In this document: one piece after another, positions 1-64,000 of the stretch
How positions within the stretch are numbered: position 1 is the first letter of the stretch
How the letters are laid out: each line of letters begins with the position of its first letter
Assembly: GCA_034638255.1 (NCBI GenBank)
Contig: JAWPGT010000061.1
Location: forward strand, 62,001-126,000
Reading direction: 5' to 3'
DNA from: Coprinus comatus
Taxonomy: Eukaryota; Basidiomycota; Agaricomycetes; Agaricales; Agaricaceae
DNA length: 64,000 bases
Position numbers and translations under genes: made by a program
Notes under the pieces: generated by a model
Databases searched by the model: none
Seen by the model: the letters and a program-made list of their open reading frames with translations, nothing else
Told to the model about the DNA's origin: nothing

Positions 1-402
1 TCTAGGACTCGAGAGTAAACTATGGTAGGTAACGGAAACTACCTATTCGAGTCATACGAGGTCTGGAGAAACATAAAGGAAGACAAAGAATAATAAGGAA
101 GCTATTAGTCCATTCTACTGCATGCCCAAGTTGCTGTAGGTAGTTGGCTATTTCTATGTGCACAGGTTTGGGTCTGTGTATCTATATATAGTCCAGTATA
201 AGTCATCGGTTCTATACATACTTTGTAGAACTATAAATAGTTCTTCTAGAGGGTGGTGGCATTGTCTTCCACAGAGCAATATTCTAGTCCAGAGTCTGAG
301 TCATCAGACTCATCGTGGGACCAGGTCGGTAGGAGTACCAGAATAGTTTTGATCTGCTTGTCATCGGAGTCAGATGCTTCCGATCTTGGTGGGTTCATAA
401 CA
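1..402 (-). mobile_element. Solo LTR family A, 3' 402 bp of + strand (left end off-window)
   Basis: This stretch is a near-identical copy of the LTR found at 9695-16849 once that copy's insertion is removed. It begins about 280 bp into the LTR and ends with TTCATAACA, matching the TAACA end of the other copy. By position of the TATA-like box in the full copy, the LTR lies in minus orientation. Directly after base 402 the sequence becomes retropepsin-coding gypsy DNA, with no primer binding site or gag. This is therefore best read as a solo LTR inserted into the gypsy element rather than that element's own 5' LTR. The left target-site duplication would lie outside the window. Confidence 0.8.
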
Positions 403-403
403 A

Positions 404-3180
404 CCAGACCCTATTTATTCTCCTGAACCAGACATTCTGCCACCAGTGAACATCTCTGTTATCCCTCTCATTCTGTCCCGCAATGAGAAATCTATTTATT
501 TACCAATTTATCTTCAAAATCATTGCTCTCACCAGATCGCCACCCTCAATGCCCTGATTGATTCAGGAGCTCAAGGAAACTTTGTTTCTGAGAAAACCAC
601 ATGCTCCCTTAACCTCCAATGAACCCTGGTGGAACCTCCAATTGCCATTACAAATGTTGATGGAACCGAAAACATCAGTGGAACAATCACTGAGAAAGTA
701 GTTGTGGAATATATCATAGATGGTCAAAACATCAAGACAGATGCCTATGTTATTGGAATTGGAAAACACCCCACCATTCTAGGGTTTTCCTTTCTGGAAC
801 AGTACAATCCCAACATTGATTGGACTGCCAAAACATTCCGATGGCATTCACCATCTTCTAGAACCATCTCCTGCTCCCAACTCGAAAATTCCATCACAAT
901 CAATGAAATCACCTGTTACAGTGAAAACCCAATTGATGTTCCTAAAAACCTCCGCATTGCTGCACAATCACTCCCTGATACCCTTGACACTGGATTGGCT
1001 GGCCACCTCATACAAATCAATGCCAAAACTTCTGCATCCCAACTTATATCTCAAAAGCATGCAAAAGCTACATCTTCTGATCCAAAGGAGATAGTTCCTA
1101 GAACATTATGGAAATATCTTCCTGTCTTCAATAAGAAGGCTTCAGAATGATTTCCTCCATCACGACCTTGTGATCATTGCATTGATCTAAAAGAAACCTT
1201 CACTCCAAAGTCTTACAAACCATATCGCCTTGCACCAGCTGAAATGGATGAATTGAAGACCTTTCTTGATGAGAACCTAGCCAAAGGATATATTTGACCA
1301 TCTAAATCTCCCATGGCATCACTGTTCTTTTTTGTCAACAAGAAAGATGGAAAATCTCTCAGACCATGTCAAGATTATTGCTACCTCAATTCCCACACTG
1401 TGAAAAACACCTATCCCATTCCCAATGTCAGCTCAATCATGGACCACCTCTGTGGAGCTAAATACTTCACCAAAATGGACATTTGTCTTGGATATAACAA
1501 TGTTTGCATCTTTGATGGAGACCAATGGAAAGGAGCATTCAAAACTCCATTTGGTCTTTTCGAACCCACTGTTATGTTCTTTGGAATGACAAATTCTCCT
1601 GCAACGTTCCAGGCAATGATGGATCATATCTTCCGAGATCTCATTGACAAACCTGGTTGTACCACAGTTATTGTCTATATGGATGATATTCTCATTTTCT
1701 CTGATAACAAACAAGATCTTAACAAGATGACTCTAGAAGTTCTAAAAAGAGTCCAAGAAAACAATCTTTATCTTAAAACTGAGAAATGCAAATTGGAGAA
1801 AACCTCCATAGAATTCCTAGGAATGACAATAAGCCAGAACAGTATCACCATGTCTGAAGACAAACTGGCTGGAATTGCAGAATGGCCTATCCCAACATCA
1901 CAACATGAAGTTAGAAAGTTCTTAGGATTTGCAAACTTCTACTGAAAATTCATCAAGGACTATGCCAATATCACCCATCCTCTAAATGACCTTCTACACA
2001 AGTCAGTAGCATTTAAATGGACCCCAGAAGCAGAAGAAGCTTTCAATACTGTTAAAGACATGTTTGCGAACGGATCTATCCTTCTCACTCCTGATCCTCA
2101 CAAACCTTTCCATGTCGAAACAGATGCTTCTGACTTTGCAACAGGCAGTGTTCTATGTCAAACTGATGAAAACAGAGTTACTCATCCTTGTGCATTCCAT
2201 TCTAAATCCCTTGGACCTGCGGAACGCAACTATCCCACTCCGGACAAAGAACTCCTTGTGATCAAACAAGCTTTTGATGACTGGCGCCACTACCTACTAG
2301 GATTGCCGCATATAGTAACTGTGCACAGTGATCACAGCAATCTCCATTTTTGGCAAGATTCGCAGAAGCTGTCACATCATCAAGCTCACACTTGGGCTGA
2401 ACTGCAGAAATACAACTTTGTGATAAAACACAAACCAGGAAAAGAAATCCCTGCTGCAGATGCACTCTCTAGACAACCAGATCATAACTTTGACTCTGCT
2501 GAAGAAAATGTGGACATTGTGGTTTTACCAAACAAGCTATTCTTAAATGCCACTTCAACTGAACCTGCCTTAATTGCTCAAGAACCCACTCTGAAAGAGA
2601 AACAATGGCTTCTAGCACAGCACCATGATCACCATTCCGCAGGCCACCCTGGAATAGATGAAACATTAAGACAAATTCAGTTAATAGTGAAATGGCCTGG
2701 AATGTGCAATTTCATCACCAACTATGTCAAAGTTTGTCCAAAATGCCAACAATTCAAGATTGATTGGAATCCTGCAAAACCTCCATTCCAACCACTTCCC
2801 CCATCTGAATCTATGCATGTTTTTGGTGATATTGCTATGGACCTGATCACCGATCTTCCTATTTGCGGAAAATTTGATTCTATATTATCCATGATAGATC
2901 GCGGATTATTGAAGGGGATAATACTCTGTCCAATGTCAAAAACCTGCACCTTCACCAACATCTCTAAACTCCTGATCGACAATGTCTACAAATGGTTTGG
3001 TACCCCCAACACTATTGTCTCAGATCGCAACCCTTGTTTTGCTTCTAAAGCTGCCCAAAGGTTCTTTAAGATGCTCCAGATCAACTGGAAACCTTCTACG
3101 GCATACCATCCCCAAACAGATGGTGCAACAGAACAAGCTAATCAAGAGATTGAAACATATCTCTTGATCTACTTGGAGTC
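404..3180 (+). pseudogene. pol: Ty3/gypsy pol, part 1: protease, RT, RNase H, integrase (decayed)
   Basis: One reading frame runs from 404 to about 3180, broken only by TGA codons at 620, 1148, 1295 and 1943. In order it shows a retropepsin (LIDSGAQGNF near 555-585), a reverse transcriptase (MASLFFFVNKKDGK, KMDICLGYNN, active-site YMDDIL near 1678), an RNase H (VETDASDFATG near 2115, DALSRQ near 2458), an integrase zinc finger (HxxxH then CPKCQ) and part of the integrase core (GDIAMDLI; TVSD-like IVSDRN; YHPQTDG near 3106). This is the chromovirus order of Ty3/gypsy elements. No gag is visible upstream because a foreign LTR abuts at 402. The frame is cut at about 3180 by a 1.4 kb insertion. 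It is non-functional because of the stops and the insertion. Confidence 0.93.
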
Positions 3181-3319
3181 ACCAAAAGTGATGTCACGTC
3201 ACAGATTTTCCCACAGACAATCATTGATGCATTGCTCTCCTGCAACTTCGGGAGATAGACAATGAAGTTGAATACATATGGAGTATATTCTACTACAAGA
3301 TTACCTATAGAATATAATA

Positions 3320-3482
3320 TTAAAATTGTATATGACCACCCCATGCAGCCAAAACAGCCTTGATATGGTCTGGCATTGTTCCAATGAAATGGTCAACCTG
3401 GTCAATTGGTAGTGAGTCCCATGCAGCATGGACTACCAACTTTAATTCATCCACAGTTCTGAGAATTCTTATTCTTAGGCAG
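3320..3482 (-). pseudogene. C-terminal relic of a Tc1/mariner transposase
   Basis: Read on the minus strand, this piece ends with a stop at 3320-3322. It encodes a tail of the type W-x2-LP-x3-V-x2-...-MP-x-AV-AA-GG (AAWDSLP, then TMPDHIKAVLAAWGG). This is the usual C-terminus of Tc1/mariner DDE transposases; the intact one at 16850-17320 ends in a comparable SMPRRVQAVLQAKG. Nothing of the DDE catalytic core is visible upstream. It is a short fossil inside the sequence that splits the gypsy pol gene. Confidence 0.6.
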
Positions 3483-3575
3483 TATTACAGTAGAGAAATC
3501 AATAAATGCATTATTGCGCAACCAATACACCACATAGAGCTATGTAACTAGTACCATTAGATAGGTATCGTAAGT

Positions 3576-4107
3576 GCGGTTCTGTAGAGCCTAAGAACGT
3601 GCCTAGAAGCCAAGAATTGAAAGTGTGACACCCTTAAGGAACATTCTGCATTTTGGACTTGATGAAATTTTGAAAATGGGTGATCATGTGACAGTGGGAA
3701 CATGGACACATCACACCATGTTACTGCCTCTCCCCATTTCTTTCCATTCCCCTTGACGAAATGCTCAACCCCACACCTGTCACCTTGCTACTCAACTCCT
3801 GACTTCTATAGCCTGGCCCACCCCTCCCCTTAGCCACAACACATTCAACATCCACCCTATCACACTCCTCCCTCTACAACCACCAGAGGTCAAGACTACT
3901 AACAACCTCAATTTCGCGTCATATGCCACGTTTTTAGGCTTGTTAGAACCGCATTGAAGAGGCGAATGAATAGAGGGTAGAATGGCGCGAAACGGGGGAG
4001 TATTCATTGGTTAAAGGTGTGTTTTCTATTTTTTATACTATTCCTACATATTCTCCTTTAACATATCCATTTCTTCGCGTCCTGACGCGTTTTTAGGCTC
4101 TACAGAA
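3576..4107. repeat. Inverted-repeat (MITE-like) element with a third internal repeat copy
   Basis: GCGGTTCTGTAGAGCCTAAG at 3576-3595 is matched, on the opposite strand, by two segments further right. One lies at about 3918-3955 (carrying TTTTTAGGCTTGTTAGAACC) and one ends at 4107 (TTTTTAGGCTCTACAGAA). The layout suggests a small non-autonomous DNA transposon of about 380-530 bp, or two overlapping ones sharing a left end. I do not see a convincing target-site duplication. There is no coding sequence inside. Confidence 0.5.
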
Positions 4108-4379
4108 TGCCACAAATCACCGCTTTCCAATGCCACCAGCCTCGTACGATTTGGTGAAGAACTCGGCACACTGTGATGATATCTTTATAATGTAAGTTGA
4201 TTTTTTTTGATTTATAACTTTATTAATAATATTGTTCTACAGTTGCCTCATGTTTATTAGTAGTTTAGCTATTATATCATTACATTTGTATTAGATTAGA
4301 GTCACAATACACTTTTTTTAACTCTACTCCTCTCGAAAAAATGATTAAAATTATATTATATTATAATATTATACTATTT

Positions 4380-4605
4380 CCAAGCTGCTAAATGTGTTCC
4401 CAAGTAGTCCTCAAGTATTTTCAAGCAGTCCCCAAGTATTTTCATGCTTCCACAAGGTAGAGGGACCTACTTATTGAGCTTGGAGCAGCTCTTCAAGTTG
4501 CTCCAAGGAGAATTCCAGATTTCCCCAAAACTTACTTGAAGTTACTTGTACTTCCTTGAAACCACCTCCAAGGAAGCACAAGTACCTTCAAGGAAATGTG
4601 CGAAA
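4380..4605. repeat. Self-complementary CAAGTA/CTTGAA-rich segment
   Basis: The segment is built from repeated short words such as CAAGTATTTTC, CTTGAAG and CTTGGAG in both orientations. For example, ACTTCCTTGAA is followed by CAAGGAAGCACAAGT, so the strand can fold on itself. It forms the right-hand part of the composite insertion that splits the gypsy integrase. It has no coding content. It may be the end of a non-autonomous element, but no matching left end near 3180 is clear. Confidence 0.4.
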
Positions 4606-5306
4606 TCCTGATGCATGCTGCCAACAAACGATCACCACTAGAAATTATGACTGGAACAAATCCACCATCCTTCCCCAATGTTATGGAAGAATCTGGTGCA
4701 CCATCAGTCGATGATCATATTTGAAAACTTGATCATTTCAGACACAAAGCACTGCTAGCCTATCAATCTGCAGCTAAAGTGATATCTTCTCATGTCAAAT
4801 ACCCTCATTATCCAACCTATAATGAAGGGGATGAAGTTTATCTAAATGTGAAGAACCTTCCCATCCAATATCAATCATCGAAGATCAAGCCAAAACGTCA
4901 AGGTCCCTTCAAGATCCTAAAACGCAAAGGACCTCTGACTTATCAACTTCTTCTACCAACTTCATGGAAAATCTATGATATGTTTCATGTGGCTCTGTTG
5001 AAACCCGCAGTTCAAAACAAGATCAACCCAAACAAGCCTTCCTCTGAAACCATCCCTGATTTGATAGATGGAGAAGAATACTGGGAAGTTGAAGCAATCA
5101 TCAATCACAAAAGGAGTAGAAACAAGATGAAGTATTTGATCAAATGGAAGGGATTTCCTGACTCAGAGAACACTTGGGAACCAGAAGAGAATGTTTCAGA
5201 TTCAGCAAAAGAACTGTTTGGAGAGTACCAGAAGAATCATCACCTTTCACTTAAAAGGGCTCCTCCAAAGAAGACACTCTCTACCCCCCCTTGCAGATAT
5301 AAATGA
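4606..5306 (+). pseudogene. pol: Ty3/gypsy pol, part 2: integrase C-terminus and chromodomain
   Basis: This continues the interrupted integrase. It starts with the end of the core (SPLEIMTG near 4636) and continues with the GPY/F-type module (GDEVYLNVKNL, then GPFKILKRKGPLTYQL near 4902). It finishes with a chromodomain near 5080-5215 (YWEVEAIINH; YLIKWKGFPDSENTWEP). The chromodomain marks the element as a chromovirus; such domains direct integration toward particular chromatin. One in-frame TGA lies at 4722. The stop at 5304-5306 overlaps the ATG of the next reading frame as ATGA. Confidence 0.92.
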
Positions 5307-7360
5307 CCAAACACTCTCCTCTGGAATACTCGCCCTCTACCACTCGCTCTTCCATACCAAACCTCACCTCCTCTCACTCATCCTCCACACCGAGCCTAAG
5401 CTCAACCACCAATGACACATTTCTGTCACCAGCAACTACACCCCCTCAAACTGCATCTACAACAGGAGCTATCAATACTCCTCTTGCTCTCAATCCAGCT
5501 TTTGATCCTAACCAACTTTGACTGGATGATCCAGAAGTTCAAGTTCTTCTTGATACTGCTATCAAGGATATTCCTCCTCACATTCTCAATTGCCTGCACA
5601 TTGATACTCTTATTGCTTGTGGTACTTACCCACCTGGAACAACTCTGATTGAGGAACCCCAACTTGCCACAGCTATAGTCCTAGCAAGGTTCAATGCCAT
5701 TCCACCTACCATGGATTAAACAGAGACACCCCTTGCTCACCCTATACCCCACATTGCTACTCCAGACGCAGTCTCTCCCCTCATTGAACAACCAACCACT
5801 GCACCCTCTAGGTCAGATGGTAACTTGCCTGAACCAGTATTTGCGACGGAAATTCACCCAAGAAGTGCACCTGCCACCCCCTCCATTCATAATTCAAGTA
5901 CATTGGAATGGGGAAATCACTATAACTGGAGAAGGGGAGTTGGACATCCAAACATGCTTTCCTACCATGACGAGAGAGAGGCACCACGAGAACTACCAGC
6001 TGGATCCAATGCCAAGTTTCTCACCCTTCCATATTTCAAGAAACTCTATGAACTCTGGAATGTCCTCACCCACATTGTGTCAATGGCACGAGCAGAACAA
6101 TATGCTCCCACCTCTGCACCTGGTCGCCTGGCACAATTATACTTCATTCGACAGCTTAGGGAGACCGTTACCAAGTACCTTGCCCATGCATCAGAGATCT
6201 CAGAAGCCTCTACCCCCACAACCAACCCTCCATGACCAGATGACCCAATGGGATCGAATGTTCCTAGAAATGTTGGACATGAGAACCCCAGCCTCCCAGC
6301 TAGCCAGGTTCCTCCTGCCAATCTCCTTACCAACATCCCCAATACCTATCCAATCGCCCCAGACCATCCATTCACCAACCTTGGTTCCAGATATCTGTAT
6401 TGATACACCACACCTGCTCTTTACCATTCCCCAAACCAACAAGAGGCCTGTATCTTACAAAATATCTCCAACCCACCATTCAAGTTGTCAAGAGCAGTTC
6501 ACTATGCATCATCATTAAGGGAACTGGCTGATAAGATCATTGGTTCTGAGGATTTTGAGCAATGGTTTGGAAGGTTCCCAGTCTACAAGTTGAAAGAAGA
6601 TATCATGAAGAAGGATATTCCCTTACTGGTCTACAACCAGTTCACTGATGAAGAAAAGAAGTGTTACAATTACGGTTGCATTGTCTGTGGATTAGTCAGA
6701 CACATTGGATCATCATGCCCTGACTACCAATGCCAATTCTGCAATACCATGGGACATTATTCCTGGACTTGCAAGAATCAACCCACATCCCTAGTCATTG
6801 TCTCTCGACTCAATACTCCTGAACCCCTGGAACTAGCCACTCCTATCACACTCACGAGAGCTCAAGATCAAATCACTCCTGAGATCTTTGGCATCCAGAA
6901 GGCTCACGGATTACAATTTCATCATGTCGGACATACTTCCTCCCTCCTCATCCCTCTTCCTCGATGTCTTGATGAGAACTGGAATTCTGAATTCACCACC
7001 ACTTACTTGTTAACCACACATCCTACCTTGGATTAAATTCTGGCTCATCGAACCCTTGCTCCTCTCACAAATGAGTGTCCCTTTCCTGCCAACTTGGAGA
7101 ATGATGGAAACTATCAAGGAGACATCAGACCATGGGTCAACCCCAGATTGCCACCTAACCGAGTCACCTATTGAGATGAGCAAGACAACTGCCAAGTAGA
7201 TGAAATCTGTCACCCCTCCCAGTTCCTACACCACATTTCACATACTCCTCCTCTTTGGGAAATCCCTACTTCAGCAGTACGCCACCCTCTTCCTGCCAGA
7301 CCACCCACTCCACTGCCTGCCTACCAACCTTGACCCTCTCACTATGACAGACATGTCTAA
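5303..7360 (+). pseudogene. Zinc-knuckle reading frame downstream of pol in the gypsy element (decayed)
   Basis: A single frame starts at the ATG at 5303, which overlaps the pol stop by four bases, and runs to a TAA at 7358. It is broken by several internal stops, for example at 5519, 6233 and 7034. The N-terminal third is Ser/Thr/Pro-rich. The middle holds hydrophilic, helical-looking sequence. At about 6661-6777 come two back-to-back CCHC zinc knuckles of the form C-x2-C-x4-H-x4-C (CIVCGLVRHIGSSC and CQFCNTMGHYSWTC). CCHC knuckles normally belong to Gag, which lies upstream of pol. Here the module lies between the chromodomain and the 3' LTR. Whether it is a relocated gag or an accessory nucleic-acid-binding protein cannot be decided from this sequence. 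Confidence 0.6.
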
Positions 7361-7474
7361 ATGTGGACTTATTTTCCTTGAGTACTTTTTCCTTTTCCCT
7401 TTTTATTTTCATCTGGACTACTACCTTGAACTATTATTTATGAACTATGGACTAGTTCTCTAGAAAGGGGATAA

Positions 7475-8622
7475 TGTTACAGTTTCATATTTATCATGAC
7501 TAATCATTAGAACTAATGATGGACAATAGTGTACTTTCTCTTCTATTTGTTTTACATAGCCTTGGACTGATGTTTTGTACAGCCTTAGACTAGTAGTTTC
7601 TATGGACTTCCACTTGTCGTTTCACTTGCTGCTTCAGCTGTAGATAGTTTCACTCTCCTGTCTCACATGTATCAAGCATAGCCTACAACCTGTACTCATA
7701 GTTGTATAAATACATGGACAGCAACAGAGGTTAAGCTTTAGCTTAATACTTTTGTTTGTTCTCTATCTTGTTCATTCTCCTCTACTTGATAACCCTAGAA
7801 CTTGGAGTCAGCTCTAACTCTTGCATGAATGGCTTATTAGTGTTACGAGCCAACCCAAACCACCGGTCCGCACCACTACCACGGAAGAAGATCTGTTCTC
7901 CATCTTCCCTGAACTCATTCCTCAAAACGACTCCGTCATGGATGACATCGCCTAACAGAAGACTCCATGCCCCACTATGACATACGTGACACCACGATGA
8001 CCTACAACTCGCCACTATGACCTAACGTCGAACTAAGTATAAGTTTCCGTTTATATTTAGAAGTCTGCATTTCCCCGACTCCAAGTATTAGTTATCCATT
8101 TCGTCATTTACTCCTGTTGACTAATCTTTCATTGTGTATGGAGTAAATAGTCCCCGACCCCGATGTCTCACCTACTCCTGTTGACAGTTCTATCATTGTG
8201 TATGGAGTAGATTATAAAGCGATGACGAGTATTAGGATATAATTAGTTAGTAGCTATTATTAGGTACATCCCTAGAATAGTATAAATACTCGATGTATTA
8301 GACGATTAAAGCCTCAAGCTTTAATCTCTTCTGTTGTATCCCTTATACATCTCTGTCTCCATACCTCTCGGTCACTAGGTTGAAAGGCCTTGAGATTGCA
8401 GCAGAGTGTTTATTGAAAGCACATTCCTAAACGACTGCACCTAGCGTTTAAGTTCCAGGGTGTTCAGCTTAACGGTTCATGGTCATAACAATTAGTAAGG
8501 AACACCTGTGATCTACAGTCTGAGTACTGTGGAGGTCATCCCCTGAAAGTAGTCTCAGTCTGAGTAGACATTCTCCTCCTACGAGCATCTTGAAGAGATC
8601 CATCGTAGCATTGTCTATAACA
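7475..8622 (+). mobile_element. 3' LTR of the Ty3/gypsy element, split by a solo LTR
   Basis: A purine run AGAAAGGGGATAA (7462-7474) looks like the polypurine tract. It is followed immediately by TGTTACAG, the LTR start. A TATA-like box (TGTATAAATACA) lies near 7701. The LTR is interrupted at 7841-8490 by a family-B solo LTR flanked by ATTAG duplications. It then resumes and probably ends at 8622 in TATAACA. Without the insert it is about 493 bp. The start is well supported. The exact 3' end is inferred from the TGTTA/TAACA symmetry, because no second copy is present to align. Confidence 0.65.
7841..8490 (+). mobile_element. Solo LTR family B, 650 bp, with 5-bp target duplication
   Basis: The sequence starts with TGTTACGAGCC and ends with GGTCATAACA. 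It is flanked on both sides by ATTAG (7836-7840 and 8491-8495), a perfect 5-bp target-site duplication. A TATAAATACT box near 8280 puts transcription in the plus direction. It is a reverse-oriented, nearly identical copy of the 650-bp LTR at 12429-13078. No internal retrotransposon sequence is attached, so it is a recombination-derived solo LTR inserted into the gypsy 3' LTR. Confidence 0.93.
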
Positions 8623-8795
8623 GACCAGCCAGATTGACAAGCCAGATAGCAGTGCTGTTGAAATAGCTGAAGTTGATTCATGATGTATACTGAACAATTA
8701 TAATAATATACATGTTTATACAACAACAATCTAACATTATAATGGCCTGAAATTGACTTTAATGTGTTGGAAAAATGCACAAAAGATGGATGTTA

Positions 8796-9007
8796 CAGTA
8801 AGGGACAAAACCATTCCAATGTTTTGAAGTACTGCCAAGATTGCTTTATATCTTAGGAACCACATAGTCTACTCACTTGTAAATTTAATTGCAGATAGCC
8901 TAATCCATTGCCTATTGGTTTCCAAAGTCTCATTATGTAAGCTAAAAATGCGTGGGAGATATAAATTAATTATTATTTTATACTCATTGGAATGGTTTTG
9001 TCCCTCT
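8796..9007 (+). repeat. Left terminal inverted repeat of the Tc1/mariner element, 212 bp
   Basis: It starts just after the TA duplication. It matches the complement of 17347-17558 with only scattered substitutions. Its own outer end (GGGACAAAACCATTCCAATG near 8803) is repeated in reverse complement at its inner end (CATTGGAATGGTTTTGTCCC near 8985-9004). The repeat is therefore itself a palindrome-ended unit with two candidate transposase-binding sites in inverted order. Confidence 0.9.
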
Positions 9008-9143
9008 TAGTTCTAGAACACATGACTTTGCCTATTACATCCAAATAAATCCAAATAAAATCACATGACCATTCCACATAATATATAAGTAGGTGTACTG
9101 ATTCCCTGGTATACAACAAACCCCCCACTACACTTCTATTATT

Positions 9144-9694
9144 ATGTGTGCTTTTTCTCCTACCCAAATCAACCAAGTTCTTTCTTACCTGGATAAAGGC
9201 AACTCTGCTCATCAAATTGCTTCTATGACTGGTTTGAGACTTGGTACTATCTCTAGACTTTGTTCCAAGCACAGATCTACCCTTTCCAAATCTGTTGGTG
9301 GTCGTCCATCTAAGCTTTCTTCCTCTAATATCCATTATTCTGTCTGCCTTATTACATCTCACAAAGCTGATAATGCATCTCAAGTCATCAAATCACTCCA
9401 AAATGTTGTTGCCCAACCTATATCAACCAAAACAGTTCAAAGGGGACTCAAAAGTGTTGGAATTAAGGCTGTAGTGAAGCAGAAAAGACCTAAACTCAAT
9501 GCAATTCATAGGAGGAAAAGGTTGGAATGGGCAGAGAGGCATGTTGATTGGACATTAGAGGATTGGAAAAGGATAATTTGGACAGATGAGTCTAAAATTA
9601 ATCAGTTTGGGTCAGATAGAAGAGTTTGGGTATGGAAAAAGGCAGGAGAGAAGTTGAATAATAGACTGGTAGAAGAAACAGTAAAATTTGGTGG
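9144..9694 (+). pseudogene. Tc1/mariner transposase, 5' part (disrupted by LTR insertion)
   Basis: Translation from the ATG at 9144 gives a helix-turn-helix N-terminus (INQVLSYLDKGNSAHQIA; GRPSKL) and a second DNA-binding segment (TVQRGLKSVG). The first catalytic aspartate follows in IIWTDESKINQFG near 9580. The frame runs to KFGG, where the family-A LTR enters after the duplicated GGTGG (9690-9694). The coding continues at 16855. The spliced-together coding length is 1017 nt including stop, about 338 residues, typical of Tc1 transposases. The only visible lesion is the insertion. Confidence 0.92.
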
Positions 9695-10007
9695 TGTTAA
9701 GACCTCGAACCATTAGATGCCTGTGAATTTAACACGAGCACCATGTGGGAACAAGCTGGCAATCTTCTTTACTATCCTTCCAATTAGTATCCTAGTGCCC
9801 AGTGGCTAGGACCATTTTGGGATAATAAAGAGTTAGAATTAACCAGTTAAAAGCTTGAGGCTTTTAACACTACAAGTACATGGTATATATACATTTCTAG
9901 ACTAAGTTCTAGTTGTATCTATGTACAAGTAGTCCATGAGTAATACTAAGTCATTACTGATGGCAGTGTGTTCTAGGACTTGAGAGTAAACTATGGTAGG
10001 TAACAGA

Positions 10008-10045
10008 CATCAGGAAATGGTGTTCAGTTATATTGCACTCTGCCT
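10008..10045 (+). repeat. Left terminal inverted repeat of the Plavaka element
   Basis: CATCAGGAAATGG starts the element and TATATTGCAC follows about 22 bases in. The right end reads, in complement, CATCAGGAAAAAATGG and then TATATTGCAC at nearly the same spacing. The outermost ten bases are identical between the two ends. Confidence 0.8.
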
Positions 10046-10334
10046 CAACTTCATTGTTACATGTTGTATGGATTGTCAATAGAGTACCTACCATCACCTG
10101 ATTGTACATCATAGTCACATGCAGGTACAACTGGGTACAATCAGGTGCAATCAAGCCGCCTGTCATCACAATGTGGCTGATCCCATCAAATGTTTGATTG
10201 ATTGTCCAATGCCAACTCTGTAGAAGAATGAATAACATTGCAAGACAGGCTGTGACTTGCCTACTAGTGAGGTGACAGTCAAGCATTTTTCAAGTTCTAC
10301 AATCATAGTACATATATTTAATAACTTAATGATA

Positions 10335-13300
10335 CTACAACTTAGTTAACGCAAATATACGAGTATTAATATAATGATTAAAAAAAAACTTCTCTCCCAC
10401 ATCAAGAGCATTGAATGGAGTCCACTGATGATTGGGGTCACAACCGTGGATAATGGGAATGAGGTGGCAGGCATCCACCACATAAGAAAGTGGAAGGATG
10501 GCCGCTTGTTGTTGTCCTGATCTTGACCTTTCCGGTTTGATAACATAGAAGTTGGTGTTCGTGTCAATAGATCTGAAGGGAGTGTACCATTCAAGGTACA
10601 CTAAAGGGTGAGGCAGATTCCCAAATTGTGGTGGCAAGTCAAAGATGACTCGAATACGAGCTGCACGAAGACCTGAAACCAATAAATAATTAAATATTAG
10701 CAACATTATTCATACTCGTAGTTGAAACTTGCAATTTGGATGACGCACCATCAAGCCCACTACCCATGATGTATTTCTCTCTATCATCAATCACCAACAC
10801 TGTATCAAAGACAGCAGGTACAGCCTCCTTCTGATCTTGACTTTGCTTGAAAGGTCGTGTTTGTATACGTTGACATTGATGAAGAGAGCTGGTATGGTAT
10901 CTTGAAGGATATATCACAACATCTGCCTGTTTGTAAAGGCAGAAGAGATCATGAATGTTGGGAGTTATGATGGACTTGAGTGAGGTTTCCTGTAAGTAAC
11001 ATTGTAAACAACTTGCTTTGCTACCTCAAGTTCATCTGCTTGGTCTTCGGTATTCAAGACAATGTCCTCTGATTCTGGCTTCAACAGTAAGCTATCCAAC
11101 CACTGTATATAGGACTCACGTAGCCAGATGGACTCCTGCCATTTCAACCAGACTGTCATCTGTATGATGTAGTCTTGTTTGTTACTTGCAGAGTAGGCAG
11201 CCTTGGCAAAGTCAATGTGGAGTCGCTCAGGGGACTCTGTGTTGTAGCCATCGGCACTTCCTAAGGCACGGATTGCGTCCTCATAGTGGGATAGCGCATG
11301 GAGTTTGGGAAGCCGGAAGTGTTTACGAGCATTTGTTTGAATAAAAATTTCCTTGTGTTGATGGAAAGACACAAGAGCATCGCGCATGCGTATGAGACTC
11401 TGATGTGTATGACTCATGAGAGATGCATAGTAAACGAAGTCCAACACTGCACGTGCCGCCTTCACTACACTTGCATTCACACCACTCACTGGCAACAGTC
11501 CCACAAACACCCTCTCCATCTCTTTGTGCTCAGTTCCAGTCCATTGGGACACAAAGGATATTCCGTTGTGAAAATTGTGCAATTTTGGAAAGTCAGTAAT
11601 AAACTGGAACCGTCTATCCATCTTTGCCTCTCCCACTATTTGCTGACACCATCCCACTAGATGATCCTTGAATACTCCTTTATGGAGTTGATGTAATAGG
11701 TCTGGTGTGAAGCATGAAAACATATCACAATGTGGGAGGTTCTCCCAAAAAGGTGCATATACGGGCCATAGACCAAGTTCCTTGAATCTTGGTGGGTTTC
11801 TCCCTATCTCATGTTGTTTCAATAGTCTTAATGTCTCATCCACCTTCCTAGCCTCATCTGTATACCCCTCCCCTCGATCCTCTGCTGATATAACACACCG
11901 CAGGCATCTCAACTCTTTGCAACATGCCACTAGACACTGTTCTGGAAAATCGGCAACATACGAGCAAAGTATTGGGAAGATGTCCTAAACCCAGCCATCA
12001 GCACATACCATGGGGACACCCAACTTGCCAGCTTCAATCAACGGCTCCAATAACCTCTTCATACATGAGTGGAAGAACCTATACTTTTGAAATGATCTGG
12101 TTTTTGTATCAAAACAGTTGAATTTTGGTACAGGTAAGTACCCAATAAGAATTGTTGCTCTTTCTGAATGTCGATGTCTAACTTCTTTGGAGATATTGCC
12201 CACAGTAAGGTAGACTGGCCACGCCTCCTTGTCTCCTTGAAACAGGGAGAGCCGGGTCTTGTCTGATGCCAAGATCAGTGGAGCTATCGTCACTCCTTCT
12301 GGGAGTGTTTCCTTTGACCGAGTGAGTGATTTATTCACTGAGAGATGTTAAATAACAACTGACCTGTATCTTCCACCACCAATCTGCAGTCCACATTTCA
12401 TCGTAAATTTGGTGTTCTTCTTGCCTGGTGTTATGACCACGAACCGTTAAGCTGAACACCCTGGAACTTAAACGCTAGGTGCAGTCGTTTAGGAATGTGC
12501 TTTCAATAAACACTCTGCTGCAATCTCAAGGCCTTTCAACCTAGTGACCGAGAGGTATGGAGACAGAGATGTATAAGGGATACAACAGAAGAGATTAAAG
12601 CTTGAGGCTTTAATCGTCTAATACATCGAGTATTTATACTATTCTAGGGATGTACCTAATAATAGCTACTAACTAATTATATCCTAATACTCGTCATCGC
12701 TTTATAATCTACTCCATACACAATGATAGAACTGTCAACAGGAGTAGGTGAGACATCGGGGTCGGGGACTATTTACTCCATACACAATGAAAGATTAGTC
12801 AACAGGAGTAAATGACGAAATGGATAACTAATACTTGGAGTTGGGGAAATGCAGACTTCTAAATATAAACGGAAACTTATACTTAGTTCGACGTTAGGTC
12901 ATAGTGGCGAGTTGTAGGTCATCGTGGTGTCACGTATGTCATAGTGGGGCATGGAGTCTTCTGTTAGGCGATGTCATCCATGACGGAGTCGTCTTGAGGA
13001 ATGAGTTCGGGGAAGATGGAGAACAGATCTTCTTCCGTGGTAGTGGTGCGGACCGGTGGTTTGGGTTGGCTCGTAACACCTGGTAGCATCCATATACACT
13101 CTTTCAGGTGCGTAAGCCATGCTATCTTTTATCATTGGATTACCCATTAACATCCTTATACATTCTATAGGATCCCTTGACCATAGCTCCAGGTTTTCGG
13201 TCATCAATTCCCCAGTTGGCCCTTGTTTATCACCTTCAACTGTTAACATGTTGCAGGTCCATGCTGGTCCTTGTGGTAAGCTATCAATTTTCTTTAACAG

Positions 13301-13919
13301 CCCCAGTTTGTTCTTGAACATATATTTGTCCTTAGACTTAAGAAGTTATCATCAAGATTTAATCCCCAAGCTAATAATCATTGGTACATACTGTTTTTAA
13401 TTTGAGAAACTCTTCTGTTGCGTTTTGACCAACATGTTTTATCAGCCAGTTGGCCAGTTCCCATTCAGACTCATTAGCAAATGGATCCCCTCTCCCAACC
13501 CCTTCTTCCTTCCATCTTTCGAATACTGTCTTGGATTGGTACTGAGGTGTTCCTGCGGGCTTTGGGAACTCTTTAAAGTATTGCAGTAGTGGATCTGATC
13601 CAGCACCTCTTTGTGGTGTAGAATACTGTGTATTATCAAAATTCAGGTCTGGTAGGTTTTCATCCTCTGTCATTGTTCAGTGTCACTTCCATACTGAAGG
13701 GTTATCATCATAACAGGACTCGGTGGTTTCATTGACAGGAAGTTGATCCTGAGTTGACAGTGCTCCTGGTTGGTGAGTTATCCCAATCCCAAATATCTCC
13801 TTGTTTTGCTTTGCAAGACATGGTTGTGATGCCGATATATGTCTTTGAACTGACCTTTCACTATCAAGGAACTTGTAGCAATAACGACAAGATGCTAAAC
13901 ATTGTTTTTTGGCAGCCAT
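10335..13919 (-). pseudogene. Plavaka transposase (split by solo LTR)
   Basis: Minus-strand exons run from an ATG at 13919 to a stop near 10335. The N-terminus has a C2H2-like finger (CRYCYKFL...HI). Next comes a segment typical of this family (SEWELANWLI near 13450). The catalytic region follows, with YDEMWTADWWW near 12390, APLILASDKTRLSLFQGDK near 12260 and AWPVYLTVGNI near 12205. Further on are DMFSCFTPDLLHQLHKGVFK near 11700 and YNTESPERLHIDFAKAAYS near 11220. The C-terminus is a domain with LVYLEWYTPF near 10600. These are hallmarks of Plavaka, an Agaricomycete DDE transposase family. A 650-bp solo LTR with CCTGG duplications interrupts an exon at 12429-13078, so the enzyme is disrupted. 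Exon borders are approximate. Confidence 0.85.
12429..13078 (-). mobile_element. Solo LTR family B, 650 bp, inside the Plavaka transposase
   Basis: The segment begins TGTTATGACC and ends GGCTCGTAACA. It is flanked by CCTGG on both sides (12424-12428 and 13079-13083). It is the reverse complement of 7841-8490 with only a few substitutions and equal length. Joining the flanks restores the transposase frame (ATR then QEEHQIYDEM), showing that the insertion was precise. It is the innermost, youngest layer of the nest. Confidence 0.94.
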
Positions 13920-14066
13920 TAATAGTGGGGAGAAGGACTCGGATTACAATAGGGGTGAGTTGAAAAAAAACACGGGAGAACATTTATGTGGGCTTGGTAT
14001 ATACCCAGTATGTTCCATTGTTTATTTTTTCTTCCAACCACAACATCCTCAATATTTTACTGAGTC

Positions 14067-16109
14067 ATGTCCACTGGCACTGCAAACAACATCAATAATG
14101 ATGAGGTATCAGGAAGACAGAGTCGTAGGTGCAATCCATCTGAGAAAGTCAGATTACAAGGTATATAATTTTTTTTTGTCGTCTAGTATACTCATTCTCA
14201 TATAAACTAAACAGCTAAAGAACAGCATCTAGCTGAGATAAGAGCTGCAGAGCTGGCTCAGCTGCAGTCAGAACACCAAAGGCGTCAAAATGAACGTAAC
14301 GGCCAGGATGTAGAAGTTACTGAGGAGCATCAGAGGCCTGATATTAATGTAAGTCCAAGTTGACTAAACTATTATCAATATACTGATTATTACTAGATCA
14401 GTGCTAGAACTGTTACTCTACCCAGCTCTTCCACATCATCATTTGGAAGTCCCAGTGTCGACATTCTCCCAGCTCGCAACACTCATATTCCAGTACCAAG
14501 TGCACCCGCAAGTACTGTAGCAAGCAATGACTATCCAAGTCGGATCCAGCCATCACTGGGTCCTCCAGGTTGGGCTAGTACAAGTCGTAGCCATCATTCT
14601 TCCCCAGCTCACTACCACCACTCATCCCCATCAGATGGACATCATCATCACAGAAGTCGATCCCGTTCACCTCGTTGTTACAGATCTTGGTCCAGATCAA
14701 GGTCACAGCATTACCATCAAGGCTCCCGTAGTCGATCATGGTCAAGATACCAATTTCACCAATTATCCCAATCTCCCTCACAGTTGCCCACTCCCTGTTC
14801 TGTATCTGTACCCTGGGATGACCATCCTGAACCCCAAGCCTTGGTAGAGTCTATCTCAGTACCATCATCATCAATGCCTCCCTCTGATCCTCCTTCCTTG
14901 GCACCTTCAGCAACACCCTCACTTCATCCTAGTATGAGCTTGGAATTTCTTGAGGTTCGTAAAGTAGGGCCAGAGAGGCCTGGTAGACCTCGTGCCAGTG
15001 ACTATGATGATGTTGGGCAATGGTTGCTCAGTGAAGGCAACTCCCGGTTCAAGGCACTTATTGCTGGTGTTAATGCTTATCCTAATGCTGCAGATGATCT
15101 CAAATTTGTACAACAAAGTTGGGAGTATGCTAACAAAGCAATTGGAGCACCAGACCCTGGTTATCGTCTCACACCTGACCTTGCCACTATCGTAAGTTTC
15201 CTGTTATTTTATTCTTTGTATATCTACTGATGAATATAATGTGATGATTCAGCTTCGTTATCGTACTTGGCAAACACATGGGGACATCAAAGCACACCTC
15301 ATTCCATTGACAAGGATAAATTATAATTTCAAGTCCAGAGGAGATGTAAGAGACATAAAACGTAATCGTACTCTTGCTGAAGATCTCAAACGTGGAATTG
15401 GTTATGCTTATGAGGTATGCACTTCAGGCTGTTTTTATTCTATTCTACATTTTATTAACATATCTCACTAATATCTAACAGATATTCAAAGAACCTCGAT
15501 CAGGTTTGTACTGGAATAGCCTCATTGGCAACACCATTAGTGACCTCTTTTTCAACAACAAAATGGATATTGGTATTGTCCATAGCAATGATATCTTCAA
15601 GACCATTCCTATACCTACCATAGCCTTGGTACTCACAGCTGTAAGTTCTTTTACTTATCTCTTTATGACCTTACCATTCATGGATTGTATGCCTAGATTG
15701 AGTGCTGTGTTGATGAATGGTTAACAGGCACTCACAAACTCAAGAACTTCATGGCAAAGGTCTACGAAAATGTCTATATCAACCACATCAAGTGTCTTGA
15801 AGAATTTGGTCAAGTTTCTCGTGATACTGCTGACATTGATCTTCTTGGTCGGATCCAGAAGACTCTTTTATATGAAGCAAGGTAAGTAATTACTCACCTT
15901 ATCAAACATAAACCTTATTGATCATCACTGGTAGAGTTCATGCAGGTGTTAGTACTTCAGATGAACAAACACCATTACCAATTACTGGTGCTGATTTGCA
16001 TGTGGAAATTCGTAGGCAACAAGATGCCTTTGGCGAGAGGGGACTTGGTAATGGTAATTTGGGGGGTAGGCCTGATGAGGATAGAGTTGAAAATACTACT
16101 GGTAATTGA
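14067..16109 (+). CDS. Accessory protein of the Plavaka element: RS-rich region plus DUF6532-like domain
   Basis: About seven exons join cleanly from ATG 14067 to the stop at 16109, with introns such as 14160-14212, 14349-14397, 15193-15251 and 15642-15690. The first part is low complexity and contains an Arg/Ser-rich stretch with RSRSRSP, SWSRSRSQ and SRSRSWSR (14650-14750). The second part is a folded domain of about 280 residues. It has RASDYDDVGQWLL near 14980, SGLYWNSLIGNTISDLF near 15500 and PIPTIALVLTAIE near 15625, followed by DEWLTGT near 15705 and YINHIKCLEEFG. This resembles DUF6532, a domain I recall mainly from Agaricomycete genomes; function unknown. The assignment is from memory. 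No frame break is visible, unlike the neighbouring transposase. Confidence 0.7.
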
Positions 16110-16439
16110 GGTTTTTGTTCATTTTTGTACTCGTGTGGTTAATGGTGGATTGGAAATAAATTTCTTTTTTTCCACTTTATATTATTTGATGGGTTTGATT
16201 AAATATAAATATTAAAAGATTGTTAAGCCTGGGAATTTTTATATCCAAACCAATTTTTTTTATTCTCGGCCCTTCGAACATTATTGTACTATATATTCAA
16301 TCAAGACAATGACACAATGGCATTACATTGCACCATGTGACTGCATTGTTGATCGCGATTGAGCAATGATGTTTGATGCCATCACAATAATGTGCAATCA
16401 TACAGGGGGGCATGCAATCAATCAATAGCTGCAACTAAG

Positions 16440-16479
16440 GCTCTCATGTGCAATATAGAATGCCCATTTTTTCCTGATG
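16440..16479 (-). repeat. Right terminal inverted repeat of the Plavaka element
   Basis: The sequence GTGCAATATA...CCATTTTTTCCTGATG is the complement of the left end with a few mismatches and a short indel. The preceding 120 bp (from about 16310) contain several TGCAATC and CATTGCA words that mirror those near 10090-10200. Such subterminal repeats are plausible transposase-binding sites. Confidence 0.78.
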
Positions 16480-16849
16480 GAAACTACCTATTCGAGTCAT
16501 AAGAGATTGGGAGAAACATAAAGGAGGGCAAGGAATAATAAGGAAACTATTAGTCCATTCTACTACATGCCTAAGTTGCTGCGGGTAGTTGGCTATTTCT
16601 ATGTGCACAGGTTTGGGTCTGTGTATCTATATATATAGTCCAGTATAAGTCATTGGTTCTATACATACTTTGTAGAACTATAAATAGTTCTTCTAGAGGG
16701 CGGTGGCATTGTCTTCTGCAGAGCAATATTCTAGTCCAGAGTCTGAGTCATCAGACTCATCGTGGGACCAGGTCGGTAGGAGTACCAGAATAGTTTTGAT
16801 CCACTCGTCATCGGAGTCGGATGCTTCTGATCTGGGTGGGTTCATAACA

Positions 16850-17320
16850 GGTGGAGGAAATCTTATGATCTGGGGTTGTATGTTGTTGGAAGGGGTTGGA
16901 TATGCTACTAGAATTGAAGGCAAGATGGATGCTGATCTATATGTTCAAATTTTGGAGGATGAACTGCAGCAAAGCATTGAGTATTATGGCAAGAATGTGG
17001 AGGATATAGTGTTTCAACAAGACAATGACCCCAAACACAAGAGCAAAAAGGCAACAAAATGGCTTGAAGAGTCTGGATTAGAGATCATGGTATGGCCCCC
17101 ACAATCACCAGATCTTAATCCCATAGAACATCTTTGGAATCATCTCAAAATAAAGCTAGGAGAGTATGATTCTCCTCCTAATAGTATATATACTCTATGG
17201 GAAAGAGTACAAAAAGAATGGAATGACATAAAGCCAGAAGTATGTCAGAATTTGATAGAGAGTATGCCTAGAAGGGTTCAGGCAGTTTTACAGGCTAAGG
17301 GAGCCTGTACCAAGTATTAG
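16850..17320 (+). pseudogene. Tc1/mariner transposase, 3' part
   Basis: Coding resumes after the second GGTGG copy with GNLMIWGCM. The second catalytic aspartate lies in FQQDNDPKH near 17020, and the glutamate in PQSPDLNPIEHLWNH near 17120. With the Asp of QQD, the spacing is D34E, the usual Tc1 signature. The protein ends after RRVQAVLQAKG with a TAG at 17318-17320. It is joined in frame to the piece ending at 9694 once the LTR and one duplication copy are removed. Confidence 0.92.
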
Positions 17321-17346
17321 AATATCCATTTTGTATATAATTTTTG

Positions 17347-17558
17347 AGAGGGACAAAATCATTCCAATGAGTATAAAATAATAATTAATTCATATCTCCC
17401 ACGCATTTTTAGCTTACATAATGAGACTTTGGAAACCAATAGGCAATGGATTAGGCTATCTACAATTAAATTTACAAGTGAGTAGACTATGTAGTTCCTG
17501 AGATATAAAGCAATCTTGGCAGTACTTCAAAACATTGGAACAGTTTTGTCCCTTACTG
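17347..17558 (-). repeat. Right terminal inverted repeat of the Tc1/mariner element, 212 bp
   Basis: This is the complement of 8796-9007, same length, with only a few substitutions. The inner end reads AGAGGGACAAAATCATTCC and the outer end reads GGAACAGTTTTGTCCCTTAC. It keeps the palindromic layout of the left repeat. It is followed by the TA duplication. Confidence 0.9.
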
Positions 17559-17837
17559 TATGATGATATTTTATTTTCCTTATACTGACTCAGAACTTGA
17601 TTATAATTGTTTGACATGAATATGAGATCAGGTAATTGTAAAAGTAAGCTAACCCAATGATCAATTTGATCTTGATGTCTTGAGGTAAGATATACAGTAC
17701 ATTGTGAAAGTTTTGGTATCATTACATACAGTATATATTCATCAAATGATGTAACAACTATTTGACATCAGGGTAATCTAGACCTAGTGTCATTATGTGA
17801 TATTGTTTCAACATCATGGATTCAACTGTGAATTGAC

Positions 17838-17973
17838 TGTTGTGACCGAACGGGTGTGTAGTGTGAAAGGCATTAGGATTGCAGCAAAGTGTTTATTGAT
17901 CGCACATTCCTAAACGGCTGCACCTAGCATTTAAGTTCCAGGGTGTTCAGCTTAATGGTTTGTGGTCATAACA
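17838..17973 (+). mobile_element. Truncated family-B LTR fragment
   Basis: From about 17880 to 17973 the sequence follows the last 120 bp of the family-B LTR, from GATTGCAGCA through CACATTCCTAAACG and GGGTGTTCAGCTTAA to the terminal GGTCATAACA. It shows more substitutions than the two complete copies share. Before that it has only TGTTGTGACC and a short unrelated piece, so some 500 bp of the LTR are missing. No target duplication is visible. Confidence 0.75.
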
Positions 17974-18130
17974 ATGTGCTCATATATGCTTACAGATGAC
18001 AACAGGAGAGCAAATATAAGCTCAGAACGAGGTCCCAGCATTTCAGTTCTCATAAATGGACATATGTCATGATTTCAACACATATGACCACATATCAACA
18101 CAGATATGGCCCTTGACATAAGTGACTGGG
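17974..18130. mobile_element. 3' relic of an inverted-repeat element related to that in the catalase-2 intron
   Basis: The segment contains TGTGCTCATATATGCTTACAG, GATGACAACAGG and several ACATATGA words. It ends with CATAAGTGACTGGG at 18130. The same words and the same terminal string occur in the element at 53084-54164. The left end is missing, apparently cut by the LTR fragment before it. Confidence 0.6.
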
Positions 18131-18188
18131 GTTAAACATTTTATTACACATTTTATCATGTGGACAACAATTGCATAATTAAGATTAT

Positions 18189-21100
18189 CTATTGAGTCTT
18201 CTTCTCTTTGGTATCTTCAGCCTTCGCCTCCTCCAATCTCCGTTTTTCTCTCCTTTCCCGGCCCTTAGTTACAATGGCCTTAGGTTCCAAATCTGCGAAC
18301 AGGTGTTTACAAAGCTTCTCAATCACCCAACAACCAACGAAGTCGAGTACCATGACAATCGTCAACTTGAATTTGAACTGCCAAAGAAAATCAGATTTTG
18401 AAAAACCTGGGTAGCAAATATATGTTGACATACAGAGTCAGCCATTTCAACGATTTGAAGCCATCGATTGAGTTCAGGTAGGAGATCTGTTGCACCAGAG
18501 AAAGCTACAGCACTTGCACCAACAAGACCGTAGTAAAGTGCTGGATTTTCCCGAATGCCTTCACGGAACGGACGACCCTACAATACCAGTCAGATTTGAA
18601 GGAATGTAAAATATGGTACCACATACTTGAAAGTTGATTGTAAATGTCGACACTTGTTGTGAGAGACCGAGGAGATAGATAGCTGTGTTCAAAAGATTGG
18701 GTTCGAATTTGGCCTCAAGGTCGATAGGTCCTCGTCTGTACGATAAAGTAGTTAATCGTAGTATTGGTATGCTCTGGGGCAATACTTACTCTTCGTATAT
18801 GCGTGTAAGGTCGGTGATATAAACAAGGGATGCAATATGCAAAGTGAATTGGAACAAGACAGATAGCAGAACATAGAAATTGAGGATATTACCCAAAGGA
18901 CGTTCACGAGAAAGTTTCTCAACGGGCTTTTAAAGGACCGGTTAGTTGAAAATCAAAATAAATGAAAATATATATGTACCTTTGCACGAGAAATGCATAA
19001 GAAACACACAGACATCAACATTCCTGTGATAGTCACCTGATAGTCGCCGAATTTGATACCATCGAGATACTGGACACTCAAACTGTATGCAGTAATCAAA
19101 CAGTTGAGAGCAAGGATCTTGTACATTTGAACTGTGGCCACCAAAGTACAACGGCCTTGACGGATAATGTGTGTAACTTTGTAAATGTTAGTCAAGTCAG
19201 TTCAACGCAGAATGGGTACATATAACATACTGGCTGCGACATGAGACAATTTTGATGTAAAAGGAGCGGCACAAGAGGCGTCTCCCAGCTTGATTTTCGG
19301 TACATCATCGTCTCCCTCCATGTCTGCTAATTTATCAGTGATGGACCCAAGATCAAACTATCGCTGATGATGAGTAAAAATAAAAAATAAAAAAAGGCAA
19401 GATATGTAAGGGAAACTAGTACCTTCTCCATTGGGTTACGTTGACGAGCCACTTGCTGGTTAGCGACAGCTTCTTGTTGAGCTTTCACAGCGTCAGGTAA
19501 GAGGTGGGCAATAGCGGCAGGAACGGGAGGTGGTGGTTGATTGAAACGGGCAGAAATTTTCAGTTGGCTCTCGTACACCTTCTTGACTCGCTCCAACCTC
19601 TGTCGTTCAGCAATCTTCTGCAAATCCTCAGAGGTTCCATTCAACAACGCAACTCCAACATGGGCTTGTTTCAACGCTCCAACATCATTCGTACCATCAC
19701 CTGCCATAAGCGTTGTGTATCCCAAGGTCTTAAACGTTGTTAAGATAACCTCTTTCTGAGAAGGAGAAACTCGAGCATAAACCCAGGTATTCTGAACTAA
19801 GTGGTTCCAAGATATTGGCTTGTCCTCGAACTGTTTCATAGCTGCACCTGTGACACAGATATCGTAATCTTCGAAGAGTGTCAGGTCTAATGGTTCTGCG
19901 GGATTGACAGGAATCATTTTGGTTTCGTCTACGTTTCGCCATATGAGATCTAAAGGAAGATTAAATTCCAATTCAGAGAGGAAATAAACCCATGAATACG
20001 AACAAGACTCACCTGCTTCATGTGTAGCATCTTCCTTGAGATCCAAAATCAAGACCTCGCGGTCTACAATTTCAACATCGCGCGCAACATGAACAGCGGT
20101 GAGAGGATTGTCGCCAGTAATCATTATGCACTGTTCCATAGATGAGATAAATATTTTCTGTCACGTTAAAGAGGACTGCCATACACGATGTGAAGAATCC
20201 GACAACATTTTGATAGCCTCTTTGGCGTCCGGCTTGAGTGGACAATGGAATACCAAGAAACCAGCAAAAATCAAATTCCTTTCAACCTGGTCTCGATGCA
20301 AATCGTTGATCTGTAGCATGCAATATTGTATGAGTTAATAAATATTATATGACAGGCTGTATAAGAGACCTTTTCAGTGTTCATAGGCTCCATTTCCTTG
20401 ATTGCAAGGGCTAAAACGCGACTACCATTCCTGGTGAACCATTTGTAGGTGTCGTCATAATGTGCTGGTACGACATCTAAAAATCGTTTGATTGTTTCTG
20501 GGGCACCTTTGACAGCAACCAAACTCCTTCCACCAGGCAAGGTCGATACTGTTGACATTCTCTTAAGAGCAGAGGAGAATTGGAATCGGCGTCGGATATG
20601 AATTTGCAACCTCGCAGCGCCAGGATGGTTAGGTGTTACAATGTCACCTGGAGTGCGTGAGTACGACGACATTCCCTGATACAATCTCGACACAACACAC
20701 CTTTACTTAATTTCCAATCAAGCGCTTCAAGGGTTGCAATCTCCATAGGATCTCCCACAATTGTCCCGTCATCAAGCCTTGCCATTGCATGTCCGGCGGC
20801 TAAACAAAGCGTAGTCTCCCTTGCAACCTCCTTAACATGTAGAAGCCGCTTGTGGTCAACCTCACTGCAGAGAATGTCAATGCTTGCTCAGTTACGTCAT
20901 TGTGAAACAAGGCTTACTCAACGCCTACAACGCCTTCAAGCACGAGATTTTCGGCAGTAATGGTACCAGTTTTGTCGAAACAGCAAACATCAACGCGACC
21001 CGCGAAAGAAATTCGGAACGGTTCGGTGCAAAAGATAGCTGTTTTTGAAGTACATTAATCCAGCATATGTTGTAATTGCGGAAAAGACAAACCGAATTTG

Positions 21101-22798
21101 GATAATGCAACAAGAGACGCATTGACTGCCAACGATAACTCCATAGGTAGCTCCGGGGGCACAACGCTAGTGACGATGAGGATGCAATCCAGAAGAAGTT
21201 TGGACTTTTTCAATTCACGTTCAATACCTTCAGAAACAATGAGTGGTACGCGGGATTGGATTGCGACACCAACCTACCTTTTGTCCATACATACCAACTG
21301 GCTGCAATGGCAAATATCAGGAGGAAACCGATGAAAAGGAATGATTCCAAGTTATTGGCAGAGACACGTTCAGTGGAAAATATCATTGTTCTGACGAGTT
21401 GTCCTTGCGCGGTTCCAAAGCCTGTGCGAAGGACCACACCAAGACATCCGCCATCTGGGGTTTGAATAGGGGAGGCTATTTCGGCTGGTCATAGGTAAGA
21501 AAGAGACTGTCTTGCGATGAAATCATAACTTACCAGAGGGAGTTGCTTGAAGAATCTTGGTACCACTAAACAAAACAGCATTCCTATGTGCGCCATCAAC
21601 ATCCAAAGCTTCTTCTGGTTCTCCAAGCACCACAGATTCCTTCAACAAAGGGGTGGACTCGCCAGACAACATAGCTTCGTTGACAATGACTGTGCCGTTG
21701 ATAAGCAGGACATCAGCTGGTACAGTGATTTCACCCTGAGCACGAGCTAGGCCGGAGTTTAGTATGATGAATCTCTCCTTGCATAAACGACCTACCGATT
21801 GAAACAACATCCCCGGGCAATAACTTATCACTCTGAATCTCAAACCATTTGGAGTCTCTGTAACATTGAATTGCATAAGGAACGACAGACATGGTCCTGA
21901 ATTCGGTTAATGTGCGGATTCGCTGTGTGAAAGGACAAGCTGAGGAGAAGAAATGATTTATGTAGCGAGAATAACTTACTTGCCAAACCACAGTACACTC
22001 GAAGACCACGAGCATAAACAATGTGAATAAACTGTAGTACCAATATTCATCAAGACACCAAAGACCGACACAGAATATTTGGAATACGAAGAAAGGTGCG
22101 GTCGCTTGTTCAGAAAACAACTCCGAGAACGATGGTATAGGGAGGTTGAATTCATTTTCCCCATATAGATCGTAGAGTACAGAGAGTTTGCTAGTCGCAA
22201 GGCTGGTAGGTTTATGGAAAGTCTGCAAAGGGGGTTTGCTCGAAGAAGGATACGCGAGGCGACTAAAGGTTAAGGGCTTCGTTGCGGTGAGAGTGTACTT
22301 GTCACGTTGGTAATTAAAAGTGTAGGAGCCGGGATTGGTAGGATTGCGAACAAGAGGAACAATTTCGCCTTGACCGCGGTGAGGTTTTGGTACGATTCGA
22401 ACACAATCTGCGTGTTCAATAGAACGAGCCTTGAATGATGTCAATGCCAGCGATTACCAAATACTGAACGATGCGTTTACCTTCTTTGTAGTTATCCAGG
22501 CCCTTGCGCCAGCGTTCCAGCGAGTGACGAGGAAGCTCAATGCATGGAATACTACAAGAGTTGTGCAAGCCAAAAACGTCCATTCTTCGCTGCCGAGCCA
22601 GTCGTCGTACTTGATAAAGTATGTATATGCGAGAACAGGATAGAGCGACAGAAATGGGACGGTGTACAGATAGGTGTACCATGGAATGGAAATATGCAGA
22701 CTTGCGCGTTCAATTTCCGGTGAAATAACAGACACCGAAGCCCTGTTACTCTCCGTATGAGTAACAACCACATTAGTCTCGTGAAGGTACACTCACAT
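18189..22798 (-). CDS. SPF1: P5A-type ATPase (Spf1/ATP13A1 family), ER transmembrane-helix dislocase
   Basis: The protein belongs to the ER P5A ATPases, which remove mis-inserted membrane helices and influence ER lipid and sterol balance. Visible features in order: a hydrophobic N-terminus ([17 protein letters not shown]), then [19 protein letters not shown] with AMLSGEST near 21660. The phosphorylation site follows as [10 protein letters not shown] near 20965, and the hinge as [18 protein letters not shown] near 19690. C-terminal membrane segments end in a charged tail ([13 protein letters not shown]...). At least a dozen short introns occur. The start codon is split: AT at 22797-22798 joins G at 22742 across a 54-nt intron with a good GTGAGT donor, an ACTAAT branch site and a CAG acceptor. 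It gives a protein starting [12 protein letters not shown]. No other in-frame ATG precedes the first hydrophobic segment. Confidence 0.92.
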
Positions 22799-23141
22799 TA
22801 GATATTAAAAGGGGCTGCCCGTGCAGCAACAGCTATACTATATCCCTGTTATCCAATAGTTAGTCTCCAATAGCGAGATGGAAGAGAGCAAGTGGAGCCT
22901 CCAACTTCTGCGCTGTGCAGTTTAAAAGTATTCCCTATTCAGCTGACTTACACACCGCGACGTGGGTGCTGGCACACGTGATGCTAGCGCACATGATATC
23001 TTCCACGCTTTCAGATCCAGATCTCTCGGCTAGATGGCTCGGACATCACCGATAAATATATACAAGCACGAAATAAGGTTCAAGCCACACTCAGGCAACG
23101 ACGACCACAAGGTATCACCAATACCCTCAAGACTATCGACG
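22799..23141. promoter_or_regulatory. Divergent promoter region of SPF1 and RPL38
   Basis: This 343-bp gap lies between two genes that are transcribed away from each other. It contains several CACG-type words (ACACACCGCGACG, GGCACACG, GCGCACATG). No motif can be assigned to a named factor from sequence alone. Confidence 0.4.
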
Positions 23142-23541
23142 ATGGTAACGCTGCGCCATTTAGCCCCGGAAACGATGCTGACATTGTATCTAGCCTAAGG
23201 AAATCCGTGATATCAAGGAGTTCATAAAAATCACGCAGCGCAAGGATGCGACCCGTACGTTTCACCACTTCACTCAAGTTGCAAGTATTGACCTCTAGTA
23301 CAGAGGCGCGCATCAAGAAGATTCCCTCAAAGGTCGCAAACGGAAAGACACGGACAAAGTTCAAGGTCCGGTGCTCTAGGTACCTCTATACATTGGCTGT
23401 AGATGACCCAGAGAAAGCGGAGAAGTTGAAGCAGAGCCTTCCTCCTGGTGCGTGGTAACAACTTGACACCGAAACACTTTCCTGAACATCTTTATTCTAG
23501 GTCTCAGCATCATCGAGGTCGACAAGCCAAAAAAGAAGTAA
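23142..23541 (+). CDS. RPL38: 60S ribosomal protein eL38
   Basis: A small component of the large ribosomal subunit. Four exons: 23142-23144, 23194-23254, 23304-23447 and 23501-23541. The first exon is just the ATG, followed at once by a 49-nt intron; the second starts [10 protein letters not shown]. The core [12 protein letters not shown] and [13 protein letters not shown] are diagnostic for eL38. The protein ends in a lysine-rich tail (DKPKKK) and is about 82 residues, slightly longer than the usual 70-80 because of a few residues in the [13 protein letters not shown] loop. Its 3' end faces the 3' end of the site-2 protease gene 200 bp away. Confidence 0.93.
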
Positions 23542-23741
23542 ACCACTCTACACTTCTGCCATCCGATTTCCTTCTCCGTCGCATCTCTGGGGGTGGAAAC
23601 ACTGTATGCATATAGCCAGCTACACTCATGGCACAATTCATATTCACGTACCATCCTGCATTTCAAACATGACCGATTCCCGCTTTCTGGAAACGTGTGT
23701 GATGTGAAGCTTCGAACCGATACTTATGGTGGAATTTGTCA

Positions 23742-25559
23742 TTATACTTCGTACTGGTTAAGCCGATAAGTCTCGTCCCGTATCACTGGCTTAAAGAGTA
23801 TCTGAAAGAAATGAAAGCCATCCAAACCGGGAATAGGCAACAGATTGAACAAGTACAGAGAAGTGTTTATCATGATCAAATATCTGCAGTTACATTAGCT
23901 GGAAAATCGGCCAGGGATATTTGATGACTTACTCCCAGAAGAAAGCAACCCAAGCAGGCAATGTCAGAGGGAGAATATTCAAGCGAGGTAACCACCTCCC
24001 TGCCATAACTGCCATTGTAGATTCAGTTCATGACCATGACTTTACTCCTTGATAATTACACTTACCTTCTTGCCATATTTCTTGTCGTGGACCACTCCAC
24101 AGAATAACCTTTGGTTGACCCTCAATGTTCTCTTTGATTGTCAAACGAAGTAGACCTTCATTCTTCGCAGGTCGGATGCAGATGTCACCACCCCTGCAGT
24201 CACCCTCGGTGGTACATCGAGCTTTTTCATCGGTCGCAGTCATTATGGGAATTGGGTCTACACACCCAATTAAATTTGGTGTTGTGTTTGCGAAGAAACA
24301 AGCAAGTGAAGAGTTGAGCATCGTTTCTCCAGGAAGGCAGCACGCCCGTGTTGAATCCTCTGAAACAACATCAATTTATCCGTTTTGTCCAAACCCATAC
24401 GCTCCATACCGATTATTTTCAAGCCAACGCACCATCCTTGGTCAATTTCTTCTTCCACTGCAGAGTTGAGAAAAGTGGACCAAGGATCCGAGTTTAGTGG
24501 ACTCGGTACAATTGCCTGGTCGTTCAACTTGGTAACGATTGTTCCTGGAATAAGATATCCAGACATAGGTGAATCCTACTTTAAAGTTTAGTGTACTGGC
24601 CATCGACCGTTACCAATTCGACCCACATCGTCAACACTTAGAATTACCGTCCCAAGAGAACTTATATCTTTGTACCCAACGACATTCCAAAGGACACTAA
24701 GGCCTGAATGTCCAGCCAAAAAGAATAAACACCATAATAATAGATTATGGAAAGGTCCTGCTGCGATGACACGAGCTCGCGTTGAAGGTCGTAAAGAATC
24801 CAATGCTGCTGTTGAGAAACTAACAAATGCAGCGGGTATACAGAGTGTAAGAGAAACACCCGATGATAGAATTGGTATACCATAGCTAATGCCCTTAGGA
24901 TGAGTTATACAATCAATTTGTTGGAAAGTAACAGTTCTTACAGGGCTCCAGCGACGGCATGTCCAATTTCATGTAGAACTTGGCTCACGATTAAAGCAGT
25001 GAATATAAGAGGTAGGTGATTCATTGGAACAGTGACTCCAGGAAGCTAAATAACCCCTGATAAGAGGATAATCAAACATATTTAAATCAAAGGTCCTTAC
25101 AATTGGCGTAATTGGACTCCTTGGAGCATCTTCTAATAATCCTTCAGCTATCACTGAGTCGCGTTTCATTAAATTTCCAACTGTGGACAAGACGACTTGA
25201 AGGTGCTGTGAGGATAACGACCGTAACAACACCCATAACGTCCAGACCAAAAGACCAATCGCCACCAACATTCCAATGAAAGCCGAGAAATAACCAAAAC
25301 TATATAGTCTTTCCAGCCATTTTCGTAACTTTTGGTCTTTTCTTTTTAGCCTTGTTATCAGTCTGTCATGGATTTCGTTCCATCCTGACGTTTCAATTCG
25401 GAGATGTAGAAAGTGTAGATGAATGCGGATGTTGGATTTACGTCGAAGTCCATTGCTATAGGAAGGAAGTACACTTTCTTTTTTCTTCCTATTCAAAGTC
25501 CAATTCCCGAGGTACACGGCCAGCCAGAAAAAGCAGAGAAGGTAGAAAACCGATGACAT
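23742..25559 (-). CDS. Site-2 protease (M50B intramembrane zinc metalloprotease)
   Basis: Site-2 proteases cut membrane-anchored transcription factors within the bilayer; in fungi this includes SREBP-type sterol and hypoxia regulators. The zinc motif HEIGH is at 24959-24973, preceded by a hydrophobic segment (LIFTALIVSQVL). The second zinc-ligand motif is in the last exon as LFNLLPIPGLDG near 23840. Between them lie a PDZ-like stretch and a cysteine-containing luminal loop (ARCTTEGDCRGGDICIRP near 24200). The start at 25559 opens with a hydrophobic segment (VFYLLCFFWLAVYLGNW). The last exon is joined over an intron with donor GTAAGT at about 23930. Family membership is certain; the substrate here is not known. 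Confidence 0.88.
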
Positions 25560-25666
25560 CTGAAAGGGTTTCCGTCAGTCACTTTACGAGCATCAGCCAC
25601 ACACATCACTTGTCCCACGCTCTTATTACTCTGATATATGTTGCTAATTCTATTACAACGGGGAGT

Positions 25667-26574
25667 CTATACATTTCCATTCACAAAAGCTGATCTAGGT
25701 TGATTCCCAGTTCCAAATGCACTGTAAGTGGTAGTTACATTAATTGGCGTTGGTCGACTAATTTTAGCCAGCACTTGACGTTTAAGATAATCTTCACGTT
25801 CAAGTTGTTCAACGTATCGCTTTACGATGAAATATCCGTCTATAAAACACATAACATAATAATCAACTTCAACTTCTTTCCTTTGAGGAATATGAATTGA
25901 AAGAAAGAAAACTCACATAACTGTAACATCCAGGTGATAATAAATGCTCCAATAGTAACTCCCTTGGCAATCGCAAAACTATTCTTGCAGAAACTTGCTG
26001 CATTCTCAGTCCATTTGGAATTTTCCATGCATCTGTTATATACCAGTTTTGAATCTTGATTGAAGACGACGTATATCGAATATATGCCGATTCCAATACT
26101 AAATCCTAGGTGTATCATAAGGCCACTGGCGAAGCTACGGACCAAACCAATGCTTTTAGTGAGAGCACCTATGAAACTAAAATGTGAAATGTAAGTTGGT
26201 AATTGTCAACCATACACAAAATAGGATCGTACCCGAAGAGTGATAACAGTGCCAGGAGTGTGTATAATGCCGCAGAGAAATATAGCGCAAATTCATCCCT
26301 TTTGGTTATCGTAATTTTTTGTTCCTCTACCCAGAAATGGTTATATCACAAGTTCCTTAAGTGAGAGAAAAGACGTACTCAGTTTTGTTACTGATAACCA
26401 ACCGAATGTTCCCAGTATCACACCACATCCAAGTCCAAGGAATGCTAGTAACTTTTAGATTTTATCAGCCTCATTTTCCTTGGGTTCGTACTGTGGTACG
26501 GATTTAATACTCACAAATACCCCCACCCTAACTGGTATACAGCAACAGAACGTACGAGATCGAACATAAGCCAT
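25667..26574 (-). CDS. Tetraspan membrane protein, unknown function
   Basis: Several exons from ATG 26574 to a stop at 25667 give a protein of about 210 residues starting MAYVRSRTFCCCIPVRVGVF. It has four hydrophobic segments (near 26560, 26440, 26240 and 25950-26110) and a short hydrophilic C-terminal tail (KRYVEQLEREDYLKRQ...). The N-terminal CCCIPVR block followed by a membrane helix is something I recall from many basidiomycete four-helix membrane proteins, sometimes described as tetraspanin-like. No catalytic motif is visible. The gene begins 560 bp from the divergently transcribed cupin gene. Confidence 0.65.
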
Positions 26575-27137
26575 CTTGTGGTAGTAGAATTAAAATATGC
26601 GAGTTCGGCTTAAGAGGCTGGTAGGTATCGCTGGAAAGGTTTTTGTTGGCCTATAATTTGAATCGGGACCAGCCACGAGAATTTAGTTAGGCACTAAAGT
26701 TTGGGTCCAGCCGCAAAGTGGGTTTGTGAAGGTCGGGGTCCAGCCACGATAAAGGAGTAACCATTGTTTCTTGCGTTCGTTATATAGCTGTTCCGACCAG
26801 GTTTGAGAGCCTTAGTGATATCAATAGTGTTTTGATGTAGGGCGATGACCCTTTGTTGCCATGTTTCCGCCCTCTGACTGAGACTCTAATCTTGTTTGCT
26901 ATGCGATTAACCCCTTTGGATTTGAATTTCACCTCTATGTTGCAGTATCAACGAGAGTCGAGCGATAACGGCGAATTTCAATCACCTTATTTAGGAATCA
27001 ATTTAAAGACCCGAGGTTCCCTCCTTTAACTCTTATCCTTAGTTGGCCGCCAAGGACTATTTCGGTATTGACTCTAGTAGGTCCTCGATACTATCGTCCT
27101 AAAGCCATATATCTAATGGTCAATTGAAGCGATAAAA
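26575..27137. other. Intergenic region with three GGGWCCAGCC repeats
   Basis: This stretch lies between two divergent genes and shows no coding potential. Three related words, GGGACCAGCCACG, GGGTCCAGCCGCA and GGGTCCAGCCACG, are spaced at about 45 bp between 26668 and 26740. They are all in the same orientation. They could be a short tandem duplication or repeated factor-binding sites. Confidence 0.45.
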
Positions 27138-27870
27138 ATGCATAAAGTCGTTGCCAATACCGAGAGCAGTGACTTGATAACGAGTCTTAATCTTGAAGAG
27201 CATCCAGAAGGAGGTCAGCATCGTTTTTTTCCCCTCTTGAATGAATTTTGAAGGTCACACGAAACCAGGATATTTTGTCCAGACGGACTGTCAAATTGAA
27301 CAAGTACCTACGCCATTCGCAGGCAAGTCAAGTACATAATAAGACGTTTTGTTCCGAGGGTGTTGACAGTTCGATTGGTCTAGATGGATCCTTGCGGCCG
27401 TTGGCAACCTCGATATATTATCTCTTGACGTATGACAGACCCTATGGTTTTATACACATGAACAAATCAGTGGTGCGTATGTCGCTTGGCACAGCGCCGA
27501 CTTAATTCGTTAACTCCAGTCTACGTAGACGTATCATGTATTGCACCAGGGACGAGTGGAATATACACTCATTACTCCTGGGAATCCTCCAAGAGTAGAA
27601 AAGAAGATAATGGGCGTGGACAAAGCCGCGGGTGAACAGAGGTTATTGGTAGTCGGAACGGGTGTATGGAAGATGTCAAGGTTGTTGAAGGAAGACTTGA
27701 ACGGAAGATCGGACGCCGAGAAGGGCCATATTAATTGCTTAATCACTGAAGTAGTGGTACCTGGGTTTGTGTGGGATGATCACCAGTACCTGACCCGAGC
27801 AGGACTTGAGGATTTGTTTCGTGGAGAAGCAGAATGGATGGAGGAGCTTGAACGATTTGTAAAAGACTAA
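27138..27870 (+). CDS. DUF985 (YML079W-like) RmlC-type cupin
   Basis: Four exons from ATG 27138 to the stop at 27868-27870. The order of motifs fits the DUF985 cupin family: EHPEGG at the end of exon 1 joining YFVQTD, then LRPLATSIYYLL near 27395. HMNKS follows near 27465, then YHVLHQGRVEYTLI near 27540, GTGVWKMSRLL near 27660 and LITEVVVPGFVWDDHQYL near 27750. Members are small beta-barrel proteins, often of unknown substrate. The second intron appears to be only about 40 nt, so that exon border is uncertain. The gene ends 186 bp before YKT6 on the same strand. Confidence 0.8.
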
Positions 27871-28056
27871 AGTATCTCTTGGTAACAATCAATTTGATAA
27901 ATCTACTTAAATGTAAAAGGAAGATGATCAAGTATTTCAGATCATCAATTGCACTTTGTCGGGTGGCTGTGCTTGTTTGTGCATGTTATCCTCGGCATTG
28001 GATACAGCAACCCCCTGTCCATGCTGCATACGCCATTGAACTGCTCTACACCGGCA

Positions 28057-28802
28057 ATGAAGATATACTCTATTTCTGTGGTTCTCGCACCTCCGTCGGG
28101 CGCTACCAGTGTCCTCAGCACTGCTAGCGATCTCTCCTCGTTCTCATTCTATCAGAGAGGATCAGTTGGTGAATTTATGACCTTTTTCACAAAGACAGTG
28201 GCAGAGCGGACCGCGCAAGGCAAACGCCAGAGTATCCAGGAGAATAGTTATACCGCACACGTGTACAACAGAGGTGGAGCAGAACAACTGGCTGGTAAAT
28301 ACGACCGCTACCGACCAAGACCATGCTAACTGTAAAGTCTAGGTGTCATTATCACCGACCAAGAGTATCCTGTGCGGCCGGCATTCTCGCTACTTGCGAA
28401 GCTTCTGGATGATTTTACAAGCAAAGTTCCTCAATCATCGTTTGGCCATCCCGCATCGATTACATTCCCGGATATCAATACGTACATTCAGAAGTATCAA
28501 GATCCCCGCCAAGCGGATACAATCATGCGAGTGCAGCAGGAGCTGGATGAAACAAAGATCGTATTGGTATGTGATTGCCCAAAATAGCACAATGTTAGAT
28601 GTTGATGGAACGTAGCACAAAACAATTGAATCGGTTCTGGAGCGTGGAGAGAAATTAGACAACCTCGTGGAAAGGTCTGAGGCTCTGTCCTCCCAGAGCA
28701 AGATGTTCTACAAGACTGCCAAGAAGGTGCGTGTGCTCTCACGACCTAGGTTCTCTATGCTGATCCCTGTACTAGCAAAACGCGTGCTGTTTAATCATGT
28801 AA
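28057..28802 (+). CDS. YKT6: R-SNARE Ykt6
   Basis: Ykt6 is a lipid-anchored SNARE working in Golgi, vacuole and autophagosome fusion. The longin domain starts [15 protein letters not shown] and includes [14 protein letters not shown] near 28150 and [16 protein letters not shown]. The SNARE motif is in [20 protein letters not shown] and [12 protein letters not shown] near 28540-28670. The last exon encodes QNACCLIM. The penultimate cysteine pair fits the known double lipidation, with CLIM as the CaaX box and the preceding Cys as the palmitoylation site. Exons join at 28293/28344, 28566/28615 and 28726/28776. Length is near 200 residues, normal for the family. Confidence 0.95.
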
Positions 28803-29009
28803 TAGTCTACAGATCCCTGTGTCTATTTAGGCACACTTTGTGTATGCGAGCGCTCGGTATCTTGATTGTCCGATGAACAGGCCGATGAGAACTCTCCGAC
28901 GTGTGTGACAGACCATCAGGGATTGATATCATATATATCATTATGGATATATCCCCGTCAAACTATTTAATATCCCACCTTCTCCTTACTTCCTGCCCTC
29001 ATCTTAACC

Positions 29010-32000
29010 ATGTCTCTCTCTGTCCGACTCTCCAGGTTGATTGACGAGCAAAATGCTGCTCGTGCTCCTTTGAATACAGACGGAGCTCAGTTTGACCTCC
29101 ACGCTGCCGAAACAAGGGCCGTCCAACGCCATGAGCGTTTTGCCCGTCTCATAGCCGCCCCCAATGACATTGTTAGTTCAGTCTTCTAAATATCGTCCTC
29201 AGCGACTCTCAAACTTTGTAGGTCGCTATTGCTGATGCCGTCCTTAATTCCAACTCTCGGGGTATTGACGACCGCAAGATGCTGGCAAGTTATTATACGT
29301 ATTCCTGCCAAGCCCAAATCTAATATGTCCATTATGCTGATTCACGCAGCTTGAAAAGATGTTGGTTCTCATGTCTCGTTTAAAGGACCAAGCTACCTCC
29401 CAGAAGCTGCAACAGGTGGTGATCGGTCTCTGTACGTAATAAAACAGACATTTCCAATTTCACCGTTAACATATGTAATATAGTATACAAGGATTTGCCG
29501 CACCCGCCAAATGGCTTCCTGAGCCCGTTGGAAATGTCAAGGATCACCCGTTCTCCTGAAACATGGGACCCAGCACATCCTCAAATGCCCAAGCATGTCA
29601 AATATGCCTATCGCGCAGCAGATGGTTCAAACTACAATCCTCTCATTCCTGGTTTAGGCAAAGCTGGCGCACCTTATGCACGTTCTGTTCCGTCCACGAG
29701 TATAACTCCGGTGACTACCCTACCAGACCCTGAACTCATATTTGATTCCCTTCTCAAACGCGATACATTCACTCCCCATCCTGATGGCGTTTCTTCTCTG
29801 TTCTTTTCTTTTGCAAACTTGGTTATTCATAGCATATTCCGCACTAATCGCGATGATTGGAGCATTAATGACACTAGCAGTTATCTCGACCTCAGCATTC
29901 TTTATGGCGATTCCTCCGAACAGCTCGCAAAAGTTAGACGGATGGATGGGTTCGGAAAACTGCATGACGATACATTCGCAGATTCTAGACTAACCTTTAT
30001 GCCTCCTGCGAGTTGTGCTCTCTTGGTTCTCTTGAGCCGAAACCACAATGTAAGTTCTTTCCCCTCTTGACAGAACACTGGGGATTAATTGGTTTGCAGT
30101 ATATTGCCGAGAAACTACTCGAAATCAATGAGTTTGGGAGATTCCAAAAGGATTTGTCGAAATGTGACGAAACCCAGAAGCAGATGCAAGATGACGAAAT
30201 CTTCCACCGTACAAGGCTTATTAACTGCGGATACTTTATGCATATTATTCTTGGTGGTATGTGTTTACTTTTCCTAAATATGTCAACCTAACGATTATAT
30301 CATCAGACTACGTCGGGGCGATTCTGGGTCTAGTCCGTGATGGAAGTGACTGGCGTCTTGATCCCCTTATGGTACGTCCTGAGAACTCTTCATTTAGCGC
30401 CACCTTTCTCACTTGAAAAAAAACAGAGCTTCAGGGAATTGGATCACGATGTTACACCACGAGGCGAAGGCAATGCCGTTTCTATTGAATTCAATCTTCT
30501 TTACCGATGGCATGCTACTCTTTCCCAAAATAACGAAGAATGGATCGAAAAAGTTTTCAGAGATATGGTTGCTAAAATGCCCGCTAATGCTAACACTGAC
30601 GAAAACGAGGACCCTGTAAAATCATTCAAAGCATTGGCGCGTGAAAAGATGGATAACAAGAAGGATGAAGATCCGCGTAACTTCACCTTTGGAGGGTAAG
30701 TAGTAGAAGTGCTGATTGAGCGGGAAGTCTTTTTTCTAAAATTAATTTCGAATAGGTTGACTCGCGTTGATGGGAAATTCAAAGATCATGAACTAGCGAA
30801 ACTCATTCAAGATGCAAGCTGTGAAATTGCAGGAGCATTTGGAGCTCATCAAATTCCAGAATGTATGAAGCTTGTCGAAGTTATGACCATAAGGCAAGCC
30901 CGCAACTGGGGAACATGTTCTGTGAGTTTATCTCAAGAAATTTGATTAAATCACAACTCTTACTTTTCGATCAGCTCAATGAATTCAGAAAATTCATTGG
31001 TTTGAAACGTTGGTTTTAAAAACTTCAAGGAATGGAACCCCGATCCAAACGTCCATGTAAGGAGAATTTGTAACCCTATTCTTCATTATACTCAATTAGT
31101 TATCTACAGGAAAAAGCTGCCAAGCTTTATGGCGACATCAACAAACTCGAATTGCATGTCGGACTTCAGGCGGAAGAAACCAAAGTTCCTCAACCTGGTG
31201 CCGGTTTATGTCCAGGATACACTATTTCCAGAGCGATTCTCGCAGATGCTGTTTGCCTTACACGCGGTGACCGATTCTTAACCACCGATTTTACTCGTGA
31301 GTTATACTGAGAAAAGTTATTTCAAACCAAGAGTTAACTATGTCTATATAGCTTTCAACCTAACTGCTTGGGGCTATCAAGATTGTCAATATGACAAGGA
31401 AGATGGTTCATATGGTGGTCTTTTGACCAAATTGCTGTTCAGGACTTTACCAGATCAATTCCCAGCTGGTTCTGCCTTGGCGCACTTCCCCTTCATTGTT
31501 CCTAAGAAGGCATATAACGATCTAAAGGCTAGGGGTGATGGGTCCGTTCGCAAATATAGGTGGCCTGTCAAGACAGAGTTTAGTAACCCTAGATTCTCGG
31601 TACCTGAGAGATGGGAAGAGGATGACCTTCCACGTCTATCCCCGCCTGAGGAATTTAACTGGAAGATTGTGGATGATGTTGATAGCATCAATAAGGTCTT
31701 GAAGAAAGCCAAGTCTCCAAGTGTAGAGCGTCTAGAAACTGTCGTGGCTCCTGTGACCAAGAAGAAATGGGTAAGTGGTTTAACTATATTATTGAGGATA
31801 CATTACTCAATGCACATGGGTACAGCAACCTGGTGTTATTCAAAAGACTCAGGATGATGTTGCGAAGAATATTTACCAACGTGATTGGACAGATTACTTC
31901 AAGAACAAAACGGAGTTCTTAATCACACATCGCTCGGATGATAGGGATGAAAAAGCAGGCACTCGCTATGTTAATGTTGTAGATGACGTCATCAACCTAT

Positions 32001-33175
32001 TGCCCATTCACTGGATTTGTGAAGCGATTGTGAGTTTCTCATTATCTTACATTGTGACTTGTCATTGATTGAAGAATCTAGACGGGATTACCCTTGAAAT
32101 GGGAAGAAAATCGTGACGGGGTTTGGTATGAAGATTATTTGTACGATACTTTGGCCGATATCGCTCGTTATGTCTACATGAGCTCGGACTCTGTTGATGA
32201 CTACAAGCTGCGAGAAAGGTCGCAGGCTTCTGCAAAGGATATGGTTGAGAAAATCAAGGAGCGTTTGGATGATGCTAACGGTTATCTCGTACGTGGTCCA
32301 TCATCTTGATTAACAGTTAATTATTGACAAGTCTATAGGCGAATATGCTTTCCTCATTGTTCAACACAAAGAAATCTGATAGCTGGAAATTATTGAAGGG
32401 GTTGAGTGTTGACGTTCCGACAGAAACCTCACCCACAAAGAACTGTACCCACAGCGGCAATCTTTTCCAAAGCGGTTACTCACGTCGTGGACTACTTCCT
32501 CCAAGATGAAAACCAAAAGGCTCGACAGGCTATCGTGGATACCTTTAAAGCTGGTTCAAATAAAGAATCATCCACAAAGATCATGGGTTATGTCCGCGAA
32601 GCATTGCTCTTGAACCCTGTGGTAAGCTGACAGTTAAATATCTCTTGTCACATAACTAATTTGTAACAATAGTTTTCGGGCCTAGTATATCGTGCGGCCA
32701 CCTTAGATGATACCTTGAGTGGTCAGAAGGTTAGCAGTTCGGACCCGATAGTTATTGACATCGCTACTGCCAATGTAAGCCCCCCACAAAGCGACTCGCA
32801 ATTCTTTATACTGAGACCAATGTTTCAGGCTAAGGTTACAAGTAAAGGGGCCAATTATTCACGTTCTGCTGCGGAACAGGGTATCGTGCTGCCATACCAG
32901 GACGGTATGTTGACGCCCAAGTTCTTCGACTCCGTTGTTCCAGTAGTCATTGGAGCCATTCTGAGCACAAATGGACTCAAGAGAGCGAAAGGATATTCTG
33001 GAGAGCTCACCCAGTATGTTTAAGAAATACAAAAGCGTCCAACTATCTACTGACTGGGAGACATAGATTCTATGAGACCTGGAATTCCAAATGCGTTGAA
33101 CGAAAGCACTATAGGAATACTGATGGCCTTGTAACACCATGGCCTGATGCCATGATCGTTAATTTTGAAAAGTAA
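29010..33175 (+). CDS. Ppo-type fatty-acid dioxygenase (haem peroxidase domain plus degenerate P450 domain)
   Basis: Psi-producing oxygenases convert linoleic or oleic acid to hydroperoxides that act as oxylipin signals. The N-terminal dioxygenase half has YKDLPHPP near 29487, the distal-His region LVIHSIFRT near 29820, SSYLDLSILYG near 29878, HNYIAEKL near 30100 and the catalytic Tyr/proximal His motif EFNLLYRWHAT near 30490. The C-terminal P450-like half begins around 31640. It contains MGYVREALLLNP near 32583, where the conserved ExxR arginine is Leu. The haem loop reads PYQDGMLTPKFF near 32890, with no cysteine. The P450 half should therefore lack thiolate-ligated haem. Aspergillus PpoC is known to have a comparable dead P450 domain. 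One intron (29285-29349) uses a GC donor. Product specificity is not predictable. Confidence 0.88.
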
Positions 33176-33385
33176 ACATGTATTGGGTCTGATAATCTTG
33201 CTGGTGTAGTGGTGATAATTATGAGTGGTATTGTATTCTAGTAAATGTAGTAGTGTTCCGTTGGTATGTTCCAGTATCAATTTAATCCCAATTAGTCCAT
33301 GTTGGTTGAAATGAAGGTCACGGGACCTGGACCCTTAGAACGCGTCGAGGAAGTGAGATCATTAACACATCTCTCTTATTGTAAC

Positions 33386-36300
33386 ATGTCTGCCCCTCGG
33401 CCATCTCTTGCGGCGGAGGCTGCTAGGCAGCCCACTCAAGTCTGGGTACCCGATTTTAAGGAGGGCTATCTACCAGGATGGGTCCACAGCGAAGACGAGG
33501 AGGCAGCAGAAGTAGTGATGGAGAGCGGCGAGGTATGTGCACTCGGCTATATCGTCCTTGATTTACTTCTGAGGTGTCTATAGATCAGAAGAGTCCCATT
33601 TGATTCATTATTCAAGATGAATCCCCCAAAGTTTGACCGGGTCGACGATATTGCTGACTTAACCTTTCTCAACGAAGCAAGTGTCGTCCATAACCTTCGG
33701 CTAAGGTATTACTCAGGTGCTATATACGTGAGTGATCTCTCTAGGCTGCCCTTGACTATAAGCCACTAACCCAGTATACCTTTTGCAGACATACTCAGGC
33801 TTGTTCCTTGTTGCTATCAATCCATATCAGAATCTTCCACTATATACCGATGCGATAATTCAACTTTACCGAAATACGCGGAGAGATGATAACCCCCCTC
33901 ATATATTTGCAGTTGCTGAGCGAGCTTGGGTCAATATGGGTGGTATTGCGGGAGCAAATATTGATTGGTATTTGCTAGAGAAGAGTCGAGTTGTCGTGAG
34001 GAGTGAAGCAGAGAGGAATTTCCATGTCTTTTATCAATTACTTGCCGGTGATGAGGATCTCAGAGGTAAGTCTTTCAACTGCCTACTAACACGCGTCTGA
34101 CTGGCACCAAGAACAACTGTTGTTGGGTGGAGATGTATCGGATTATGAATATGTGAACAAGAGTAGACGTGAAATTGACGGTGTTGATGATAGAGAGGAG
34201 TGGAATGCTCTTAGGGTGAGTGTTCCCAACCTTGCTTTTTCAGCAATGCGTAAATGACTCTGTTCAGGCCGCCCTTGATGTAGTTGGGTTCACGCCAACT
34301 CAACAGTTTGATCTATTTCGAGTTGTTGCTGCAATATTGCATATCGGCAACATCGTTATTACTTCATCACGAGCAGACGACGCTATGATGCCCGATCCTT
34401 CTCAAGCAGAGCGCGTTTGTCACCTTTTGGGCCTTCCCGTTGCAGAATTCACACGGGCGTTACTACGACCACGAGCACTGGCTGGACGGGAATGGGTTAC
34501 ACAAGCACGAACTCGTCAGCAAGCTTTGGATGAACTCGCTGCCCTCTGCAAGACTTTATACGAGAAGTCCTTTGGTGCCCTTGTTGACCAGATTAACCTT
34601 GCTTTGGATCGCCCTTCTTCGAAATCTACATTTATTGGTGTGCTTGATATTGCTGGTTTTGAGATCTTTGAGGTCAATGGATACGAGCAGCTTCTCATCA
34701 ACTATACCAACGAGAAATTGCAACAATTCTTCAATCATCACATGTTCATTTTAGAACAAGAAGAATATGCCCGCGAACACATCAAATGGGACTACGTCAA
34801 CTTCGGATTAGACCTACAACCAACCATCGACCTCATTGAATCTAGTGGCAATGTCATCGGTATTCTCAGCTGCTTGGACGAAGAGTGTATTATGCCCAAA
34901 GCAACTGATCTCACATTCACCAACAAGTTACACATGATGTGGGCAAGTAATGATGAAGAAAACGAAGAGCGGCATCAGGGCAAGGATAAATATGAGCCGA
35001 CACGATTTGAACAGGGTTTCATTATTCAGCATTATGCGGCAAAGGTCGACTACCGGACGGATGGATGGTTAGAAAAGAACAAAGACCCTCTGAATGACAA
35101 CCTTACTCGCGTTCTTGCTGCATCCTCGGAGAGGTATATTGCATCACTGTTTGCCGAATACAATGACGGTCCTGTGCCAGGAGGTGCTAACAATATCTTC
35201 AATGGTGGCAAGAAGCGTGCTCTGAAGAAGGGTGCATTCAGAACTGTCGCCCAACGCCATAAAGAACAACTATCAAGTTTAATGTCTCAGCTACGGTCAA
35301 CACAACCCCATTTCGTTCGATGTATTGTCCCAAACAACATGAAAAAACCCAATCGCATTGATGTTCCAATTGTACTCGACCAACTACGTTGCAATGGTGT
35401 TCTAGAAGGCATCCGAATTGCACGTTTAGGTTATCCCAATCGACTTCCGTTCGTGGAATTCCGCCAACGTTACGAAATATTAACGCCCGATGTTATACCT
35501 CGTGGATATATGGATGGACGTGAAGCATCTCGTAGGATGATTAGTGTTCTTGAATTGGACGAGAGCATATACAAGATTGGTACTTCCAAGATTTTCTTCA
35601 AGGCAGGTGTATTGGCCGAACTTGAAGAACGTAGGGATAGTCTGTTGTATGACTTATTCACTCGCTTTAAAGCCGTCGGATTGAGTTGGTCTCGTAGAAG
35701 GAAGTATTTGATGATTATGAATCGTGCTGTGGCTGCTAAGATGATACAAAGGAATGTACTGGTGTATAAGGATCTACGTCCTTGGCCTTGGTGGAAACTT
35801 TATACTTCAATTCGACCTTTACTTGCTGCTACTAGGAGTGATGATGAGCTGGAAAGGAAGGAAGCAGAATTGGCGGAGATTAGAGAGAAAGCTGAACGGG
35901 ATCAACAAGCGCGTGAAGCTTTGGAAAGCTTAAAGATGACGTTGGAGTCTGAGAAGAAGAAAGTGGAGGAGGAATTAGAGGCGGAAAGAGCTTTGGCTAT
36001 TGATAAGGACGACCTTTTAGAAAGAAGTAAGAAGAGGGAAAGTGAACTGGAGGAGGAAGTCAACGCGTTGCAGAGTGATCTTGATTTGTTGGACTCGCAA
36101 CTTGATAGAGCAATGAGATTACAAAAGGAGAGCGAAGATAAATATTTGTCATTGAAAGACGCCTTTGAGCAAGCTGCCGAACATCTTGTTCGTATGGAAA
36201 CGGAGCAGAAGGAGTGGGTTCAAAGAGAAGCAGAATTGGTAGAGGAATTGAATGGAGCAAAGGAAGAGTGTGATACGCTACTCCAAAATCAGGAGGAACT

Positions 36301-39300
36301 TCGGAAGGTGGGCGAAGAGTTGAAGAATATTGCTATTCAACAAGAGGAAGATCTAAATCGCACAAAAGAAAGGTTAGAATCAAATAGTAAAGAACTTGAA
36401 GGGAAACTGGAAGCCGAGCAGAAAGCCAAGTAAGTATCTCGTCTGTAAACTTTGGTTGCCGTTGGCCTAATCAATGGCTCAGGGATACATTGAAAGCGAA
36501 AGCCACCAGCCTGGAAGACGAAGTTCGTATTGCCAAAGAGCAACTTGCAGAAGTGACGCGGTCCGCCACGGATTATGCTGATATGATCACCAAGAAGGAA
36601 GATCAGATCAAGCAGCTCTCGCAAGAGTTTAATCAAATCCGAGTTGAAGGTGCCAAGAGACAACAAGAAATAGCTGGACTTCGTAGTCAAAAGGCGACTA
36701 TTGAAGCTCAGCTTCAGTCGGAAAAGGATGATCATGCACAAGAGCAAAACACCCGAATTGGTTTACAGAAAGAGCTCGATGATCTACGTTCTCTCTTGGC
36801 CGCAAAAACGAGTGAAGAAACGCGTCGCAGTGAAGTTGAGAAGAGTAGGGAGGCTGAGTTGGGTTCTTTACGCACCCAAGTTGACGAGTTGAAGCAAGAA
36901 CTTGCTGAAGTACGGCGAAAAGCGGTGGAGGTACAACAGAAGCTGGAGCTGGAGAAGACAAACGCTCAACGAGACCATCGTACCCTCGAATCCAGTTATA
37001 ATTCCCTACTCAAGCGCGAGGGTGATGCCTCGTCACAACTCTCTAAAACAAAGGCAGATCTTGCTGAAGTTGAGAAGTCAAAGCGAACGATAGAGTCTGA
37101 ATTGCAGGTTCTGAGAACAAGGCAGATTGAGATGGACACTCAGCTTGGCGACGCGCTCAAACAAGTAGAGGTGAATACAGATTCCTGTTCTTCGATGAAA
37201 GTCGTCTAACTTATTGTTGTAGGGACTGGAGCGCCAGCGTAACGTTGCTCAAGCCCGTTACAAAGATTTCGAGGATGTTGTTTTGGAACATCAGCGTGAA
37301 AAAGAGAATCAACTCCGACAACTAGACACAGTCCGAAAACAACTTGAAGCTGAATCAACGAAACGTGCCGAATTGGAAAAGGCCTATACAACTCAGAGGT
37401 CAGAGTTGAAGCAGCTTAAGGATCGTAGTATTAAGATGGAAAGAGAACTTAATAAAGCTCTCAAGGACATCAAAGATCGTGAATGGGACATTAAGCAGCT
37501 AGAGTCCAAGCAAGACAAGACTATCGTTGAACATGTTCACGTCTTGGAGGAAGCTAAACGAGTCACCGATCGACAATTGGCGGAGGCTCAACTGGAGCTG
37601 CAGAAGAATCACGCATATATCCGGTCATTAGAAAAGACAAAGGGGCGGTTGATGTTAGAGGCAGAAGATTTAGCCAGGGAGACGGAGAAAGAACGCCTGG
37701 AACTACGGAGCAAGGAGAAGAATATTAAATTACAGGAGGAAAGAGCAACCAAGGCCCTTGCAGATGTTGACAAGGAACGGTTAGCAAAGGAAGCCGCCGT
37801 CTTGGAGGTTCAACGTTTGAAATCTCAACTAGAGAGTACTCGTAATCAGGCTGCAGAAATCGTGGAACAACTCGCATTTGTTCAACGTGCCAAGGATAAC
37901 CTGGAGAATGAATTAGAACGGCTTGCTAATGAGAGTGGTGGATCTGAATCTTTGTCAAAGGTCCAAAGGCAATATGAGACTCGGATATCTCAGCTTGAAG
38001 AACAATTGGAGGAAGCAGAGATGGCTAAAGTAACTTCAAATAAAATCAGGGAAAATATCGAACGTCAGCATGCGGAGATCCGTCGTCTTATCATGCATAG
38101 TGGACCACGAGATAGTGACTTCCAGAATAGACTACTTCAAAAACTTCAATCGGTGGACAACATGCTCGACCGCGAGATGTCACGGAAAGGACCAAGAAGG
38201 AGCGGTGCGAATGAGCTGCAAACTCTTGCAAACCTCACTCCAACGAAGAACAAAACCTCTCCTCCTTCCGTACCACACATTGATCGCGAGGCGCAACGGG
38301 CTCGTGAGGATAGTGATAGGCAGGTTGCTGCACTCAAGCAACATGTACAAGTTTTGGAACTTCAAATGGCTGCTTCAGAACGAGTCCGCCATCACCTTGA
38401 AATTTCCCTCAAAGAATTGTCCTCTGAACTTGAGAATAGCGATGGTTCCAAACAGTTCTTGCAGCAATATCGTGCAAGGCTGACAAAGGAAAATGCAAGA
38501 CTTGCGGAATTGCTTAAAGATGAAGCAGATGCTCGTCGGGCTGCTGAAGCTGCACAAGCCGAGGGTATCCAAGTAATGTGGAACAAATTCCAAAAAACTA
38601 TTGCTAATGAGCGAGAGAGCTATTCCCGTCTTGAAGAGTCTCGTAAAGCCCTGGCAAGTCTTTATCTTTTCACAATGTCTGAAGTACTAATTCAACCTCC
38701 AGTTGATACAACAACGAACTGCACAAGGCGAGATTGAAGCTCAAAAGACACAACTTCGCGAGTTCACGGTTGTTAAGAAACAACTTCAACAAGAGGTTAC
38801 TGATCTCCGCGATCAACTCCAGGATGTCAGAAATGAAGCTGCAAGTGCGTTGTTTATTGTACGTGACAAGGGAATCCATATTCATCGATTTAACAGATGC
38901 TAAACGTCAATTGCAAAAGAAGCTTCAAGATGACGAGTTGAAAACAAGTACCTCCGCAGCCGCAGAGTCTGGTACGCTATTCTTAAATTCATTCGAATTA
39001 GTACTAAATAAATTACTGCAGAACTTAAGACGGTTATTGAATCATATCAGCAGAAAGAACAAGGATACTTGGAGCGCCTTGAGGCTACTGAAATTGCCAG
39101 GGCAACCGCTGCTCGTGGTGAAGCCTTTGCCCGACGTCAAGTTGAAACACTTGAAAAAGCGCTTGCAGACACCAAGGCTGAACACAAAGGAATCAAGGAT
39201 AAATATCACTCTTCTGAGAAGAAACTGCGAGCACTTGAATCAAAACTTGAAGATGAAGGACGTGAATCTTCTGACCTTGCTGTGATTCAAAAACGACTTG

Positions 39301-40661
39301 AAGAAGAACTAGAAGACGAACGAGAGCAACATCAAAAGGATCTTGCAGAACGTGACTTTACTATTGATCAGACAAGGAAGAAGTATCAATGTAGGTTTGC
39401 TTGACTTGTGTCGACGATCCCATTGGTTGACTATGAACTACGTTTAGCTGAACTTGCTCAACTAAGTGAGGAACTTCAATCACAGAGAGATGCCTTGAGT
39501 CGAGTTCGTGAAGAGAGTCGCAAGATTCGATCTGACTTTGATGAACTTCAGCTACGTTATGATGATGAAGTTTATAATAGTGGAGGTTGGAAGAAGGAGA
39601 AGGAGCGTATGGACACGAAGATCAAGGACCTTACCAAAGCCTTCGAATCATCAACCCAAGCACAGACTGAACAACAAACTCAGATTGTTGCATTACATCA
39701 ACAAGTTCGAGAATTACGAGGAGTGTTGGATGATGCAGAATCTGAAAGAGCAATGTTGCAAAAGGCTAGACGGGCCTTGCAAGCCGAATTGGAGACTATC
39801 AAATTGGATCATGTGGACACCAATAAGACAATGACGGAAACTGAGTACCAGAGGCTACAGTTGGAGAAGCAAGATTTGGAGAGAAGTTTGGAAGAACAAG
39901 GAGATCGTGTGCAACAGGCATTGAATAAGATGATGAAAACAGAAGCTTATGCGACAGAATGTTTAGAAGCGCTTGAGAAAGTTAGGACGGAGAATGTAGA
40001 GCTTGATCGTCAAAATGTAAGTGATGGGAGTAATATTATACTGACATTCGTCACTCATGTTTACATCTTAGGCTCACTTGGAGAAGCAAGTCAAAGAGCT
40101 CAACGTCCGTATTGTTGACCTCGAGACGAAGTCTTATGCAAATTCACCAAGACCTGCAACTGTTTCGAGACGGACAGATAGTCGTATAGAAGAATTAACG
40201 AGCCAATTGAGTCAAAGCAATCGTGATAAGAGTACATTGGGTCGCTCAGCAGAAAAATTAGCAAGAGATGCGAAATTTCAACAATCTGAATTAGACAGGC
40301 AGAGGTTGAAGTTTGAGGAAGAAAGAAAGACATATGAGACCCGGATTAAGGATTTGAGGGGTGCGCTTGATACCGTGGTATGTAGTAATTTCTTTCATCT
40401 TCGTTCTTATTACTTGAATAACGCGTACGCATTTTACAGCAAACAAAAGAACATGAATTACAGGCCTCAAATCGCCGGGTAACTCGTGAAGCCGTTGACT
40501 ACAAACAACGCGCACTCAAGTGAGCGTACCTATTAATTATTAAATAATCATACTAAATACTGAGGAATAGTCTTGAAATGGAACTTGAACGGCTACATAA
40601 CCGATTAGGTAGACCTGCATCTTCTGTGATTGGATCTCCTGCAAGTTCACCTCGGAAATGA
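33386..40661 (+). CDS. MYO2-like: Class II myosin heavy chain lacking P-loop and switch I
   Basis: The gene encodes a conventional myosin II of about 2100 residues that should drive the cytokinetic ring. The head has [28 protein letters not shown] near 33785, [12 protein letters not shown] near 33893, switch II LDIAGFE near 34645, the actin-binding stretch [10 protein letters not shown] near 35310, and a converter region with [16 protein letters not shown] near 35535. An IQ-like segment and a very long coiled coil (35830-40600) follow, ending in a Ser/Pro tail ([10 protein letters not shown]). Between AERAW-VNM and [15 protein letters not shown] (33915-33960) the usual stretch of roughly 80-110 residues is missing. 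That stretch holds GESGAGKT and the NNNSSRFGK switch I. The reading frame is kept and no splice sites explain the gap. Without both elements ATP hydrolysis is not expected. Either the allele is altered or the assembly collapsed locally. Confidence 0.92.
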
Positions 40662-40957
40662 TCATGATCACGATTTTACGAAATTTAGGATTTTTAGAAT
40701 TACTTTTCAGTTCCACCCATCATATAATTCCATGCGCATCTGTATTTTTATGTATTTTTTGGGCTGGTTTTTTTTTCTGTAATAAATTTCTCTACAGTGG
40801 CATTCACTTCTTTCTCAGCTATGTATAATCAAGAGAGTGCATTGCCCCCCCTGAATGAAAAGAAGAGTTATAACAGAACCAAATATTTGTTTATTTTGTG
40901 CCGTCTTGTCATCAATTTCAAAAATACTTAAGCTTTCTGCCTCCTGCTCCTTGATTA

Positions 40958-42902
40958 ATGTTTCTCGTGCTCAAAGGACGGCCAACGTCTTTTGTACCTA
41001 GGATATCACGCCTTCTTGCGACATTGACACCATTGACGTCTTCCGTTCCTTCCGAACCTATACCTGCACCTACGCCCACACCTGCTCTTACTCCTACACC
41101 TACGTCTACACCTACGCCTTCACTTACACCTACGCCTACCGCGGGACATGATACAACAACCACTACAGCCGAAGATCAGGATGAACCTCCTCCAATAATC
41201 AACATTTCCACCATCACTACAACCGAATCGGACTCGGACTCGGACTCGGAATCGCTATACCAATACCTTAGATCAAGAAGACCACTAATGTCGAGTCCGA
41301 CTTCGAATCCACCCTCATCGGAAAGGGACTCGACAACAAGAACAAGTTTGTTAGAGAGTTTATCTAAATTTCTTGAAGCACAAAATACTTTAAAAATACA
41401 AATTCCACCACCGGTGATACCGAAGAAAAATAGTGTTATCTATGATAGGAGAAATCTAAGTAGGAATAATGATCACGATGTGGAACTGGATCCGATATTT
41501 CAAGTACGTGTTGTTGTTTTTTTCTTCTCAATTTGTGGTTTATACCACATTCCAAATTGATATTTCTTGTTTCAGGTAAAAGATAGAGATGGTTTACTTG
41601 AAAAACGCCGCCAGAAGACGTTGATGAGAGTGAAAGAGATTATTTCTAGGAGATATGGTCCGAGGTATAGAGTTCAACCGTTTGGAAGTGTGAAGTATGG
41701 TGCTGCTTCGGAAAATAGTGATATGGATTTAGTTATTCTTGTGAGTTCTTGGTCCGTCTACCTATATACGGTGGTGAACTAAGTAAGTGTGGTTAGGATC
41801 TTAGACGGTATAATGGATTCACACCTGAAGAGCCATTAACAAGTAAGTCGTTTTTGCATACCTTTTGTGTATCTGTAAAGCTGATTGTTCGTAGCTATTT
41901 ATGACATCACGTAAGACTTGTATCGGGTTGGATTATGGAGTTGAGTATTGACACGAAACTATTTCTAGGAGACTTGCTGGAACACTTCGACAGGGAGGAT
42001 TTAAAAACGTAATTGCCATTCCCGCAAAAAAAGTTCCAATTGGTATGTTAATCCAACAACTATATATGACCTAATTTAAAAAAAACGTAGTCAAATTCCA
42101 GGATTATTATACGGGCATTGAATGTGACATTAACGTGAATGACCAAACAGGTTATTACAACACACAGATGTTACTACGCTATTGTGAATTATCACCACAT
42201 TTGAGAAGATTACTTATGGCTATTAAACGATGGGCTAAACCTCGTGGATTGAATTCACCTTGTCCTCTTGAAAAGGGTACACCGATTACATTTAGTAGTT
42301 ATGCATTTGCTTTGATGACTGTTGGGTTTTTACAAGTAAGCACCATGCGTTTTTGTTTGAGAGGGGTTATGGTGATTGAAATATGCCTAGTCTCGAGGGT
42401 TGTTGCCAAATCTACAGGAGAATATATCTCCAACAGTACGCCCACATTTTTTTTGGAATAGGCATCCTTCGTATCTATGTGACCTTCGGTACAACTGGGT
42501 TGTGAGACCAAACTATCAAGACAATGAACAGGTTACCACTGATAAATTGTTGTTTCGTTGGTTCAAGTGAGTAAATAATGCAAGTTGGGAAGCCTAGACT
42601 AATTATCTGCAGATTCTGGAGGGATTTTGATCCTCGTAGAGAAATGGTTGATATTCGGCTGGGTGGAATTACTCTTCGAAGGGAAATAACTGGGAGAGAT
42701 AGCCAACTGTTGAAGCAATGGGAGAATGACGAGATGTGTGTGATTGACCCGTTTATTCTGCCGAGGGTGAGTGTTGTAGATGAATTTAATATATGTATGT
42801 GAGCTGAGGATGGTACAGAATGTTACAGGGAATATTACGGAGCGTGCGATGGATGAATTCCAAAGTGCATGTGAAGAAGCAGTTGTGGCTATGAGACAGT
42901 AG
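40958..42902 (+). CDS. Cid1/Trf-like non-canonical poly(A) or poly(U) polymerase
   Basis: The N-terminal 140 residues are low complexity: a basic/hydrophobic start (MFLVLKGRPTSFVPRISRLL), Pro-Thr repeats, and a run of Asp-Ser. The catalytic core has the nucleotidyltransferase motif PFGSVKYGAASENSDMDLVIL near 41680, with its DxD pair. A third Asp lies in GIECDINVND near 42120. RRLLMAIKRWAKPRG near 42205 and a PAP-associated region (CVIDPFILPR near 42745; NVTGNIT near 42830) complete it. The architecture fits terminal nucleotidyltransferases that add A or U tails to RNA. The N-terminus could be a mitochondrial targeting sequence, but this is only suggestive. The stop is 50 bp before the kinase gene's ATG. 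Confidence 0.82.
41042..41250 (+). repeat. Coding minisatellites: Pro-Thr and Asp-Ser repeats
   Basis: A 6-12 bp unit of the type ACACCTACGCC/ACTCCTACACC is repeated from about 41050 to 41140 and encodes alternating Pro-Thr. A second short run, GACTCGGACTCGGACTCGGA near 41230, encodes Asp-Ser. Both lie in the disordered N-terminus of the nucleotidyltransferase gene and are likely to vary in length between strains. Confidence 0.75.
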
Positions 42903-42951
42903 ACAAGAATAGATTTTTGTAATAAGTGATTGTTAGTTGTTAACGTCCACC

Positions 42952-45126
<2,175 letters not shown>

Positions 45127-46000
45127 TTAAACCGGGGTAGATGAACGAATCCTTCTCAAAATCCATGGGTTTTTTGTCTCTTTCTTTTTGCTTGTCCTTG
45201 TCGAATTTCGCTTTCGTTTTCTATATTGTTGCTGTTGCTATGGATATGGACGTCTCTCTCGAATTTGGATCTGGAGAAAAACTTGAGGCCTTGTTTATGT
45301 ATAAAAAAAACATATTTTTTTGACTTTTTCCCCTTTTACTATTCTTGTAAAGGAAAGGGGACTTCTTCAGCTTCAATGCTCCTTGTCTTGATTTTCTTGT
45401 ATGCACTGCCCCGTCCTCGTTTGTTTATATGTCATGTTGTACATACGTTCTTCGAGTCGTTTTTTTCGTTTTTTTTTTGTTTGAATCCAGATACAATATG
45501 TTCATTGTTACTCTCCTGCTGGATTTTTTTTTCTGGTAGAGCTATGTACAAATAGCGATGTATAAAAAGTTTGGCATTGACATTGTCATGTACTCAGTGT
45601 ACAAAAAGAGAGATTTTGTCTTCTTTTTTTATATATATCTTTCTTTCAGCATTGTTTAATGTTTAACTACATAAGGGAGTGAGAGAGCGTGTGGAGTTTT
45701 ATTTTTGACCTGCAATTTTGTATATATAAAGAAAAATAGAAAGAAGTGGGATTAACAATGAAGAACGAAAGGACCACCACTAAAAAGTGGGTTTGGGTAT
45801 ATATATAAAAGAGAGAGAATAATGGGTAACGCTTGGAAGAATAAATCGAGTTAAAAATTCATCTATAATTCATCATTAGTAGACCGAAATAATATAACAC
45901 AACAGATTGAAGACAACTCACCCCCTCCCCTTAAAAAAAATCCATGACATAGACAATAGACATAAAGACGAATACCAGCACTCAATACAAGGATATATAC
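45127..46000. other. Intergenic region between convergent genes, T-rich, no gene seen
   Basis: The first 500 bp after the kinase stop are pyrimidine-rich on the plus strand with several T8-T9 runs, as expected for 3' untranslated sequence. The remainder is AT-rich with TATATA runs near 45630 and 45800. No protein or RNA gene is recognisable. Confidence 0.5.
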
Positions 46001-46998
46001 CTAATCAAACCGACCATACTGCAAAAACTCACTACCCCTTCCTTGTCCTTGATTTTGAAAATCCCATTTTCCATCATTTCCAACATTAGGATGATAACGT
46101 GAAAGTGGCATTTGCCAAATATGTTTATGACCTTTGTTGTGTTGGATCATTGCGTATCGAAGTGTGAGTGTTGAGATTAGGAAACCTGTTATTATTGTTA
46201 TTGAGTGGTTAAAACAGAAAACAGAAAAAAAGGGAAAGTGGAGGGAAACGTACAAATCACAAATTCAATCCATATGAAAGATTTAAGTGCTTGTGTGTTT
46301 TTACACCATGTACGTTCATCAGGAAATTCTATAGGAAAGAGAAGAATCAGTCCCAGTCAAAGTAACACTAAGAATGTAAGACTTTACCAATAGGTATACT
46401 ATCACAATTCATAGGAATACCAGACCATCTCGAAGTAGAAAACGCACTGAAACCTATAATAATTTCAATCTCAACAAACGTATAACTTCGAACGAAGTAA
46501 ATTACAAATAAAAACACGTACCAAGCCAAAGAAGACTCAACACTCCAAACACAACAACTTCAACATGTGCACGAGAAGTATACGCATTCTTCACGGTCAA
46601 ATCCGCAGTCAACCTAATGAGAAATAAATAATAATGACAATACATGATTAATTAACGCAATTTACAGCAGTAAGAGTTGGTCACTTACAGGAATAGCAAA
46701 AGAACGAGAGTAGCAATCGATAATCCAAGTGGGAACAAATCTGCGGCATCTACGCGGTGGATGTTAGTTTTCTCTATCCTTTTTCAATGCAACAAGAAGG
46801 CGTCTTACAGAAGAAATCTTGAAATTGATTGATACGAGCGGCGAGTGCGAGAACGGTGATATTGACGATGAAAAGAAGTACTGGAAACCACAGTTCATTC
46901 ACATTGTGATTTATTAATAGCCCATTTGTGGAGTTCATTGGAGTTATGTGCTTACTTTGTGCCGCTATTTTCTTCTTGCCAGCAGGAGAAAGGGTCAT
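46001..46998 (-). CDS. MARVEL-like four-helix membrane protein
   Basis: Six or more short exons run from ATG 46998 to the TAG at 46001. The start gives MTLSPAGKKKIAAQ, which joins a first membrane helix (LLFIVNITVLALAARINQFQ near 46850). A second helix is LFPLGLSIATLVLLLFL near 46720, a third lies in VEVVVFGVLSLLWLG near 46560, and a fourth in SITIITGFLISTLTL near 46190. A loop SAFSTSRWSGIPMNC precedes the last helix. The tail is polar (KHIWQMPLSRYHPN...). The topology resembles fungal MARVEL-domain proteins of plasma membrane or vesicles. No enzymatic motif is present. An earlier, non-ATG extension of the frame was rejected because the intron at about 46960 joins the ATG exon neatly. Confidence 0.65.
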
Positions 46999-47138
46999 GA
47001 CTAAACGCAAAACGGAGATGGTATAAAATAAAAGAGGGAGAGAACTGCAGAGAAGAAATCTGACAGTCCAGTGTCCATGGAACAGTTGGATCAAATACCT
47101 TGACAACCAAAAGAATAAATGTTAAAAAACATAAAAAA

Positions 47139-47230
47139 TGCATTAAGAGGGAATCGAACCCCCGGCGGGTCGAATTCCTCGAAAGTAATTCGATTGGCAA
47201 CGACCCAGGTTACCACTACCCCATTAATGC
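47139..47230 (-). tRNA. tRNA-Gly (anticodon GCC), with a 21-nt intron
   Basis: On the minus strand a full cloverleaf can be drawn. The acceptor GCATTAA pairs perfectly with TTAATGC, followed by discriminator A. The D stem GGGT/ACCT encloses AGTGGTA. The anticodon stem GGTCG/CGACC has the loop TTGCCA...T. The T arm is GGGGG-TTCGATT-CCCTC. The anticodon is GCC. About 21 nt (ATCGAATTACTTTCGAGGAAT) sit after position 37, the standard place for a nuclear tRNA intron. T6 follows the 3' end as a polymerase III terminator. The gene lies between the MARVEL-like gene and the RRM gene. Confidence 0.9.
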
Positions 47231-47340
47231 TTATGTATTATCAGCGCCTAAAAGCAATATAGATACGTGATAAAAAATATGAAACGGGACATTCACACCC
47301 AAGGCAAGTCACACCAGCTAACTATCCAGGATCCTTGTCT

Positions 47341-48539
47341 ATGAGTTCCTCTGAGGACCAAACTCTTGACGCCTATATCATCGATAAATCTACCATTTAC
47401 ACAAACAACGATGTGCTAAACAGCCACCTTTCATTTCCTTCACCAATCCCTGAAGACCACCAACCTAAACCAGAAACGTCTTCACAATCTCGGACATCAC
47501 AACTCTGCAAAGACCGTATATTCGTTGGAAATATCCATAGCACTGTCGATGAGTGCGTTCTCACATCTTAACGTAACATTCTCCCTCTCATAGTCTGATC
47601 TTGACTTGTACCAGGTACACGTTGTTTCAAGTCTTCTCCAAGTTCGGCAAGATCACCCACCTCGATTTTCTGTTTCACAAGAGCGGACCTCTCAAAGGCA
47701 AACCACGTGGTTATGCATTTGTTGAATATGTAGACGAATATGTGAGTTACCTCCTTGTCCCGTCTGTCAAAGAAATCCATTACTCATCCCGGGTCATCCG
47801 TTCGGTTTCGTCTTCAAAAACGACCATGTTTTACGACACAAATACTGCCCAAAATCTTGTTGGTGCAGCTCCCTGGGGATGACTTATGGATGAACAAAAA
47901 TTCATGTCTTCAAGGGATTATTCAGAAGCTAATTTTATCATCTTCAGGGTGCGCAGAAGGCAATTGTATCAGCCAATGATAAGCTTCTTCGCGGCAAAAA
48001 GCTGCAGGTTACATCTGCCCATCAAGCACCAATGGATTCGGGGAGTGGAGGAAGTAGTAGCAAAGGGAGGAGGTCTATGATGGAGACAGGACGCCCAACA
48101 ACACTCAGCCTGTTGAAGAGTGGATCGTCTGCCAAACCCATTGGGTACGTCCACCAAGACCTTTATCTTATCATACTTCTTGCGTTAATGCTATGGTGTT
48201 TTCAGGACGGCTGCAAAGATTGCAAGGATGGAAGCGAAACTGCGGCAACTGGAAGACAATCCAATGATCATCCCAGCTCAGTCTGCGCCACTACACCCAT
48301 CCCTACCACTTAGACCACCATCTCCCACATCAGTACTACCACAAGTAAAACAAGTCATTCCGCCTAAAGTTCAGAAACCAGCTCCAATTCATGCACCATC
48401 CACCCCAACTTCACTCACAACGTCACTCTTCAAAGGAAGTTCGTTGACGTCACCTCCAGCCAATTCATCTCATGCTGTAAAGCCAGCCAAATCAAAACTA
48501 ATTGGTGTCAGGATCAAACCAAAGGAGAAGGACAAATAG
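47341..48539 (+). CDS. RBM18-like RRM protein
   Basis: Four exons encode one RNA-recognition motif. RNP2 is DRIFVGNIHS near 47515 and RNP1 is PRGYAFVEY near 47705, with FGKITHLDFLFHKSG between them. HKSG and the short spacing resemble RBM18-type proteins. After the RRM (KKLQVTSAHQ near 48000) come a Gly/Ser linker and a short helix (AAKIARMEAKLRQLE near 48210), and then a Pro-rich C-terminus ending in basic residues. The second intron (about 206 nt) is longer than its neighbours. The role in RNA metabolism is inferred from the domain only. Confidence 0.8.
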
Positions 48540-48693
48540 AGGTAGGAGGTCGGAGTGAGTGCGCACAAAACGTTCATACCTATAATTTGTATCAAACTGC
48601 TTGGGTAATAACTTTCGATTTTTGGTGTATGTCAAATTCATATAATGTATGAACACACGAAAGCATGATGAAAAAAGAAGATAATGAAACCAA

Positions 48694-49331
48694 TCAAACG
48701 ACTGTGCCAGCGTTGGAAGCGATACGAGGCCACAGATCGGCCTAGATATAAACGTCAGTCAAGCCTAAGATAAATGAAGCATTGTCTACTTACGCATTCT
48801 TTTGCGACGGGTCCGGTGATAGCAGAGCCCTTCATTTCACCCTTGGGGTTGACAATAACACCAGCGTTATCCTCGAAGTAGAGGAAGACACCATCCCTCC
48901 GGCGCCATGCCTTGCGCTGACGAACGACTACGGCGGGCATGGCTGCAAAACAAGATCAACCGCCATCCAAGTAGCACAATGAATAACACGCACTCTTCTT
49001 CCTAAGTTCGGGTTTTCCCTTCTTGACCGACGCAACTACCATGTCACCAACACCGGCATCTGGCAACCTGTTAAGGTGGGCACCGAAACCGAAAGGCTCG
49101 ATAATGTAGAGCGACTTGGCGCCGCTGTTGTCCGCGCAATTGAGAACGGCACCGACGGGGAGACCGAGGGTGAGACGGAATTTTGTGCCGGAGGCTCCAC
49201 CTATAGATGTTCACAATATTGACCAGAATAACGTATATTATTGACGAAACAAGCAGAGATGGGGAAAAATGCGACTGTCAGCATTCCTGTACATCGAGAA
49301 ACGTGTATGTACACAGACCTTTTGTTGCCAT
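48694..49331 (-). CDS. RPL23: 60S ribosomal protein uL14 (L23)
   Basis: uL14 sits at the interface of the ribosomal subunits. The middle exon has [20 protein letters not shown] near 49170 and [20 protein letters not shown] near 49050. The next has [20 protein letters not shown] and [20 protein letters not shown] near 48830. The last exon is [15 protein letters not shown] with stop at 48694. The first exon is most likely ATG GCA ACA AAA G (49331-49319), joining GGASGTKFR. Its donor (GTCTGT) is weak, so the start is less certain than the rest. Confidence 0.9.
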
Positions 49332-50451
49332 TGTGGAAAGTCTTGAGGGTCGTTACACAACTCGGGACAGGGAACACCACACCACTCAATGATCTCTGAA
49401 TAAGGTTTGTATGCCGTATTCGGCATATATTACATATACAGTTTATCGGCTATCTCCGGTTCCTCCTCGATCATCTCCTTCACCAGGATATAATTAATGT
49501 GAATAACGCACGATAGTACACAAGAATGTAGCAGAAGCAAGACCCGGGTGAATCGAATTATCCTCTCTATCGGCTCAATAATCGAGAATGATTAGTTTAC
49601 GACAAGACTGCATTTTCCAAGATCGGGCTTGGTGAAAAAATGGTTAATTCGAAGAGTGTTGTACGCCATTAATAAGGCACGCGTCAGTAGACGGCCCCTT
49701 GCTTTTTTGATGTAAGTAGTAGTAAAAGCCATTGGTATGATCAGTTTATCACCCACATACCACCGACTGATCCATTTAGATCCTCTTTAGCGCCTTCTCT
49801 TTGTAATGCGTCTACGCGGCGTAGTGTGTCAAACATAATCTCTTCTTAAAAATGGCGCGAAAGAACAACAGTACACGTTTGCTCCTTTGAAGGTATGTAT
49901 CTGCCTTGCCTAGATTCATTCCTTAGCGGCCGGAACATCAGGTGCCCTTAAAGTTTGCTCTCAGATGACCACCCTGGTGTTCTCACTATAGGACATAATC
50001 AGCTGATTGAAAGGTAAGAACCATGAATATCCATTGATAACAGTAGCAAAGACGCATTGTTATCGATGACTGGATTATTTTTACTCGTTAGTAGGACTGC
50101 TAACCGACTTCTATCTATGTTTATGCGCCGGATAAAAGTTCAATGAAGATACTTGAACTGCATGTCGACACTTGACCACCGCAAAAATTGTAAACATCAG
50201 TTGCCGCGTCGTTCTGGCTAGGTCCAAACTCCAAGGCTCCAAATTCGAACCCATGTGAAGAAGGATACAATGGGCCAAGACAAATCGCTACGTGGTGATT
50301 GGCTATGGAGTTGCTGACACATGCAGAAAGAAGGGTCTATGTAACCACCTTCTGAGTTAATTGGGATCTAGCAGGACATGTTACCGTTGTGAAACATATA
50401 TAAGCATCAAGTTAAGGCCCTTCGATAGGCCTTAGCTGAATTTATCCCCCA
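49332..50451. promoter_or_regulatory. Upstream region of catalase 1 (and of uL14), no gene seen
   Basis: This 1.1-kb gap lies between the divergent uL14 and catalase genes. It has a TATA-like ACATATATAAGC at about 50394-50405, about 50 bp before the catalase ATG, with CT-rich sequence just after it. No protein motif or RNA gene was found. No named regulatory element can be assigned with confidence. Confidence 0.45.
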
Positions 50452-52510
50452 ATGCCTGCCAAAGCTGTATTTGATAACAAAGACGGTGCCGTCTATACCA
50501 CTTCCACCGGTGTGCCAGTTAACGAGCCATACGCTGCTCAACGTGCTGGCTTTCATGGTCCCCTCCTCATCCAGGGTCAGTTATTACGATGTAGTAATTA
50601 ATGGATGGGAACTCACTATTCATATCAGACTTCCACCATATCGACCTTCTCGCCCACTTCGATCGAGAGCGTATTCCTGAGCGTGTTGTACGTCTAATTC
50701 ATATTTTAGTACGCGTGTGTATATCCTCACACTTGCCAATAGGTTCACGCTAATGGAGCTGGTGCTCATGGTTACTTCGAAGTCACTCATGACTTGAGCG
50801 ATATCACTTCCCAATCGCTCTTCAAGGAAGTCGGTAAAAAAGTTCGCCTTACAGCCCGTTTCTCCACCGTCGGTGGAGAGACCGGTTCTGCTGATACCGC
50901 TCGTGACCCGCGTGGGTTTGCTTTGAAGTTGAGGACAGACGAGGGTAACTGGGATTGGGTTTTCAACAACACCCCTATTTTCTTCATCCGTGATCCTGCT
51001 AAGTTCCCACATTTCATCCATACCCAAAAGAGGGATCCTCAAACCCACTTGAAGGATCCTGATATGTTCTGGGTAAGCCGAATTTCCGTTCCTGTGGTTC
51101 TGTTCCTGTCATGTTCACACCCCATTTCAAATAGGATTACCTCTCCCAAAATCCGGAATCTATCCACCAAATGATGATTCTTTTCTCTGATCGTGGAACA
51201 CCTGACGGTTTCTACAAACAGCATGGTTACTCCGGACATACCTACAAATGGCTCAAGGATGATGGTTCTTTCGTATATGTTCAAGTTCACTGCCGTGCTG
51301 ACGGAGGTTTCAAAGTTTGTCTAATTATATCTTTCCTCTGTCAGCAACTTATCTGATCATCTCATTAGACCCTCGATAATGCTACCGCTGGTAAGCTTGC
51401 GGGTGATGACCCCGACTATGGTACCCGTCAGCTTTTCGAAGCCATCGAATCTGGCAATTTCCCTTCCTGGACGGTTTATATTGTAAGTCATAAACATCTT
51501 ATCTACTGCTTTGGTGACATAAGACTGAGATTCATTGTATTATAGCAAACCATGACACCACAACAGGCTGAACAGTTCCGTTACAATATTCTCGATCTCA
51601 CAAAAGTTTGGCCCCACGCAGATTATCCTCTCCGTCCCATCGGAAGATTCGTGCTGAACGAAAACCCTCAAAACTACTTTGCCGAAATCGAACAGGTGAG
51701 TTTAATTTTAGAATTATGCGGAGAAGGGATGATTGATTATCTTAATCTATGACGATAGGCCGCGTTCTCTCCTTCCCACACTGTTCCCTACATTGAACCC
51801 TCCGCCGACCCAGTCCTCCAATCCCGTCTCTTCTCTTACCCAGATACCCATCGTCACCGTCTTGGCGCCAACTATCAACAACTTCCTGTCAATGCACCTC
51901 TGGTTCCTGTTGCTAACTTCCAACGTGATGGTCCCATGGCCTTTGTAAACCAAGGAAACCGTCCCAACTATCAGAGCAGCATTCAATCTCTTAGCTATGC
52001 TGGCAGGAAGGGTGATATCAATGCTACTGCTCGCAACTTTGACCGTGATGCCAAACATGAGAACTTCATTAATGGTGCTTGGAGAGACTTGAGTGAGATT
52101 ACAGAACGTATGCATCGAAACTCTTCATTCATAAAGCACTTAGTTACTGATAATCTTTCAAAATTTTAGTCGACTTTGAGCAACCCCACACTCTCTGGAG
52201 CAAAGTCTGGAATGACGCAGAGCGTGAGGCTTATGTCAGGAACGTTGCTGGTCACTTTGGCTTAGTTAAGAGTCCTGCAGTCAAGGCCAGACAATGTACG
52301 TTCAAATTCTATCTCTGCTGCAATGTTACAGTTCATTAATGAATTTTTCCTTGCATTTTAGTGTCCGTTTGGGCTGCTGTTGACCAAGGTTTATCTGATC
52401 GTATTGCAGCTGCTATTGGTCATCCTTCGGTTAAACCTCTTAAAGTGAAGACTGCTGCTGAAGCGCACAACTTCAAGCATTTTATCGGTGCCGCTAAGCA
52501 ACTTCTCTGA
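50452..52510 (+). CDS. Catalase (small-subunit, clade 3)
   Basis: Catalases split hydrogen peroxide. Nine or so exons give about 505 residues. The catalytic His lies in [15 protein letters not shown] near 50745 and the Asn in [16 protein letters not shown] near 50955. The proximal haem-ligand Tyr is in [14 protein letters not shown] near 51830. The NADPH-type region of small-subunit catalases is present ([20 protein letters not shown] near 51155). The C-terminus is AAKQLL with no SKL-type peroxisomal signal. The start ATG gives [12 protein letters not shown] and follows a TATA-like box at a normal distance. A diverged second copy follows in tandem 340 bp downstream. Confidence 0.95.
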
Positions 52511-53083
52511 GGAAACACTTCGTATATCTGTATGAGTAGGTAGTAAAATAGTGTGATATTGCCGTGAATTTATCAAATACTCGCGTTTCGGAAAACGACC
52601 TGGGGGTTTGTAAGCCTTCAAAACTATTTTTAGACTTTCTAATTAAGTCCATGTGATTTATGGTTTTCTCCCCCACACGACACTTGTACATCTCTACGGG
52701 GGACATTTATTAGGCATTGCTATAGGTTCATCCTCTGGGGAACAAGATAACTAAACTTCAGGATACTCGAAGTGAAACCGCTTCCGTTTCAAGTCGATGG
52801 ATTGGACGGTTATAATTACACGGATGTGAGACATTCAGTACATAAAATGAGTTGTAAAGGAAAAATTCCTGCGCATTGAACTCTCTCCTGAATAGCTCCT
52901 GCAACGCCTTCCAAAGCCGTCTTCGAAAACAAGGACAGAACCGTCTACACTACTTCTAACGGTGCACCTGTCAATGAACCCTACGCTACTCAGCGTGCTG
53001 GCTTCCATGGGCCCCTCCTCATTCAAGGTAAAATATTGATATTATCATTATGATCATTATTGTGTCAATCCTCAGGCCTCATT

Positions 53084-54164
53084 CCCAGTCACTTATGCCA
53101 GAGGCCATTTATGTGTTGATCTGTTGTCATATGCGCACTTTTCGTGACATATGAGCATATATGACAACATAAAAGTCCGGATTTTGTTCTGTGCTCATAT
53201 ATGCTCACCTGTTGTCATCTGTAAACACATATGAGCACATCCGCATAGTAATCATATATATTACTTATTTTATACATACGAGCTTAGATTTGAACAGATG
53301 TACAATGAATTAAAATATAATATTTTCTGTGGCTATCGGTGCATCTAGACATACAGTACATGATTATACCTACTTGCACGAGTTAAGTGTCTAAGCTCTT
53401 GTGAATTCTATCAGAATGAAATTAATGGATCCCAGAGAGGCAGTTCCTGTAACATAATGTGTTATTTGTTTGTGGTTCACGGGAGTTGGGGATGTGACCA
53501 ATTACTCACCACCAGGCTAATACCTATATCTGACATCCACCAATGATCCATGCTGCCTACAGCATCGTAAAGTAGTACTTTTAGTAACAACAGTAAATGG
53601 CATGAACATAGAAGAAGAAAGTAAGTAAAGTTGGTAGTGTACATTGGATGTAGTACTCACCGGCATCAGTATACATGGATATATGCGCTTCATTGAGTCT
53701 CGACCCTCGACACTTCAGTGAAGTTCCTGTATTAAACATTTTAAGATTAGATTTTCGGAGGAGTTCAGAGGGCATGTAAAACGGTAGAAGTTAGAATAAT
53801 CATAAGATGAGGCACTTATCAATGTGGTAGAGTGAAGTAGGAAGTGAAGGAGAGGAGAGAGAGAGAGAGAAGAGAGAGAAAGCCGAGAGTCTAATAAAAC
53901 TCAAGATTATGCAATGACGGGCATTGTCAATTTGCCATTGGACAAGAATTTCATAGAATTCTGATTTTAATTTATGAATAATATTTCCCACTGGATTGAA
54001 TTATGTTGTCATACAGCCTTCAGCACAAGTGTTTTGAATTGAACAGATGAGTACATACCAGCATTTATATGTCTCCTCATTCTGACAGATGACCACAGAT
54101 ATCAGGTCATATTTCAGACCACCACGGATGAGCGCATAAATGACCCCCGGCATAAGTGACTGGG
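53084..54164. mobile_element. Non-autonomous DNA transposon, 1081 bp, in catalase-2 intron
   Basis: The ends are CCCAGTCACTTATGCC and its exact complement (16 of 16 bases). They are flanked by CCTCATT on both sides (53077-53083 and 54165-54171), extendable to 8 bp if one terminal base is shared. Subterminal parts contain several palindromic CATATATG/ACATATGAGC words. There is no open frame of note, and a GA microsatellite sits near 53855. The 7-8 bp duplication would suit a hAT-like element, but the TIR start is not the usual CAG, so the superfamily is left open. A relic of the same family ends at 18130. Confidence 0.85.
53850..53880. repeat. GA microsatellite
   Basis: An almost pure run of GA dinucleotides inside the intron-borne transposon. 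Confidence 0.9.
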
Positions 54165-56228
54165 CCTCATTGTTCATATTAGACTTTCACCACATTGACC
54201 TCCTTGCCCATTTTGACCGCGAACGTATCCCGGAGCGCGTCGTGCGTTTCAACTATCACTTATATGCGCATATATCCACTTCATGATATTTAGGTTCATG
54301 CAAAAGGGGCTGGTGCCCATGGCTATTTTAAAGTCACTCACGACTTGAGTGATATCACTTCGCAAACTCTCTTCAAACAAGTTGGAAAACAAGTTCGAGT
54401 CACAGCTCGTTTTTCCACTGTTGGAGGAGAATCTGGCTCTGCTGATACTGCTCGCGATCCTCGTGGGTTTTCTTTCAAGTTAAGAACTGAAGAGGGTAAT
54501 TGGGATTGGGTGTTCAATAACACACCTGTCTTTTTTATTCGTGACCCTGCAAAACTTCCGCATTTTATACATACCCAGAAGAGGGATCCTCAAACACATT
54601 TGAAAGATACGGATATGTTTTGGGCACGTCTAGGCTTTAACATGATTGATACTAATGTACACATTCACTGACACCTTCAATTAGGATTACCTTTCGCAAA
54701 ATCCGGAATCTATTCACCAAATAATGATTTTGTTTTCTGATCGTGGAACACCGGATGGTTTTTTCAACCAACATGGGTACTCTGGAAACACGTTCAAGTG
54801 GGTTAAGGATGACTACTCTTTCGTTATATGTTCAGACCCACTGTATCGCAGATGGTGGCTTTAAGGTCAGTATCACATTCAATACCTTATATTGTATTTA
54901 ACTGTATCAGACACTTGACCATGCGACGGCCAGCAAACTCGCGGGTGAAAATCCTGACTACGGTACCCAGCAACTATTTGAAACTATTGAGTCTGGAAAG
55001 TTTCCGTCTTGGACTGTTTACATTGTAGGTCCAAAAACTACATTTCACAAAGAGTAAGTTAACTGTATTGATTAAAAGCAAACCATGACGCCGGAACAAG
55101 CACAAGATTTTCGCTACAATATTCTGGACCTTACAAAGGTTTGGCCCCACAAAGAATTTCCTCTCCGTCCTATTGGAAAATTGGTTCTGGATGAAAATCC
55201 TAAGAATTATTTTGCCGAGATTGAACAGGTAATCAATACATTGAACATGAATGTGGATCGGTACTAACTACTTTCCATCTTCCATTACAATTTTAGGTTG
55301 CTTTCTCACCTTCTCACCTCATTCCTTATGTTGAGCCCTCCGCCGATCCTGTGCTTCAGTCCCGCCTTTTCTCTTACCCAGACACACACCGTTATCGTTT
55401 GGGTGTCAATTACCAGCAACTTCCTGTGAATGCACCTATTATCCCTATCGCCAATTTCCAACGTGACGGTCCCATGGCGTACGATAACCAAGGGAACCGC
55501 CCCAATTACCAGAGCACTATACAGCCGCTTAGTTATGCTGCTAAATTGGGTGATACCAATGCCAGCGTTCGGGATCTTGAACGTGATAAGAACCATGAGA
55601 ACTTCCTCCATGGTGCTTGGGGGGATTTGGCCGAAATCACCGAACGTAAGTTTCATGGGGCTTACAAATGGCTTCTGAACTGATTTAATGAACCAGTTGA
55701 TTTTGAACAACCTAGAGAGCTGTGGAATAAAGTCTGGAACGACAAACAACGTGAAACTTACGTCCAGAACGTTGCTGGCCACTTTTGCACAGTTAAAAGC
55801 CCTGTAATCAAAGCTAGGCAATGTATGAAGATATTTTGGTCGGTTGTGTATTATACATCTAACACATCTAATTACATATGGATTTAGTGGCCGTCTGGGC
55901 AGCCGTTGATCAAGGTCTCTCAGATAGGATTGCAGCTGCTATTGGTCATAACCCAGTTCAACCGATTAAGGTCAAGACTGCCGCTGAAGCGCACCATTTT
56001 AGGGCACACATCGGTGTCGCCAAGCAGCTTCTCCTCTAAGGATCATGTATTGTTCGCGTTGTTGGTTTCGTTTTTGTGTAGTCGGAAGTAATACAAGGGT
56101 TAATTAAGATGTGCGGCTATTTTTGGATTACACGATTTTGATGTCAGACCACGTGATTCATAACTTGGGATCACGAGGATTTTGGGAACAGAGATTGTTC
56201 TAACCCTTGTGTCCCATTTCATCTTGCG

Positions 56229-59200
56229 ATGAGCGCAAACGACCTCTTTTCTTTTCTGGATGCACCAGCAGACGACAATGATGACGTAATATTGGAAGAC
56301 GCTCAAACAGAAGAAACTGATTCCCCGAATCTGAAGAGAAAAGCGGAGTCTCTGCAACCAGAACAGAAAAATGGTGACATGGTTGTAGACGAGGAACCAG
56401 AGGATAATTCTCCCCCCAAAAAGCCACGGTTAGGATCACCAAAACCTGTGGTACTGGATGACTTTGAAACGGAGGCGAAACGGGAAGTCGCTGCAAGTGC
56501 TGGGCTGACTGGGGCTACAACAGAAGCGGGATCACGTCTGGAGCTAAAACACCAGGTACGCATGTATAGTTCTTATTCTAAAACTTATTTTTGACTTTGC
56601 TTTAGGTTCGACATCAAGTGGCCGTACCACCGGGCTACAACTATATTCCTATTTCACAACACATCCCACCTGCTAAACCCGATCGAGAATACAAGTTCGA
56701 GCTGGATCCTTTCCAAAGGGTGTCGGTATATGCCATTCAACGAAATGAGAGTGTCCTGGTATCTGCACATACTAGTGCCGGAAAGACTGTTGTAGCCGAG
56801 TATGCTATTGCTCAATGTCTTAATAGAAAACAGAGAGTCATTTATACAAGTCCTATCAAGGTTCTTATTCCTCTTAAGTGCATGTTGTGAAATTTTGTTC
56901 ACATTGAACATTGTAGGCGCTAAGCAATCAAAAATACCGAGAAATGCTTGCAGAATTCGGAGATGTTGGTCTAATGACGGGGGATGTGACGATAAACCCT
57001 TCAGCAACTTGTCTGGTAATGACGACAGAAGTAAGTTCAACTGAGAAAGATGTATGTATTTAATACTGATGATTTTGGACTACAGATTTTACGTTCAATG
57101 CTTTATCGTGGTTCTGAAATCATGCGTGAAGTGGCGTGGGTGATATTCGATGAAATTCATTACATGCGAGATAAGGAACGTGGCGTAGTCTGGGAAGAGA
57201 CTATTATTCTACTACCTCACACTGTTCGCTATGTTTTCCTTTCGGCAACGATACCCAACGCAATGCAGTTTGCTGAATGGATTTGTAAATCACACGACCA
57301 ACCTTGCCATGTAGTTTATACCGATTTCCGACCTACTCCTCTACAACATTACTTGTTTCCTGCTGGTGGAGAGGGTATCTTCTTGGTTGTCAATGAAAAG
57401 GGCGAGTTCCGAGAAGATAACTTCAGCAAGGCGATGGGAAAATTACAAGACAGTATGGGCGATGATCCTGCAGACTCGAAAGCAGGAAAAGGGAAGAAGG
57501 GGAAAATAAAGAAGGGTGGTGACAAAAAAGGTGTGCACATCCCGGTTTTACCATATGCGGTGTAACCAACATGTTATTAGGATCTTCGGATATCTCGAAA
57601 ATTATCAAAATGATTATGTTGAAAAACTACAATCCTGTCATTGTTTTCGCATTCAGCAAACGAGAATGCGAGAGTTTAGCAATGAATCTATCAAAATTCG
57701 AATTCAATTCTTCTGACGAACAAGACCTTGTTTCAAACATCTTTACTAATGCCATTGTGAACTTGGCCGAGGCCGACCGTGAACTTCCTCAGATTGCAAA
57801 CCTTCTACCACTTCTCCGTCGCGGAATCGGCGTGCATCATGGTGGTCTCCTTCCTATTCTCAAGGAGGTCATCGAAATTCTTTTCCAAGAGGGTCTTATC
57901 AAAGTACTCTTTGCCACAGAGACATTTTCCATCGGTTTGAATATGCCTGCTAAAACTGTTGTATTCACAGCGGCAAGGAAGTTTGATGGTCGCGAGTTCA
58001 GGAATTTGTCTTCTGGAGAATATATTCAGATGTCTGGTCGTGCTGGTCGTCGTGGTCTAGATGATCGTGGTGTTGTCATTATGATGTGCGATGAGAAGCT
58101 GGAACCTACAGCCGCTAAAGCTATGGTTAAGGGTGAAGCTGACAGACTGGATTCTGCTTTCCATCTCGGGTATAACATGATTCTCAACTTGATGAAAGTT
58201 GAAGGTATTAATCCGGAATTCATGTTGGAACGGTGTTTCTTCCAGTTCCAAAGCAGTGCAGGTGTTCCTAAACTTGAAAATGGTATGCGTATTAGACCTC
58301 GTCCTTGCCAATAAGTGACTCACTTTGTTTTTCAGAGCTTAAAGAGGAGGAAGAGGCCAAGAACTCGACGGTTATTCCTGATGAAGAACGCGTCGCAGAG
58401 TATTACGAGTTCCGCCAACAACTCGATCAGATGTCGTCTGACTTCCGAGAAGTAATAACCCATCCTACCTATTCATTACCATTCCTTCTCCCTGGACGAC
58501 TCGTGAAAATCAAATATCAAAAATTGGATTTCGGATGGGGAGTTGTCATCAATTATCAAAAACGCTTACCACCAAAGGTAAGATCAGTTCTTCAATTCAT
58601 ACAGATACACACTTAAATTTATACAGAATCGACCTATACCTGTGGACCTACCGATTCATGAGCAATATGTCGTCGATGTCCTCCTCAATTGCGCTAAAGG
58701 CAGCGTCGCATCACAGGATCATTCAAACGTTCAACACCAACCAGCGGGTATTACTCCTTGTCCTCCGGGGCAAAGTGGCCAAGCTCTGATTGTTCCAGTC
58801 CTACTTTCTACACTCGATGGCATCAGTCACTTGCGCTTGGTAGTACCCAAAGATCTACGACAAGAATCTGCAAAAGAACATCTTTGGAAGAGTGTTTTGG
58901 AAGTACAAAGTCGTTTCCCTAGTGGCATTGCCCTTCTTGATCCTATACAACACATGGGTATCAAAGATGACAAGTTCAAGGAGCTAGTAAAGGTAAATCG
59001 GATTTACTTGTTTCATGTTATCTCCGCTTAAACAATGTCAATATTCATCCAGAAAATGGCCATCATGGAAAACAAAATGTTTTCTAGTCCCCTTCACAAC
59101 GATACTAGGTTACCCGAACTTTACACAGCATATGCAACGAAGAAAGAGCGCCAGGATAAAATCCGAGATTTGAAGAAAAGAATTCAATCTACTCATGATG

Positions 59201-59938
59201 TGTTACAAATGGAAGAACTTAAATGCAGAAAACGAGTGTTACGACGACTCAACTTTACCACTTCAGCTGATATTGTTGATATGAAAGGACGTGTCGCTTG
59301 TGAAATCAGTACTGGTGATGAACTACTCCTGACCGAACTCGTATTCAATGGTGTTTTCAATCCATTAACACCTGAACAATGTGCCGCTTTGTTGAGTTGT
59401 TTCGTATTCGCAGAGAAGGTGAGATTATTCATTTACCTGGAGTAATGCTATTCTGATTCTGATGGCTGTTGGTTGTTTTATAGAGTGAACAAACTATCAA
59501 ATTGAAGGAAGAATTAGCTGCTCCACTACGCGTAATGCAAGAATTTGCTAGGCGTATAGCAAAAGTCTCTAAGGAATCAAGACTATCCATCGACGAGAAT
59601 GAATACGTATCCTCATTCAAGGTTGAACTTATGGATGCTGTAATCCAATGGTGCCGTGGTGCTTCGTTCTCTGATATATTAAAGGTACGGCGAATATCTT
59701 ATTTTAGTCGAAAGAAACCACATGAACGAATAAACCCTAATATCTTTTTTCTTAGTCGACGGATCAATTCGAAGGAAGCGTGATCAGGGTTTTTAGACGT
59801 TTAGGTGAATTACTACGTCAGATGGCACAAGCTGCCAAAGTTATTGGAAATGAAGAATTGAAGCAGAAATTCGAAAAAGCGTCTGAAATGTTGGAAAGAC
59901 CAAATTCTGTTATCTTTTGTTCATCTCTGTATCTTTAA
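56229..59938 (+). CDS. MTR4: Exosome helicase Mtr4 (Ski2-like DExH)
   Basis: Mtr4 feeds RNA to the nuclear exosome and is part of TRAMP-type complexes. An acidic N-terminus is followed by helicase motifs: [17 protein letters not shown] near 56760 (motif I), [11 protein letters not shown] near 57140 (DEIH, motif II), FLSATIPNA near 57235 (III), [11 protein letters not shown] near 57645 (IV), [19 protein letters not shown] near 57910 (V) and [15 protein letters not shown] near 58025 (VI). A stalk/KOW (arch) region follows around 58480-59000, then the helical-bundle C-terminus with [14 protein letters not shown] near 59640. Eleven or so short introns interrupt it. Ski2 was considered, but the length, motif spacing and arch sequence fit Mtr4 better. 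Confidence 0.92.
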
Positions 59939-60052
59939 AAATACAATACATCGGAATTCATATGTGGATTAATTATTTAAATAAACCAAAGCAGTGAGAA
60001 GTGATGATGGGAATACATTATATCCTTAAACTTGACTCGAGCCGATGATAAT

Positions 60053-62073
60053 TTAGCAGGCACCACTGTCAGTCCAGACATCAGCTCCTGGTGTCTCGCC
60101 TTGAGTCCACCACTTAGCAGTCCAGAGATGACCACCTGTTAGGTAATATAATCGGTTAAATTATCCTACAAAGGTTTCAGGGTCAAAATTCGACGTACCA
60201 TAGGTAGCCTTGTCACCACCAACGTAAACAGTTGAGGAACTCCATGCATTGACACCAGCGCAGATACCAGTTCCAGGAGTAGTGGTGGGGTTTGTAACAG
60301 TGGTAGTAGGAGAACCAGTACCAGAACCCATGTTGTTACGGATGTTATCCCATTTACTGTTAGGGTAACTCAAATGGTTTTGGGTTTGATCGAGTGTACC
60401 GAGGACGCCTGCAGCAACACCGACGAGAGACTCAGAGCCGACTTTATCAGTTGAGAGCTAAGAGAAAATAATTTGTGTTTCATGTTAGACATCTTTGTTG
60501 TAAGGGTTATGCTATCAAGTCTCACCTCCCAGAACATGCTACCACCAAGACCTTTGTTGTTGATATATTGAGACTTTTGCCTGACGACGTTGGGGGTATC
60601 ATAGGAGACGAGTTCCTTCTTGGCAGAGTCGTAAGAGTAAGAAGTTACATCAGTCGAGTTTTCAAAGACTTGAGCGCCAGCGACTATAACCCATACAATT
60701 AGGAAACCGAGTTTTCTCAAGTGTGATTATAGAGAACAGGGGCCTTACGAGGAAGAGTCTTGTAGGAGTAGATACCAGCTTCGATAGTTCCAGGACCAAT
60801 CTAAATGTGATAATGATCATTAGATGATGTAATGTTCATCTATGAAGGAATGGAAACATACTCCACTGTAGGATTGACCAATACCATTGGTGTTCTCGAA
60901 TGCACGACCGTAGAGAGGCATACCAAGATTGATCTTGGAGGCGGTGGCGCCTGAGCGAATGTAGAATTGAACGGCAGCATCGGTGGAGATACCAGTCCTA
61001 GCACCACCGTAAAGGTTAGCTTGATGATCAGCATAGGTCAACCAAGAACCAGCATAGTCGTATGCCTACGTAGGATCAAATTAGATCCGACCCTTTCATT
61101 GTGAAGTTCATATGGAGGATTTTACTCACCATCAAGTTCCAGTAGTTCATGGCACTGTTCATTTGAGGAATGTTGAGGTTGGCATAGTTGGCAGGGCCAG
61201 CGGCAACAGCGGCGGTGATGTGATATGGAGAGGTGTCTCCCTTGCGGCTAGCAAGGTTGTTAAAGGCAGTACGGAGTGCAGTGATAAGGTCAGCAAGACC
61301 CTGTCCTTGGGCAGAGTTGGAAGGATATTCGAAATCGATATCACTTAAGGGAATTTTAGTAAGAAGGATTTAGAAGGAGACGTATTGAACAAAGTAACTC
61401 ACATTCCATCGAGGCCGTAGTCCTCGACTAGAGTTACTGCGTCATTGACGAAATTTGCGCGAGATGAGGCGGAAGTCACAAAGTTAAAGTGACCTGATTG
61501 TGAATATGTCCAGCCACCGATGGAAAGAAGGACTTTCAAGTTGCGCTGCTTCTGCTTGAGGAGATAAAGTTGCTTGAAGCAACCGTAGACGTTGTTTCCA
61601 GTCTCAGACCATGAGTCACCGGGGAAGTGCTTCTCCGAATCAGCATAAGAGTCAGTCAACTTGATGTTTCCGGTAGAAGCATCGACATCGGCGAAGGAGT
61701 AAAGGATGTCTGGGGAACATTATCAGGGCTCAAAGCACAAATGATTATATGTTATTACTCACGAGTGATGGGTTTGGAAATAATGTCCGTGGGTTCTATG
61801 AATAGAAACTGTCAGGAAATGTATTGTATTTGATTATGTTGAGATCGACATACGGAAATTAGCACCATAGATACCCCAGTTAGTGAAGTACGCAAATGAA
61901 GCCTTGTTCGTCGCACGCCTATGGATGCTGTTGGTCTGCGGGTGGGATTCAATGGCATATCTCTTGGGTGCATCCTTGTAGTTGGCAGGTCTGTGCATGA
62001 CCTGGGTAGCCTCAACAGTAGTTAAAGCAGCCAATGCGATGGTAACAATGCGGAGGAGGTTTAGAAAAGCCAT
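60053..62073 (-). CDS. Secreted GH18 chitinase with C-terminal CBM5/12
   Basis: The enzyme should hydrolyse chitin in the wall or in prey and debris. The start [20 protein letters not shown] is a signal peptide. The GH18 barrel shows [11 protein letters not shown] near 61885, [13 protein letters not shown] near 61520, the catalytic DGIDIDFEYP near 61400-61330 (crossing an intron), [10 protein letters not shown] near 61060 and [10 protein letters not shown] near 60910. GGSMFWE lies near 60530. After a Thr/Pro/Gly-rich linker (60250-60310), a chitin-binding module follows, with [20 protein letters not shown] and [13 protein letters not shown] near 60100. The catalytic Glu is present, so it should be active. 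A TATA-like sequence (CTTATATCTTAT) lies about 40 bp upstream of the ATG. Confidence 0.93.
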
Positions 62074-64000
62074 TGTTTCAAGTCTTGGAGATGAGAGGAA
62101 CTCGGCTTATATCTTATCCTCTACAACTGAATGCCTTTTGTACTTCTCTTGAAACCAGACCTGAGTGAGAACTCTCTCGGAAAAGAAAGGCACATGTGGG
62201 TATCATCAAAATGAATTCGAAACCAAGAGTAGTAGCACATGGATGGCGGGAACACACCTTGTGTGCGCAAGCATACACCAATGTAGGTGGTTCTTTGGTT
62301 AACACAGACAAAATTAGGCGGCCGTTCATTCTCCGTTTGTTCATTCAATGTAATCCCCGAGCAGTGATATAATGCTACATCTTGCGCTTGGTCTGCTAAT
62401 AGATATGCAGCGAAGGTTATTCCGGAGCCATTAAAAAGTGGTTTCTTCTAAGCGGAGTTTCGGGTGGTATAGCATTCCTATACATAATACCATTGTATAC
62501 TTGATAAGATATGCTAATCAGTTGTTGAAAGACTAGTATCGATACCTTCTCCACAGAGATACACTACAAAAGCGTAGCCATACCGAGGCGAGTGATTGAA
62601 GTGACACAAGGTACCAAATGCCCAAAGGAGGCGAAGTGAGATGAAACGCTGGGAAGCACAGTAGTACATATGGTAAGAAACACAATCGAGTCATCCTTGT
62701 GGTCTTTGTTTGTGAAATCTATAATAGCCTTCATTGACAGAGAGACTGACCAGGCGGATACTGGTCTTCTGCCGAGAAAAGACGATAACTGGTCATCGAT
62801 TTTTGGATCCCGCAATTGAGTTTGCCGCCATGTGACCAACATCGTGGATTCCGGAATTGATCCCACTTGTAGCAAGCATGGGATACGAATTGGCTGGCGT
62901 CGCAACCGTCAATTCTAAAATATGTAGTCACTTAAAGGCGTAGACTTCGGGCTCCGCAGAATGAATGCACAAAGATCCTAAGAGCTTCTTCGTTTCATAA
63001 GGATTTCGACTCCTGTCCCTGAGACAAGCGAAATAATAGCATCCATCACAATCAGATCACAGTTAGACAAAAAAACGCTTGTGTCGAAGTTGAAGAAAGC
63101 CAGTAATGATGAAGAGACAGAACGTGATGAAGCACAACAGCAGCATAGTATACATCCCACCCAGAGCGGAGATCAGCTAGATTAGGAGTTTCGATTTTTG
63201 AGTCCGGCTATTGGTTCTTCCGTAGACAGAGGCCTTAGGCTCATCGGTTGGAGGATTAAGAGTTGTTGTTAGAAGGATCATGGATAACTGGTATGTACGC
63301 TTGTTGATCCTCTGACTCTACCTGAGTTCACAGCACCCTCCCAGTGCCTCGCTTCCATCGTACATAAATATCAACCGGGCCTTCTGCACCATACGATCAC
63401 TTGAAATAACCTTGGGGAACTGAGTTGCACGCCAAATACCCGAAAGCATATCATATATTCTACTTCTTCACCCAAGCGCGGCAGTATACATATAGTTCAC
63501 CGCGCCCAGCCTGAACATATATGTTTATGACGTGTTGCTCGTCGTACATGTGGGGGCCATCATATACATGGTACTCACTCCGCCCTAAATTCGACATCGC
63601 CGTGGAACCCGACGTCAAGGTTTTTGTTTCTATATACCGCCTTGCTTATCGATAAATTTTAGGTCTAGAGGACACTCGTTACCCCGGTCGGCTGCTACTT
63701 TTTTGAATGAAGGGTGTCCAAAGTGTAAATTCCAACGAGTAATAGTTCACAGATTTCTTAATCGTGACCATGTTCTAACGCGTACATACTGATATTTGCC
63801 TTCACAACACCAAGTCTCAAGGCCCTAATACACCTCCAACTCGCACATGTCTGGCATCTCCTATAACAACTCCTCAGATCGTCATTGTTCGTCATTCTCA
63901 AATGGAGCCGCTGCTGTTTTTCTCCTTTACTTGTGCGTCCGACCATCGCTCCAACGGAAGTTGCGCGGAACTTCAGTCCTAGACGTAATGGTTTACAAGA
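62074..64000. other. Region with no recognisable gene
   Basis: Only short open frames are present, the longest on the minus strand at 62564-62905 (113 codons). They show no familiar motif, and their overlapping frames suggest chance. The first 250 bp are the likely chitinase promoter. The rest could hold a short multi-exon gene of unknown type, but I cannot support one. Confidence 0.5.

What the first reader, a model, noticed from the sequence alone, without database searches (positions are those of the whole stretch)
33783..34100. Class II myosin motor without P-loop and switch I
Seen directly: the coding sequence passes from [15 protein letters not shown] straight to [17 protein letters not shown]. 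In other class II myosins these blocks are separated by roughly 80-110 residues carrying GESGAGKT (P-loop), the helix after it and NNNSSRFGK (switch I). Switch II (DIAGFE), the actin-binding region, the converter and a full coiled-coil tail are intact, and the frame is preserved. No GT-AG pair at the junction could splice in a missing exon. If real, this is a filament-forming, actin-binding myosin that cannot hydrolyse ATP in the normal way, possibly a structural ring component or a dominant regulator. A local assembly collapse is the main alternative.
Basis: partly seen in the sequence, partly recalled or inferred. Interest (0 to 1): 0.88.

Follow-up and report, generated by a model that had tools for sequence, protein, structure and literature searches.

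The report
Mushroom myosin II missing its ATP site
The only class II myosin gene found in this mushroom genome assembly has a clean in-frame gap that removes the ATP-binding part of the motor; the relatives that could be compared keep that part, so this is most likely either a recent deletion in this isolate or a local assembly error, not an established new kind of motor.

Summary
The window encodes a 14-exon, 2,194-residue class II myosin heavy chain (33386-40661, no internal stop) whose exon 3 jumps from AERAWVNM to [13 protein letters not shown]. About 132 residues are absent compared with close relatives P0002 and P0242, among them P-loop and switch I. The flanking introns have no room for them, and the segment was not found elsewhere in the 35.7 Mb assembly. 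The other four myosin-head genes found carry TH1, DIL or chitin synthase domains, so this is the only class II gene found. Of 356 listed homologues, 178 could be measured; all have at least 92 residues where the window has 11. The rest of the motor evolves at an ordinary, constrained rate. Among 38 gene clusters of five families in this assembly, only this one shows such a hole. The simplest reading is one recent in-frame deletion, giving a motor-dead chain with an intact tail. A local assembly error is nearly as likely and cannot be excluded without reads. A long-established ATP-independent myosin is unlikely. Motor-independent myosin II function is already known from yeasts.

The parts
33386..40661 (+). 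class II myosin heavy chain gene, 14 exons, 2,194 aa, 13 introns of 46-62 nt (12 GT-AG, one GC-AG at 38654-38702)
   Evidence: hand-built gene model, one open frame, single stop at the end; best-scoring hits are mushroom myosin heavy chains
33789..34065 (+). exon 3, 92 aa, carries the deletion junction
   Evidence: Pfam Myosin_head in two stretches
33936..33947 (+). deletion junction: ATG GGT GGT ATT; the second GGT (33942-33944) stands where relatives mostly have Ser (PDGSIA) and can be read as one fused codon, G|GT
   Evidence: codon table; what relatives carry on each side
34268..36429 (+). exon 5: rest of motor (switch II, relay, SH1/SH2, converter), neck and start of coiled-coil tail
   Evidence: Pfam Myosin_head 243-679 of 679
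34646..34663 (+). switch II DIAGFE, retained
   Evidence: residue 351; position counted by me from the exon table
36483..40661 (+). exons 6-14: remainder of the coiled-coil tail and C-terminus, intact frame
   Evidence: tail 80% identical to Leucocoprinus leucothites P0002, aligned to its last residue

Best explanation
A single, evolutionarily recent in-frame deletion of roughly 400 coding bases has hit the only class II myosin gene found in this mushroom isolate (nearest hits: Leucocoprinus, Leucoagaricus, Macrolepiota). [quoted passage not shown] Inferred: the head cannot bind or hydrolyse ATP in the normal way and probably does not fold into a stable motor. The chain would still dimerise and assemble through its tail, so any remaining role in cytokinesis or septum building would be tail-driven, as with headless Myo1 in budding yeast. 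The allele would be a loss-of-motor lesion of one strain or one nucleus, not an adaptation.
For: One clean breakpoint explains the odd junction codon: relatives mostly carry Met-Gly-(Glu/Asp) on the left and Pro-Asp-Gly-Ser-Ile on the right, and G from the Glu/Asp codon plus GT from a Ser codon AGT gives the observed GGT (inference, as no relative's DNA was at hand). Close relatives P0002, P0003 and P0242 have both motifs, so the loss came after their split. The motor/tail branch-length ratio is ordinary (0.48, 9th of 41, median 0.40), and the intact sister P0002 has a longer motor branch (0.087 against 0.066). There is no stop or frameshift in 2,194 codons and no N in the window. Among 38 gene clusters of five families this is the only hole with no room in the DNA. 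The gene's 5' 3 kb is not repeated in the assembly, apart from one 106-nt match at 74% in the class I gene. Class II loss is survivable in a filamentous fungus: A. nidulans myoB deletants are viable, though sick (PMC3281053, passages).
Against: No reads, no second assembly and no same-species sequence were available, so the DNA itself is unverified. The A. nidulans myoB deletants grow so poorly that permanent stocks could not be kept (PMC3281053, passages), so such an allele in an isolate would be unexpected unless the tail suffices or another nucleus complements. A chance join stays in frame one time in three. The window departs at 3 of 88 highly conserved columns near the junction, a count reached by only 1 of 102 relatives, and its motor branch is above the median (0.066 against 0.044, 7th longest of 41). 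That slight excess would fit a somewhat older loss.
Confidence: 0.5

Rival explanations
1. Local assembly or gap-closing error: the organism has an intact myosin II and the assembler or a gap closer joined two ends with a few bases in common.
For: All 178 measurable listed relatives have at least 92 residues here. Motor constraint looks intact. The gene is expected to be important, since A. nidulans myoB deletion nearly abolishes septation (PMC3281053, passages). No second copy of the locus was found in the assembly, so a single wrong join would go unnoticed.
Against: The two sides of the junction can share only a few bases (inference), and the flanks are not repeated elsewhere. There is no N in the window and no frame error in the gene. 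The missing segment was not found on any other contig, although the same search found parts of the corresponding segment in the other four myosin genes at 34-49% identity. None of the other 37 gene clusters has such a hole between neighbouring matches.
Confidence: 0.4
2. A long-established motor-dead class II myosin that works as an actin-binding or filament-forming scaffold in this species.
For: The frame is preserved, the tail and the retained motor parts are conserved, and no other class II gene was found. Motor-independent function is documented for headless Myo1, myo2-E1-Sup1 and Myp2 (PMC7710916, passages). The myosin-17 chitin synthase CsmA tolerates point mutations in P-loop or switch I (PMC4425547, passages). 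The slight excess of departures near the junction would fit.
Against: No measurable listed relative shares it. Motor rate is that of working motors, whereas an old loss should have freed the pocket-lining residues. The deletion cuts through the middle of the motor's core, so a folded actin-binding head is doubtful (inference).
Confidence: 0.07
3. The missing part is supplied by splicing from a cassette exon, or the gene is one of two allelic or paralogous class II genes.
For: None found. In 5 of 6 genomic fragments of relatives that I printed the exon appears to end right before the P-loop, so introns do occur nearby.
Against: Introns 2 and 3 are 61 and 46 nt. No other class II motor segment and no second copy of the locus were found in the assembly.
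Confidence: 0.03

Closest known systems
Fungal class II myosin heavy chains (e.g. Leucocoprinus leucothites P0002, Macrolepiota fuliginosa P0242)
   Same: same gene; 87% identical in the motor and 80% in the tail to P0002, same downstream motifs
   Different: these relatives keep the 132 residues with GESGAGKT and NNNSSRFG
Headless Myo1 of budding yeast and motor-deficient Myo2/Myp2 of fission yeast (laboratory alleles)
   Same: myosin II function carried by the tail and/or actin binding without motor activity (PMC7710916, passages)
   Different: those are engineered deletions or point mutants; here an internal cut leaves most of a head
Myosin-18A (enzymatically inactive, joins NM2 filaments)
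   Same: filament partner without enzyme activity (PMC11335295, passages)
   Different: it works beside an active myosin II; none was found here. How much of its ATP site it keeps was not checked
[quoted passage not shown]
   Same: natural loss of ATP-site function is on record (PMC5583752, passages)
   Different: the passages seen name no fungal class II example and no deletion of the whole segment

Membership tests
class II myosin heavy chain | N-terminal myosin head whose best-scoring relatives are class II | tested here: met
   best-scoring hits include many named myosin II, class II myosin or nonmuscle myosin heavy chain; others are named hypothetical or P-loop NTPase, or have no name
class II myosin heavy chain | long coiled-coil tail, no DIL, TH1 or chitin synthase domain at the locus | tested here: met
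   tail aligns with P0002 to its end; the DIL, TH1 and chitin synthase hits all lie on other contigs
class II myosin heavy chain | P-loop GESGAGKT | tested here: not met
   absent; present in 119 of 120 hits (the exception P0116 has GESGA and then jumps, probably a gene-model error)
class II myosin heavy chain | switch I NxNSSRFGK | tested here: not met
   absent; present in 119 of 120 hits (the exception P0112 has a disturbed stretch just before NNSSRFGK)
class II myosin heavy chain | switch II DIAGFE, relay, SH1/SH2, converter | tested here: met
functional (ATP-driven) myosin motor | ATP binding and hydrolysis | not testable with these tools
   inferred lost from the missing P-loop and switch I
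repeat-collapse assembly artefact | a repeat shared by both ends of the missing part, or flanks repeated elsewhere | tested here: not met
   flanks not repeated elsewhere; no direct repeat of 8 nt or more spans the junction; the two sides can share only a few bases (inference)
assembly artefact in general | reads contain the missing sequence | not testable with these tools
   no reads available

The most novel reading that the evidence does not exclude
A wild mushroom lives with a natural, fixed, motor-dead myosin II as its only class II myosin, and builds septa with a tail-driven, ATP-independent ring.
Probability: 0.07. Interest if true: 0.8.

Novelty: new variant of a known kind. Interest (0 to 1): 0.35.

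Why it matters
If the deletion is real, this is a natural counterpart of laboratory headless or motor-dead myosin II alleles, in an organism where no other class II gene was found. It could show whether a multicellular fungus can make septa without myosin II motor activity. If it is an assembly error, it is a warning that a clean, in-frame error can look like biology.

Tried and rejected
Second class II myosin or missing exon elsewhere: not found. At first sight the class V gene (C18) also seemed to lack a P-loop; reading the printed bases showed it split by an intron inside GES|GAGKT. A blastp test for relatives spanning the junction gave 193 'span' calls among 240; those I looked at were false, because the window's stretch before the junction was aligned to the relative's stretch just before IAGAN. 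It was replaced by an anchor-distance test (170 of 240 measurable, shortest 92, with a slightly narrower pattern and 116 more proteins: 178 of 356, shortest 92). A first gene-model script started at the wrong base and was redone; one script failed on a missing space and was rerun.

AlphaFold2 of the intact relative P0242 had mean pLDDT 55.7, below 50 over nearly all of the segment in question, and is not used for any claim.

Literature: six searches in the held PMC library listed, by title and start of abstract, no paper on a class II fungal myosin without a P-loop; the listed Mucor myosin-II paper (PMC9800795) was not opened. Same-species sequences: none recognised among the listed hits (best 86% over a long alignment, P0274; 90% over a short one, P0122), so no independent copy of the junction could be compared.

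Full report
What is there. A gene model built by hand from the window has 14 exons (33386-40661, + strand), 13 introns of 46-62 nt (12 GT-AG, one GC-AG), 2,194 residues and a single stop at the end. The best-scoring database hits are mushroom proteins, many of them named myosin II or nonmuscle myosin heavy chain. The best full-length one is P0002 of Leucocoprinus leucothites: 87% identical in the motor, 80% in the tail.

The hole. Exon 3 runs [25 protein letters not shown] without a break. The Myosin_head profile jumps from position 79 to 164 with no base in between. P0002 and P0242 have 132 residues here and P0003 has 91 (its gene model probably leaves out part of loop 1). By alignment of P0242 to human myosin-9 the absent part corresponds to roughly residues 163-247 (my count). 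By the order of elements given in PMC5583752 (passages) it should hold the strand before the P-loop, the P-loop, two helices with loop 1 between them, switch I and the strand after it. Switch II, relay, SH1/SH2 and converter remain.

No rescue in the genome. Introns 2 and 3 are 61 and 46 nt. In the 35.7 Mb, 134-contig assembly five myosin-head genes were found (it scores only its best candidates). C1 has a TH1 domain beside the head (class I), C18 a DIL domain (class V), C36 and C101 chitin synthase domains. C61, the window, is the only class II gene found. A query with a relative's missing segment found parts of it in the other four genes at 34-49% identity, and at the window's gene only the two flanks. 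A DNA search with the first 3,044 bases of the gene found itself and one 106-nt match at 74% in the class I gene.

Relatives. Three searches listed 356 different proteins: the best 120 each of 7,992, 690 and 7,502 hits, four of them listed twice. Of the 356, 178 carry both flanking anchors (114 of 120, 40 of 120 and 24 of 116). Their spacing is 92 residues or more, against 11 in the window. The other 178 are fragments or lack an anchor and say nothing. Two of the 120 lack one motif (P0112, P0116); the stretches next to it are present, which points to gene-model errors (inference).

Age. In trees of the window and 40 relatives (the first 40 of those over 2,150 residues) P0002 is the window's sister. 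The window's motor branch is 0.066 (7th longest of 41, median 0.044) and its tail branch 0.138 (14th, median 0.107). The ratio 0.48 is 9th of 41 (median 0.40); close to the junction it is 0.47 (11th of 41, median 0.35). The intact P0002 has a longer motor branch (0.087). At 88 columns near the junction conserved in at least 97% of relatives the window departs at 3, as many as the worst of 102 relatives (P0003, intact). At 241 columns further along the motor it departs at 3; 17 of 114 relatives have 3 or more. That test used 117 of 120 relatives (P0009, P0112 and P0116 left out) and, for each set of columns, skipped rows with many gaps. One of the three near departures (E131D) is shared by P0002 and P0003. 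So the motor looks constrained until recently, with at most a slight excess near the junction.

Junction. Relatives mostly read Met-Gly-(Glu/Asp) on the left (122 GEEREN, 35 GDEREN) and Pro-Asp-Gly-Ser-Ile on the right (131 PDGSIA). The window reads ATG GGT GGT ATT. One cut after the first base of the Glu/Asp codon, joined to the last two bases of an AGT serine codon, gives this exactly; this is inference, since no relative DNA was available. A repeat collapse would leave one copy of the repeat at the junction; the bases left of it fit only the left-hand protein and those right of it only the right-hand protein, so the shared stretch can be only a few bases. The two 8-nt direct repeats in the 500 bp around lie wholly to the left of the junction; one 8-nt inverted pair (33903-33910, 33954-33961) flanks it, which is about what chance gives (my estimate).

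Is the assembly full of holes? For five families (myosin head, chitin synthase 2, TCP-1, kinesin, actin) I grouped matches into 38 gene clusters with 76 neighbouring pairs; the C36 and C101 genes count twice, once for each domain. Only the window's myosin has a profile gap of 25 or more positions without DNA for at least 80% of it. Thirteen other gaps have room, the tightest an actin-family gene with 41 positions over 118 nt. Holes inside a single match would not be seen (from; one below-cut-off row left out).

Reading. The data fit a recent real deletion or a rare local assembly error about equally. I lean slightly to a deletion because there is no repeat, no N and no frame error, the join is one clean break, and no orphaned piece was found. 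Against it stands the cost expected from another filamentous fungus: A. nidulans myoB deletants are viable but nearly without septa, and stocks could not be kept; in P. marneffei the defect is milder (PMC3281053, passages). If real, the chain is best seen as a motor-dead heavy chain whose tail may keep part of the function, as for headless Myo1, which directs a ring and largely completes cytokinesis, or motor-deficient Myo2 and Myp2 (PMC7710916, passages). A dominant regulator is unlikely because no other class II myosin was found.

Noticed in passing
window 38654-38702: Non-canonical GC-AG intron (GCAAGT...CTCCAG) in the myosin II tail; the only one of 13.
   Followed up: partly
G000:C18:74880-75140 (L008): In the class V myosin gene an intron sits inside the P-loop itself (GES|GAGKT), so simple motif scans miss it.
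   Followed up: yes
L006/L012 (G000:C101) and L005/L011 (G000:C36): The two myosin-chitin synthase genes carry altered P-loops, GITGSGKS and GESGSGKS.
   Followed up: no
window 1313-3265: Reverse transcriptase, RNase H and integrase domains of a retroelement in neighbouring open frames.
   Followed up: no
window 10965-11930 and 16703-17320: A piece of a Plavaka transposase (- strand) and a DDE_3 endonuclease domain, probably of another transposon (+ strand).
   Followed up: no
window 57571-58314: Helicase C-terminal domain followed by the start of an MTR4-like stalk, probably part of an exosome helicase gene.
   Followed up: no
P0134, P0137, P0160, P0170, P0153: In 5 of 6 genomic fragments of relatives that I printed the myosin II exon appears to end right before the P-loop (NQSILIT|), a few bases from where the class V gene of this genome has its P-loop intron; the sixth, P0147, reads through.
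   Followed up: no
G000:C1:1514412-1514576: A DIL domain with no myosin head match near it.
   Followed up: no
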